A stretch of 45,863 nucleotides of DNA from Alphaproteobacteria bacterium (GTDB lineage: Bacteria > Pseudomonadota > Alphaproteobacteria > DSM-16000 > Inquilinaceae). The notes below the pieces were generated by a model. It was not told the DNA's origin. It worked only from the letters and a program-made list of their open reading frames with translations, and searched no databases. The position numbers and the translations under genes were made by a program. The stretch is from positions 1-45,863 of the forward strand of contig JANQIU010000225.1 in assembly GCA_028281985.1 (NCBI GenBank), given 5' to 3'. This document shows positions 1-45,863 of the stretch, in pieces; within the stretch, counting starts at the first letter, position 1, and each line of letters starts with the position of its first letter.

Positions 1-209
1 CTTTGTCTGGGCTTTACCCGCTATGCCTATTTGGCGGATGGATTATCGTAGGGCTATAGCGAAAGCATAGTTCGCATTTTCATCACGCACGGCCCGCCAC
101 CTGCCGCCGACAAAGCTACCTTCGACCACGTCGGTTCTATCGCCGCCGTGCGGACAAAGCCGTCATCCGGCTGCGCCGGGTGGATGTTTGGTAGGGCTTC
201 AGTTTCGGC
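1..209. other. window edge, no gene recognised
   Basis: These first 209 bases hold no reading frame that I recognise. Short frames here are antisense to, or run into, the beta-lactamase-fold gene that ends at 210. The stretch may contain the end of a gene lying outside the window, but no family motif is visible. Confidence 0.4.
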
Positions 210-1247
210 TCACCTGACTTGTTCCAGGAGGCTCTCCATCGCCTCGAATGCCTGTTCGTCGAGCCCTGCCGTGAACAGAGTGATGTCTCGATCTGCAAGA
301 TGTCGCCACTCTGCGGAAAACAGATCGTTGCCGCCGTCATGCCAATAGATCGTGCCCAGATCATCGGCGTGTTCGACGACGAGCCCATAGCCGTAGAACG
401 ACTCGCCATTCCCTTCGTCGACATGGGGTGTTAGCGCGGCGTCGACGAGAGACCGCGATACGATCTCACCCGCATGAAACGCCTGCCAGAGCAGCAGAAA
501 CCCCTCGGCGGTCGTAACCGCGCCGCCGTTTCCGATCAGGTTCCACCCCGGCGAAGCGCCGCCCCAACTCGCCTCCGCAATCGTCTGGCGCCGAAACCGC
601 GTCTCGACGCGCCGAGAGGTCCGGAGCGACCTGTCCTCATCATAGACGTTATCGTAGCCGATCGGTGAAAGGCCCGCCGGAAGCAATAGGGCGTCATTCA
701 AGTAAGCTTCGTAGGAAGACCCCGACTGGACTTCGATGATGGCGGCTAATAGGGAGTATCCGGCGTTGGCGTAAAGGTATTCCTGGCCGACCGGGTGCAT
801 CAGCGGTGTGGCCATGAGACGTTCGACGAATGCGTCTCTTGCAAGGTCTTCCTCGTCCGTACCGGTTGATGCGACCAAGCCGCTTGAATGGGTGAGCAGG
901 TCGTGGACCGTGATGTGGCGTTTGTCCTCCGGCACGCCTTCCAGCAGGTCGAAGATCGTCGATTGCAGGGTGAAGACGCCCTGATCGACCATGTGCAGGA
1001 CAGCGACGGCGGTTACGAACTTCGTCAACGATCCGATGTCGACCAAAGGATCAGAAGCCTCGACACCCGGAAAGGACGACATCTCGACCTCGACGGCGAG
1101 CGCACCGTCCACCGGCGTGGCGTGCCCGATGATCATCGGGGCTCCAACATCAGCAAGCGAAAGGGCCTGCCCGTCGGGTGTGTCTGCGGACGCGGGCGCT
1201 ATCGGGAAGGAAAGCGCACAAAAGGCAATTACTGCCAATGGTTTCAT
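210..1247 (-). CDS. secreted serine beta-lactamase-fold hydrolase (class C / D-alanyl carboxypeptidase-like)
   Basis: 345-residue protein of the Beta-lactamase (PF00144) family, which acylates an active-site serine to cleave beta-lactams, D-Ala peptides or esters. A Sec signal peptide (residues 1-21, ending ASA) suggests a periplasmic location. The SxxK motif is SLTK (Ser73, Lys76), the YxN motif is YAN (Tyr159), and HDGGN near residue 305 stands where the family has its third KTG/HxG motif. The start at 1247 was chosen because AGAGGAAA lies just upstream and a signal peptide follows; the same frame runs open to 1694 but there overlaps the divergent tetR. A promoter at 1288-1315 points at this gene and overlaps a palindrome shared with tetR, so TetR control is likely. 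The substrate cannot be told from sequence; esterase or peptidase activity is as likely as antibiotic hydrolysis. Confidence 0.85.
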   Translation of the reverse strand: MKPLAVIAFCALSFPIAPASADTPDGQALSLADVGAPMIIGHATPVDGALAVEVEMSSFPGVEASDPLVDIGSLTKFVTAVAVLHMVDQGVFTLQSTIFDLLEGVPEDKRHITVHDLLTHSSGLVASTGTDEEDLARDAFVERLMATPLMHPVGQEYLYANAGYSLLAAIIEVQSGSSYEAYLNDALLLPAGLSPIGYDNVYDEDRSLRTSRRVETRFRRQTIAEASWGGASPGWNLIGNGGAVTTAEGFLLLWQAFHAGEIVSRSLVDAALTPHVDEGNGESFYGYGLVVEHADDLGTIYWHDGGNDLFSAEWRHLADRDITLFTAGLDEQAFEAMESLLEQVR

Positions 1248-1287
1248 GAATTTCCTCTGGTTTTCGATGAACGCAGCGACATGCGGA

Positions 1288-1325
1288 AGGATAGCATTAC
1301 CATTCGCCTTGTCTACAGTGTAGAC
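1288..1325 (-). promoter_or_regulatory. promoter and TetR-type operator between divergent genes
   Basis: A perfect inverted repeat, GTCTAC-AGT-GTAGAC, lies at 1311-1325 between the divergent beta-lactamase-fold gene and tetR. On the minus strand a -35 TAGACA (1310-1315), a 16-base spacer and a -10 TATCCT (1288-1293) form a good sigma70-type promoter whose -35 sits inside the palindrome. This is the usual place for an autoregulatory TetR operator. That the TetR at 1366 binds here is inference. Confidence 0.6.
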
Positions 1326-1365
1326 TGTCGCTATGGTCTGCCGCGCAGACAACGCGAAGTGGCCC

Positions 1366-2019
1366 ATGAATGAGCCTCGAAAACCGCTCTCCCGATCCCT
1401 GATCGCGGCAACCGCTGTCCGCTTGATCGATGAGGCTGCCGAGGATGGCTTCAGCATGCGCAGCCTCGCCCGCGCTCTCCATGTCGATCCGATGGCCTTG
1501 TATCGCCACCTGCCCAACAAGGAGGCCGTGGTGCAGGCGGCCGTCGATGTTGTCCTCGGCAACTGCCCACTCCCCGATGTCTCAATGCCCTGGCAAGACC
1601 GGTTGCGGGCGATCTGCCGTGCCTTTCGCGGTTTGGCCGTCGCACATCCGGGTGTGTTTCCATTGCTGTGCACGCGGGCGGGGTTCGTGCCCAACGACTA
1701 CCCAATCCTGGATGCGTATCTCTCCGCTCTGTCGGAGGCCGGACTGTCGCCGAGAGATACCGTAAGGGCAGCATCGACGTTTCTGGGCTACGCCCAGGGC
1801 TTTGCGCTGGAAGAACTGACGGGAACACTCCGCCCGCTTCTGGACAGCGAGGAACGGGAGATCCGATCACTGCCGGCGAGCGACTACCCATCGATCGCGT
1901 CTTTGGTTGATACCTTGGCCGACGCCGATCTCGATGGAGAGTTTGAGTTCGGGCTCGACATCATGGTCGCCGGAATTGAACAACGCGTCAGCGAGACATC
2001 GAAGCGGGCCGAAAGATGA
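1366..2019 (+). CDS. TetR family transcriptional regulator
   Basis: 217-residue one-component repressor. An N-terminal helix-turn-helix (about residues 20-55, with SMRSLARALHVDPMALYRHL) has the conserved TetR recognition-helix pattern ending in LYRHLPNKEA. The C-terminal half resembles the TetR_C ligand-binding domain of the class with the AxxPG/DExxAY-type core. The start was taken at the ATG at 1366; an upstream ATG at 1333 in the same frame would put the start almost inside the operator. Its stop overlaps the agmatine-deiminase start by four bases (ATGA), so the two are co-transcribed. Likely targets are its own operon and the divergent hydrolase through the 1311-1325 palindrome. The ligand is unknown. 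Confidence 0.85.
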   Translation: MNEPRKPLSRSLIAATAVRLIDEAAEDGFSMRSLARALHVDPMALYRHLPNKEAVVQAAVDVVLGNCPLPDVSMPWQDRLRAICRAFRGLAVAHPGVFPLLCTRAGFVPNDYPILDAYLSALSEAGLSPRDTVRAASTFLGYAQGFALEELTGTLRPLLDSEEREIRSLPASDYPSIASLVDTLADADLDGEFEFGLDIMVAGIEQRVSETSKRAER

Positions 2020-3107
2020 AGATGCGGCGTCGGGACGTATTGGCTTTGATGACTGGCGTCATGGCGACGTCCCCTCTTTCACCCGCCTTGGCCCAGCGCG
2101 CCGCGAACTGGCGTGTCCCGGCCGAAGAGGACTTGCACGAACGGACGTTCCTGCAGTGGCCCGTATCGCGCGCGGTGTATCCCGAAGGTTGGTTTCTGCG
2201 CGAGGTGCAGGACGCCATTCTGACATTGGCCAAGACGATCGCTGCCTATGAGCCGGTGGTCGTCTTGGCCGAAGCATCCCACCACAGGGCCATCCGACGC
2301 CGCGTATCGGATGGCGTCGACCTTTGGGATGTTCCGACCGACGACCTCTGGGCGCGAGATAGTGGGCCCTTGTTCTGCGTTGATGGCCAGGGTGGGCTGG
2401 CTATACGGCATCTCAACTTCAACGGATGGGGGGGCAAGCAACCTCATCCCAACGATGGCCTGATCGCACGACGTGTTGCTGGGCGAATGGGGTTGCCGCT
2501 TCTCGACAATGGGCTGGTCGGGGAACCGGGCGGCGTGGAGCAGGATGGCGCCGGGACCTTGATGGCGCATGAAAGCTCTTGGGTGAACCCGAACCGCAAC
2601 GCCGGAACCCGGGATGAGGTTGAGCGCCTGCTCCTAGAGGCCTACGGCGCATCGCAGATGATCTGGGCGACGGGCCTGGAGGGCTTGGACATCACCGATT
2701 GCCATATTGACGCGTTGGCGCGCTTTGTACGGCCGGGATCCGTGTTGATACAGATGCCCGGTTACGCCGACCCCGCCGATCCGTGGAACCGGGCAGCGCA
2801 TGACACGCGGGCCATTCTTGAGACGACGACCGATGGACGCGGTCGGACGCTCCGGATCACCGAGATCGGCGACCCCATGAATGCGCGCGTCGTTGACCCG
2901 GATTTCTTGGCTTCCTACGCCAACTACTACGTTTGCAACGGTGCCGTGATAGCAGCCGAGTTCGGTGATCCGGAGGCCGACGCCATCGCGCATGACACAC
3001 TGACCAGGCTGTATCCGGAAAGGGAAGTGGTCGCTTTGAATGTCGATGCCTTGGGCTGGATCGGTGGCGGCATTCACTGTGCCACGCAGCAGCAACCCGC
3101 CGTTTAG
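2016..3107 (+). CDS. exported agmatine deiminase / peptidylarginine deiminase-like protein
   Basis: 363 residues of the PAD_porph (PF04371) guanidino-group hydrolase family, which turns agmatine into N-carbamoylputrescine plus ammonia, or deiminates peptidyl-arginine. The catalytic cysteine is Cys355 in GGGIHCATQQQP. The acidic and histidine motifs DDLWARDSGP and ITDCHIDALARF are present, and GEPGGVEQDG is the usual glycine loop. The N-terminus RRRDVLALMTG followed by a hydrophobic stretch ending ALAQ looks like a Tat-type signal, so it is probably periplasmic. Classical AguA is cytosolic, so the signal is notable. Coupled to tetR by a four-base overlap. Substrate (agmatine or an arginine peptide) is not settled by sequence. 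Confidence 0.85.
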   Translation: MKMRRRDVLALMTGVMATSPLSPALAQRAANWRVPAEEDLHERTFLQWPVSRAVYPEGWFLREVQDAILTLAKTIAAYEPVVVLAEASHHRAIRRRVSDGVDLWDVPTDDLWARDSGPLFCVDGQGGLAIRHLNFNGWGGKQPHPNDGLIARRVAGRMGLPLLDNGLVGEPGGVEQDGAGTLMAHESSWVNPNRNAGTRDEVERLLLEAYGASQMIWATGLEGLDITDCHIDALARFVRPGSVLIQMPGYADPADPWNRAAHDTRAILETTTDGRGRTLRITEIGDPMNARVVDPDFLASYANYYVCNGAVIAAEFGDPEADAIAHDTLTRLYPEREVVALNVDALGWIGGGIHCATQQQPAV

Positions 3108-3157
3108 GCAGTCCCACAAGCCTTACGATCCGAACCTCCATAGCGTACTCGAGACCG

Positions 3158-4114
3158 TCATTTGTCTGTTGTCTTCCATGCACCCAGGGCGATCGCCACC
3201 ACCACCAGGGCGCAGCCCGCGACCTGTACTATCGTCACGGTCTCGCCAAGGACCAGCGCGGAGAGCGCGATGGCCGCTACGGGCATCGCCGCGGTGGCCA
3301 GCGCGGCATCCGCAGCAGTGCCTCGCGCGGATCCGCTGTACCACAGCGGAAAGCCGATCAGGGTCGGGACGATCCCATAGTAGACGGCCCCCAGTATGGC
3401 GGCGGCCGAAGGCGCAGGCGGAGCGGCGAAGAGCCATTCCACGACGGCGCCGATCGTGCCGAAGGCAAAGCCGAACGCGCACATAAACGCGGCGATCTGG
3501 AACGCCGGAACGGGCGTGTGCAAGGCCCGGTTCAGGAGCAGGAACACCGCCTCGCAGACGACCGCGAGGAGGAGAATTGCAGTCCCCAGGACGACGCGCC
3601 CATCGATGGCGACGAGTGGCGAGGAACTGATGGATCCCGCCGCCCCTTCACCACCGGCAAGCGTCACGAGCGCCACTGCTGCCGTCGCCAAGGCGATCGC
3701 CGCGGCGCGGACCGCGCCGAGCCGTTCACCGAGGACGAGAAATGCCATCAGACCCATAACCGCCGGCAGCGTGCCGACCACCACACCCGCGTGGGCGCCG
3801 GCCGTGAAGTAGAGGCCGACGATGAGAAGGATCGAGAACGCGAAGTTGCCGATAGCGGATTGAAGGACCAGCAGTGTCCAGTCGCGCCAGCCGAGCGACG
3901 GAAGGCGCTCCCCGCGCACGATCCATAGCGCGGCGAAGCCGAGCCCGGCGACGCCGAAGCGTAGCGCGGTGCCTTGGAAGGGCGACATGCCCTCGCCGAT
4001 TATGTTCGAGGCGACCACCGTGGAGCCGACCAACACCATGGCCAACAGCATCATGGCGATCCCCGCAGGGCGGGCGGCGGATCCGGCAGAAGGATCGCTG
4101 TCAGAGGGCGTCAT
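3158..4114 (-). CDS. EamA/DMT superfamily transporter
   Basis: 318-residue integral membrane protein with ten predicted hydrophobic segments in two EamA (PF00892) halves, beginning AGIAMMLLAMVLVGSTVV and closing VQVAGCALVVVAIALGAW. Members export amino acids, metabolites or drugs. The start at 4114 (MTPSDSDP) is preferred because the upstream extension in this frame enters the AraC gene. It lies 52 bases downstream of an araC-type gene on the same strand, a common pairing in which the AraC protein controls the exporter. The substrate cannot be inferred. Confidence 0.85.
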   Translation of the reverse strand: MTPSDSDPSAGSAARPAGIAMMLLAMVLVGSTVVASNIIGEGMSPFQGTALRFGVAGLGFAALWIVRGERLPSLGWRDWTLLVLQSAIGNFAFSILLIVGLYFTAGAHAGVVVGTLPAVMGLMAFLVLGERLGAVRAAAIALATAAVALVTLAGGEGAAGSISSSPLVAIDGRVVLGTAILLLAVVCEAVFLLLNRALHTPVPAFQIAAFMCAFGFAFGTIGAVVEWLFAAPPAPSAAAILGAVYYGIVPTLIGFPLWYSGSARGTAADAALATAAMPVAAIALSALVLGETVTIVQVAGCALVVVAIALGAWKTTDK

Positions 4115-4166
4115 GGGCCAACGATGCCCACGGCAAGCGCGGTCGTCTTGAACGGGGTTGCAGACC

Positions 4167-4970
4167 TCAGGATACGCAGCGGTCTCGCACGAGCCTTCCG
4201 GGCGTGACACCGAGAACGCGCTTCATGCGGCGGGTCAGATGGGCCTGATCGCTGAAACCTGCTGCCGTTGCCGCTTGAGCGATCGGCTCGCCAGCGAGGA
4301 TCATCCGCTTGGCTTCCGCGACCCGCAGGTGCAGCGCATAAGCCATCGGCGTCACGCCGAGCACGCGGTGGACCGAGCGCAGGACCCGGTAGCGATCGGT
4401 CCCGGCGTCCCGTGCCAGCCCCGTCAGGGTGATGTCCAGCCCGCGCGCATCGCGGATAGCTTCGATCGCACGGGCTGCTATGCGGTCTTCTGGCGGCGGC
4501 GGCCGCGCCGGACGCACGCCCGCGACGGCAAAGAGGTGCACCAGCGTCTGCAGCGCCACCTCGTCGGCGCTGGCACCCTCGCCTTCGGCCAGAACAACGA
4601 ACAGGCACGACATCGACCCGGTGACGCCCGGGGCGGCAACACACCCAGTGTCGGTGGCGGCACGCCTGCCGACACCGGTCTCCACCAGCACGGTATCGAT
4701 CATCTCCACCGGCGCGAAGAGGTTGGCGTATGACCAAGCCTGCCCTGACAGCCCGCCGTCGTGCGCCTCTCCCGGGTCCGCCACGCAGACCGTTCCGGCG
4801 GGCGCTTCGACCGTCGTCTGGCGGTAGGAGAACACGTTCGCGCCCGACCGGACAAGCCCGATCGAGAACACGTCGTGCACGTGTCGGTCGAACCTCTCCG
4901 CCCCAAAAGCGGCGCGAACAACCTCGCAGCGGTGGCCGAGCAGCGTCAGCGGCGCGAGTGCATTAGGCAT
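4167..4970 (-). CDS. AraC family transcriptional regulator
   Basis: 267-residue activator. An N-terminal cupin-like AraC-binding domain (residues about 10-150, with HVHDVFSIGLV and ADPGEAHDG) is followed by a two-helix-turn-helix DNA-binding domain at the C-terminus, containing AQAATAAGFSDQAHLTRRMKRVLGVTPG, the hallmark second HTH of the family (given in part). The start at 4970 (MPNALAP) was chosen over the open frame to 5081 because the extension is rich in arginine and proline and resembles noncoding GC-rich sequence. The downstream EamA transporter is its likely target. The effector is unknown. Confidence 0.88.
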   Translation of the reverse strand: MPNALAPLTLLGHRCEVVRAAFGAERFDRHVHDVFSIGLVRSGANVFSYRQTTVEAPAGTVCVADPGEAHDGGLSGQAWSYANLFAPVEMIDTVLVETGVGRRAATDTGCVAAPGVTGSMSCLFVVLAEGEGASADEVALQTLVHLFAVAGVRPARPPPPEDRIAARAIEAIRDARGLDITLTGLARDAGTDRYRVLRSVHRVLGVTPMAYALHLRVAEAKRMILAGEPIAQAATAAGFSDQAHLTRRMKRVLGVTPGRLVRDRCVS

Positions 4971-5255
4971 GGTCAAGCCTAGTAAGGGACGCCGTTGAAA
5001 GCCAGGTGCTGCTGGCGGCGAAAGACGGGGTCGAAGAGCGCATATCGCATCTCCAATGGTCGGCGCGTTTCTCCGCACCATCGCCCGTCACCTTCGCCCA
5101 CGGCATCCCATCGCAGGCCACCGCCGAGACGTCCATCCGATCGCCGGCCGGCTTGTCGACGAACGGACGGTTGCCAGATCCTTGGACGAAGCGCCGCTCA
5201 TGCCGAAAGACCGGCCGAAACCCTCGACAGACAGAACGCTTCAAGGAGAGATGCC
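4971..5255. other. divergent intergenic region, nothing further recognised
   Basis: 285 bases separate the divergent AraC gene and the DJ-1/PfpI gene. Open frames across it are GC-driven and show no family resemblance. Apart from the ribosome-binding site AAGGAGAG at 5243-5250 for the rightward gene I see no clear promoter or palindrome. Confidence 0.4.
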
Positions 5256-6089
5256 ATGATCGACAGACGCACCTTCACCCTTCTGATGGCGGCCGGCTCG
5301 CTGGGCGTTTTGCCGCGCACCGCCGGCGCCCAGCAAGCGCTGCCGGAAGGGTCGGTGCGGGCAGATCTCGACGTTCCGATCCACGACATGTCCGGCTGGC
5401 CGGCCGACTGGACCGGCGATGAGCAGGTGGTGATGCTGGCCTATCCGGGTATGACGGCGATCGACCTGGTCGCGCCGCAATACATGTTCGGCAGCCTGTG
5501 GGGCGCCACGGTCAAGGTGGCGGCCAAGACGCTTGATCCGGTGGTTTCCGACACGCGCTTGACCATCTTGCCCGACATCACCTTCGATCAGGCCCATGAG
5601 GTGCCCGACATTCTGTTCGTGCCGGGCGGCATCAGCGGCACGCTGAACGCAATGGAAGACCGCGACACCGTCGACTTCATCGCCTCGCGCGGAGAAACCG
5701 CCCGCTACGTCACCTCGGTCTGCACCGGTGCCCTGATCCTTGGCCAGGCTGGGCTTCTCGATGGCTATCGGGCGACCACCCATTGGCTCGCGATGTCGTC
5801 GCTCGACGCGTTCGGTGCGGAACCGGTGAATGCACGCGTGGTGCGCGACCGTAACCGCTTCACCGGCGGCGGCGTGACGGCCGGCCTCGATTTCGGCCTG
5901 ACGATGCTCGAAGAACTGCGCGGCCGGGAATACGCCCAGTCTATCCAGCTGTTCGCCGAATATGCGCCCGAACCGCCGCTGCAGGCTGGAACCCTCGAAA
6001 CCGCGCCCGAACGCGTGCGGCAAATCGCAGTGGAAATGTTCCCCGGCTTCGAGACCCATGCCCGTGCCATCGCCGCAACGCGCCGATGA
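5256..6089 (+). CDS. exported DJ-1/PfpI family protein (isonitrile hydratase-like)
   Basis: 277-residue member of the DJ-1/ThiJ/PfpI class-I glutamine amidotransferase-like fold. The nucleophile elbow is TSVCTGALILG, with Cys156 followed by the TG pattern of isonitrile hydratase (InhA)-type proteins. The N-terminus DRRTFTLLMAAGSLG and a hydrophobic stretch ending AGAQ suggest Tat export, which is unusual for this mostly cytosolic fold. The start is fixed by AAGGAGAG six bases upstream; the longer open frame from 4995 is not credible. It overlaps the next gene by four bases, so the two are an operon. Function could be isonitrile hydration, glyoxalase III-like or chaperone activity; the sequence does not decide. 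Confidence 0.82.
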   Translation: MIDRRTFTLLMAAGSLGVLPRTAGAQQALPEGSVRADLDVPIHDMSGWPADWTGDEQVVMLAYPGMTAIDLVAPQYMFGSLWGATVKVAAKTLDPVVSDTRLTILPDITFDQAHEVPDILFVPGGISGTLNAMEDRDTVDFIASRGETARYVTSVCTGALILGQAGLLDGYRATTHWLAMSSLDAFGAEPVNARVVRDRNRFTGGGVTAGLDFGLTMLEELRGREYAQSIQLFAEYAPEPPLQAGTLETAPERVRQIAVEMFPGFETHARAIAATRR

Positions 6090-6919
6090 TGGAGACCGCT
6101 CACCATTGCGCGGCACTGAAGCTGCCGGACGGCACCACCTGGGGCTATGGCCGCGCGGGCCGTTCAGGCGGGCGGCCCGTACTCGTCCATCACGGACTGA
6201 TCGGCGATGCCGGGTTCAGCCCGATCTGGGACGAGCTTGGCGGGGTTGCCGGAATCGAATGGATCATGCTGGAACGACCGGGCTATGGCGAAACACCGCC
6301 CATGGCTATGAATGCGCTGGCCGAGTGGCCGACCATGATCGCACCGGTGTTGACGGCGCTCGGCGTCACGGGCCAGTTCGATGCCGTGGGTATGTCGGCC
6401 GGCGCCTGCTACGCCTATGCCTGCGCGGCGGGCATGCCGGAGCGTGTCGGGCGCGTCGCAATCCTGTCGGGCGTGCCGTTCCTCCACGCGCCGGGCGTCC
6501 TCGATGCGTATCCGCCCGATGGACGGGCGGCCTATGCCCGCTATGTCGGGGCGAGCGAGGCGGATCTGTGCGCCGAGTTTCGCGCCTTCTGCGAGAACGC
6601 GGTCGCACAACTCAGCGAAAGCGGAGAAATCCAGGGCGATCGGATGGCCCACTCGCTAAGGGCAGTCCTGAACCATGATGCTGCCGGACCGGCGCGGGAG
6701 GCGCGGCTACAAGCCATGGACTGGGGTTTTGGCCCGTCCGATGTGAACTGCCTGGTCCACCTTTGGCATTTCGAAGGTGATGCGATGGTTCCCTTCGAGG
6801 CAGCCCGGCGCGTTGCCGATGGGTTACCCCATGTCGCCCGGCACTTCATAAAAGGTGCCGGGCACATGGCGACGGACGCGGTACTCAAAGACATGGCTGT
6901 GGTTCTGGCGCCGGCATGA
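6086..6919 (+). CDS. alpha/beta-fold hydrolase
   Basis: 277-residue hydrolase of the Abhydrolase_1/6 type. The oxyanion-hole segment is VHHGLIGD. The nucleophile elbow is GMSAGA, with Ser104. The catalytic histidine is His260 in GAGHMATD, and an acidic residue before it (GDAMVPFEAAR) completes the triad. No signal peptide is evident, so it is cytosolic. It starts within the stop codon of the DJ-1/PfpI gene (ATGA overlap), implying translational coupling. The substrate, probably a small ester, cannot be predicted. Confidence 0.82.
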   Translation: MMETAHHCAALKLPDGTTWGYGRAGRSGGRPVLVHHGLIGDAGFSPIWDELGGVAGIEWIMLERPGYGETPPMAMNALAEWPTMIAPVLTALGVTGQFDAVGMSAGACYAYACAAGMPERVGRVAILSGVPFLHAPGVLDAYPPDGRAAYARYVGASEADLCAEFRAFCENAVAQLSESGEIQGDRMAHSLRAVLNHDAAGPAREARLQAMDWGFGPSDVNCLVHLWHFEGDAMVPFEAARRVADGLPHVARHFIKGAGHMATDAVLKDMAVVLAPA

Positions 6920-6972
6920 TGAAACGGGGTGATGGCGCGGCATGACGGACAAAGCGACGTCAGTTCTCTACG

Positions 6973-8349
6973 TCAATGAGCCTTCAGTTTCGTCATTGTC
7001 GTGAAGCGCCACACGAGAACTAATGACGCCAGCACCAGCCCGGCTCCGTACCCCAACCAGACACCATTGGGTCCAAGGCCGAATGGAACAGCCAGGCCAT
7101 AGGCAAAGGGAAGCGCAAGCAGCCAGTAGCAGATGAGCGTCGCCACGACAGGCCACGTGTTATCAAGCATCCCCCGTAAAGCACCGAGGGCAGTTGCTTG
7201 AACACCGTCTGCGATCTGCATGGCCGCAAAGATCACAAACATGGTCGCCGCAAGGGCGATGACGCCGGGCTCATCCGATAAGGCATTGGCGATGTCATCC
7301 CCCAGAACGAGCAGCATGATCATGACGGCGGTCATCCAGACGATCACCGTCGCCAGCGCGGCCCAGCCGATCGGGCGCAACCTGAGGCGTGCGTCTTCCC
7401 CGATCGCCTGACCGACGCGAATTGCCACCGCGGCCGACATTCCGAGCGGCACCATGTACAGGACCGAACTGACCGAACCGACAATCTGGTTGGCCGCCAG
7501 GGCCGATGCTCCGAAGAGCCCGAGCATCAGGCCAGCAACCGAGAACGCCCCCCCTTCTCCCGCATAGCCAAGCGCAAGCGGGGAGCCTTCGCGGAACTGC
7601 ACGATGATGTCTTTGGGTTTGACCGGCGCGCCTGTCCGGTACGCGGTCATCGTCGCGGCCATACGCCAATAAGCAATGGCAACGACAAGGGAAACGGTTT
7701 GGGCAAGCAGGCTGGCAAGACCGGCGCCCAGCAGACCGAGGCCCGCCCATGTCCCGATCCCATGGATCAAAACCCAGTTGGCTGGAATGTTGACGAAGAC
7801 AGCGATGAACGAGAACGCGACGCCAAGCCATGCCTGGTCGGTTGCGTCATACAAACCCTTCAACGCGTAGAACACTGCGTAAGGCACGAGCACAAAGCTC
7901 ATGGCGATCCAATACGGCCGGATGATCCCAACGACCTCTTGCGGCTGGCCGATGATGGGGAGAAGCGGCAGCACAGCAATCATCAGAACTGCCGCCACGA
8001 TCCCGCCAACCAGCGAAACGACCAAACTCGCTTTCACGGTGACACTGACCGCCTCACCGTCCTTTGCCCCGAACGCCTGCGCGATCAGCACACCGCAAAC
8101 CGACACGAGGCCGTAAAGCGCGGAATAGAAGATCAGGATGACCGACGCGGCGATGGATGCGCCTGCAAGAGCTGGGGTCCCCAAGGGCGCGATCATCACG
8201 GTGTCGACGACACCGATCAGGACAGCTGCCGCAAGCGCGACCACGATTGGCGTCGCCAGCGTGATGAGCCGCCAGACTTCGCTCAGGAAGTCTGGGCGCT
8301 GCTTGGATGCTGGGTTCTCTAGAGGTGTCGAAGCGGTCCGTTCGCGCAT
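6973..8349 (-). CDS. MATE family efflux transporter (NorM-type)
   Basis: 458-residue inner-membrane antiporter with twelve hydrophobic segments, the length usual for MATE proteins that expel cationic drugs by Na+ or H+ exchange. The N-terminal segment LATPIVVALAAAVLIGVVDTVMIAPLG (in part) carries the typical VDTVMI core, and the second half begins near EGGAFSVAGLMLGLFG, the internal MatE repeat signature. It stands alone, convergent with the hydrolase gene. It is one of two MATE genes in the window; the other is at 41785-43182. Confidence 0.9.
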   Translation of the reverse strand: MRERTASTPLENPASKQRPDFLSEVWRLITLATPIVVALAAAVLIGVVDTVMIAPLGTPALAGASIAASVILIFYSALYGLVSVCGVLIAQAFGAKDGEAVSVTVKASLVVSLVGGIVAAVLMIAVLPLLPIIGQPQEVVGIIRPYWIAMSFVLVPYAVFYALKGLYDATDQAWLGVAFSFIAVFVNIPANWVLIHGIGTWAGLGLLGAGLASLLAQTVSLVVAIAYWRMAATMTAYRTGAPVKPKDIIVQFREGSPLALGYAGEGGAFSVAGLMLGLFGASALAANQIVGSVSSVLYMVPLGMSAAVAIRVGQAIGEDARLRLRPIGWAALATVIVWMTAVMIMLLVLGDDIANALSDEPGVIALAATMFVIFAAMQIADGVQATALGALRGMLDNTWPVVATLICYWLLALPFAYGLAVPFGLGPNGVWLGYGAGLVLASLVLVWRFTTMTKLKAH

Positions 8350-8668
8350 GGCTAAGGCTTTCCGGACGACATCTGGCCCCTGCCGTCACAAAAAGACCCG
8401 ACACCTCAGCCATGCGAGGAGTGCGCTTGCACGAACCTCAAACTAGCACCATCCGGGTAACCTTCAATGACCACAAAGGACCAAAGAAGCGTTGTTGTGT
8501 CGAAGGCTGGCAGCACACAACAGCTGCCAGCATGGCTCGTTCGTCAGTCGTTTTGCGACTTCCGAGAAAACTGCACATTTCGGCGATCGTATCGCAATAT
8601 TTTAGAATCAGATTTTTCGAAACTATTTCGTAACAATACTATATGGGCTTAGGTTATTCTCATACAAA

Positions 8669-8696
8669 TTGTGACATAGGGCAGTTGTACTATATT
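8669..8696 (+). promoter_or_regulatory. candidate promoter for the zur operon
   Basis: TTGTGA at 8669-8674, a 16-base spacer and TATATT at 8691-8696 form a plausible sigma70-type promoter reading toward zur. It would give a leader of about 145 bases that contains the Zur-type box. A second promoter nearer the gene is possible. Confidence 0.35.
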
Positions 8697-8789
8697 GTAT
8701 TTTCTCTCTATGCGAATTCCCCGCGTTTCTATTTGCAGCAGAGCAGTGCGCCTCATGCCCCGCTGAGCCTCGAGAGTTTCCTCTTGCTG

Positions 8790-8808
8790 TACGTTATAAC
8801 ATAACATA
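8790..8808 (+). promoter_or_regulatory. Zur-type operator (zinc box)
   Basis: The core GTTAT-AAC-ATAAC (8793-8805) is a perfect inverted repeat, and 14 of 19 positions are symmetric over the wider TAC...ATA span. This matches the GTTAT-N3-ATAAC pattern of proteobacterial Zur boxes. It lies 40 bases before the zur start, so zinc-bound Zur would repress its own operon. The assignment rests on the motif plus the identity of the next gene. Confidence 0.7.
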
Positions 8809-8847
8809 CTGCTACTGCGTCTTAGCATTAGCAGGAGCAGGCACCGC

Positions 8848-9249
8848 ATGGGAACGCGTGGGGAGAAGATGCAGGCGGAGGTGCTGGATGTCCTGCGACG
8901 GCACCGCGGGCCGATGTCTGCCTATGAAGTGCTGGGGCAGTTGCGCCAGGACAAGCTGCGGCTGGCGCCGCCGACGATCTACCGGGCCCTCGCCGCGCTG
9001 ACCGAACGCGGCCGGGTGCATCGGCTCGAGTCCCTCAACGCTTTCATGGCATGCCGGTGCGACCAGCACCGCCACGCCGCCATCCTGGCGATCTGTGACG
9101 ATTGCGGATCCGTGGAGGAAAACCTCTCCCCCGGCCTTCTCGATGAGCTGTCCAGCATCGCCGGCAAGTCGGGCTTTGTGCCGACTCGCCATGTGATCGA
9201 AGTCCACGGTCAATGCGCGGATTGCGGAGCGGCGGGGGCGCGGCCATGA
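8848..9249 (+). CDS. zur: Fur family zinc-uptake regulator Zur
   Basis: 133-residue Fur-family repressor. A winged helix (residues about 10-65, [22 protein letters not shown]) is followed by a dimerisation/metal domain with [18 protein letters not shown], and two CxxC pairs (Cys83/Cys86 and Cys123/Cys126) make the structural zinc site. The short length and the ending GQCADCGA are typical of Zur rather than Fur. The gene sits behind a Zur-type box and in front of a COG0523 GTPase and an AztD-like protein, a zinc-homeostasis context. Its stop overlaps the GTPase start (ATGA). Expected to bind Zn2+ as corepressor. Confidence 0.88.
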
Positions 9250-10475
9250 GCGCGCCAGATGATCGCATGACTGACCCCCGCCTCCCCGTCACCGTCCTTT
9301 CCGGGTTCCTCGGCGCCGGCAAGACGACGCTGCTTAACCGCGTGCTCAACAACCGCGAAGGGCGGCGCGTCGCGGTGATCGTCAACGACATGTCCGAAGT
9401 GAACATCGATGCCGATCTGGTGCGCGCCGATACCGAGCTCAGCCGGACCGACGAGACCCTGGTGGAGATGTCGAACGGCTGCATCTGCTGCACGCTGCGC
9501 GACGACCTCCTGGCCGAGGTGCGGCGGCTCGCCGGCGAGGGGCGTTTCGACTATCTGCTGATCGAATCCACCGGGATTTCCGAACCGCTGCCCGTTGCCG
9601 CCACCTTCGATTTCCGTGACGCGGAGGGCGAGAGCCTGTCGGACGTCGCGCGCATCGACACGATGGTGACGGTCGTGGATGCGGTGAACCTGCTCAAGGA
9701 CTTCTCCAGCCACGACTTCCTGCGGGATCGTGGGGAGACGTTGGGGGAGGAGGACGAGCGAACCCTCGTCCATCTGCTGACCGACCAGATCGAATTCGCC
9801 GATGTGGTGATCCTCAACAAGGTGGCGGATGCCGAGCCGCAGCAGGTGGATGCCGCCCGCAAGATCATCCGCAGCCTCAATGCCGATGCACGCATCGTCG
9901 AGACGAACTTCTCGGCGGTGGCCGCCGACGCGATCCTGGACACCGGCCTGTTCGATTTCGAGAAGGCGCACGACCACCCGATGTGGGCCAAGGAGCTCTA
10001 TGGCTTTGCCGATCATGTCCCCGAGACCGAGGAATATGGCGTCACCTCTTACGTCTACCGCGCGCGACAGCCGTTTCATCCGCAGGCGATCCACGATGTG
10101 CTGAACGGCGAGATGCCTGGCGTCATCCGCGCCAAGGGGCATTTCTGGATCGGCACCCGGCCCGACTGGGTGGCCGAGTTCTCGCTGGCAGGTGCGCTGT
10201 CGAGCGTCAATCCGCTGGGTATCTGGTGGGCGGCGGTGCCCAGGAACCACTGGCCCGATCATGCGGGTACGCGCAGCCACATAACCGCCCAGTGGCAGGA
10301 GCCCTGGGGTGATCGCCGGCAGGAGATCGTCTTCATCGGTTCAGGCATTGACTGGCCGCGCCTCAAGGCCCGGCTCGACGAGGCCCTTCTGCCGTTGGAT
10401 GCCATGCCCGACCCCGATGCGCTGCCTGCCCTTTCCGACCCTTTCCCTGTCTGGCGCCGCCAGACTGCCGCCTGA
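9246..10475 (+). CDS. COG0523 family GTPase, zinc metallochaperone-like
   Basis: 409-residue G3E GTPase of the CobW/COG0523 family. The Walker A motif is GFLGAGKTT (about residues 20-28), the metal-binding CxCC motif is CICC (Cys79-Cys82), and the guanine-specificity motif is NKVAD (about 190). A C-terminal CobW_C domain follows ([14 protein letters not shown] onward). Such proteins use GTP hydrolysis to hand Zn2+ to client enzymes during zinc shortage. Start 9246 overlaps the zur stop by four bases; the ORF-extending ATG at 9213 would overlap zur by 37 bases and is less likely. Zur control is inferred from the upstream box. Confidence 0.9.
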
Positions 10476-10487
10476 AGGAAGCTTGCG

Positions 10488-11672
10488 ATGAAACGGACCC
10501 TCGCTGTTGCCACCGCCCTTCTGACCGCCGGGCCGGCAATCGCCCATGATGAGGAGCACCGCTACCGCCTGGTCGTCGCCGATGCCGAGGCGCCGCGGGT
10601 CGTTGTTCACGATGTCGGTGCGGGGGCGGACCCCATGGTCTTCGAGACGGCCTCGCCGGCGCGCCTTCATCTCGGGCCCGACGACCGCCACGCCTGGGCC
10701 GTGCAGCGGGACGCCGGCCAGGTGCAGCTGATCGATACCGGTTTGGTGGAAGAGGATCACGGTGACCATTCCGCCCTGATCCTGGCCGAGCCGACCCTCC
10801 TGCCTGGAACGGCAACCGGTGAACGCCCCGTTCATTTCAACATGGGCGACGGCCGCGTCGCCGTGTTCTGGGATGGCACGGGAATGGCGACTGTGCATGA
10901 GGCCGACGCCGCGGCCGAGGGTGACCTGACCGCGATCCAGACTATCGAAACCGGCGGGCCCCATCACGGCGTGGCCGTGCCGGTGCGCGACATGGTCATC
11001 AGCTCGCTTGCGCCTGACGGCGAGGGTCTGCCGGACGCGCTGGCTGTGTTAGGTTCGGACGGGGCCGCGCTGTCGCGCGTCGACTGCCTGAACCTTCACG
11101 GGGAAGGCAAGGCCGGCGGCTACATCGCCTTCGGCTGCGAAGACGGCGTGGCGATCTTCGACACGTCCGCAGGCACTCCGGAAGGCCGCTTCCTGGCCTA
11201 TCCCGACGACGCCCCGGAGGGCGGGATGGTCCGGACGCTGCTCAGCCCCCGGGATACGCTGGGTCTGGTCGGCAGTTTCGGGTCCGATGGTCTGGTCATC
11301 TTCGATCCCTCGTCGGAAACCGGAGACTTCGCCTTCGCCGAGTTGCCGGCGCCGCGGATGGCTTTCGCCCTGGACGAGTCCGGCACCATCGGCTTCGCCA
11401 TGCTTGCCGACGGGCGGCTGGTGCGGTTTTCGGCACTGACGGGCCGGATGCTCGACGAGGCGGCCGGTGTCACCGAAGCCTACTCGATGGAACGCGGCGT
11501 GGTCCGGCCAATGATGACCACGGCAGGCGACCGGGTTGCCGTGTCGGATCCCGCAGCAGGACACGTCGTGCTGCTCGACGCCGAAACGCTTGAGGTCGTC
11601 GACCGCCTTGATGTCGGCGGCCAGCCCCGGTCGCTGCTCCTGCTTGCCGCCGAGGCCGACCATGACCATTGA
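10488..11672 (+). CDS. aztD: periplasmic zinc metallochaperone AztD-like beta-propeller
   Basis: 394-residue secreted protein. It has a Sec signal peptide (1-19, ending AIA) and, immediately after it, the metal-binding run HDEEHRYR. A repetitive beta-strand protein of propeller type follows (segments such as DDRHAWAVQRDAGQVQLID and DGRLVRFSALTG), and the end is His-rich (ADHDH). This matches AztD, which in Paracoccus passes periplasmic zinc to the AztC binding protein. Here no aztABC genes lie alongside. It is 12 bases after the COG0523 gene and overlaps the DUF1826 gene by 11 bases. The AztD assignment is by recognition, not alignment. Confidence 0.75.
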   Translation: MKRTLAVATALLTAGPAIAHDEEHRYRLVVADAEAPRVVVHDVGAGADPMVFETASPARLHLGPDDRHAWAVQRDAGQVQLIDTGLVEEDHGDHSALILAEPTLLPGTATGERPVHFNMGDGRVAVFWDGTGMATVHEADAAAEGDLTAIQTIETGGPHHGVAVPVRDMVISSLAPDGEGLPDALAVLGSDGAALSRVDCLNLHGEGKAGGYIAFGCEDGVAIFDTSAGTPEGRFLAYPDDAPEGGMVRTLLSPRDTLGLVGSFGSDGLVIFDPSSETGDFAFAELPAPRMAFALDESGTIGFAMLADGRLVRFSALTGRMLDEAAGVTEAYSMERGVVRPMMTTAGDRVAVSDPAAGHVVLLDAETLEVVDRLDVGGQPRSLLLLAAEADHDH

Positions 11673-12342
11673 CGGCATCATGGCCGGCCCATCGAACGCG
11701 GCTAAACCGGTATCCGTCCCGCGCGTCCTGAAAGACGCCGGTTCCGGCATCGATATCGCCGACACGCCCGAAGGGTTGGCGGCGATCCATCGGGCCGGCT
11801 GTGCCGCCGCCATCTGGCGGCGGCAGCCGTTGTCCAGCTTTCAGGATTGGCTTGACCGTCTCGACGCGGCGAACCTGCCGCGGGCGCGGGTGATCCTGCA
11901 GCCGAAGGCGGTTCGCGACACGGTGACGGCCCTCTGTGAAACCGAGGGCATGCCGGAGGGCGCCGAACGCGCAAGGCTCGTCGACGATGTCGCGGCGCTG
12001 GCGGACATCTTCGCGGGCCTGATGGGTGCCCCGTTCCTGCAACTGCGGCTGGACGTCGTGAAGGGCAACGCCTGCCGGAAGTTTCATGTCGATGCCATAA
12101 CGGCACGCCTGATCTGCACCTATCGCGGAACCGGCACACAGTACGGGATTGCGACGGACGGCGTCGAACCGAGGCGGGTCTTCACTGTACCGACCGGGTC
12201 GCCGATCGTCCTGCGCGGCATGCTCTGGCCCGAGAGCCCGCGCGCGGGACTTGTGCATCGCTCGCCACCGATCGAAGGGACCGGCGAGACGCGCCTCGTG
12301 CTCGTCCTTGACCCCGTTTACGACCAACCGCACGGGGCGTGA
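11662..12342 (+). CDS. DUF1826 domain-containing protein
   Basis: 226-residue cytosolic protein that I recognise as DUF1826 from features such as FLQLRLDVVKGNACRKFH followed by D and the segment LICTYRGTGTQYG. The region near HVDAITARLICTYRGTGTQ has the His/Asp/Arg look of a metal- or oxoacid-binding cupin-like fold, but no activity is established. The start at 11662 overlaps the end of aztD by 11 bases; the open frame back to 11536 is antisense-like filler. Its place inside a Zur-controlled operon suggests a role in zinc limitation. DUF1826 members do occur beside COG0523 genes. Confidence 0.72.
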   Translation: MTIDGIMAGPSNAAKPVSVPRVLKDAGSGIDIADTPEGLAAIHRAGCAAAIWRRQPLSSFQDWLDRLDAANLPRARVILQPKAVRDTVTALCETEGMPEGAERARLVDDVAALADIFAGLMGAPFLQLRLDVVKGNACRKFHVDAITARLICTYRGTGTQYGIATDGVEPRRVFTVPTGSPIVLRGMLWPESPRAGLVHRSPPIEGTGETRLVLVLDPVYDQPHGA

Positions 12343-12376
12343 CCGGCGCGGTTCTTCGCATTTGTCCCGGCACCGG

Positions 12377-13192
12377 ATGACAACTCAGATGATCCGACCC
12401 TTTGTCGCCGTCCTGGTGGCAGCCCTCGCAACGGTACCTGGCTTCGCCGCAGCACAAGAGGATGCGCTCGCCCGAGCACAGACCGAGGGCGTGCTGCGGG
12501 TCGCCAACACGCAAGGCCATCCGCCTTGGGACTTCATCGATGAGACCGGCGAGCTTGATGGTCTGGGCGTCGATCTGGCGCGAGAGGTGGCACGGCGCAT
12601 GGGCGTGGCTGGCGTGGACTTCGTCTCAGCGCGTTTCGCCGATCTGATACCTGGACTCCAGGCCGGTCGCTTCGACCTTGTCATCGCGGGCCACACCATC
12701 ACGCCTGAACGCGAGGAGGTCGTCGACTTCACCGATCCATACATGGTTGTCGGCACCAGCGTTTTCACCGCTGGCACGGGCACGACGATCGCCTCGCTCG
12801 ACGATCTGCCTGGCACAACGATTGGCGTACTCGCCGGTTCTATCCAAGAGGGATGGCTCGCCGAGAACTATCCCGATCAGATCACGGTGCGGACCTATCA
12901 GAACCCAACACTCGCGCTTGGTGATCTCGCCGTAGGGCGGGTCGATGGCGTGATCTATTCGAACGACGCCGGAAGCTACATCGCCGCGCAGCGGGACCTC
13001 GATGTTGTGGCTGCGGTTCCGGTCGACAGCGAAGTGAATGCGATGGTCGTCGCGGAGGGGCAGGACAGCTTGCGCGAGGCGGTGAACGCGGCGCTAGCAG
13101 AGATGATCGCGGACGGGACCTACGCCCGCCTATCCACCGAATGGCTTGGCGGGCTCGACATGGCGGCGGAGCTCATCGCGCTCGACCAGTAA
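12377..13192 (+). CDS. amino-acid-type ABC transporter substrate-binding protein
   Basis: 271 residues of the SBP_bac_3 (PF00497) family. A Sec signal peptide (to about residue 25, GFAAAQ) is followed by the family opening LRVANTQGHPPWDFIDETGELDGLGVDLA (in part), the RFDLVIAGHTITPEREEVVDFTDPY core and a DGVIYSNDAG segment. Such periplasmic proteins bind polar amino acids, opines or related molecules. It starts 35 bases after DUF1826 on the same strand and 12 bases before a cognate permease, so it probably belongs to the zinc operon transcript. ATG at 12389 is an alternative start. The ligand is unknown; a metal-ligand complex is an attractive but unproven option. Confidence 0.82.
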   Translation: MTTQMIRPFVAVLVAALATVPGFAAAQEDALARAQTEGVLRVANTQGHPPWDFIDETGELDGLGVDLAREVARRMGVAGVDFVSARFADLIPGLQAGRFDLVIAGHTITPEREEVVDFTDPYMVVGTSVFTAGTGTTIASLDDLPGTTIGVLAGSIQEGWLAENYPDQITVRTYQNPTLALGDLAVGRVDGVIYSNDAGSYIAAQRDLDVVAAVPVDSEVNAMVVAEGQDSLREAVNAALAEMIADGTYARLSTEWLGGLDMAAELIALDQ

Positions 13193-13204
13193 TGGACCCT
13201 GGCT

Positions 13205-13858
13205 GTGCTCGATCTCGTCGTCCGTGCCGCACCGCTTCTCCTGCAGGGAACGATCATCACGCTGATGCTGGGCGTGACGGCGTTCGCACTCGCCTTGCCG
13301 TTTGCGATCGCGGTCGCCTGTGCGCGTCTTTACGGAAAACGCTGGCTGAACTGGCCATCACGGGCGCTGATCTCGGCGTTTATCGGCACGCCTCTGCTGG
13401 TGCAGATTCTCCTACTCTATTACGGGCTTCCAGAGATCGGGATCGTGCTGCCGGCAATCCCGACGGTGATCGCGGCCTTGGTGCTGCATTCTGGGTGCTA
13501 CATGGCGGAGGATTGCCGGGGCGCAATCGGTGCCGTCGCCCGGGATCAGTGGGACGCGGGCAAAGCGCTCGGGCTGGGGTCGTTGCGCACATTCCTCTTA
13601 GTGATCTTGCCGCAGGCGCTCCGTTCGGCCGTTCCGACCCTTGGGAGCCGGTTCATCGCCATGATGAAGGAGACCTCCCTCGCCTCCGTTGTAACCGTCA
13701 CTGAACTCACGCGCGTGGCCGAGACCGTTGGCGCCGCCACCTTCCGCTATATCGAGATCTTCGTTGTCGTTGCGCTGATTTATTGGGTCATCTCATTCGG
13801 TCTGGCGCGGCTTCAGTTCCTTCTGGAGCGGCGTTTCGCCGTATCGGTCGGGCCGTGA
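13205..13858 (+). CDS. amino-acid-type ABC transporter permease (HisM/GlnP family)
   Basis: 217-residue inner-membrane permease with about five hydrophobic segments. The EAA-type coupling loop is DQWDAGKALGLGSLRTFLLVILPQALR (in part), and FIAMMKETSLASVVTVTELTR is the conserved HisM/GlnP segment. It begins with GTG at 13205, since no in-frame ATG is near. The stop overlaps the methyltransferase start (GTGA). It would form a homodimer and needs an ABC ATPase, but none is encoded here, so the ATPase must come from elsewhere or be shared. Confidence 0.87.
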   Translation: MLDLVVRAAPLLLQGTIITLMLGVTAFALALPFAIAVACARLYGKRWLNWPSRALISAFIGTPLLVQILLLYYGLPEIGIVLPAIPTVIAALVLHSGCYMAEDCRGAIGAVARDQWDAGKALGLGSLRTFLLVILPQALRSAVPTLGSRFIAMMKETSLASVVTVTELTRVAETVGAATFRYIEIFVVVALIYWVISFGLARLQFLLERRFAVSVGP

Positions 13859-14748
13859 GCGGGGGCTACGGGGCCGCAGTGGCCGCGCGCTACGACGAGG
13901 AGGTCTCGCATGCGCTCGGTTCGGGAGAGGCGTTCCATTGGCTTACGGTACTGCGGTCCTTCATCGGCGGCCCGGCACGACGCCGCATCCTCGATGTCGG
14001 GTCGGGGACGGGTCTGTTGCTCGAAGTGTTGGTGCGTGCGGGGGCACGGGCGCGCGGGATCGAGCCTTCGGCGGCCATGATCGCTTACGGTCTTCGGCGC
14101 CGTCCGTTGCTACGACGTGGCCGTCTGCGTCACGGTGGGACTTATGATGCCTCGGCGTTTCGCGCAGGTTCACTCGACGCGATCGTGTGCCGCCAGGTTC
14201 TGTGCCACCTGACGAACCCTGGTGCCGCTTTCGCCGCTTGGCGCCGCTGGTTGCGCCCCGGCGGTGCGTTGGTTCTGGCGGATGGGCTTTGGCCATCCGA
14301 GGCGTGGAGCGAAGCCGCCCTTGCCGCTCAGCCCTTTGCGTCGCTTGCCGGTCCCGAACCCGTTGCCGCCGCGCTGAAGCGGTCGGGCTTCAGGATCCGT
14401 GCCGCTCAACGTTGGTCTGCCGTCGAGGCGGCGCGACGGCGAATGAAACGGCCTGACCCGACGCCGCGGTACCTGGTGGTTGCCCTTAAGCGCTGGAGCC
14501 CGGGCGCGGGGTTCCCGCGTCGCTCCTTATCGCCCTATTTCGGCGGTCAAGCTGCAACCAATCCCCGAAGGATGACGGCAAGGGTCTCCCGTCGCATGTT
14601 CGCGTACCGTTGCTCGGTGATGCCGAACAGGCCCCGGTGCAGGATCATGCCGTCGACGATGCTCGCAAGCGACCGTGCCAACAGCTTGGGGTCCAAATCG
14701 GAACGGATGGCACCCTGTTCCTGGAGATGCGCCAGTGCGTACGCGTAG
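13855..14748 (+). CDS. class I SAM-dependent methyltransferase with unusual C-terminal extension
   Basis: 297-residue protein. Residues about 40-190 are a Methyltransf_11-type Rossmann fold: motif I is ILDVGSGTGLLLEVL, then IEPSAAMI, DAIVCRQVLCHL (motif IV region) and LRPGGALVLADG (motif VI region). The start GTG at 13855 overlaps the permease stop. After YLVVALKRW (about residue 215) the frame runs on for some 80 basic, low-complexity residues. Those last 202 bases are fully antisense to the tetR gene ending at 14547, so the tail looks like read-through after loss of an earlier stop rather than a domain. Substrate unknown; operon position links it to the ABC genes. Confidence 0.72.
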   Translation: MSGGYGAAVAARYDEEVSHALGSGEAFHWLTVLRSFIGGPARRRILDVGSGTGLLLEVLVRAGARARGIEPSAAMIAYGLRRRPLLRRGRLRHGGTYDASAFRAGSLDAIVCRQVLCHLTNPGAAFAAWRRWLRPGGALVLADGLWPSEAWSEAALAAQPFASLAGPEPVAAALKRSGFRIRAAQRWSAVEAARRRMKRPDPTPRYLVVALKRWSPGAGFPRRSLSPYFGGQAATNPRRMTARVSRRMFAYRCSVMPNRPRCRIMPSTMLASDRANSLGSKSERMAPCSWRCASAYA

Positions 14749-15176
14749 TGGTCGCCAAGGTCCTCGAAGAAGGCTGACACCGATCCGGCAAAACGCTCTG
14801 AGGCGAAGCTGGGCCCGAACACCTCGAAGAACACCCGGATGAGCTTAGCGTGGTCGTCGGGGACGTTCATGGCCTCCTCCAGCGAGCCGATGAACGCGTT
14901 CACATCGTCAGGAACGGCGGTCGCCATGAAGCGGGCGCGCATCCGCGCGAAGTACCGCTCGCCCATCGCTTCGGCGATGGCTTCCTTGTTCTTGAAATAG
15001 AGATAGAGCGTACCCTTACCGAGCCCCGCCGCTCCGGCGACATCGGCAACGGTTGCGGCATGGTAGCCGCGCTGGCTGAACGCGGTGATGGCGGCATCCA
15101 GGATTCGGTCTTGCATCTCTTCTCGATTGACGACCTTGGGCATGCGCTTTCCTGCCGGAACGGGTTTCGTTGGCAT
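14547..15176 (-). CDS. TetR/AcrR family transcriptional regulator
   Basis: 209-residue repressor. The N-terminal HTH (about residues 20-65) reads RILDAAITAFSQRGYHAATVADVAGAAGLGKGTLYLYFKNKEA (in part), a textbook TetR helix-turn-helix. The C-terminal domain resembles TetR_C of the AcrR/YcdC type. It diverges from a small membrane-protein gene, and a 20-base palindrome (15185-15204) lies just upstream of its start, the likely operator. Its 3' end overlaps the methyltransferase frame on the other strand by 202 bases. Ligand unknown. Confidence 0.87.
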   Translation of the reverse strand: MPTKPVPAGKRMPKVVNREEMQDRILDAAITAFSQRGYHAATVADVAGAAGLGKGTLYLYFKNKEAIAEAMGERYFARMRARFMATAVPDDVNAFIGSLEEAMNVPDDHAKLIRVFFEVFGPSFASERFAGSVSAFFEDLGDHYAYALAHLQEQGAIRSDLDPKLLARSLASIVDGMILHRGLFGITEQRYANMRRETLAVILRGLVAA

Positions 15177-15184
15177 CGGTTTTT

Positions 15185-15204
15185 ATGACTGGACAGTCAG
15201 TCAT
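15185..15204. promoter_or_regulatory. palindromic operator for the TetR gene
   Basis: The arms ATGACTG and CAGTCAT are exact complements separated by GACAGT, giving a 20-base inverted repeat. It begins nine bases upstream of the tetR start and also precedes the divergent membrane-protein gene. Placement and form are those of a TetR operator; binding is inferred. Confidence 0.6.
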
Positions 15205-15259
15205 TATCATCGTACGTCACCGAGTATCCAGACATCATAAGCTGCTGACGGAAGCTGTC

Positions 15260-15928
15260 GTGACCGCCACTGCCTCCACCGGCAAATCACCTCCTGCCAC
15301 GGCGCATGCCCCGATCACCTGGCACTACGAAGGACGGACCGACGGTCTGGTCGGCACCGGCGCGACGGGCGCGGAAAGACTGCTCGGCTATGGGACTGCG
15401 GGCGTGCTTACGGCCATCATCGTCGGCGCCGACCTGATGCGTGCAACCCCCGTGGCCACCGCCTGGTGGCAGATGGCGGTCCTTGCCTTCTTCGCCTATG
15501 ACGTCGCCGGTGGTGCCGTCGCCAACATGCTCAACTCATGCAAACGCTTCTACCACGCGCCACGGCATCCGCGTGAAGCTGGGCTGCTGTGTGTCCTGAA
15601 GGATGCGCGAGTCTTCACCGGGATCCATGTCCATCCCATCATCATCGCCGCGACGCTTGGCGGTAGCGTCTTCGTCTCCATTGGCTGGTACCTGGCGCTT
15701 CAGGGCGCCGTGTGGGTCACGCTGGCAACGCCGTTGTATCTGCGCCGGGCGGCAGCGACCGCGTGGACGATGGTCGCGACCCTTGTGCACCAGTTTTGGG
15801 TGCCGCTCGGCCCGGGCCTGGAATGGGTGATCCCGGCATTGTTCATCAAGATGGTGATGGGTCACGCCGTGCGCGAAGAACCCTATGCCGCCGCAGATCA
15901 GATTGCCCGGGCCCGACGCGCCGGCTGA
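15260..15928 (+). CDS. uncharacterised integral membrane protein
   Basis: 222-residue protein with four or five hydrophobic segments (for example YGTAGVLTAIIVGADLM, MAVLAFFAYDVAGGAVANML, GIHVHPIIIAATLGGSVFV and GAVWVTLATPLYL). The soluble loop contains NSCKRFYHAPRHPREAGL and an intramembrane-edge HVHP motif. I do not recognise a characterised family. GTG at 15260 was chosen as the start because GGAAG precedes it at good spacing; the open frame from 15170 would run through the operator. The divergent TetR is its probable regulator, suggesting an inducible membrane function, perhaps related to stress or export. Confidence 0.7.
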   Translation: MTATASTGKSPPATAHAPITWHYEGRTDGLVGTGATGAERLLGYGTAGVLTAIIVGADLMRATPVATAWWQMAVLAFFAYDVAGGAVANMLNSCKRFYHAPRHPREAGLLCVLKDARVFTGIHVHPIIIAATLGGSVFVSIGWYLALQGAVWVTLATPLYLRRAAATAWTMVATLVHQFWVPLGPGLEWVIPALFIKMVMGHAVREEPYAAADQIARARRAG

Positions 15929-16010
15929 GGGAGGCCCTGTGACCGTCCCCAACGGCGCTTCTTCCCAACTCCCATTGCGCAGGGTAGTGCCACGAACCCG
16001 CAAAGGACGA

Positions 16011-16235
16011 TCAGCGCGTCTGCCCTTCGCACCTGTCCTTCTCCAGGAACGCGCGCAGCCCTTTTTCGTCGTGGTCGTCAAATCGTTCGTCTGTCAGCGT
16101 GAGGTTGGCGATCCGGTCGACCCGACAGGTTCGTAAGTCGTCACGCAGTTCGCACCAGGCCGAAAGCATCCAGCCAACGGTTAGATCCCAGATCACCAGC
16201 GGACGGACCCGCCCCCCGAACCGTATTGCACGTGT
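16011..16235 (-). pseudogene. C-terminal remnant of a YafY-type WYL-domain regulator
   Basis: On the minus strand a frame reads VRPLVIWDLTVGWMLSAWC, then ELRDDLRTCRVDRI and a closing LTDERF. This is the conserved C-terminal WYL-domain end of HTH_11/WYL regulators, such as the intact one at 20155. The frame cannot be followed upstream beyond about 16235 to an HTH domain, and the expected 200 N-terminal residues are missing. It is therefore a decayed gene, probably cut by the event that placed the MarR gene beside it. Confidence 0.6.
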
Positions 16236-16347
16236 CAGGGGCGACGTTGCGGATCAGCTCGAACCGAGCTGTCCAGTGCTGCGGCTTCCCGGGTGTCGAA
16301 TCGCCCCGTCCTTCGTGACCATTCGCTTCGAGCGAGGCGTCGAGCGC

Positions 16348-16854
16348 TCACTTCTCTGCCTGCACGTCGGCCGGTATGGGGCAGTTGATGCAGACGCGAT
16401 TATCGCAAAGGCGACAGAGCGTTCGGCGATCGGTAGCTGTCGTCTCCATCGACGACAGCATCTTGCCCAGCAGCGTCGCGAGGGTCTCCCGCTCCACGTC
16501 GGTCAGCGGGGTCAGCAGCGGTCGGATGGCGGCGAGACGTCCCTTCAGGAGTTCCTCGCGCAATGCCGTGCCCCGTTCGGTCAGATAGAGCGCAACCGCC
16601 CGCTTATCCTGCCCCTTGCGACGTTCAACGAGGCCGTCGGAAACGAGCCGATCGAGGAGGCGAACGGTTCCCGGGTGGGACAAGCCAAGGATGCGTCGCA
16701 GCTGATCGTTCGACGGGCCGCAGCCGTATCCGATGACGACGAGCGCCGCGGGTGTCTCACCGGCGTGGTTGAGAACGTCGCGCGCCGTGTCCTCAATGCG
16801 ATCGGCGACAGCGAGGCCAACGACACCAAGCAGATTGGCTGTGCGGTCCATCAT
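16348..16854 (-). CDS. MarR family regulator with C-terminal cysteine cluster
   Basis: 168-residue winged-helix regulator. The core reads LRRILGLSHPGTVRLLDRLVSDGLVERRKG followed by DKRAVALYLTERG (in part), the MarR recognition helix and wing. The C-terminus carries CRLCDNRVCINC, a CxxC-x4-CxxC cluster that could hold zinc or an Fe-S centre or act as a thiol switch. The ORF continues upstream to 16914, but that start lies inside the promoter palindrome, so the ATG pair at 16854/16851 is preferred. It diverges from the DUF3237 gene across a perfect 27-base palindrome. The same core motif lies before the GNAT gene at 18997, suggesting a small regulon. Confidence 0.85.
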   Translation of the reverse strand: MMDRTANLLGVVGLAVADRIEDTARDVLNHAGETPAALVVIGYGCGPSNDQLRRILGLSHPGTVRLLDRLVSDGLVERRKGQDKRAVALYLTERGTALREELLKGRLAAIRPLLTPLTDVERETLATLLGKMLSSMETTATDRRTLCRLCDNRVCINCPIPADVQAEK

Positions 16855-16891
16855 TCTTCGAATGATAGGTGCGGAGCGCACGTTCTTCAAC

Positions 16892-16924
16892 TTGACATTA
16901 CGTGCGTAGCGCACGTAATGTTAA
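16892..16924. promoter_or_regulatory. divergent promoter with 27-base MarR-type palindrome
   Basis: A perfect inverted repeat spans 16895-16921, with 12-base arms ACATTACGTGCG and its complement around TAG. On the plus strand, -35 TTGACA (16892-16897) and -10 TAATGT (16916-16921) are 18 bases apart with the operator filling the spacer. On the minus strand TTAACA and TAATGT are also 18 apart. The repressor would therefore block both the marR and DUF3237 promoters. A matching site lies at 19004-19033. Confidence 0.7.
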
Positions 16925-17005
16925 AGTCCAGGACGAACGTAGTGACCTGCCGCCACCCGGCGGGCACTTGATCGAACTGAGTGTGATCCGGAAGGAGCGC
17001 AACAG

Positions 17006-17620
17006 ATGGCAGACGCGGTTCGCAGGAGCATGCTTGTCGGCGCGGGGCTTTATGCGGCAACCGCGGTTGTTGGGCGCGGCAATGCCCATACTCTGGATGC
17101 CGGCACTAGCGGTCTGTTGCTGGGCGCTGAAGGATGGGATGCGAACAGCCCGCCAGGACTGGAGTTCCTGTTTGAAGCGCGGGTCCAGCTACACCTTCCA
17201 CCGATGGACGTGGGGACGACGCCCGAAGGCCAGCGGGCGATCTTCCTCGTCAGGGGCGGCACCTTCGACGGGCCTCACCTGCGCGGACGTGTGGTGCCGG
17301 ACGCAGGGGCCGATTGGGTACGCATTCGCCCGGACGGAACGGGCGTCCTCGATGTCCGTTTCTGCCTGGAGACGCACGATAACGCTCTGATCTACGCGTA
17401 TTGGCAGGGGCGGTTTTGGTCGGCCCCGGAAGATGCCCATTATGCGACCGACTTCGAGAAGCCGGACGATCCAGCAGGTGCATGGCGCTATTACTTTCGT
17501 GCGGCGCCGCTATTCGAGACCGGCGATACCCGCTATGCGTGGCTCAACAACCTCATCTCGGTGACCAAATCCCGAACGGGCGATGGCGGTCCCATCCATC
17601 GCGTTTTTGCCGTGACGTGA
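17006..17620 (+). CDS. DUF3237 (UPF0311) family protein
   Basis: 204-residue protein of the DUF3237 beta-barrel family, recognised from LEFLFEARVQLHLPP, GQRAIFLVRGGTFDGPHLRGRVVPDAGADW (in part), LDVRFCLETHDNALIYAYWQG and YAWLNNLI. It begins RRSMLVGAGLYAATAVVG, a possible Tat-like export signal. The start is supported by GGAAGGAG at about 16991. Many DUF3237 proteins sit beside regulators of aromatic or steroid metabolism; no reaction is established. Expressed from the promoter at 16892 under likely MarR control, with a leader of about 78 bases. Confidence 0.8.
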   Translation: MADAVRRSMLVGAGLYAATAVVGRGNAHTLDAGTSGLLLGAEGWDANSPPGLEFLFEARVQLHLPPMDVGTTPEGQRAIFLVRGGTFDGPHLRGRVVPDAGADWVRIRPDGTGVLDVRFCLETHDNALIYAYWQGRFWSAPEDAHYATDFEKPDDPAGAWRYYFRAAPLFETGDTRYAWLNNLISVTKSRTGDGGPIHRVFAVT

Positions 17621-17721
17621 TGTGCTTGCAGCGCATTTCATGATCCGTGAGCAGCTGATCACAAGCCGTGACCCAGGGACAGGAGGTAATCTGGTGTACA
17701 AGCGTGCATGATGCTCGCTCC

Positions 17722-18285
17722 ATGGTGTACTTCTCGCTCTTCCCGACTGCGCTCGGTGACTGCGGGATTGCCTGGTGCAACGACATCGTCGTCGCAACGC
17801 ACCTGCCGGAAGAGAGCGCTGCCGACACGGGCCGTCGTCTGGCCGCGCGCGCGGGCGCCATGAGGGGCGAACCATCGGGCGTCATCCGTCGCGCCGTCGC
17901 GTTGATGACCGCTCTGCTCGACGGCCAGGGAACGGACCTTACTTCCATCGTTTGCGACTTCGGCGGGATCGATCCGTTTGCGGCACGGGTCTATGCCGCA
18001 ACGCGCGCGATCCCGGCCGGCGAGACATCGACCTATGGCGCCATCGCCTCGCAACTCGGCGACAGGCAGCGTGCCCGCGACGTCGGGCAGGCCCTCGGGC
18101 GCAATCCGTTGCCGATCGTGGTGCCGTGCCATCGTGTCATCGGCGCGGGCGGCAAGCTCACCGGCTTCTCGTCAGCCGGTGGTGTCGCAACGAAGCTCAA
18201 AATGCTCGCGATCGAAGGCGCCCTGGTCGGCGGCGCGCCCGGGCTGTTCGATGATCTTCCGCTCGCGGCGAAGCCGAGACGCTGA
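17722..18285 (+). CDS. ogt: methylated-DNA-[protein]-cysteine S-methyltransferase
   Basis: 187-residue suicide repair protein that removes methyl groups from O6-methylguanine onto its own cysteine. The active site is NPLPIVVPCHRVIG with acceptor Cys136. The helix-turn-helix with the arginine finger is TYGAIASQLGDRQRARDVGQALGRNP (in part), and GKLTGFSSAGG closes the domain. The N-terminal ribonuclease-like domain has SLFPTALGDCGIAW. The start is uncertain: ATG 17722 gives the normal domain start. GTG 17704 or GTG 17668 are possible, the latter lying upstream of an AGGAGGT at 17681. No linked ada regulator is present. Confidence 0.88.
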   Translation: MVYFSLFPTALGDCGIAWCNDIVVATHLPEESAADTGRRLAARAGAMRGEPSGVIRRAVALMTALLDGQGTDLTSIVCDFGGIDPFAARVYAATRAIPAGETSTYGAIASQLGDRQRARDVGQALGRNPLPIVVPCHRVIGAGGKLTGFSSAGGVATKLKMLAIEGALVGGAPGLFDDLPLAAKPRR

Positions 18286-18415
18286 GCTCCCTCGGTCCTC
18301 GCCCTCTAGCAACAGTGCGTCGGACGGCCCCGTCTTGCCGCGGCACCTCGTTCGGTGAGGCTGGAATGCTGGGATACTGACCGGAGTTCTGGCCGAAAGG
18401 CCCGGCCGAGGACTG

Positions 18416-18997
18416 CTATACGGTCAAGGTCACCACCCACTTATGCTTGCCGATCTTCCGTGATCGCTCGAAGCCGGCACGCTCGAAGGTCGAGAGTGCC
18501 CCGTTGAAAAGAAATGCCGGAGAAGCCTTTCGGCCCTCGATATCCTCCGGGTATCCCTCGATGCGGCCCCCGCCCAGCGTCCTGATCTGCCCGATCGCCC
18601 CTTCAAGGGCGGTGGAGGCCACTCCGGTGCCGCGATGGCCTTTGCCGGCGAAGAAGCAGGTGATCCGCCAGTCGGGGAGCGTCAGACCGGCCGCCAGATA
18701 GGCGCGCTGATTATGGATTCGCGGAAGCTCGTCCGGCGACCCGAACTGGCACCAGCCGACGCAGTCCGGACCCTGGAAAACCAGAGAGGCATGCGCCCGT
18801 CCTTCCCGAACGCGGCATTCCTTCGCCTTGCGCTTTCCTGCCGGCGTGTCGTCCAAGCACGCGCCCTTGCCGTGGTACCACATGCACCAGCAGCCGCCCC
18901 AAACACCGTTGTTGGCCTCGACCAAACGCGCGAAGCCCGGCCAAGTCTCCGAATCCAGTGCCTTGGTTCGGTATTCCGTCAGCAGATGTCTCGACAT
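18416..18997 (-). CDS. GNAT family N-acetyltransferase
   Basis: 193-residue acetyltransferase. The acetyl-CoA loop is FFAGKGHRGTGVASTALEGAI, with the Q/RxxGxG/A-like GHRGTGVA. The N-terminal GGCWCMWYHG is a cysteine- and tryptophan-rich signature of a GNAT subfamily annotated in many alphaproteobacteria. The promoter at 19004-19033 has a -10 only seven bases before the start codon, so the transcript may be leaderless, and its spacer matches the MarR operator at 16895. This suggests regulation by the cysteine-rich MarR 2.1 kb away. The acceptor substrate is unknown. Confidence 0.85.
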   Translation of the reverse strand: MSRHLLTEYRTKALDSETWPGFARLVEANNGVWGGCWCMWYHGKGACLDDTPAGKRKAKECRVREGRAHASLVFQGPDCVGWCQFGSPDELPRIHNQRAYLAAGLTLPDWRITCFFAGKGHRGTGVASTALEGAIGQIRTLGGGRIEGYPEDIEGRKASPAFLFNGALSTFERAGFERSRKIGKHKWVVTLTV

Positions 18998-19003
18998 GAG
19001 ACA

Positions 19004-19033
19004 GCATTACGTGCGCTGCGCACATATCGTCAA
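19004..19033 (-). promoter_or_regulatory. promoter with second copy of the MarR-type operator
   Basis: Reading leftward, -35 TTGACG (19028-19033), an 18-base spacer and -10 TAATGC (19004-19009) precede the GNAT gene. The spacer holds TACGTGCG and CGCACATA around CT, an imperfect repeat (19008-19026) nearly identical in core to the 27-base palindrome at 16895-16921. Promoter geometry is also the same, which supports one shared regulator. Confidence 0.6.
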
Positions 19034-19072
19034 GCTGAGAGTTCTGCGTCCGGTGTGGGATGTCCCGCCGCG

Positions 19073-19393
19073 TCAAGACGGGTCTTCGCCGGCGAAGGCG
19101 ACGACCATGTGCGAGTGATGCATGGTGATGCTGTGACCATCGATGCAGGACACGAAGGGCCTTACCGACTCCGTTTTGCCGATGGTGTCCGCTGCGGCCA
19201 GGGCTTCTTTCATGCTGGCCCATTCGATGTGTTCGATCCACAGGCCGTCTTCGGTGCAGGACAGGTTACGGTGGATAAAGCCGGGCTGTGACCGGACAAA
19301 GGCCGAGGACGCCTCGATAGTCGCCTCGAACTGCTCGCGGGTGACCTCTTTCCCGAGGCGGAAATGCACGGTCTCGATGACATGCGGGGGCAT
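19073..19393 (-). CDS. ABM-like dimeric alpha/beta-barrel protein
   Basis: 106-residue protein resembling antibiotic-biosynthesis-monooxygenase-like ferredoxin folds: IETVHFRLGKEVTREQFEATIEA (in part), the SQPGFIHRNLSCTEDGLWIEHIEW strand pair (in part), and a helical segment after it. Proteins of this fold act as small monooxygenases, dehydratases or heme/quinol handlers, but no catalytic residue can be assigned here. It is downstream of and on the same strand as the azoreductase gene (43 bases), so an operon is likely. A poorly characterised hypothetical by any standard. Confidence 0.7.
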   Translation of the reverse strand: MPPHVIETVHFRLGKEVTREQFEATIEASSAFVRSQPGFIHRNLSCTEDGLWIEHIEWASMKEALAAADTIGKTESVRPFVSCIDGHSITMHHSHMVVAFAGEDPS

Positions 19394-19435
19394 GGGCGGG
19401 CTCCTCTCAAGGTCAGGTCAGTGGGAGAAAGGGAT

Positions 19436-20086
19436 CTACGATGCCAGGTCGCTGGCCCAGGCATCCGACAGGGCGGCGGTTTCAGCTCTGGCGCGTTCGA
19501 TGGCGGCCGCTTTTTCTTCCGGTCCCGAGAATTGAAGCGGCTGTGCATGGATGACATCCGCGTCGGCGAGGCCGACAAATCCGAAGACGGCCTTCAGATG
19601 CGGCGTCAGACAATCCATGCCTTCAAACGCGCCGCCGGGCCGGTAGCTGCCGCCGGTGGCGAGAAGCATGACCGCCCTCTTGCCGGCAAGGTGGCCGACC
19701 ACGCCTGACGGCCCGACATCGAAGGTGCGGCCGCTGCGGACAATGTTGTCGACGAAGGCTTTGAACACCGCCGGCATGCCGAAATTGTGCATCGGAATGC
19801 CGAACACCAGCAGATCAGCCTTCAAGACGCGATCGACCAGCGCGTCGGAGGCGGCGAGCGCCGTCTTCATCTGCGGCGTCCGCTCCGCTTCATTGAGGTA
19901 CATGGCAGCGGTCGCCATCGCATCGAGCGGTGTGGCCGGGGTTTCGGCAAGGTCCAGCCGGTCGACCTCAAGACCGATACCGCTGCGCTTCAGGCGCTCG
20001 ACGAACAGCGACGACAGCATCCTTGAGGTCGACCCTTCAAGACGGGCGCTGCAATCGAGGTGAAGCAGGCGTTTGGGGGCAGGCAA
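19436..20086 (-). CDS. azoR: FMN-dependent NADH-azoreductase
   Basis: 216-residue flavodoxin-fold enzyme that reduces quinones and azo dyes with NAD(P)H using bound FMN. The N-terminal phosphate loop is LHLDCSARLEGSTSRMLS, the flavin-contacting segment is FGIPMHNFGMPAVFKAFVDNIVRSGRTF (in part), and LLATGGSYRPGGAFEGMD is the conserved second flavin loop of AzoR. The start is TTG at 20086 behind AAAGGATG. It diverges from a YafY-type regulator; an inverted repeat at 20131-20145 lies between them. Likely role is quinone or electrophile detoxification. Confidence 0.88.
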   Translation of the reverse strand: MPAPKRLLHLDCSARLEGSTSRMLSSLFVERLKRSGIGLEVDRLDLAETPATPLDAMATAAMYLNEAERTPQMKTALAASDALVDRVLKADLLVFGIPMHNFGMPAVFKAFVDNIVRSGRTFDVGPSGVVGHLAGKRAVMLLATGGSYRPGGAFEGMDCLTPHLKAVFGFVGLADADVIHAQPLQFSGPEEKAAAIERARAETAALSDAWASDLAS

Positions 20087-20130
20087 GACGCATCCTTTCT
20101 GGTTCGCCTGGCCTGGTTACGCTATGCCTG

Positions 20131-20145
20131 TGACAGTTTCTGTCA
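20131..20145. promoter_or_regulatory. inverted repeat operator between azoR and the YafY-type gene
   Basis: TGACAG-TTT-CTGTCA is a perfect 15-base inverted repeat located 10 bases before the GTG start of the YafY-type regulator and 45 bases before azoR. This is the usual position for operators of this regulator class. Binding is inferred from placement only. Confidence 0.5.
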
Positions 20146-20154
20146 GGGGCGACC

Positions 20155-20820
20155 GTGCGCACCATTCGCCTGTTTCAGGTTCTCGATTATCTCCGCGCCC
20201 GGTCCCAGCCCGTCTCCGCGGAGCGGATCGCGCGTCACCTCGGCGTTTCGGTCAGGACCCTCTACCGGGATATCGCGACGCTGCAGGGCATGGGAGCCCC
20301 GATCCGCGGCGCCGGCGGTCTCGGCTATCAGCTTGAGAGGGGTTACTTCCTGCCCCCGCTCCATTTCGACGCCGATGAGCTCGACGCCATCGTCCTGGGG
20401 CTTCGCCTCGCCGCCAAGCGGGGCGATCCGGACCTGGCTGTGGCCGCCGACCGGGTGCTGGGCAAGCTCGCCGCATCCGGCGAGGAGGTCGCCTCCGATC
20501 TCGACCGTCCCCTGCTGGCCGTCGGCTCCCGCCGGGACGCGGAAGGTGCAGATCGGATCGCCGAGCTCCGTCGGGCGGTGCGGGAGCGGCGGCTTATCAG
20601 GATGGCTTACAGAAACGAAGCGGAGGTGCTCACCGACCGGACTGTGCGTCCGCTCGGCCTTACGGCCTTCGAATCCGTCTGGCTGCTGACGGGTTGGTGC
20701 CTGGCCAGAGCCGACTTCCGGAACTTCCGTCCAGACCGGATGGAATCCTTGGTCGTCCTAACCGACCGCTTTGCCGTCGAGTCCGGCAAGGAGTTCCGGG
20801 ACTATCTGCGTCTTCTCTAG
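20155..20820 (+). CDS. YafY-type HTH/WYL-domain transcriptional regulator
   Basis: 221-residue regulator. The N-terminal HTH_11 domain (residues 1-60) reads RTIRLFQVLDYLRARSQPVSAERIARHLGVSVRTLYRDI (in part). The C-terminal WYL domain (about 140-221) has RLIRMAYRNEAEVLTDRTVRPLGL (in part) and LLTGWCLARADFRNFRPDRM. Related proteins repress neighbouring oxidoreductase genes and respond to small aromatic or electrophilic ligands. It begins with GTG at 20155 and diverges from azoR, its probable target. Confidence 0.88.
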   Translation: MRTIRLFQVLDYLRARSQPVSAERIARHLGVSVRTLYRDIATLQGMGAPIRGAGGLGYQLERGYFLPPLHFDADELDAIVLGLRLAAKRGDPDLAVAADRVLGKLAASGEEVASDLDRPLLAVGSRRDAEGADRIAELRRAVRERRLIRMAYRNEAEVLTDRTVRPLGLTAFESVWLLTGWCLARADFRNFRPDRMESLVVLTDRFAVESGKEFRDYLRLL

Positions 20821-20923
20821 CGACCGTGATTGCCCCTGATACTCTGCGCCTGGATTCTTCCCCTCGCCGTCTGCCGACACAAAGGAGCAGCGTTGGATCC
20901 CCAAGGCGCGGTTGGGGCTGGCG

Positions 20924-21859
20924 TCAGCGGGCGATGACCTCCACGCGACGGTTCAAGGCCCGACCTTCTTCCGTCGTGTTGGGCGCGACCGGAGCGAGAA
21001 AGCCGGCACCGGCATGCTGCATACGGCCGCTCGCGACGCCGTGCTCGGCTTCCAGTGCCGCTCGCACGGCCGCAGCGCGGCGCTGCGACAGGCCGAGATT
21101 GTACTCCATCGTGCCCTGATTGTCGGTGTGGCCGACGATGACGACGTCCAGGTCCGGCGCGTTGTTCAGCAAACGGGCGATTTCGGCGATGGTCTGGGCG
21201 CTCTCGGGTTCGATGGCATCGCTGTCGAAGGCAAACGTGATCCCGTAAAGCGCAACCCGGCCGGTCTCCAGAATCTCCGATTGCATCTGTTCGGCGTCGA
21301 TCATCCTGATTTCCAGGGGCGCGATCTCGACGACACCAAGCATGACGCGTACCCGGTTCTGGGTATCCGGGCTGACGATCACCGTCGCATAAGCGTCGCC
21401 TTCTTCAGGCCGGGCGAGCCTGGCCGACAGCACGTGATGGTCGAACCGGTCGACCACCATGGTCGGCAATGGAAACTGGTCCAGGTCATAGGAGATGCCA
21501 CCGCAGTCCCCGGTCTCGCAGGCAAACACCGTCTCGAAGCCGTTGCTGGCCAGTGCCGCTTCGAAATTGCGGACCACCGCTATCGGCGAGATGTCCGCAT
21601 CGATGATGTAGGAAATCCGGGTCACGCGACCTTCGAGCGACTGAAAGCCGTCCGCGCCGGCGGCCGCCGGAAAGGGATAAACGTCGAACTCCTGGAACTC
21701 GTATCCGTTGATGATGCTGCCTTCATAGCGGCCGACAAGCGGATGGTCGGAGGCGCCCTCGATATCCTGGGCAGCGGCCGGCGTCCCAACCGCACTGGTC
21801 GCCACCATCACCGCCGCGAACACCAGACACGTCGGAATATGCTTGAAGAGTCCCGACAC
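20924..21859 (-). CDS. exported OmpA-domain protein with DUF4892-like N-terminal region
   Basis: 311-residue secreted protein with a Sec signal peptide to about residue 30 (AAAQ). The middle region (about 35-190, DHPLVGRYEGSIINGYEFQEFD onward, in part) resembles DUF4892. The C-terminal OmpA domain (about 200-311) has GITFAFDSDAIEPESAQTI, VVIVGHTDNQG, YNLGLSQRRAAAVRAAL and LNRRVEV, which bind peptidoglycan. It begins with GTG at 21859. It probably anchors the outer envelope to the cell wall or senses envelope state. It stands alone, with no obvious operon partner. Confidence 0.85.
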   Translation of the reverse strand: MSGLFKHIPTCLVFAAVMVATSAVGTPAAAQDIEGASDHPLVGRYEGSIINGYEFQEFDVYPFPAAAGADGFQSLEGRVTRISYIIDADISPIAVVRNFEAALASNGFETVFACETGDCGGISYDLDQFPLPTMVVDRFDHHVLSARLARPEEGDAYATVIVSPDTQNRVRVMLGVVEIAPLEIRMIDAEQMQSEILETGRVALYGITFAFDSDAIEPESAQTIAEIARLLNNAPDLDVVIVGHTDNQGTMEYNLGLSQRRAAAVRAALEAEHGVASGRMQHAGAGFLAPVAPNTTEEGRALNRRVEVIAR

Positions 21860-21952
21860 CTTCAGCTCTCCCCTGCCCTGACATCACCGACGCTGGACTG
21901 CGCATCCTGCACGGATGCCAGAAAAGCCGGACTTTGCGACAAAGATGTGGTG

Positions 21953-21974
21953 GGCGTGGAGGCCCGTCCACGCC
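21953..21974. terminator. hairpin after the EthD gene
   Basis: GGCGTGGA and TCCACGCC form a perfect 8-base stem with loop GGCCCG between the end of the leftward EthD gene and the start of the OmpA-type gene. There is no strong T-run, so it may be a weak or factor-assisted terminator, or simply a hairpin. Confidence 0.35.
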
Positions 21975-22019
21975 TTGGCGTGCCGGGCCCCCGGGGTGTT
22001 CCCGTGTCGGTTGGACGCG

Positions 22020-23198
22020 TCAGTTGGGCAGCAGATAGGCCGCCTCGAGATCGACGCGTTGCGATCGGTCCGTCGGCACCTCGTTCATGATCTTGTCGAT
22101 GATGTTGTGGTTGATCGCTGTCCAGTAGGCCGACGCGGTCATGTCCAGATAATCCGCCTCGTCCGCCTCGATCCGCCGGTAGTCGGGGCTCATGAGAAAG
22201 TCCTCCAGATCGGCCATGTTGTGGAACTCCATGACGGTGATCCCGTCCCATTGGGCGCCGACCTCATGCCAGAACAGGTCGCCTTCCCCGTCGGGGCCGA
22301 TGTTGTGGAGCTGCGCATACCGGGCGACGAAACGGTGCGTGGCCGGCTGTGCCAGAACCAGATCGGCGTGATCGGTCAGCCAGTGCGCCTGCCAGTCGTC
22401 CCGGGTCACGCCTTCGGCGACTTGGTGGATCTTGATCAGACTGACCGCCTCGCGGGCTCCGCGGTTCGGGATCACGATGTACTCGGCCGTGACCAGATGC
22501 GGCACCGAGCGGAACATGACGTGCTCTTCGGGGACGATGTACTGCGGAAACTTGCCCTGTCCGAACGAGATCGACAGATCCTCCAGATTGTTGAAGGCCA
22601 TGTAGGCAAAGCCATCGTATTGCGGGCGCTGATACGGCGGAATGTTGCCGACGATCTCGCTGAACAGGTCGCCATCGGCGTTCAGCGGCGGCTGGTAGGG
22701 CGGCGCAAAGAACGATGTCGGCCCCGATGAGATCCGATGGACCTGATCGTAGCGGAGCATCAACGCCATGCTCGCATCGTCGGGACCGTCCCGGTGCGTG
22801 AACCGCATGCCATGGATCTTCCGCCAGTACTCATTCCAATACTCGCCGGCGATATAGGGGTTCTGCTCGAACGCCAGGTCTTCAGGTTGCGCCGTCTCAA
22901 GGTCGACCGGCAGACCGTCAAGTCCGACGAGATTGTCCGGATCGCGTGGGCGTTCGCTCTCCGGCGTCAGATCCGGCCGCATCAGAAATGCCGGCAGGAC
23001 GATCAAGGGGGGGCGTGTGTTGTCATACACCCCTGGCCGATCGGCGGTGTTCGGATCGCCGACGGCGTCCGTCGCATGGCTGTAACTGTCGCGATAAGGC
23101 GGGCGCTCCAGGATATCAGCCTGGGCAGCGGTGATCGTCGCACCGGTTGCAGCGGCCATGAACAGGCCGGCAACGGCACAGTGCATATGGCGATGCAT
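22020..23198 (-). CDS. exported protein with two EthD-type domains
   Basis: 392-residue protein with a signal peptide (to about residue 27, AAQA). Two dimeric alpha+beta-barrel (EthD, PF07110-like) units are visible: the first covers about residues 130-255 (ALMLRYDQVHRISSGP ... EEHVMFRSVPHLV), the second about 265-375 (SLIKIHQVAEGVTRDDWQAHWL, TDHADLVLAQPATHRF, AQWDGITVMEFHNMADLEDF). EthD proteins assist cytochrome P450 ether cleavage or act in polyketide-like chemistry, usually as single cytosolic domains, so an exported tandem is unusual. It diverges from the dsbA-type operon across repeated GGTCACC half-sites. AGGAA precedes the start. Confidence 0.75.
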   Translation of the reverse strand: MHRHMHCAVAGLFMAAATGATITAAQADILERPPYRDSYSHATDAVGDPNTADRPGVYDNTRPPLIVLPAFLMRPDLTPESERPRDPDNLVGLDGLPVDLETAQPEDLAFEQNPYIAGEYWNEYWRKIHGMRFTHRDGPDDASMALMLRYDQVHRISSGPTSFFAPPYQPPLNADGDLFSEIVGNIPPYQRPQYDGFAYMAFNNLEDLSISFGQGKFPQYIVPEEHVMFRSVPHLVTAEYIVIPNRGAREAVSLIKIHQVAEGVTRDDWQAHWLTDHADLVLAQPATHRFVARYAQLHNIGPDGEGDLFWHEVGAQWDGITVMEFHNMADLEDFLMSPDYRRIEADEADYLDMTASAYWTAINHNIIDKIMNEVPTDRSQRVDLEAAYLLPN

Positions 23199-23245
23199 GG
23201 TTGGGTTCCTCGTGTTCCGAAAGCTGCACCGGCATATGGCCGTCT

Positions 23246-23335
23246 AGGTCACCAAGCGTAAAGTAGGCACCGTTTGGTGACCTTGGCTTGGGAGCATCAC
23301 ACCTGGTGCCTGCCCCAGGGTCACCGAAAGGTGAC
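23246..23335. promoter_or_regulatory. cluster of GGTCACC operator half-sites
   Basis: AGGTCACCAA (23246-23255) and its exact complement TTGGTGACCT (23274-23283) form a 10-base-arm repeat over 18 bases. A second, tight palindrome GTCACC-GAAA-GGTGAC occupies 23320-23335. All four half-sites share GGTCACC or its complement. They sit between the divergent EthD gene and the dsbA-type operon, so one dimeric regulator probably controls both. The form resembles operators of HxlR regulators, and such a gene lies at 26697; that link is inference. Confidence 0.55.
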
Positions 23336-23411
23336 TACTATGCATTCAGGTACTGAAAAACTATCTATCGGATCGCCGGAAGGCGTGATCCCCGTCACCG
23401 AAGGCGATGCC

Positions 23412-24098
23412 ATGGAAGACGCAACCAGACTGACCCTCGACATCGTGTCGGACACGATCTGCCCCTGGTGCTATGTCGGGAAGCGCCGGCTGGAAGCCGC
23501 CCTGGCGGCCATCGGCGACGGCCTATCCTTCGACATCCGCTGGCGACCCTACGAGCTGAACCCGGACATGCCCCGCGAAGGCCTGGACCGGAAGCTATAT
23601 CGGACGCGAAAGTTCGGCAGTTGGGCAACATCGCGTGAACTCGATGCCCAGGTGGCGGCGGCGGGCGCCACGGAAGGGCTGGAATTCCATCACGACCGGA
23701 TCGAGAAGACACCGAACACCCTCCTGAGCCACGTCCTGGTTCGTCTCGCCGGCGACGCAGGCCTCCAGGGCGACCTGGTTGAGGCGCTCTTCAGTGCCTA
23801 CTTCGTCGAAGGCAGGGATGTCGGCGATCCGGCAGTCCTGGCGGCGATCGGGTCCGATACCGGACTGGACCGGGCGACGGTCGAAGCGGCGTTGGCAGAC
23901 GAGGCCCTGCACGCCGATGTCAGGGCGGAGGCGCGGAGCTTCGCCCAGTCCGGGATCCGCGGCGTCCCGACGGTGCTTCTCAACCGTGTTGTGATCGTCT
24001 CCGGCGCACAGCGGCCCGCGCTGATCGAACACGCCTTGCGCAAGGCCGCGGCCGACGAAAGCGTCATCGCGGCGGGAAGGCTGTTGGCGGATGCCTGA
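23412..24098 (+). CDS. DsbA family oxidoreductase (FrnE-type)
   Basis: 228-residue thioredoxin-fold protein of the DsbA/FrnE group. The active site is DTICPWCYVGKRRLEAAL, with CPWC, and the closing cis-Pro loop is SGIRGVPTVLLN. There is no signal peptide, in keeping with cytosolic FrnE proteins linked to polyketide and oxidative-stress genes. The start at 23412 gives the standard N-terminus (LTLDIVSDTICPWC). Upstream ATG 23340 or GTG 23274 in frame would fall in the operator cluster. The stop overlaps the next gene's start, so it is translationally coupled to the FAD monooxygenase. Confidence 0.86.
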   Translation: MEDATRLTLDIVSDTICPWCYVGKRRLEAALAAIGDGLSFDIRWRPYELNPDMPREGLDRKLYRTRKFGSWATSRELDAQVAAAGATEGLEFHHDRIEKTPNTLLSHVLVRLAGDAGLQGDLVEALFSAYFVEGRDVGDPAVLAAIGSDTGLDRATVEAALADEALHADVRAEARSFAQSGIRGVPTVLLNRVVIVSGAQRPALIEHALRKAAADESVIAAGRLLADA

Positions 24099-25236
24099 CC
24101 CGCTTCCCCAGCGCCTCGACATCGCGGTTGCCGGCGGATCGATCGCCGGGCTTTGCGCAGGCACGGCCCTGCTGTCGGCCGGCCTTGATGTGCACGTCTT
24201 CGAACGATCCGCGGAAAGGCTGTCGAGCCGCGGCGCAGGCATCGTGGTCCAGCCGGAACTGTTGGACCTGCTCAACGCGGTGGGCGCGCCCCCGCTGGCG
24301 ACAACACGCTGCGGCAGCCGACGCATGTTCGATGCGCCGACGGGCGGGGTCGAGACGACGCGCATGCCGCAGCGCTTCACCTCCTGGGAGGCGATCTATG
24401 CGGCCCTGCGGTCGGCATTCCCGGACGATCGATATCATCTTGGCTGCGAACTGGCGCTTGCGTCCCGGTCGGGTGACGGTGTCGAGCTTGTCATCGGCAG
24501 CGACCGGGTTGATGCCGACCTCCTGGTCGCTGCCGATGGGATCGGATCGGGTTTCCGCAGCGGCCTGGCCCCGGGCACGGTCACGCGCTACGCCGGCTAC
24601 ATCGCCTGGCGCGGCGTGGTGGACGAGTCCCAGCTCCACCCGGATCTGGTCGACGACTTCGACGACACGTTCAGCTTCTGCCGTCCGGTGGGGGGCGGGC
24701 ACGCGCTTTGCTACTTGATTCCGGGCGACGGGCCCGCCGTCGCCCCCGGCCGCCGGCGCCTGAACTGGGTCTGGTACATCCCCGTCGGAGACGACGCGAC
24801 GCGGGACGCGCTCCTGACCGACAGATCCGGGAAACGAAGACAGGTCTCGGTACCGCAGGGCGAGATCGGTGATGTTGCCCGCCGGTTCCTGCTGGCGCGG
24901 ACCGACCTGCTGGCCGCGCCGTTCGCCACGCTGGTTCGTGCAACGCCCGATCCGTTCATCCAGTCGATCGTCGACGTGGCGCCGTGCGGCATGGTCTTCG
25001 GCCGGGTGTGCCTTGTCGGCGACGCGGCCTTCGTCGTGCGTCCCCACACCGCTGCCTCGGCGGCCAAAGCGGCCGCCGATGCGATGGCGCTCGCCCAGAC
25101 GCTGCGCGGCGGCAACGGCGACTTCGATAGTCGCCTGTTGGAATGGGAACGCCAGCAGGTCGCGGTTGGACGGCGTTTGGTCGACTACGGCGTGATGCTT
25201 GGCGAGCGCACGCACCGGCAGCCTACCCATTCTTGA
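24091..25236 (+). CDS. FAD-dependent monooxygenase (2,6-dihydroxypyridine 3-monooxygenase-like)
   Basis: 381-residue flavoprotein hydroxylase. The dinucleotide-binding motif is IAVAGGSIAGLCAGTALL, the mid-protein DG motif is LLVAADGIGSGFR, and the second FAD motif is GRVCLVGDAAFVVRPHTAASAAKAAADA (in part). The VVRPHTAASAAKA form is typical of the dihydroxypyridine-hydroxylase (DhpH) branch. It would hydroxylate an aromatic ring using NAD(P)H and O2. It overlaps the dsbA-type gene by eight bases and is followed 31 bases later by a reductase-like flavoprotein. The real substrate is unknown. Confidence 0.85.
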   Translation: MPDPLPQRLDIAVAGGSIAGLCAGTALLSAGLDVHVFERSAERLSSRGAGIVVQPELLDLLNAVGAPPLATTRCGSRRMFDAPTGGVETTRMPQRFTSWEAIYAALRSAFPDDRYHLGCELALASRSGDGVELVIGSDRVDADLLVAADGIGSGFRSGLAPGTVTRYAGYIAWRGVVDESQLHPDLVDDFDDTFSFCRPVGGGHALCYLIPGDGPAVAPGRRRLNWVWYIPVGDDATRDALLTDRSGKRRQVSVPQGEIGDVARRFLLARTDLLAAPFATLVRATPDPFIQSIVDVAPCGMVFGRVCLVGDAAFVVRPHTAASAAKAAADAMALAQTLRGGNGDFDSRLLEWERQQVAVGRRLVDYGVMLGERTHRQPTHS

Positions 25237-25267
25237 GGTGACCGTCAGGAGAAGGTGACGAACGACG

Positions 25268-26551
25268 ATGGCGACGGATCGCGTGTCCAACGAGAACAGC
25301 GGCGACGAAATCAAGGTCTACGGTCGAGCTGGATCCACCGAAGGCTACGATATCCGGGATTTCCTGGCGCGCACCGTCGTCGCGTTCAACTGGGTGGATT
25401 TGACGTGCGAGGATGACTGCCGGTCTGTGCTGGGGCTTGGCGACTACGAAGCGTTGCGGTTTCCCATCGTCGAGTTTCCCGACGGCGAACGGCTCTTCGG
25501 CCCGCGCGTGCGCGAGATCGCCCACCGGCTCGGCTGGGTTACCACGCCACGCTACAAGGAGTATGACCTGTCGATCTATGGCGCGGGGCCGTCCGGATTG
25601 TCGGCGGCGGTCTACGCCGCCTCCGAAGGCCTGCGCACGGTGCTGATTGAGCGGCACGCCGTCGGCGGACAGGCGGGAACAAGCTCGCTGATCGAAAACT
25701 ACATGGGGTTTCCGCACGGCATCAGCGGTGCAGCCCTGGCAGAGCGGGCTCGGCAACAGGCCGTCAAGTTCGGCGCCGAACTCATCATGATGGGCGAAGG
25801 CATCAAGGCCGAGTTTCGGGATAACCGGATCGATGTGAGCATGGCCGACGGATCGCGCATGGTGGCGAAGGCCAACATCTGCGCCACCGGGGTCGAATAC
25901 CGCCGGCTGGGGGTCGAGAACGAGGATCGGTTCCTCGGTGCCGGCCTGTTCTACGGTGCCGGCGCCGCGGAGGCACCCTACTGCCTGCGCGAACACGTCT
26001 ATGTTGTCGGCGGCGGCAACTCCGCCGGCCAGGCAGCCATGCACCTCGCCGACCACGCCCGGAACGTGACCATGCTGGTGCGCGGCGCCTCGCTGGCGGA
26101 GTCCCTGTCGTCCTACCTGGTCGACCGCATCCAGCGGACGGCCAATGTCGACGTGCTCTACAACGCGGAGGTCAGCGGTCTCGACGGCGACGAAAACCTG
26201 GAGGCAATTCGCGTGCGATCACTGACCGCCGATACCGTGTCGACGGTGCCGGCGCGACGTTTGTTCGTGTGCATCGGCGGGGTGCCGAACACCGAATGGG
26301 CGAAGGATACCGACATTGTCCGCGATCGATCCGGTTATCTGGTGACCGGCCCGGATCTTCTCCACGAAGGTCGGCCGCCGGCCTGCTGGCGCCTCGAGCG
26401 TCAGCCCTACTATCTTGAGACCAGCGTGCCTGGTTCCTTCGCCGTCGGCGATGTCCGCCATGGGTCGATCAAGCGTGTGGCCTCGGCCGTCGGTGAAGGG
26501 GCGATGGCCGTCTCCTTCGTCCATCGATACCTGCAGGAAACGCACGGATAG
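25268..26551 (+). CDS. thioredoxin reductase-like FAD oxidoreductase with N-terminal glutaredoxin-like domain
   Basis: 427 residues. Residues about 14-92 look like a thioredoxin/glutaredoxin fold without a CxxC (VYGRAGSTEGYDIRDFLA, LRFPIVEFPDGE). The remainder is a TrxR-type flavoprotein, with FAD site DLSIYGAGPSGLSAAVYAAS, the QAG loop, GVEYRRLGVE and NADPH site VYVVGGGNSAGQAAMHLA, closing GSFAVGDVRHGSIKRVASAVGEG (in part). Where true TrxR has the redox CxxC the sequence is GLFYGAGAAEAPYC, so it cannot act as a standard thioredoxin reductase. It may pass electrons from NAD(P)H to another partner, such as the neighbouring monooxygenase. Confidence 0.83.
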   Translation: MATDRVSNENSGDEIKVYGRAGSTEGYDIRDFLARTVVAFNWVDLTCEDDCRSVLGLGDYEALRFPIVEFPDGERLFGPRVREIAHRLGWVTTPRYKEYDLSIYGAGPSGLSAAVYAASEGLRTVLIERHAVGGQAGTSSLIENYMGFPHGISGAALAERARQQAVKFGAELIMMGEGIKAEFRDNRIDVSMADGSRMVAKANICATGVEYRRLGVENEDRFLGAGLFYGAGAAEAPYCLREHVYVVGGGNSAGQAAMHLADHARNVTMLVRGASLAESLSSYLVDRIQRTANVDVLYNAEVSGLDGDENLEAIRVRSLTADTVSTVPARRLFVCIGGVPNTEWAKDTDIVRDRSGYLVTGPDLLHEGRPPACWRLERQPYYLETSVPGSFAVGDVRHGSIKRVASAVGEGAMAVSFVHRYLQETHG

Positions 26552-26633
26552 CCGGACGGCTTGTGCCGTCACCTGGGACGGCAACAGAGCTTCCGGCATT
26601 CGAACCAACGCACGATGCTCTACCTGTTTGAAT

Positions 26634-26685
26634 TAGATCAGCTTATCTGCGTTCAGATGATTCCATCCGAACGCAGGTTGATCTA
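26634..26685. promoter_or_regulatory. nested inverted repeats upstream of the HxlR gene
   Basis: Outer arms TAGATCA (26634-26640) and TGATCTA (26679-26685) enclose inner arms CTGCGTTC (26647-26654) and GAACGCAG (26669-26676). The structure ends 11 bases before the GTG start of the HxlR regulator. It could be a composite operator or an RNA stem around the translation start. Confidence 0.5.
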
Positions 26686-26696
26686 GGTTGCCATGC

Positions 26697-27068
26697 GTGA
26701 CCGAAAACGAACCACCGATCTATGATCCCCGCTACCCGGCGCGGCAACTTCTTGACCTGATCGCGGACAAGTGGACGCCGATCATCATGTATTGCCTGTC
26801 CGGCGGTACCCGTCGCTTCTCCGCACTTCAGCACCAGATCCCCGACATCTCAAAGAAGATGCTGATCCAGGTTCTGCGAAGGCTTGAAGCCGATGGGCTG
26901 GTCGATCGCAAGGTCTACGCCGTCGTTCCGCCCAAGACCGAGTACAGCCTGACCGGGCTCGGCAAACGCATGCATGAGCCGATCGCCATGTTGTGCGAAT
27001 GGGCGATCGACAACGAGAAAGACCTGAAGACCATCCACCGACGCCGAAGCGCTGCAGAGCCCCAGTAG
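26697..27068 (+). CDS. HxlR family transcriptional regulator
   Basis: 123-residue winged-helix protein of the HxlR type. The hallmark LLDLIADKWTPIIMYCLSGGTRRFSALQHQIPDISKKML (in part) is followed by the wing LEADGLVDRKVYAVVPPKTEYSLT (in part). HxlR proteins usually sense electrophiles, aldehydes or quinones and control neighbouring oxidoreductases. GTG 26697 is preferred over TTG 26688 in the same frame. It is downstream of the monooxygenase/reductase operon with its own regulatory region, and a plausible controller of the GGTCACC sites at 23246-23335. Confidence 0.87.
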   Translation: MTENEPPIYDPRYPARQLLDLIADKWTPIIMYCLSGGTRRFSALQHQIPDISKKMLIQVLRRLEADGLVDRKVYAVVPPKTEYSLTGLGKRMHEPIAMLCEWAIDNEKDLKTIHRRRSAAEPQ

Positions 27069-27287
27069 CGGCAAACAAGCTGCAGGACGGCGATGCACGG
27101 AACGGGCGCGTTCATCGCATTTGCTCATGTTTGTCATCAAGCGCCTGGGGATCCCTGCTATACTCGCCGGCATCAAGTGGGCCGCGCCGGTCTCGTACCG
27201 CACTCGCATTTGCGCGGACCGATGTCCGGCGTCGATCTTCGCCAGATCGCAGTCGGCCGGTCATACCGAAATCGGGAAACGCGCCGG

Positions 27288-28373
27288 ATGCTACGGCCAC
27301 TCTCCGCCCAGATCGTCGGAAGCTACGTGAAGCCCCGCTGGCTGGTTGATCACGACCTGGTGCGATCCAATCGCAGATCCTGCTGGCTTCCCGGCGAGAA
27401 CGCGATCGACGAAGCCCGGCAGGATGCCGCCTTGCTGGCGATTTACGACCAGGAGCGGGCCGGACTGTCCGTCGTCAACGACGGCGAGGCGCAGAGGGCC
27501 GCGTATGACCGGCATTTCCTTTCGGTCTTGACCGGTCTGGACTACGCCCACCTGGAGGAAAAACATCGAAGAGCCGAAGTTGAAACGCGAAAAAGTACGG
27601 ACCCGGACAGTGTCTATCTTAAAGAAGGATTGTACAGCCCGACCGTTACCCGGGAGATAGAGTGGCACGGCCCGGTTTCATTGGATGAGGTTCGCTTTCT
27701 CAAGCGCCGTGCCTCGCGTCCCATAAAGTGGAACATTGTCGGCCCCCTCACGCTCAGCAACTGCGCGGTCGATAAGTACTATGGGGATCCCCATGAGTTT
27801 GTATTTGCGATTGCCAGGGCCCTAAACAAGGAAATCCGCGCGGTCGAAGCTGAGGGTGTTGATCTCATCCAGATCGATGAGCCTGCGTTCCACTCCGCGC
27901 TGTCGGTGGCGCGCGAGATCGGCGTTGAGGTGATCAGGACAATGGTCGAAGGGGTTCGAACCCCAGTCTTCGTCCACGTGTGTTACGGCTACGCGCTCGT
28001 CTATGGCGACAAGAAGCCAAGCAGCACCTATCCCGAGGTGCTTGAGATCCTGTCGGACTGCCCGATCGCCGGCATTAGCGTGGAGTACCAGCAACCACGC
28101 CACACCCCGGATCTGCTGAGATACTGCGGCGACAAACACGTCGCTCTTGGTTTGATCGACCTGGCCGACAAGACCATCGAAACGCCGGAGCATGTCGCAT
28201 CGCGCATACGCGAAGCATTGTCGATTGTGGAGGCCGATCGCCTCCATCCCTGTACCGACTGTGGCATGTGGTATCTGGATCGCCCGACGGCGTTCGGAAA
28301 GATCTCGGCGCTTGCCAAGGCAGCGGGTATCGTCCGATTGGAACTGGGGATCCGGGATCTCGGGGACGGATAG
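27288..28373 (+). CDS. cobalamin-independent methionine synthase (MetE C-terminal)-like protein
   Basis: 361-residue protein with the catalytic MetE C-terminal (PF01717) fold only, about half the length of full MetE. Candidate zinc ligands are His230 and Cys232 in FVHVCYG and Cys325 in HPCTDCGMW, with a glutamate in SVEYQQPRH. Opening IVGSYVKPRWLVDH and LIQIDEPAFHSAL are family features. Such short proteins transfer methyl groups to thiols from unidentified donors rather than from methyltetrahydrofolate-polyglutamate. The start at 27288 (MLRPLSAQIVGSY) fits the family; the open frame from 27093 is not credible. No linked methionine genes. Confidence 0.83.
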   Translation: MLRPLSAQIVGSYVKPRWLVDHDLVRSNRRSCWLPGENAIDEARQDAALLAIYDQERAGLSVVNDGEAQRAAYDRHFLSVLTGLDYAHLEEKHRRAEVETRKSTDPDSVYLKEGLYSPTVTREIEWHGPVSLDEVRFLKRRASRPIKWNIVGPLTLSNCAVDKYYGDPHEFVFAIARALNKEIRAVEAEGVDLIQIDEPAFHSALSVAREIGVEVIRTMVEGVRTPVFVHVCYGYALVYGDKKPSSTYPEVLEILSDCPIAGISVEYQQPRHTPDLLRYCGDKHVALGLIDLADKTIETPEHVASRIREALSIVEADRLHPCTDCGMWYLDRPTAFGKISALAKAAGIVRLELGIRDLGDG

Positions 28374-28514
28374 TCGGCTCCAGGGGTTCCTTTCACGCAT
28401 CCGGCCGCGGCTAGACGCGCCTTCGGGGAGCACCTTCCTTGACCATGGCGACACGCGTGACGCACGGGCCCGAAACCGCGGTGCCGCAAGCTTCGGCGCT
28501 GCATTGGAGATATC

Positions 28515-29045
28515 ATGACAGGCCTGTCCAAACGTCCGGAGTTGAGGACGCAGAGACTGCTGCTGCGCCAATGGCGCGCGGACGATTTCAGGGTCTATGA
28601 GCACTATTACAGCGATATTCGCACGGCGCGCTTTGTCGGTGGCGTGATGTCACCGGACCGGGCGTGGCGGCACATGGCAGCGCTGATCGGTCACTGGGAC
28701 CTGATGGGCTTCGGCTACTGGGCGGTGGAGGAACTGGAGACCGGCACGTTCGTCGGATGTATCGGTCTTTGGAAATCCCACGGGTGGCCCGAACTGGAAC
28801 TGGGATACTGGCTGACCGAAGCGACGGTCGGCAAAGGATATGCCACCGAAGCCGGACAAGCGTCCCTGGACTATGCCTACCGCGTGCTCGGCGCTGATAC
28901 CCTGGTCAGCTACATCGATCCCGCCAACACGCCCTCAAAGAAAGTCGCCGAGCGTCTGGGCGCCACGTTGGAGACGGAGATCGACCTGTTGGATTGCGGC
29001 CGCCACTGCGTCTACCGCTATAGCAAGCCAAAGGCCCACAACTAG
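28515..29045 (+). CDS. GNAT family N-acetyltransferase (RimJ/RimL-type)
   Basis: 176-residue acetyltransferase of the Acetyltransf_3 group. It opens with LRTQRLLLRQWRADDF. The acetyl-CoA loop region is ELGYWLTEATVGKGYATEAGQASLDYAY (in part) and the closing helix-strand is SYIDPANTPSKKVAERLGA, typical of RimJ/RimL relatives that acetylate protein N-termini, amino acids or drugs. It stands 140 bases after the MetE-like gene on the same strand. Substrate unknown. Confidence 0.88.
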   Translation: MTGLSKRPELRTQRLLLRQWRADDFRVYEHYYSDIRTARFVGGVMSPDRAWRHMAALIGHWDLMGFGYWAVEELETGTFVGCIGLWKSHGWPELELGYWLTEATVGKGYATEAGQASLDYAYRVLGADTLVSYIDPANTPSKKVAERLGATLETEIDLLDCGRHCVYRYSKPKAHN

Positions 29046-29111
29046 TCGGCGGCGGCTAAGACGCCGGCAGAACTGCCAAACGCGGCTCGCGCCCGACACG
29101 ACCTGGCCGCT

Positions 29112-29552
29112 TCAGAGCTTTTCGCCCGGTATCTGGCTGGCTTGCGTCAGCCAGTCCCGAAACCGATCCTCATCGATCACATCACCTTCATGGATATGGA
29201 AGTAGCGCACGTCCGGGTGTTTGGATCCAACCGGGGGAACGGGTGTCAGGGACGTGCCGCGAAGAAAGGCGACTTTGATGTATCTGGTCATGCAATGAAA
29301 GGAGAGGAACCAGCCCTGACCTTCGATGCCGTAGAGGGGGGAGTTCCACTTGACCGCCTTCTGCACCTGGGGGACCACCTTTGCCACAAGGTCATCGATG
29401 CGGCGCCCGACATCGCGCTTCCAGCCCGGCATAGCCGCAAGATAGGCTTGGACCGGCCCGTCCCCGTAACCCTTGGGTATCTGCGGGTTGCCGCCAGCGA
29501 GCAGCGTGGGCTGCGCAGCGTCCGCCGTCCTTCCGGAATTCTTGCCGGCCAT
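29112..29552 (-). CDS. DUF1801 domain-containing protein
   Basis: 146-residue protein of the DUF1801 (YdhG-like) family, recognised from VQKAVKWNSPLYGIEGQGWFLSFHCMTRYIKVAFLRG (in part) and a trailing HPDVRYFHIHEGDVID. Family members are small, cytosolic and of unknown activity and are often found beside SRPBCC and ArsR genes, as here. The start at 29552 avoids an arginine-rich extension to 29642 that would overlap the SRPBCC gene; AGGGGAT precedes it. Probably the third gene of the ArsR operon. Confidence 0.82.
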   Translation of the reverse strand: MAGKNSGRTADAAQPTLLAGGNPQIPKGYGDGPVQAYLAAMPGWKRDVGRRIDDLVAKVVPQVQKAVKWNSPLYGIEGQGWFLSFHCMTRYIKVAFLRGTSLTPVPPVGSKHPDVRYFHIHEGDVIDEDRFRDWLTQASQIPGEKL

Positions 29553-29638
29553 CGATCCATATCCCCTGCCCCGACGTGCTCTTGGCCGCGCTACCTGGTT
29601 GCCGGCCCGCGCAGGCCGCGGATCGAGCGATACTCGTG

Positions 29639-30049
29639 TCAATCCATCCTTGCCAGAACCTGCTCAAGCCGGACGAGAAATACCGGCCAGCCGGCCTTGG
29701 CACCTTGGTAGTAGCATGGCTGATCCGGCCGGAAGCCCGTCTGCACCATGCGCAACCGTGTGCCGGTGGCCGTGGGCGTAAGCGTCCAGGTGATCGTGCT
29801 CTTCAGATCGTGGTCGCCCCAGTTGTAGGAAACCGACCGGTTCATCTCGACGGCCAGAACCTCGCACTCCACCTTGCCCCAGTCCGCGTCGAGAACGAAC
29901 CGGTGCCCTACGACCGGGTTGAACTCGTTCTTCATCAACCACTCGCTGATCAGGTGCGGCTGTGTGAGTGCGCGCCACACCTTCTCCGGTGGATGCGGCA
30001 ACTCGCGTTCGACAACGACGGAACGCGTCTCGATCGACGCTTCGCTCAT
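29639..30049 (-). CDS. SRPBCC (AHSA1-type) domain protein
   Basis: 136-residue START-like protein of the AHSA1 family: VVVERELPHPPEKVWRALTQPHLISEWLM (in part), WTLTPTATGTRLRMVQTGF and an amphipathic C-terminal helix. These proteins form a deep hydrophobic cavity for small ligands. Its start overlaps the ArsR stop by four bases, so the two are co-translated, a very common ArsR-AHSA1 pairing whose ligand is generally unknown. Confidence 0.87.
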   Translation of the reverse strand: MSEASIETRSVVVERELPHPPEKVWRALTQPHLISEWLMKNEFNPVVGHRFVLDADWGKVECEVLAVEMNRSVSYNWGDHDLKSTITWTLTPTATGTRLRMVQTGFRPDQPCYYQGAKAGWPVFLVRLEQVLARMD

Positions 30050-30405
30050 TGGTCCATCCTCTTCAGCAGGTCTTCAAGATCGTCGAACCGGCTTTCCCAG
30101 AAGCCCGCCATGTCCCTTGCCCAGTCGAACAGCGGGGCTAGTGCACCGACCCGGGCTCGGTAGTGCGTGTGTCGGCCAGCCTGCCGGTTGGTCACCAGAC
30201 CGGCGCGCGTCAGCGCTCCCAGGTGCTTCGAAACGGCCGGTTGCGAGATGCCGGCGCCAACCGTCAGGGCGCCGACCGTTTGCTCACCATCGCGGCACAA
30301 TCGCTCGAAAAGGGCCCGCCGCGTTGGATCGGCGAGGGTCCAGAACAGGATGTCGGACTGCGGACGCATCACAACGCATTGCTCGATGGTTATGCGATTA
30401 TCCAT
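30046..30405 (-). CDS. ArsR family winged-helix regulator
   Basis: 119-residue regulator: LADPTRRALFERLCRDGEQTVGALTVGAGISQPAVSKHLGAL (in part) is the ArsR/SmtB HTH, followed by the wing GLVTNRQAGRHTHYRARVGAL. The metal-binding cysteine motif of ArsR/SmtB (ELCVCDL) is absent, so it is a non-metal sensor of the type paired with SRPBCC proteins. Two starts are possible: ATG 30405, which lies inside a palindrome, or ATG 30369 (MRPQSDILFWTLADP), which gives the common N-terminus. It leads the operon with the SRPBCC and DUF1801 genes. Confidence 0.86.
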   Translation of the reverse strand: MDNRITIEQCVVMRPQSDILFWTLADPTRRALFERLCRDGEQTVGALTVGAGISQPAVSKHLGALTRAGLVTNRQAGRHTHYRARVGALAPLFDWARDMAGFWESRFDDLEDLLKRMDQ

Positions 30406-30419
30406 AACCGACGGGTTAT
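30388..30419. promoter_or_regulatory. triple GGTTAT operator at the ArsR start
   Basis: GGTTATG (30388-30394) and CATAACC (30403-30409) form one inverted repeat over eight bases. ATAACC and GGTTAT (30404-30419) form a second, overlapping one around GACG. Three half-sites of the same hexamer therefore lie in 32 bases at the arsR start, consistent with autoregulation. Confidence 0.55.
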
Positions 30420-30490
30420 CTGTCGGTCAAGCGAGAGCCATCGTCAGAGCTCCGGCACCGCCACCAGCGGTGATCTTCCCTCGATGCCCT

Positions 30491-31429
30491 CTACGCGGCC
30501 CGCTTCTGCTTGTGCAGACTGGCCACCAGCAGGCCGTAGATGCTGGCGGCGACGATCAGGAAGGCGACGATCTGATGGGGCTCTATACGGTCGCCCAGGA
30601 AGGCCGCGGCGAGCGCCATGGTCAGGGCCGGCCAGGGCGTGGTGATCGAGCTTGCGAGCGAAACGTCGACATGCCGTACCGCATGGAACCAGGCGATCAG
30701 TTCCAGATAGTAGACAAAACCCATCACGGCGCCGAAGACCTGAAAGTCCACACGCAGGAGCGTTGCCGCGAAGTTCGAAGGCGCAACCACCGCAACGACC
30801 CCGCCGAGAAAGACGGTCGAAATCAGCACCCTGAAAAAGGTGACCTGGGCCGGCGTTACCGGTGTGCGCCCCAACTCCTCCTTGATGATCACATGGGCGA
30901 CGCTCCACAGGAACGGCACGCCGAGCGCCAGCAGGAACCACGGCGATATCCCGTCGATGCGACCTGTGCCGCCGGTGCCCAGGAAGTACAGCGCCCCGAC
31001 GAGAGCGGCCGTGAGCAGGAGCTCCACCGGTGTCTTGCGCCGCTTGAGGAACACGGTTTCCCAGAGGATGGCGAACAGCGGGTAGGCCTGGATGGCGATC
31101 GCCGCGCTGACCGCCCCTGCCCTCTCGACGCCCAGCACGTAAAGGTAAGTGGACAGCCCGAACATCGCGCCGGTGAGCAGCGCCACCGCGAGCGTCCGGC
31201 GCCGCGCCCGGGGAGCGAGCCATGCCCCGAATATGCCCTTGTCGGGCTTGCGCAAACCCCAGGCGAGGAGCGGCACCGCGAACACGACTTGCCAGGCTGA
31301 AAGCAGGAAGGCGAAGCCGAGAGCATCGAAGCCGCCGGGCCGGCTGTTCGAGATGATCGGCATCACGCCGAGCAGGCCAAGGCATACGAAGGAGAGTGCG
31401 ATGCCGGTGGGCATCCGTGGCGTTGTCAT
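30491..31429 (-). CDS. EamA/DMT superfamily transporter (RarD-like)
   Basis: 312-residue ten-segment membrane protein with two EamA halves, opening MPTGIALSFVCLGLLGVMPI and with the repeat segments LSTYLYVLGVERAGAVSAAIAIQAYPLFAILWE (in part) and ASSITTPWPALTMALAAAFLGDRI (in part). Probably an exporter of an amino acid or amine. The start at 31429 was chosen because the open frame continues to 32671 only antisense to the mocR gene. It diverges from a MocR regulator, a frequent pairing in which the PLP regulator controls the transporter. Confidence 0.85.
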   Translation of the reverse strand: MTTPRMPTGIALSFVCLGLLGVMPIISNSRPGGFDALGFAFLLSAWQVVFAVPLLAWGLRKPDKGIFGAWLAPRARRRTLAVALLTGAMFGLSTYLYVLGVERAGAVSAAIAIQAYPLFAILWETVFLKRRKTPVELLLTAALVGALYFLGTGGTGRIDGISPWFLLALGVPFLWSVAHVIIKEELGRTPVTPAQVTFFRVLISTVFLGGVVAVVAPSNFAATLLRVDFQVFGAVMGFVYYLELIAWFHAVRHVDVSLASSITTPWPALTMALAAAFLGDRIEPHQIVAFLIVAASIYGLLVASLHKQKRAA

Positions 31430-31468
31430 TGCGTTGCTATCGATCCGAATGCGCCAATCCGCCCCCTG

Positions 31469-31510
31469 ATTGCATTGACGAATGCATTGCTCAATGAAAT
31501 CATTGCATTG
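31469..31510. promoter_or_regulatory. triple ATTGCATTG repeats upstream of mocR
   Basis: ATTGCATTG occurs at 31469-31477 and 31502-31510, with AATGCATTG at 31481-31489 and an inverted CAATG at 31492-31496. MocR regulators bind direct repeats in shared divergent promoters, so these are good operator candidates between the EamA gene and mocR. The last copy abuts the mocR start codon. Confidence 0.6.
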
Positions 31511-32905
31511 ATGGCAATTTGGATCCCCACCCTCGCCGGCCGCAGCGGCCCCAAATACCTGCAGATCGTCGATGCGTTGGCCGAGGATATCGTTTCGGGG
31601 GCGCTGCCGCCGGGGACCCGGCTGCCCCCGCATCGCGACCTTGCCTACGCGCTGGACGTTTCGCCCAACACGACCAGCCGGGCCTACCGCGCGGGCGTGG
31701 CGCGCGCGCTGATCCGGGGCGAGGTCGGGCGCGGTACCTTTGTTCGGACGACAGGCGGCACCAGTCTGCCGGGTGCGCCCGCCGATATGCGGCGACCGAC
31801 AGCGGGGGCGATCGACCTTTCGCGTAACCTGCCCTGCCCCGGTCTTGCTGCACCCGCGCTGGCCGAAACCCTGGCAGCGTTGCAGCGGGAAGGACCGCTG
31901 GCGGCCTTCACCGACTACCAGACCGATAGCGACATCGCCCGTCACACGGACGCCGGCATCGCCTGGCTGAACCACGCGGGAATCGCCGCCGACCGCCGCG
32001 AGATCGTTGTCACCAATGGCGCACAGCACGGAATTCTGTGCGCGCTGATGGCGGTGACCCGGCCGGGCGACCTGCTCCTGACCGAGGCGCTCACCTATGC
32101 GCCGGTCAAGGCCATGGCCGACCGGCTGGCGCTGAAGCTCGCGCCCGTTCTGCTCGATGACGAGGGGCTTTGCGCCGATGCCCTCGACGAGATGTGCCGG
32201 GGGTGTGGTGCCAAGGCCCTTTACCTGACGCCGACGTTGCAGACGCCGACGACCGCGACCATGAAACCGGGTCGGCGGGCGCGGATCGCCGAAATCGCCG
32301 AACGGTACAACCTGATCCTGATCGAAGACGACGTGTTCGGCAGGCTGCCGCCGGACCGCCCGAAGCCGATCGCCACGCTCGTGCCGGAGCGTGCCGTTTA
32401 CATCACCAGCACGTCGAAATGCCTGGGTCCGGGCCTGCGTGTCGGTTTCGTCCGGGCGTCCGCATCCCTGGCGAAGGCGATCCACCATGCGGTCAATCTG
32501 ACCTGCTGGATGCCGGCGCCGCTGATGGTCGACATCGCGGCGCGCTGGATCCGGGACGGGACCGCAGACCGGCTGACCGACGCGCAGCGCCGGCACGCAG
32601 CGGATCGTCAAGCGATCGCCCGTGCGGCCTTCGCCGACCACGATGTCCGGGCCGATCCGTACGGGCTGCATCTTTGGCTTACCCTGCCCGCGGGATGGTC
32701 GGCCGACGGTTTCAGAGCCGAAGCCACCGCGCGCGGTGTCCAGATCATCGAGGGTGGTGCCTTCGCCGTCGATCCCGGTACGCGCCCGAACGCGGTTCGG
32801 CTGTGCTTAAGCCACGAACCGGACAAGGCGCGGCTGGCGCAGGGTCTCGAAACGCTGCAAGCGATCTTGAGCGACGGGCCGCAGGATCCTTCACTGGTGC
32901 TGTAG
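31511..32905 (+). CDS. MocR-type GntR/aminotransferase transcriptional regulator
   Basis: 464-residue fusion regulator. Residues about 10-75 are a GntR winged helix (YLQIVDALAEDIVSGALPPGTRLPPHRDLAYALDVS, in part, with SPNTTSRAYRAGV). The rest is a fold-type I aminotransferase domain with ALTYAPVKAMADRLALK, LIEDDVFGRL and the PLP-binding Lys303 in ITSTSKCLGPGLRVGF. These proteins sense an amino acid or vitamin B6 vitamer through PLP. ATG 31511 is preferred over 31475, since the latter lies within the operator repeats. The divergent EamA transporter is the likely target. Confidence 0.9.
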   Translation: MAIWIPTLAGRSGPKYLQIVDALAEDIVSGALPPGTRLPPHRDLAYALDVSPNTTSRAYRAGVARALIRGEVGRGTFVRTTGGTSLPGAPADMRRPTAGAIDLSRNLPCPGLAAPALAETLAALQREGPLAAFTDYQTDSDIARHTDAGIAWLNHAGIAADRREIVVTNGAQHGILCALMAVTRPGDLLLTEALTYAPVKAMADRLALKLAPVLLDDEGLCADALDEMCRGCGAKALYLTPTLQTPTTATMKPGRRARIAEIAERYNLILIEDDVFGRLPPDRPKPIATLVPERAVYITSTSKCLGPGLRVGFVRASASLAKAIHHAVNLTCWMPAPLMVDIAARWIRDGTADRLTDAQRRHAADRQAIARAAFADHDVRADPYGLHLWLTLPAGWSADGFRAEATARGVQIIEGGAFAVDPGTRPNAVRLCLSHEPDKARLAQGLETLQAILSDGPQDPSLVL

Positions 32906-32934
32906 GGTTCAGCGCCCGCTGTTGCGGCACATGG

Positions 32935-34071
32935 TCAGCGACCGAAGGTCAGGACGATCCCGCCGACGATGGTGTGGATCAGACGCCAGGGACCCGAACA
33001 GTCGAGGACGACGATGTCGGCGCGGCGACCGACCTCGATCGTCCCACGGTCCGACAGGCCCATCGCTGCCGCAGGGTTCCGGGCAATCAGGCTCCAGGCC
33101 TCGTCCAAGGACTGTGCGCCATGGCGGACGAGCCGTTCGGCGGCATGGAGCAGGCTGGGATAGTAGTAGTCGGACGCAAGCACGGTGCACCGCCCATCGG
33201 CGATCGCCTCCTCGGCCGATAGGGCCCCGGTATGGCTGCCGCCCCGAATGACATTCGGGCCGCCCAGGATGACGGGTTCGCTGTGCGCCACGGCATCGGC
33301 CGCCACCTCCGGTGCGATCGGGAACTCGCAGACGCGAATGCCAAGGTCCCGGTGGACCGTCCGCTCGGTGCGGGAGCGTTCGTCATGGCTCAGCATGACG
33401 GCGCCGTGCCGGGTGGCCATGCCGGCGACCTCCCGGATCTTGGCGGGCACCTCCGGCGCGCGCCGCCCGACCATATCCGCATCGGCCAGGTATTGTTCCA
33501 GGGTAAGGCCTGCCCGTTGCGCCCAGTGGGCGAGAGGCTTCTGGCTGCCGCTTCTGACCGATTCCAGTGTCAGGGTCGTGTGATCGTTGAACGCGATCGC
33601 CGGTTTCGGATCCAGCGCCAGCCAGCGGTCGAGGTCGTCGATGGCGTCGTGGGCGAAGGTTTCCCACCGAACCTGAACGCGATGATCGGCGGTCAATCGG
33701 GGCCGCAGGTCCTGCAAAGCCGCCATGAACTGGCGTCCGGCGGCGAGGCTCCGCATCCCCGGTTCCCAGGATACGGTCAGGCCGTGGAAAGCAGTGGTGA
33801 TGCCGTTGGACAGCAACTGCCGGTCGACCGAACCCATGGCGATGGAGAAGTCGATATCCACGCCAGGGCGCGGATGCAGTTCCAGTTCGAAGGCGTCGCC
33901 ATGGACGTCGACGATGCCGGGCAACACGCAAAGCCCGCGACAGTCGATATGTAGGCGGTCGGCGGCCGGTGCGTCGACGATCTGCCCGTCGGCGATGTGC
34001 ACGTCCGCGACCTCGAAGGTGCCCTGGTCGGTCAGTACGTCGCCGGCCGACAGGCAAACGGATGCCGTCAT
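32935..34071 (-). CDS. phnM: PhnM-like alpha-D-ribose 1-methylphosphonate 5-triphosphate diphosphatase
   Basis: 378-residue amidohydrolase-fold enzyme that releases pyrophosphate from the ribose methylphosphonate triphosphate intermediate of carbon-phosphorus lyase. The metal motif is LPGIVDVHGDAFE, followed by FHGLTVSWEPGMRS, AFNDHTTLT, MLSHDERSRTERTV and ASDYYYPSLLHAAERL, all PhnM signatures. The start at 34071 is the natural N-terminus (MTASVCLSAG); the longer frame to 34212 runs into the palindrome region. No other phn genes are in the window, so it is an isolated copy whose role may differ from C-P lyase. Confidence 0.84.
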   Translation of the reverse strand: MTASVCLSAGDVLTDQGTFEVADVHIADGQIVDAPAADRLHIDCRGLCVLPGIVDVHGDAFELELHPRPGVDIDFSIAMGSVDRQLLSNGITTAFHGLTVSWEPGMRSLAAGRQFMAALQDLRPRLTADHRVQVRWETFAHDAIDDLDRWLALDPKPAIAFNDHTTLTLESVRSGSQKPLAHWAQRAGLTLEQYLADADMVGRRAPEVPAKIREVAGMATRHGAVMLSHDERSRTERTVHRDLGIRVCEFPIAPEVAADAVAHSEPVILGGPNVIRGGSHTGALSAEEAIADGRCTVLASDYYYPSLLHAAERLVRHGAQSLDEAWSLIARNPAAAMGLSDRGTIEVGRRADIVVLDCSGPWRLIHTIVGGIVLTFGR

Positions 34072-34201
34072 GCGCAGTCCCAAGCTGGCAGGTTTCGGCG
34101 AACCGCCAGTGCGGCGCCTCGCGCTTTTGGGGATGTATCCCACCAGTGACATGGCGTGAAGGACCTGGGCAGAACCGCATCTGCATGGGGGCCATTCGAC
34201 A

Positions 34202-34234
34202 TTGACATACATACCGGGTGATCGGTATGTATGT
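34202..34234. promoter_or_regulatory. 30-base palindromic operator and promoter
   Basis: A perfect inverted repeat with 12-base arms ACATACATACCG and CGGTATGTATGT around GGTGAT spans 34205-34234. On the plus strand -35 TTGACA (34202-34207) overlaps its left arm, with TATGTA at 34226-34231 as a possible -10. The form is typical of TetR-family operators. No TetR gene is adjacent, so the repressor acts from elsewhere. It could serve phnM and the NTF2-like gene. Confidence 0.6.
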
Positions 34235-34288
34235 TATCATCTTGTGAGAACCCCTCTTCTTGACGCTCTAAACGATCAGGAGCCCGAC

Positions 34289-34732
34289 ATGACCGACCAG
34301 GATGCGATCCTCGTCTTGTGCCAACGCCTCGGGAAGGCGCATCGGGACAAGGATGCACAGGGCATCGTCGATTGCTATGCGCCCGATGCCGTCATCTACA
34401 GCCTTGCCCCGCCGCTCAAGGACAAGATTGATCTCAAGGGAACCGAGGCATGGCTTGGGACCTGGGACGGCCCGGTTCTGCTTGATGCGGACGATGTCGA
34501 CCTCGTCGTCGCCGACGATCTGGCCTGGATGACAGCACTCAATCGCATACGCGGCACCAAGACGGACGGCAGCGAGGAGGACATTTGGTTCAGGACGACC
34601 CTGTGCTTTCGCAAGATCGGCGGGGAATGGCGCATCGTTCACGACCATGCCTCGACGCCCTTCTACATGGACGGGTCGCTGAAGGCCGCTGTGGACCTTA
34701 GCCCCCCGTCCCATGCCGGCTTGCAGCCGTAA
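34289..34732 (+). CDS. SnoaL/NTF2-like fold protein
   Basis: 147-residue cone-shaped alpha+beta protein: LCQRLGKAHRDKDAQGIVDCYAPDAVIYSLAPPL (in part), WLGTWDGPVLLDADDVDLVV, DIWFRTTLCFRKIGGEWRIVHDHASTPFYMDG (in part). These COG4319/SnoaL_3-type features mark proteins that bind small ligands or isomerise ring compounds. AGGAG lies six bases before the ATG at 34289; the open frame from 34202 starts inside the palindrome. Probably repressed by an unlinked TetR at 34205. Confidence 0.84.
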   Translation: MTDQDAILVLCQRLGKAHRDKDAQGIVDCYAPDAVIYSLAPPLKDKIDLKGTEAWLGTWDGPVLLDADDVDLVVADDLAWMTALNRIRGTKTDGSEEDIWFRTTLCFRKIGGEWRIVHDHASTPFYMDGSLKAAVDLSPPSHAGLQP

Positions 34733-34739
34733 CCCGCGG

Positions 34740-35729
34740 TCAGTCGGTGACGTCGGCCCGCCATGCGGCAAACGGCGTGTCGGCGAACACGGCATCCTGC
34801 GCCGCGGCAAGGCCGCCATTGATCCGCTCCAGCCCCTCGGGCTCGGGCGACACGATGCGGCGCAGGGGCCGTGTACCGGCATCCATGCGGGCCAGGTCGC
34901 GGATCGCAACCGCCACGTCCCGCGGATCGGGTCCCTCGGAATCCTGCAGCCCGAAACGGGTCATGCCGATCTGCTGCTCATAGGCCGTGCGACGTTCGTC
35001 GTCGATGCGCGTCGCCAGTTCCTCGAAGTACCGCCGCCCATTGGCCAGAAACCGGGTCGGATACTGGGTCGGTTGCACGATGCAGACTTCGACACCGAAA
35101 GGCGCCAGTTCGTAGGCCAGCGCCTCGGACATGCCTTCGATGGCGAATTTCGTCGCGACATACCACCCTTGGGTCGGGAACACGATGCGCCCAAGACCCG
35201 AACTGACCTGGACGACCAGGCCCTCGCCCCGCGCCCGCATGCCGGGCAGCGCGGCGCGGACCAGCCGATGGTATCCGAACAGGTTCGTGTCGAACTGTGA
35301 CCGGACATCCGTTTCCTCGTGCAACTCGATGGACCCGGCAAGGATGTAGCCGGCGTTGTTGACGACGACGGAGAGCGGCCCGGCCGCCTCCGCCGTGCGG
35401 ATGCCGGCGGTCACGCTGTCGCTGTCGCGCACATCCAGATCCAGCACCGTCAGCGGCAGGTCTTCGCTGTCGGCAAGCGCGGCCAGGGTATCGGCCGCTT
35501 CGGCATTGGTCCCGTTGGTGCCGCGCATGCTCGCGAATGTCCGGAACCCGGCGCGCGCCAGTTCAATCGCGCTCAATCGGCCAAATCCCGAACTGCATCC
35601 GGTGACCAGGGCGACCTGAGGGTCCGCGTCCTGGGCGTGGACAGGATGCCCCTTCAGAGCGGCAGCCGTGGCAAGACCGGCGCCGGCAGCGGCCAGAACG
35701 GTGCGGCGTGTGACTGTGGACTGTGTCAC
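34740..35729 (-). CDS. short-chain dehydrogenase/reductase with Tat-type signal
   Basis: 329-residue SDR. The NAD(P) motif is VTGCSSGFGR (about residues 42-51), NNAG follows near 120, and the catalytic YVATK is near 195. The N-terminus VTRRTVLAAAGAGLATAAALKG resembles a twin-arginine signal ending HAQ, which would put a cofactor-bound SDR in the periplasm. The start is GTG 35729 behind AGGAGA, since the frame to 35990 is antisense-like inside marR. The closest relatives by look are classical SDRs similar to 17-beta-hydroxysteroid types. A MarR palindrome lies 28 bases upstream. Confidence 0.85.
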   Translation of the reverse strand: MTQSTVTRRTVLAAAGAGLATAAALKGHPVHAQDADPQVALVTGCSSGFGRLSAIELARAGFRTFASMRGTNGTNAEAADTLAALADSEDLPLTVLDLDVRDSDSVTAGIRTAEAAGPLSVVVNNAGYILAGSIELHEETDVRSQFDTNLFGYHRLVRAALPGMRARGEGLVVQVSSGLGRIVFPTQGWYVATKFAIEGMSEALAYELAPFGVEVCIVQPTQYPTRFLANGRRYFEELATRIDDERRTAYEQQIGMTRFGLQDSEGPDPRDVAVAIRDLARMDAGTRPLRRIVSPEPEGLERINGGLAAAQDAVFADTPFAAWRADVTD

Positions 35730-35756
35730 CGGGTGTCTCCTAGGCAGGTCAAGTTG

Positions 35757-35770
35757 ATTGCCTAGGCAAT
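35757..35770. promoter_or_regulatory. MarR-type palindrome upstream of the SDR gene
   Basis: ATTGCCTAGGCAAT is a perfect 14-base palindrome between the MarR gene (ending 35815) and the SDR start (35729). The TTGCC-TA-GGCAA form is a typical MarR-family site. It would place the SDR gene under the neighbouring MarR regulator. Confidence 0.65.
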
Positions 35771-35814
35771 TAAATTGGCCCGCACCGAGGTCAAGGGGTG
35801 GGCGGGACACGATC

Positions 35815-36249
35815 CTAGCTTTGCAGCTTGGCCAGCAGGTGCCTGAGGGACGCCACGACGACCCTGCGGTCCGCTTCCGGCAGCAGGCCCAGCACGTCGC
35901 GGTTGACCTGCTTGGACAAGGCCAGCAGCCGCGGCATGTTCGCCCGCGCCTCCGGCGTGATCGAGAGGACGACCGACCGGCCGTCCGCATCGTGGGTTTG
36001 CCGCTCGACGATCCCCTTGGCCTCCATGCGGGCGATCAGCCGCGTTGCCGCGCCCCGATCGATGCCCACGCGCGCGGCGATATGCGACGGCGAGGCCTTG
36101 CCCGTCTCATGGATCGCCAGCAGTGCGCCCCATTGCGCGAGGCTGATGTCGAAAGGATCCAGTTCCCGTTGGAAGCGCATCGCCATTTGCGCCGCGCATC
36201 GGTTGAGCAGATAGCCCAGGTTCTCCGAAAACGGGTCGTTGTCGGTCAT
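35815..36249 (-). CDS. MarR family transcriptional regulator
   Basis: 144-residue winged-helix regulator: LAQWGALLAIHETGKASPSHIAARVGIDRGAATRLIARMEAKG (in part) is the HTH and DGRSVVLSITPEAR the wing. The start at 36249 is supported by AAGGA; ATG 36282 in frame is an alternative. It is followed by the SDR gene on the same strand, with the palindrome at 35757 between them. It diverges from the VOC gene at 36352, with an imperfect GGCATC-G-GATGCC repeat (36306-36318) in the gap. Confidence 0.87.
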   Translation of the reverse strand: MTDNDPFSENLGYLLNRCAAQMAMRFQRELDPFDISLAQWGALLAIHETGKASPSHIAARVGIDRGAATRLIARMEAKGIVERQTHDADGRSVVLSITPEARANMPRLLALSKQVNRDVLGLLPEADRRVVVASLRHLLAKLQS

Positions 36250-36351
36250 CACCGCGTCCTTGATGCCGCGTTTCGCCGGCATCAGGTCAGTTTTTTCCAA
36301 TACCGGGCATCGGATGCCGGATTAGCGTGTGCGGCCCGAAAGGAGAGACCG

Positions 36352-36693
36352 ATGCACGCCACACCAACCTATCTGGAGATCGGATCCAAGGATCCTGCCG
36401 CATCGGCGGCGTTCTTCAAATCCGTATTCGACTGGTCCTTCACGCCGATGGGAACGGAGTGCGGGTGGTTCCAGACCCCCACCCTCAAGACCGGCCTGCA
36501 CACCAATGGCGCAACGCCGCAGATCTTCGTTTACTTCTCGGTGCCGGACCTCACGGCCGCCATCGAGCAGGTTCGTGCCTCGGGCGGGCAAGCCGATGAA
36601 CCGGGACCCGACGAACCGGGCTTCGGACGGTTCTGCAACTGTCGTGATCCTGGCGGTGTCGCGTTCGGCCTGCATCTGGCGCCGGCTGCCTGA
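36352..36693 (+). CDS. VOC family (glyoxalase/bleomycin-resistance-like) protein
   Basis: 113-residue vicinal-oxygen-chelate fold protein: TPTYLEIGSKDPAASAAFFKSVFDWSF (in part) and FVYFSVPDLTAAIEQVRASGG followed by RDPGGVAFGLHLAP. It is a single betaalphabetabetabeta pair set, so it should dimerise. The start is set by AAGGAGAG six bases before the ATG at 36352. It diverges from the MarR gene. Activity (metal-dependent lyase, resistance or hypothetical) cannot be assigned. Confidence 0.84.
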   Translation: MHATPTYLEIGSKDPAASAAFFKSVFDWSFTPMGTECGWFQTPTLKTGLHTNGATPQIFVYFSVPDLTAAIEQVRASGGQADEPGPDEPGFGRFCNCRDPGGVAFGLHLAPAA

Positions 36694-36999
36694 TAGGTTT
36701 GGATGGGTGGTCGTCGCGCACCGTCTCGCGTTCTGCGATCAAGTTGCCGGTGACGGAATGCTTCGCCGATCCGTGTTCTCCCGTGTGATGGCCCGGGCTT
36801 GTGCCGGCCTTGTGCGGTGGCCATGCGACGATGCAGACGCGGCGGCGCCTTGACGGCACCGCCGCTTTGCGATGATTTGCACGCGATACATCCGTTTCAC
36901 CATGATCTAGCCATTTGGTGGTACGCAAATCCGCCCGAATTTTTCGGCAAATCCGTATAATATTGATGTCGCTGAACGCTTTCTGACCGGGAACCAACG
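36694..36999. other. intergenic region with hairpin and promoter-like sequence
   Basis: 306 bases with no credible gene. GGCGGCGCC and GGCACCGCC (36841-36863) form a stem with one mismatch but no T-run. Before the caspase-like gene lies an AT-rich stretch with TATAAT at 36956-36961 but no good -35. Nothing else was seen. Confidence 0.4.
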
Positions 37000-38223
37000 A
37001 TGCTGCGCCTCGCCACCGCCGCCCTCGCCCTTGCCGCCGCCCCTTTCATCATGGCTGCACCCGCCGCCGCACAGGCGATCCACGCCCTGATCGTCGCCGA
37101 CACAGACGAGCCGGGCCGCCAGGTCGACCGGACAGCCACCTACGAGGTGTTGATGGAAGCCGCGGATCGGGCGGCGCGCTATGCGGGTCTGGATCTCGTC
37201 GACCGCTCGCTGCACGGCCGGGCGTTCGACTACAGCACGGTGGTCCAGGCGATGGAGAACCTGACCTGCGGGCCGGACGACGTCGTCTTCTTCGTCTTCG
37301 AAGGCCACGGGTCGAATGCCCAGGGCACCGCCTACCCCGCCCTTTACTTTCCGCGCACCGACCAGAGCATCACCTTCGACTGGATGGTCGACCAGATCCG
37401 CAGATGCAATCCGCGCCTGATCGTCGCCCTGTCCGGCACCTGCAACTATGGCCCTGCCCTGCCGGTCCCCGATCCGCCGCAGCTCTTCTCCCGGGACTTC
37501 GTGGCGCCGGAAGGCAGCCCGGAGATTTACCGGGCGCTGTTCGCTGAGGCACGGGGCGAGATTCTGGGGACCGCCGCCAGCCCGGGCGAAGTCTCCTGGA
37601 GCTACACCTCGAAGGGGAATGTCTACCTGTTGGCGTTCGTCCAGAACCTGCGGGAGATGACCACCGTCGACAGCACGCCGGTCGACTGGGACACGATCAT
37701 GCACGCGGCCTATGCCGACTCCATCGACCTGACCAGCGGTTTTGAGAGCCTGCAGAACTCGATCTGGGAAGTGAACCTCTGGGACGTCCCGCCGCAGCCG
37801 GCCCGGCCGATGACCCTCGATGTTAGCCTGCCGGCCAATTTCGGCGGTGTCCGGCTGACCGCCGGTTTCCCGCAGGACCCGCACGTTGTGACCGTCTACG
37901 CCGGCGGTTCGGAAGACGCCGGCGTCGCGACGCAGTGCCCGGGCTTCGTCAGTGCGGCGCCCGACTATGAGCTGACCTACACGGCCAGCCGGCAGTTCGA
38001 CATGCTGAACATCTATGCCCGGTCCAAGGCGGATACGATTCTGGTGGTCAACACCCCGTCGGGGCAGTGGATCTGCAACGACGACTACAGCGGCCTGGAC
38101 CCGCTGATCTCGATGCAGCGGCCGGAATCCGGTGTGTACGACATATGGGTCGGCACATACGGCGCCGATCCCAGCGCCCCACCGGCCAACCTCTACATCT
38201 CCGAGCTGCCGCCGCGGTTTTGA
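37000..38223 (+). CDS. exported caspase-like (peptidase C14) protein
   Basis: 407-residue secreted protein. Signal peptide to about residue 25 (AAAQA). The caspase-like p20 fold runs from IHALIVADTDE to about 250; the histidine is His103 in VFFVFEGHGSNAQG and the candidate cysteine is Cys148 in LIVALSGTCNYG. Classical bacterial caspase homologues have DxCHSG or DACR around the cysteine, so the altered context is notable. The C-terminal region (about 270-405) repeats beta-strand segments, with NTPSGQWICNDDYSGLDPL and SGVYDIWVGTYG, a pre-peptidase-like domain. No partner gene is adjacent. It could be a processing protease or an inactive binding protein. Confidence 0.75.
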   Translation: MLRLATAALALAAAPFIMAAPAAAQAIHALIVADTDEPGRQVDRTATYEVLMEAADRAARYAGLDLVDRSLHGRAFDYSTVVQAMENLTCGPDDVVFFVFEGHGSNAQGTAYPALYFPRTDQSITFDWMVDQIRRCNPRLIVALSGTCNYGPALPVPDPPQLFSRDFVAPEGSPEIYRALFAEARGEILGTAASPGEVSWSYTSKGNVYLLAFVQNLREMTTVDSTPVDWDTIMHAAYADSIDLTSGFESLQNSIWEVNLWDVPPQPARPMTLDVSLPANFGGVRLTAGFPQDPHVVTVYAGGSEDAGVATQCPGFVSAAPDYELTYTASRQFDMLNIYARSKADTILVVNTPSGQWICNDDYSGLDPLISMQRPESGVYDIWVGTYGADPSAPPANLYISELPPRF

Positions 38224-38233
38224 TCCGCCAGCA

Positions 38234-38309
38234 TGGTGACCGCTGCGGGGCTCGAACCCGCGACCTACTGATTAAAAGTCAGTTGCTCTACCAACTGAGC
38301 TAAGCGGTC
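38234..38309 (-). tRNA. tRNA-Lys (anticodon TTT)
   Basis: The minus strand folds into a full 76-base cloverleaf: acceptor GACCGCT/AGCGGTC, D-arm GCTC...GAGC, anticodon stem ACTGA/TCAGT around CTTTTAA (anticodon TTT), T-arm GCGGG-TTCGAGC-CCCGC, discriminator A and encoded CCA (38234-38236). It lies between the caspase-like gene and coaD. Confidence 0.97.
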
Positions 38310-38369
38310 GGCGCAAGAAAACACCGGCGCACCGCTTCGTGTCGAGGGGAAATCCCGCGCATCGGCCGC

Positions 38370-38924
38370 TCAGTCGGCGACCCCGGTCTGGCCTTCGACG
38401 GAGAACCGGTGGTTCAGCCGCTCGGCGACGGTTTCGCTGACAAACGGCCGGATATCGCCGCCCAGCCGCCCGATCTCTTTGACGAATCGCGACGAGATGA
38501 ACTGAACCCGGTCCGAAGCCATCAGGAAGACGGTTTCGATATGCGGGTTTATCTTGGCGTTCATCCCGGCCATCTGGAACTCGTATTCGAAGTCCGAGAC
38601 CGCCCGCAGGCCGCGGATGATCATCGAGGCGCCGATGTCTTCGGCGTAGGACATCAGCAGCTTGTCGAACGCCTGCACGTCGATGCGCAGCCCGGACGCC
38701 ACCAGCGGCTTGATCTCGTTGCGGACCAGTTCGACGCGCTCGCCGGTGCTGAACAGCGGCCCCTTGCCCGCATTGCGGGCCACGGCCACCACCAGACGGT
38801 CCACCAGCCCGGCGGAACGGCGAATGATGTCGTAGTGCCCATTGGTCACCGGGTCGAAGGTCCCGGGATACAAGCCCACCCGCTCCTCCGGACCTGCCGG
38901 CTCCGCTTCCAGATCTCCCGCCAA
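38370..38924 (-). CDS. coaD: phosphopantetheine adenylyltransferase
   Basis: 184-residue enzyme of CoA biosynthesis that transfers AMP to 4'-phosphopantetheine, giving dephospho-CoA. The nucleotide-binding motif is YPGTFDPVTNGHYDII (T/HxGH), followed by RGLRAVSDFEYEFQMAGMN and FISSRFVKEIGRLGGD. It is about 15 residues longer at the N-terminus than usual; a GTG at residue 16 (VGLYPGTFDP) gives the standard start. It follows gyrA on the same strand after 15 bases, the common alphaproteobacterial order. Confidence 0.95.
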   Translation of the reverse strand: MAGDLEAEPAGPEERVGLYPGTFDPVTNGHYDIIRRSAGLVDRLVVAVARNAGKGPLFSTGERVELVRNEIKPLVASGLRIDVQAFDKLLMSYAEDIGASMIIRGLRAVSDFEYEFQMAGMNAKINPHIETVFLMASDRVQFISSRFVKEIGRLGGDIRPFVSETVAERLNHRFSVEGQTGVAD

Positions 38925-38939
38925 GTCTGGCCCCCTTCG

Positions 38940-41675
38940 TTACGCCTCCCCGGAGCCGGCTTCGCCGTCTCCGTCGTCCACCGCTTCCCCGTCGCCATCG
39001 GTTTCTTCCGATACGGCGGCGACAGAGACGACCCGTTCGTCATCCGCCACCCGGAAGACCGTAACGCCCAGGGTCTTGCGGGCCGCGATGCGGATTTCGT
39101 CGACCGGACAGCGGATAAGCTGGCCCCGGTCGGTCACCATGATGATCTGCTGGCCGTGGGTGACCGGGAAGCAGGCGGCGATCGCGGTGTTGCGGTCGCC
39201 CATTTCCATCGCCCAGATGCCCTTGCCGCCGCGTCCGGTCCGGCGATAGCCGTGTGAGGAACTGCGCTTGCCGTAGCCGCTTTCGCTGATGGTCAGCACG
39301 AACTCCTCGGCCGCTTCCAGCTCGGCGAAACGCTCCGGAGACAGGACGACCTCGCCCTCGACCTCATCCTCGCCGTCGGTTTCCTCGCCTTCCGCCTGCC
39401 GCGGGGCGTTGACGGCCTTGAGGTAGGCTTTCCGTTCTTCCGGTTTGGCCTCGATATGCACCAGGATCGACATGGAGATCACCCGGTCGTCCGGCATCAG
39501 CCGGATGCCGCGCACCCCGGTCGAGGTCCGGCCGGAGAAGATCCGCACATCGCCGACCGGAAACCGGATGCACATGCCCAGGCGCGTGGCCAGCAGCACG
39601 TCCTCTTCCTCGGCGCAGACCCGAACCGAGATCAAGCTGTCGCCTTCGTCCAGCTTCATCGCGATCTTGCCGTTCCGGTTGATCTGGACGAAGTCGGACA
39701 GCCGGTTCCGGCGGACATTGCCGCTGGCCGTGGCCAGCATGACGCACTGGCTGTCCCAGGTGGATTCGTCTTCCGGCAACGCCATGACTGCGGTGATCGT
39801 CTCGCCGGCCGACAGGGGCAACAGGTTGACCAGCGCCCGCCCGCGGGCCTGCGGTGTCCCTTCGGGCAGCCGGTAGACCTTCAGCTTGTACGCGATCCCG
39901 CGGCTGGAGAAGAACAGAACCGGCGTATGCGTGTTGGCGACGAACAGCTCGGCCGTGAAGTCCTCGGCCTTGAAGCTCATGCCCGCACGGCCTTTGCCGC
40001 CGCGCCGCTGCGCCCGGTAGGTGGACAGCGGCACCCGCTTGATGTAGCCGGCATGGCTGACGGTGACGACCATGTCCTCGCGCTGGATCAGGTCCTCGAT
40101 ATCGGCTTCGAACTCGCTGTCTTCGATGTCGGTCCGGCGCGGCGATCCAAAGCGCTCCTTGATCTCCAACAGCTCGTCGCGAAGGATCCCGTACAGCCGG
40201 TCGCGGCTGCCAAGAATCGCCAGATAGTCGGCGATACGGGCAACGATCTCCTCGAGATCGTTGCCGATCTTCTCCCGCTCCAGACCGGTCAGGCGATGCA
40301 GGCGCAGGTCCAGGATCGCCTTCGCCTGGGCTTCGGACAGGCGATAGGTGCCGGTTTCCGTGACCGGACGGTCCGGCTCGTCGACCAGGCGGATCAAGGG
40401 CGCGACATCGCCGGCCGGCCATTCGCGCGCCATCAGGTTTTCGCGCGCCGTCTCGGGGTTGGGGGCCTGCCGGATCACGGCGATCACCTGATCCAGGTTG
40501 GCGACGGCGACCGCCAGACCGACCAGGACATGGGCCCGTTCCCGGGCCCGGCTCAGGTCATAGATCGTTCTTCTTGTGATGACTTCTTCACGAAAGTCGA
40601 TAAACGCCTGAATAACCTGCTTTAAGTCCAGGAGTTCCGGCCGGCCGCCATTCAGCGCCAGCATGTTGACGCCGAACGAGGTCTGCAGCGGCGTGTAGCG
40701 GTGGAGCTGGTTCAGGACGACGTCTGCGTTCGCGTCCCGCTTCAGCTCGACGACCATCCGGACACCGTCGCGGTCGCTTTCGTCCCGCAGATCGGCGATG
40801 CCTTCGACCGTCTTGTCCTGGACAATCTCCGCGATCCGTTCGATCAGCCGCGCCTTGTTGACCTGGTAGGGAAGCTCGGTCACCACGATGGCCATCCGGT
40901 CCCGGCGGATCTCCTCCACCGTCGACCGCGCGCGCATGACGATGCTGCCGCGCCCCCCGTTGTACGCCGCCCGTACACCGGATCGGCCGACGATGGTGGC
41001 GCCGGTCGGGAAATCCGGTGCCGGCACGTACTCCATCAGCGCGTCCACCGATAGCGTCGGGTCGTCGATCAGGGCACAGCAGGCGTCGATCACCTCCCCC
41101 AGGTTATGGGTGGGGATGTTGGTCGCCATGCCGACGGCGATCCCGCCGGCGCCATTGACCAGCAGATTGGGGAACCGGGACGGCAGCACCGCCGGTTCGT
41201 GGGCGCTCTCGTCGTAGTTGGCCAGGAAATCGACCGTATCCTTGTCGATGTCCTCCAGCATCGCCTCGGCAGCCTTGGCCAGGCGCGCCTCGGTGTACCG
41301 CATGGCGGCCGGCGGGTCGCCGTCCATGGGGCCGAAGTTCCCCTGGCCGTCGATCAACGGCAGCCGCATGGCGAAATCCTGCGCCATCCGCACCATGGCG
41401 TCGTAGATCGCGCCGTCGCCGTGGGGATGGTACTTACCCATCACCTCGCCGACGATGCGCGCCGATTTGCGGAACGGCTTGTTGCTGTCGTAGCCGTTCT
41501 CCTTCATCGCGTAGAGGATGCGGCGATGGACGGGTTTCAGCCCGTCGCGCACGTCCGGCAGCGCGCGGCTGACGATGACGCTCATGGCATAATCGAGGTA
41601 GGAGCGCTTCATCTCCTCCTCGATGGTCACCGGTGCAATGTCGAAGTCGGATGGCCCGACCGGATGATCCGTCAC
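38940..41675 (-). CDS. gyrA: DNA gyrase subunit A
   Basis: 911-residue type II topoisomerase subunit that cleaves and rejoins DNA to introduce negative supercoils. The winged-helix catalytic tyrosine is Tyr127 in [10 protein letters not shown], and the GyrA box in the C-terminal domain is visible as [10 protein letters not shown]. The acidic C-terminal tail ([18 protein letters not shown]) is typical. In the quinolone-resistance region [10 protein letters not shown], Gly88 stands where E. coli has Ser83, while Asp92 corresponds to Asp87. It is followed by coaD. Confidence 0.97.
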
Positions 41676-41784
41676 GACGGCCCAATACCCCTGTCAATGT
41701 GGCACTTGTCTGGAACTTGTCTCCGCGCGCACGCTAGCAAATCCCGCAGGTGCGAACAACGCGCCGGCCACCGCTTCGGGGCCG

Positions 41785-43182
41785 TCATTCGGCAGCGGCG
41801 ACGCGCCTGTCTCCCAAAGAGAGAAGATGGAACCGGAGCGTCAGCAGTCCAACGGAAACCAGGCTGGCAATCAGGATTCCCGACAGCAGTCCCGCGACGC
41901 CGTGGCCGAGCCCGATGGCCAGGAACCAGCCCATCGGGATCATCACCCCGAGATAGGACACGACATGGCAGGCCGTCGGCATGAACGCGTCGCCCCTTCC
42001 CCGCAGGGCGTGGGCCATGACTGTCTGCCCGCCATCGGCGATCAGCACGAACGCGGCGAGGACCAGCAGCGACGCGACCACCGGCACCAGCGCCGGATCG
42101 CTGGTGTAGATCCGCGCGACACCTTCCGGGAACAGCAGCAGCCCGGCACCGAACACCAGCATGATGAGCGTGTTCAGCGCCAATCCGGTCCAACCGGCAA
42201 GGGCCAGGTCCTGGGTATCCCGCCGGCCATGGGCCGTGCCGACGCAGACCGCCGTGGCCGATGCGATGCCGACCGCCACCATGAAGACGATGGCGACAAC
42301 GCTGATGACGATGGTGTACGCGGCAAGCGGCGCCTTTCCCATCCAGCCGGCGAACATGCTCATCGCCATGAAGGCCGCACCTTCGATGGCCTGGCTGCCG
42401 CCGCCGCCATAGCCGATACGGCGCTGGCGCGCCCACTGGCGCCATCGCCAGCCCGGCCAGGACCGCAGGCCCAGGGATGCCGCATCCGCTTGGCTCAATA
42501 CATAGATCAGCATCGCCATCGCCAGGAAACTGCGGACCGCGGTGGTCGCCCAGGCCGATCCCTCGGCCCCCAGAGCCGGGAAACCGAGTCTGCCGTAGAC
42601 CAGTGTCCAGTTGAGCAGGATGTTGAGGAGGTTGGCCGCCAGAACGGCGACCATCCCCGGCAACGGGCGCCGCAGCCCCTCCATGAAATAGGCGCACGCC
42701 GTAAACACCATCAGCGGCACCATGCTGAGCGACAGGATGGTGATCACCCGTCCGCCGCCAGCGACGATCTCAGCCGGTTGGCCGAACAAGCCAAGCGTCG
42801 GGCCGCCCCACAGGGCAGCGGTCGAGGCGATCAGGCCCAAAGCAATGCCGTAGGGGATCGACCGCCAGAACACCGCACCACAGGCGCCGGCCTCTCCCCG
42901 GCCAAGGGCATTGGCGGTGGTCACTAGCGTCCCTTGCTGGAGGGCAATGCCGGTGACCAGGACGACGGACATCAGCGCATGCCCGATGCCCAGATAGGCC
43001 AGTTCGTCGGTGGCGAACTGGCCGACCATGATCACGTCGACCAGCCACATCAGCAGCAGACCGGTTCGCGACACCACAACCGGCACGGCCAAGCGCAACA
43101 AGTCGATGCAATGCTGCCCCAGGCGGGCATAGCCGCCACCAGGGGGCAGTTCCGTCGGTCGTCTGGAGATTGTGGGGGTCAA
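41785..43182 (-). CDS. MATE family efflux transporter
   Basis: 465-residue twelve-segment antiporter. The first half opens LLRLAVPVVVSRTGLLLMWLVDVIMVGQFA (in part) and the second contains GGGGSQAIEGAAFMAMSMFAGWMGKAPLAAYTI (in part), both MatE repeats. The start is TTG 43182 with AAGGGATG upstream, as no ATG is available before the first segment. It reads away from the gene-free region and toward gyrA, 109 bases apart. Second MATE in the window. Confidence 0.88.
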   Translation of the reverse strand: MTPTISRRPTELPPGGGYARLGQHCIDLLRLAVPVVVSRTGLLLMWLVDVIMVGQFATDELAYLGIGHALMSVVLVTGIALQQGTLVTTANALGRGEAGACGAVFWRSIPYGIALGLIASTAALWGGPTLGLFGQPAEIVAGGGRVITILSLSMVPLMVFTACAYFMEGLRRPLPGMVAVLAANLLNILLNWTLVYGRLGFPALGAEGSAWATTAVRSFLAMAMLIYVLSQADAASLGLRSWPGWRWRQWARQRRIGYGGGGSQAIEGAAFMAMSMFAGWMGKAPLAAYTIVISVVAIVFMVAVGIASATAVCVGTAHGRRDTQDLALAGWTGLALNTLIMLVFGAGLLLFPEGVARIYTSDPALVPVVASLLVLAAFVLIADGGQTVMAHALRGRGDAFMPTACHVVSYLGVMIPMGWFLAIGLGHGVAGLLSGILIASLVSVGLLTLRFHLLSLGDRRVAAAE

Positions 43183-43644
43183 TAACGCATCCCTTCCGCA
43201 CCGGTCGGTCGACGGTGAAGGGAATCAACCCTAATGTCCAAGGGGTTTTGAACTGCGCCTCGGCTGGAATGAACCGACGGCGAGTTCAAGTCCAGGCCGG
43301 ACACTGATCCTGACCGGGTCGGATGATGTCTTTCCGGCACTGAGGAGAATGGCATATCTTTGTTGCGGTTCCGCGACTGGATGTCGCAACAACCTGTTAC
43401 GCATGCGGCTCAGCTATCGGGTTAGTTGCATTTGCCACAGGCGCGGACGATCACACCACTCACCGAGTCGAATTTGTTGCAGTGCAATATCGGCAAGGTA
43501 CTCATGGCCGGCGACGGATGCTTGTATCTTTCGTTTCGGAAGCCGGACACTGGCAAACGAAGGGTCTGAAAAAACTTCATTTTCCGTCAATTCGGGCGTG
43601 ACTCGCGGAATCTGTTTGGGTACATTACCTCCTCACAATGACTT

Positions 43645-43676
43645 GAAAAAAAAGACCGCGCTGGAAACCAGCGCGG
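43645..43676 (-). terminator. rho-independent terminator (leftward)
   Basis: CCGCGCTGG and CCAGCGCGG (43656-43676) form a perfect nine-base stem with a three-base loop. On the minus strand it is followed by a run of about nine T (43645-43653). It ends a leftward transcript from the region 43680-43800 or beyond. Confidence 0.8.
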
Positions 43677-43780
43677 CCCAAGTCTAGGGAGGAATCGCCA
43701 CCAGGCGTAATCGAAGGGGCGGAAAACCGAAAACCGATCCAACGCTCCAACGATCACTTCATACGTTAAACGATGTTCCT
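43654..43780 (-). ncRNA. candidate small RNA ending at the leftward terminator
   Basis: The minus strand here ends in a strong terminator, and just before it has CCTCCC (43687-43692), complementary to a Shine-Dalgarno sequence. No protein is recognised. A trans-acting sRNA similar in layout to alphaproteobacterial anti-Shine-Dalgarno sRNAs is possible. The 5' end is unknown and no clear promoter was found. Confidence 0.3.
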
Positions 43781-43784
43781 GTGT

Positions 43785-43818
43785 AGGCAAGCCGAAAAAT
43801 CGGGCTTGCCTTCTTTTT
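43785..43818 (+). terminator. rho-independent terminator (rightward)
   Basis: AGGCAAGCC and GGCTTGCCT flank a small loop (43785-43811) and a T-rich run follows to 43818 on the plus strand. No annotated rightward gene lies upstream within 5 kb, so it must end an unrecognised transcript. Confidence 0.7.
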
Positions 43819-44215
43819 TGCTCATTTTCCTGCTGTTTTGCTCATTTATTCGGCAATTGATGAAGCTGCTGGCGAAAAATGCCCATCTTCCTGGCAGGGC
43901 GCGGCCACGCTGGGATGAAGGTCTGGGGTCTGTCTCGCCTCTGGCGTGTTGGCGGCGGCGATCGTGCTGCCACAAGACTGGTCGGTTTCCGGTAGTGACC
44001 TGAAAAAACGGCACAAATCCGGTCGAATCGCTTGACGGGACCACGATCGTCTCCCCGCCCGCTGTAGCAAGGGATCGAATCAATTTGGTCGCATTAAGGC
44101 GTTGGACGCGCCACGCCCGATCGTGCCGGTCGACGACGCGGCCCGCTTCCCTCCAGCGCGACAGCGCCGCGGGAGATCGCGCGCCAGAACGATCGCGATC
44201 CGAACGCGGGTCGAT

Positions 44216-44470
44216 CTACCGGGCCAATCGGTTGGCAAGATCCCGGAACGAAACGATCTCGATCTCGATCAGGAGGAAGACGACCCCCCAGAAGACGCCG
44301 GCCAGAAGCGTCGTCGCCACGAACTTCTGGCGCAGCCGTGGGTTGGCCGGCGCGCTGGGCACGTGGCCCGGCCCTGGGTTGTCCGGTGGACGCACCCCCC
44401 ACGGCAGGACCGTGAACAGGACGATCCACCAGAGAACCAGATAGACCGCGATCCCAGTGAACAGGCCCAT
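44216..44470 (-). CDS. DUF1467 family membrane protein
   Basis: 84-residue protein with two hydrophobic segments (GIAVYLVLWWIVLFTVLPWG and LLAGVFWGVVFLLIEI) and the tail FRDLANRL. DUF1467 is a small alphaproteobacterial family almost always found after mce and before proS. Here mce lies seven bases upstream, but the proS gene does not follow within the window. Function unknown. Confidence 0.85.
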   Translation of the reverse strand: MGLFTGIAVYLVLWWIVLFTVLPWGVRPPDNPGPGHVPSAPANPRLRQKFVATTLLAGVFWGVVFLLIEIEIVSFRDLANRLAR

Positions 44471-44477
44471 CGATGAC

Positions 44478-44891
44478 TCAGTGGGCGCCGGTCTGCTCTA
44501 GCTCGACCAGGGTGCCGAAATTGTCCTTGGGGTGCAGGAACAGCACTGGATTATTGTGCGCCCCGAGTTTCGGTTCGCCAGTGCCGAGCACCCGCATACC
44601 CCCCGCCTGAAGCTTGTCGCGGGCGGCCAGAATGTCCTCGACCTCGTAGCAGATATGGTGGATGCCGCCGGAGGGGTTCTTGTCGAGGAAGCCCTGGATC
44701 GGCGATTTCTCCCCCAGCGGGAAAAGCAGTTCGACCTTCGTGTTCGGCAACTCGATGAAGACGACGGTCACCCCGTGTTCTGGCTGGTCGAGGGGTTCGG
44801 ACACCTTGGCGCCCAGCGTGCTCCGGTAGGATTCCGATGCCGCCTCCAGGTCGGGCACGGCAATCGCTACGTGGTTCAATCGTCCGATCAT
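44478..44891 (-). CDS. mce: methylmalonyl-CoA epimerase
   Basis: 137-residue VOC-fold enzyme that interconverts the (R) and (S) forms of methylmalonyl-CoA in propionate metabolism. Conserved blocks: RLNHVAIAVPDLEAA (metal His), GVTVVFIELPNTKVELLFPLG (in part), GGIHHICYEVEDI (metal His) and LFLHPKDNFGTLVELEQ. It lies between RNase J and DUF1467, the usual alphaproteobacterial order, and 93 bases after the RNase J stop. Confidence 0.94.
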   Translation of the reverse strand: MIGRLNHVAIAVPDLEAASESYRSTLGAKVSEPLDQPEHGVTVVFIELPNTKVELLFPLGEKSPIQGFLDKNPSGGIHHICYEVEDILAARDKLQAGGMRVLGTGEPKLGAHNNPVLFLHPKDNFGTLVELEQTGAH

Positions 44892-44984
44892 GGGGTCCCC
44901 CCTATTGGTGGTTGGCGCAATCTGCTGACCCGAAGGGCGCAGATAAGGTTCGTCGTCACATTGAAGTAGATCAAGCAGACTACC

Positions 44985-45863
44985 TCAGACACGAACCACA
45001 TGAATGGTTGTCATCGGCCGTTTGCCAGTGACCGATCGCAGCGCCCGACGGGCGGCGACCCTTGCCGCTTCGCCGACATTGGCATCGTCGCGCCGACGTG
45101 CGCGCGGCAGCTCCTCGACGGCATCGCGCACCGCGCCGGCGACCAGGTCGATCAGATCCTCCGCGCCGTCGGCATCCGCCAGCCCCATTAACGCCACCGT
45201 CGGATCATTGACGACCCGGCCGTCCCCGTTGACGACGACGGTCGCAACCACGGCGCCATTGTGCAGCATCCGGACCCGATCTCGGACCACCTCACCGCCC
45301 AGCGCCACGAGCCTGTTTCCGTCCAGGCCCAGCCGGTCGGCCGCCACATGATCCACGACCTCAGGCCGGCCGGGCGCCAGCCGGATCATCGCCCCGTCGG
45401 TCGGCACCACGACATCGGGTATCTGCAGCGACCGCGCCAGATCGGCCTGGGCCCGCAAGCGCCGCTGGTCGCCATGCATCGGCACCGCGATCTGCGGCCT
45501 GAGCCACTGATAGACGGTTTCGATCTCGTCCCGGGCGGGATGCCCGGAGACGTGAACGGGGGCATCCTCGGCGGTGATCAGGCGGACGCCGCGCCCGACC
45601 AGAAGCGACTGGATGCGCTGGATGGCCGCCTCGTTCCCGGGGATTTCCCGCGACGAGTAGATCAGCGTGTCACCGGCCTCCAGGACGACGTTCGGATGAT
45701 CGCCATGGGCGATCCGGGACAGGGCCGATCGGGCCTCGCCCTGGCTGCCGGTGCAGACCAGCACGACCCGGTCCCGCGGCAGCCAGGCGGCGTCTGCGTC
45801 GGTCAGGAAAGGTTCCGGCACATCCAGATAGCCGCTGATCCTTGCCGCCTCGTGCACCCGCCA
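44985..45863 (-). CDS. rnj: ribonuclease J (3' part, runs off the window)
   Basis: 292 residues of the C-terminal part of an RNase J metallo-beta-lactamase exo/endoribonuclease involved in mRNA and rRNA processing. Visible are RVVLVCTGSQGEARSALSRIAHGDH (in part), VHVSGHPARDEI, the PMHGDQRRL motif and the C-terminal dimerisation region ending RPMTTIHVVRV. The catalytic N-terminal metal motif HxHxDH lies outside the window. The frame is open to the last base. Confidence 0.93.
   Translation of the reverse strand, partial: WRVHEAARISGYLDVPEPFLTDADAAWLPRDRVVLVCTGSQGEARSALSRIAHGDHPNVVLEAGDTLIYSSREIPGNEAAIQRIQSLLVGRGVRLITAEDAPVHVSGHPARDEIETVYQWLRPQIAVPMHGDQRRLRAQADLARSLQIPDVVVPTDGAMIRLAPGRPEVVDHVAADRLGLDGNRLVALGGEVVRDRVRMLHNGAVVATVVVNGDGRVVNDPTVALMGLADADGAEDLIDLVAGAVRDAVEELPRARRRDDANVGEAARVAARRALRSVTGKRPMTTIHVVRV

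Follow-up and report, generated by a model that had tools for sequence, protein, structure and literature searches.

A candidate HxlR-controlled redox cassette with directional 21-bp operators in an Inquilinaceae genome

A divergent gene set in the 45,863-nucleotide stretch analysed here (contig JANQIU010000225.1; hereafter the window) is best described through comparison with other loci, which supports a compound 21-bp operator, its link to an HxlR regulator and the conserved association of a FrnE-type DsbA, an FAD monooxygenase (FMO) and a TrxR-like flavoprotein. On this comparative basis we lean, by a narrow measure, towards an HxlR-controlled, horizontally spread electrophile- or quinone-response cassette, organized as a divergent regulon with two directional operators, a thiol-sensing switch and detoxifying products. 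A dedicated switch protein would probably turn on three redox enzymes, and here also a fourth gene, against reactive quinone-like chemicals.

Gene content of the locus

The five genes of the preliminary description (EthD, FrnE, FMO, TrxR-like and HxlR) are all present at the positions it gave (Table 1). The start of FMO overlaps the stop of FrnE by 8 bases. A FrnE start at 23340 would abut the operator; the ATG at 23412, which matches the aligned start of the Eilatimonas protein (L103), is the most likely one. No G+C break marking the cassette was found, and none of the four proteins submitted to PADLOC matched an anti-phage defence system. The functions encoded on either side of the cassette in the window are unrelated.

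Table 1. Features of the locus, numbered from the first base of the window (scores in bits come from a matrix built without the window).
Feature	Position	Strand	Evidence
EthD protein, two related EthD-like halves, signal-like N-terminus	22020..23198	-	PF07110; half-to-half hhalign; own operator
Spare half-site GGTCACC, not part of either 21-bp site	23247..23253	+	
Operator facing EthD, 21 bp: GGTCACCAAACGGTGCCTACT	23262..23282	-	26.6 bits; own-genome perfect pattern match
Operator facing FrnE, 21 bp: GGTCACCGAAAGGTGACTACT	23319..23339	+	28.0 bits; own-genome perfect pattern match; counterpart in 12 other loci
FrnE-type DsbA, CPWC active site	23412..24098 (longer ORF from 23340)	+	PF01323; D. 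radiodurans FrnE homology; L103 start alignment
FMO, PRK07236 / 2,6-dihydroxypyridine hydroxylase group	24091..25236	+	NF005566; 2vou
TrxR-like flavoprotein: glutaredoxin-type N-terminal domain without cysteine motif, TrxR fold without CxxC	25268..26551	+	
Inverted repeat, 30 bp, upstream of HxlR	26647..26676	.	
HxlR regulator, start GTG 26697 or TTG 26688	26697..27068	+	PF01638

Sequence and structural features of the three enzymes

The FrnE protein matches PF01323 with 127.9 bits (longer ORF) and the D. radiodurans FrnE with an E-value of 4.5e-31. Its CPWC site places it in the FrnE subfamily, for which the available text of PMC8945050 gives the motif CP(W/F)C. The C-terminal CxxxxC is absent, the translated sequence showing no cysteine downstream of CPWC; since some members, including S. 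roseofulvus FrnE, naturally lack this motif according to the same text (PMC8945050), its absence does not exclude FrnE membership. The FMO scores 406.8 bits against NF005566 (cut-off 333), in agreement with a PRK07236 FAD monooxygenase, and aligns over nearly its full length with 2,6-dihydroxypyridine 3-hydroxylase (2vou, E 1.2e-56).

The label TrxR-like proved apt for the fold of the third enzyme and not for its redox centres. The protein reaches 210.8 bits against TRX_reduct, below the cut-off of 343.45, and its model displays the two-domain fold of thioredoxin reductases (5mh4, Z 29.0, 2.5 Å over 300 residues). The CxxC position reads GAGAAEAPYC in the window, with YGAG (residues 229-232) invariant in 32 relatives, the alignment comprising 32 of 38 sequences (L149, L151, L154, L156, L165 and L173 left out). 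Residues 14-87 are modelled with the beta-alpha-beta-alpha-beta-beta-alpha topology of glutaredoxin and show weak sequence matches to GST (2.4e-5) and glutaredoxin (8.1e-4); the rows of the VIA-align fold search cover residues 91-427 only, so that the glutaredoxin-type assignment rests on topology together with these matches. No glutaredoxin-type active-site cysteine occurs at the CxxC position of this region in 10 aligned members. Given that both CxxC motifs are missing, a thioredoxin reductase identity was rejected.

Conservation and spread of the cassette

When named genomes were scanned with the TrxR-like protein, 80 loci were obtained, the best 80 of 260 relatives, among which FrnE lies within 5 kb of the TrxR-like gene in 28, FMO in 43 and both in 26, with an HxlR ortholog added in 13. 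FrnE or FMO was found within 1.5 kb in none of 39 control loci (L019-L029 and L057-L084), which are mostly cyclic-nucleotide-binding relatives, L056 being excluded as a cassette-type relative; the three controls scanned for a cNMP-binding domain all carry one. These counts bear out the conserved FrnE-FMO-TrxR-HxlR neighbourhood proposed earlier. Cassettes occur in Alphaproteobacteria, Cyanobacteria, Gemmatimonadota and Chloroflexota, and the regulator gene beside the three enzymes varies between HxlR, LysR and AsnC across these distant phyla. The three enzymes have concordant distance matrices across 28 cassettes (r 0.88-0.95, 0 of 2000 permutations), r being inflated by shared species history.

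Among family and class relatives, all six stretches of roughly 20 kb around FMO relatives lack FrnE and TrxR-like genes, and the cassette thus looks sporadic, not being seen among near relatives. The idea that these loci refute the cassette was overturned by plasmid searches and the TrxR-like scan. No description of the cassette itself was found in titles and abstract starts of the open-licence literature, which omits most subscription journals.

A directional operator that tracks HxlR

The divergent promoter had been described as holding four GGTCACC half-sites. The half-sites exist (GGTCACC at 23247, GGTGACC at 23276, GGTCACC at 23319 and GGTGACT at 23330), and they resolve into two 21-bp operators of the pattern GGTYACCNNNNGGTRMCTACT plus the spare half-site at 23247. 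The heptamer GGTSACC alone is common, with 22 copies in the window; what is rare is the compound site of 21 bp, of which there are two copies, each oriented to its gene. A matrix from 12 other loci finds exactly these two sites, the next score in the window being 11.2 bits, and the top score in 40 first-order Markov shuffles was 14.1 bits. The only two perfect matches to the pattern in the 4.31-Mb genome of origin both fall at the EthD/FrnE promoter, and NGTYACYNNNNRGTRNCTACT is a form of it suited to genome-wide scanning.

Within the best 80 of 260 TrxR-like relatives, the site is present in 12 of 13 loci with an HxlR ortholog and in none of the 67 others (Fisher 2e-13, the operator search having been seeded from the same 12 loci that define the association). 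Leave-one-out analysis recovered 11 of the 12 listed sites, the exception being L127, where a KefC site on the same contig scores higher. Scanning of 12 whole genomes, with that of L125 left out, returned 12 matches against one for the reversed control, the matched words lying at the cassette site in 11 genomes and at the KefC site in L127. Cyanobacterial cassettes lack both the HxlR ortholog and the site. It is this association of site and ortholog across loci that points to HxlR as the probable reader of the operator. Because the operator within 23246-23335 tracks the HxlR ortholog, binding of HxlR to its own promoter only, the outcome against which the original proposal was set, appears unlikely. 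Two other candidates were discarded: the 30-bp inverted repeat upstream of HxlR is unrelated to the 21-bp site, and no such site accompanies the half-sites ahead of the TrxR-like gene (25237).

The regulator passes the PF01638 cut-off of 20.8 with 98.4 bits, and two cysteines (in YCLS and LCEWA) are kept in 13 of 14 orthologs; a sensing role for them is a guess from this conservation. In HypR, C49 takes part in the redox switch. In our alignment the positions of C14 and C49 are occupied by Tyr and Ile in the window HxlR (the HypR chain used has Ser at 14), so the known HypR-type switch is absent and was rejected. The available text of PMC6943732 names C14 of HypR and reports that DUF24/HxlR-type regulators of B. 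subtilis sense quinones, HOCl and diamide.

Neighbouring genes and the chemistry of the cassette

The preliminary description suggested an inducible aromatic or quinone processing pathway. Its second half is favoured, as inducible quinone or electrophile handling, because of the links to KefC and the NemA-type old yellow enzyme. A KefC-type antiporter gene stands behind its own 21-bp site in L127 and a KefC-like gene is the last gene of the cassette operon in L129; within the best 80 of 260 TrxR-like relatives, KefC accompanies 2 of 26 cassette loci and none of 54 others, and NemA 5 of 26 and 4 of 54. The quinone-reductase family of the window has no relative in these 80 loci.

We judge a genuine pathway of aromatic catabolism or tailoring unlikely, while giving it more weight than the other alternatives; in it, FMO would hydroxylate a natural product or a growth substrate of the pyridine or phenol type, FrnE and EthD would finish the product and HxlR would sense the substrate. 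The closest FMO match being 2,6-dihydroxypyridine hydroxylase (2vou) speaks for it, as do Burkholderia loci in which the TrxR-like gene adjoins a related FMO and a VOC protein, and a Paraburkholderia FrnE-FMO pair accompanied by symporter, amidohydrolase and molybdopterin-oxidoreductase genes. Against this, transporter, ring-cleavage and PKS genes do not recur widely near the cassette (symporter and molybdopterin protein in 3 of 42 stretches each), and the flanks in the window encode unrelated functions. Pfam scanning of window ORFs, a part of the total, recognised no polyketide or ring-cleavage gene, which leaves a catabolic or biosynthetic pathway unsupported.

Tolerance of reactive sulfur compounds such as thiosulfinates, in a cassette akin in function to the Pseudomonas islands for allicin resistance and the Pantoea alt cluster, is rather less probable. 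In the accessible parts of these reports, the islands include frnE-like dsbA, oye and kefC, genes that help a pseudomonad to withstand allicin (PMC7119367), and in the alt cluster altA encodes an alkene reductase and altC an oxidoreductase of the DsbA family (PMC8417944). Some of our cassettes add a NemA-type enzyme or KefC. The same parts (PMC7119367, PMC8417944) list a TetR regulator, not HxlR, with neither FMO nor TrxR-like gene, and the islands' ahpD, trx, osmC and tetR are not prominent among recurring cassette neighbours; the window ORFs scanned, again a part of the total, include no ahpD, trx or TetR.

The EthD protein

EthD proteins form a family of dimeric alpha-beta barrels. The window protein passes the PF07110 cut-off of 22 with 43.6 bits, Pfam matching its C-terminal copy alone. 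The proposed double EthD architecture is supported by profile comparison of the two halves (hhalign probability 92.6, E 4.7e-7) and by N-terminal halves of homologues, four of five of which reach EthD when the E limit is relaxed to 5; the N-half of the window protein itself gives no match. Export has mixed backing: the window copy has a hydrophobic N-terminus, and none appears in the five homologues, of six, scored for hydropathy (L035 left out). A structure model built from two sequences was unusable (pLDDT 33.8).

Judged by its operator, EthD is a predicted regulon member, and its place in the cassette is upheld in that respect, against adjacency (within 5 kb) in 1 of the best 80 of 260 TrxR-like loci. 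As a module anchor it was rejected, being absent from all 142 relatives. A search of 397 other genomes of the phylum yielded three relatives, two of them nearly full-length and the third partial, with three more on plasmids; no cassette gene occurs in the stretches of 17-20 kb around five of these loci, two genomic and three on plasmids. In the cyanobacterium L122, EthD and the cassette are co-located with a NemA-type old yellow enzyme alongside. That EthD is a chance neighbour of a FrnE-FMO-TrxR-HxlR unit, as the single adjacent locus among the best 80 of 260 and these five loci would suggest, is the least probable alternative, since EthD has an operator of its own in the correct orientation, which is one of just two perfect sites in 4.31 Mb, and is independently co-located in L122.

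Proposed mechanism

In the electrophile-response reading that we prefer, the local, dedicated HxlR would control the divergent regulon through directional operators, one per transcript, its dimer binding the core GGTYACC-4-GGTRAC beside the promoter and acting as a repressor. A thiol-reactive signal (a quinone, an unsaturated carbonyl, or a disulfide- or chlorine-stress product) may hit the YCLS and/or LCEWA cysteine and free HxlR. FMO would then hydroxylate the aromatic ring of the compound, the TrxR-like flavoprotein transfer electrons from NAD(P)H to an acceptor other than a disulfide, and cytosolic FrnE, through CPWC, repair or move thiol-bound adducts or mixed disulfides. The product would be processed by EthD, which here may work outside the membrane. 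The KefC-type antiporter that joins the presumed regulon in some genomes would fit glutathione-adduct stress.

More tentatively, the locus may represent an undescribed, horizontally mobile stress module. Its HxlR sensor would have its cysteines in a new arrangement and reuse one directional operator on either side; a flavoprotein of TrxR shape, lacking the CxxC centres of both its TrxR and its glutaredoxin domain, would supply electrons to a new acceptor within a detoxification relay of FMO and FrnE, and KefC and EthD would be accessory members. Through the comparisons made here, what had been a vague neighbourhood of five genes becomes a testable regulon with named candidate binding sites, the large group of CxxC-less TrxR-like flavoproteins gains a functional context, and the operator pattern provides a tool for finding more members in any genome.

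Comparison with known systems

The closest regulatory parallel is found in the Bacillus MarR/DUF24 (HxlR) electrophile regulons (HypR, YodB, CatR), where an HxlR-fold regulator with proposed thiol sensing likewise adjoins or controls flavin oxidoreductases. A palindromic operator is a further shared trait. The window differs at the HypR C14/C49 positions, in its regulated set of FrnE, FMO, EthD and a TrxR-like protein devoid of CxxC, and in employing a directional operator for both transcripts. The TrxR-like protein shares with cyclic-nucleotide-binding TrxR-like oxidoreductases the TrxR fold and an alignment extending over the glutaredoxin-like N-terminal region, whereas the cassette type lacks their cNMP-binding domain and has other neighbours. 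The FMO, homologous to 2,6-dihydroxypyridine 3-hydroxylase, differs from it in genomic setting and regulator. As far as their partly available descriptions go, Pseudomonas PfAR-1 and the Pantoea alt cluster, carried on islands or plasmids, resemble the cassette in pairing a frnE-like DsbA with an old yellow enzyme, and PfAR-1 also in a Kef antiporter likened to the cassette KefC; they have a TetR gene rather than HxlR, hold ahpD, trx, osmC and sdr, and, unlike the window, their gene lists contain no FMO, TrxR-like or EthD protein.

Gene organization and enzyme identities

The window holds a divergent transcript pair, with an EthD gene read leftward and genes for a FrnE-type DsbA, an FAD monooxygenase (FMO), a TrxR-like flavoprotein and an HxlR regulator read rightward. 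The nearest solved structure to the DsbA is FrnE of Deinococcus radiodurans (E 4.5e-31); CPWC is retained and a second cysteine pair is absent. The FMO exceeds the NCBIfam PRK07236 cut-off (406.8 versus 333 bits), 2,6-dihydroxypyridine hydroxylase being nearest to it. The EthD protein comprises two halves related to each other, bearing out the double EthD of the preliminary description, and its export is plausible, though the signal-like N-terminus was seen in the window copy only. A flavodoxin-fold gene about 2 kb from EthD is not preceded by the 21-bp operator described below.

Features of the divergent region and its surroundings
Feature	Position	Strand	Remark
Azoreductase/quinone-reductase-like gene	19436-20086	-	flavodoxin fold; divergent from next gene
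WYL-domain regulator gene	20155-20820	+	
EthD protein gene	22020-23198	-	
Operator	23262-23282	-	26.6 bits, matrix without window
Operator	23319-23339	+	28.0 bits, matrix without window
FrnE-type DsbA gene	from 23412	+	
FMO gene	8-base overlap with FrnE-type DsbA gene	+	
TrxR-like flavoprotein gene, then HxlR regulator gene	downstream of FMO	+	
Inverted repeat, 30 bp, near-perfect	26647-26676		CTGCGTTC...GAACGCAG; immediately 5' of HxlR; unrelated to operator

Conservation of the cassette

A profile of the TrxR-like protein was run against the genome_contigs collection (84,980 species per its description); the best 80 of 260 relatives were retained together with as much as 10 kb of flanking sequence per side, and the counts thus describe nearest relatives. 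Within 5 kb of the TrxR-like gene, FrnE occurs in 28 of these 80 loci, FMO in 43, both in 26, an HxlR sharing 50% identity or more in 13, and FrnE, FMO and HxlR together in 8. The proposed neighbourhood conservation therefore holds in distant genomes but not among 142 family and class relatives, where all six FMO stretches lack FrnE and TrxR-like genes; the EthD protein was found in none of the 142. Eilatimonas milleporae shares the window's gene order (identities 66, 71, 84 and 78%), and the three enzyme genes adjoin one another on a Gloeocapsa plasmid; among cassettes the order varies between FrnE-FMO-TrxR and FrnE-TrxR-FMO. Across 28 cassettes, the pairwise distances computed for each of the three enzymes track those for the other two (correlations 0.88-0.95). 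Other TrxR-like relatives supplied 39 control loci, none of which has FrnE or FMO within 1.5 kb; a cyclic-nucleotide-binding domain, absent from the cassette-type protein, is present in all three controls scanned. The nearby regulator varies across 42 stretches (41 loci and the window): HxlR in 14, LysR-like in 16 and AsnC-like in 5, the latter two labels coming from reading the sequences, with no family search behind them. At locus L127, the gene immediately downstream of the cassette (11320-12849) encodes a T6SS Tle1-like phospholipase domain.

Pairing with a bacterial UBP-type zinc-finger gene is a second, separate and widespread association of TrxR-like genes, found in 37/80 loci (L134, L138, L152 and others), without the cyclic-nucleotide-binding domain and mutually exclusive with the FrnE pairing (no overlap in 80 loci, Fisher 6e-11). 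In Burkholderia (L138, L140, L141, L143, L144, L146, L147) an FMO-VOC-UBP zinc-finger set diverges from the TrxR-like gene.

A 21-bp operator

Visual comparison of promoter regions revealed that 12 HxlR loci share a 21-bp site, located either upstream of the operon or between operon and HxlR. A matrix built from these loci, window excluded, gave exactly two strong matches in the 45.9-kb window (28.0 and 26.6 bits; third-best 11.2; top score over 40 Markov shuffles 14.1). The element is asymmetric, with TACT at one side, and each window copy faces one gene. In leave-one-out runs the site ranked best in 11/12 cases; in L127 a site before a KefC-type gene on the same contig outranked the cassette site.

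The window's own assembly (4.31 Mb, 85.9% complete) contains perfect pattern matches at the two window sites only, and allowing up to two mismatches gave 18 matches against 34 for a reversed control, so that no wider regulon is visible. Across the 12 genomes behind the HxlR loci there were 12 pattern matches versus one control match, the matched words agreeing with the cassette sites of 11 genomes and, for the twelfth match, with the KefC site of L127; the L124 genome had none. HxlR is the putative reader, mainly because the site occurs in 12/13 HxlR loci and 0/67 others (cyanobacterial cassettes among them), as counted on loci that also supplied the matrix. EthD, within 5 kb in 1/80 loci, is a predicted regulon member through its own operator, not through neighbourhood.

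The TrxR-like flavoprotein and HxlR

The structure model of the TrxR-like protein (pLDDT 80.0) combines glutaredoxin topology (residues 14-87) with a TrxR fold (residues 95-427; 5mh4, Z 29.0, 2.5 Å over 300 residues). The E. coli TrxR motif is CATC; YGAG...EAxxC replaces it in 32 members, and the glutaredoxin active site has a cysteine in none of ten. These two features rule out classing the protein as a thioredoxin reductase. Cys205 and Cys239 are invariant across the 32 members, and the protein may use another acceptor or an unusual Cys205/Cys239 chemistry.

In window HxlR, Tyr and Ile align with Cys14 and Cys49 of HypR. Two other cysteines are kept in 13/14 orthologs, the single exception in each column being a substitution or a cut ORF; that they act as sensors would be a guess. 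A Chloroflexota HxlR (L130, 11336-11707) is 77% identical to the window protein versus 62% for that of Tistrella, and its neighbouring enzymes are no closer; the regulator gene was possibly transferred separately from the enzymes.

What the cassette responds to

KefC, which is under glutathione control, protects E. coli against electrophiles such as N-ethylmaleimide. KefC relatives occur in only two of the 80 loci: in L127 a second operator precedes the gene, whose start is interrupted in the contig (440 bits to PRK03562, under the cut-off of 752), and in L129 (4133-7667) a KefC-like antiporter gene (383 bits, likewise under cut-off) directly follows HxlR as last in the operon and is itself followed by a tyrosine integrase gene. 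L122 carries EthD together with the cassette and an old yellow enzyme of the NemA type. Taken with the published systems below, these links suggest electrophile or quinone stress as the best-supported theme of a cassette whose substrate we infer. The allicin resistance of a garlic pseudomonad depends in part on each of frnE-like dsbA, oye and kefC (PMC7119367). In Bacillus, regulators of the HxlR type act as sensors of quinones, HOCl and diamide (PMC6943732), and mutation of frnE sensitises Deinococcus to diamide and cadmium (PMC8945050).
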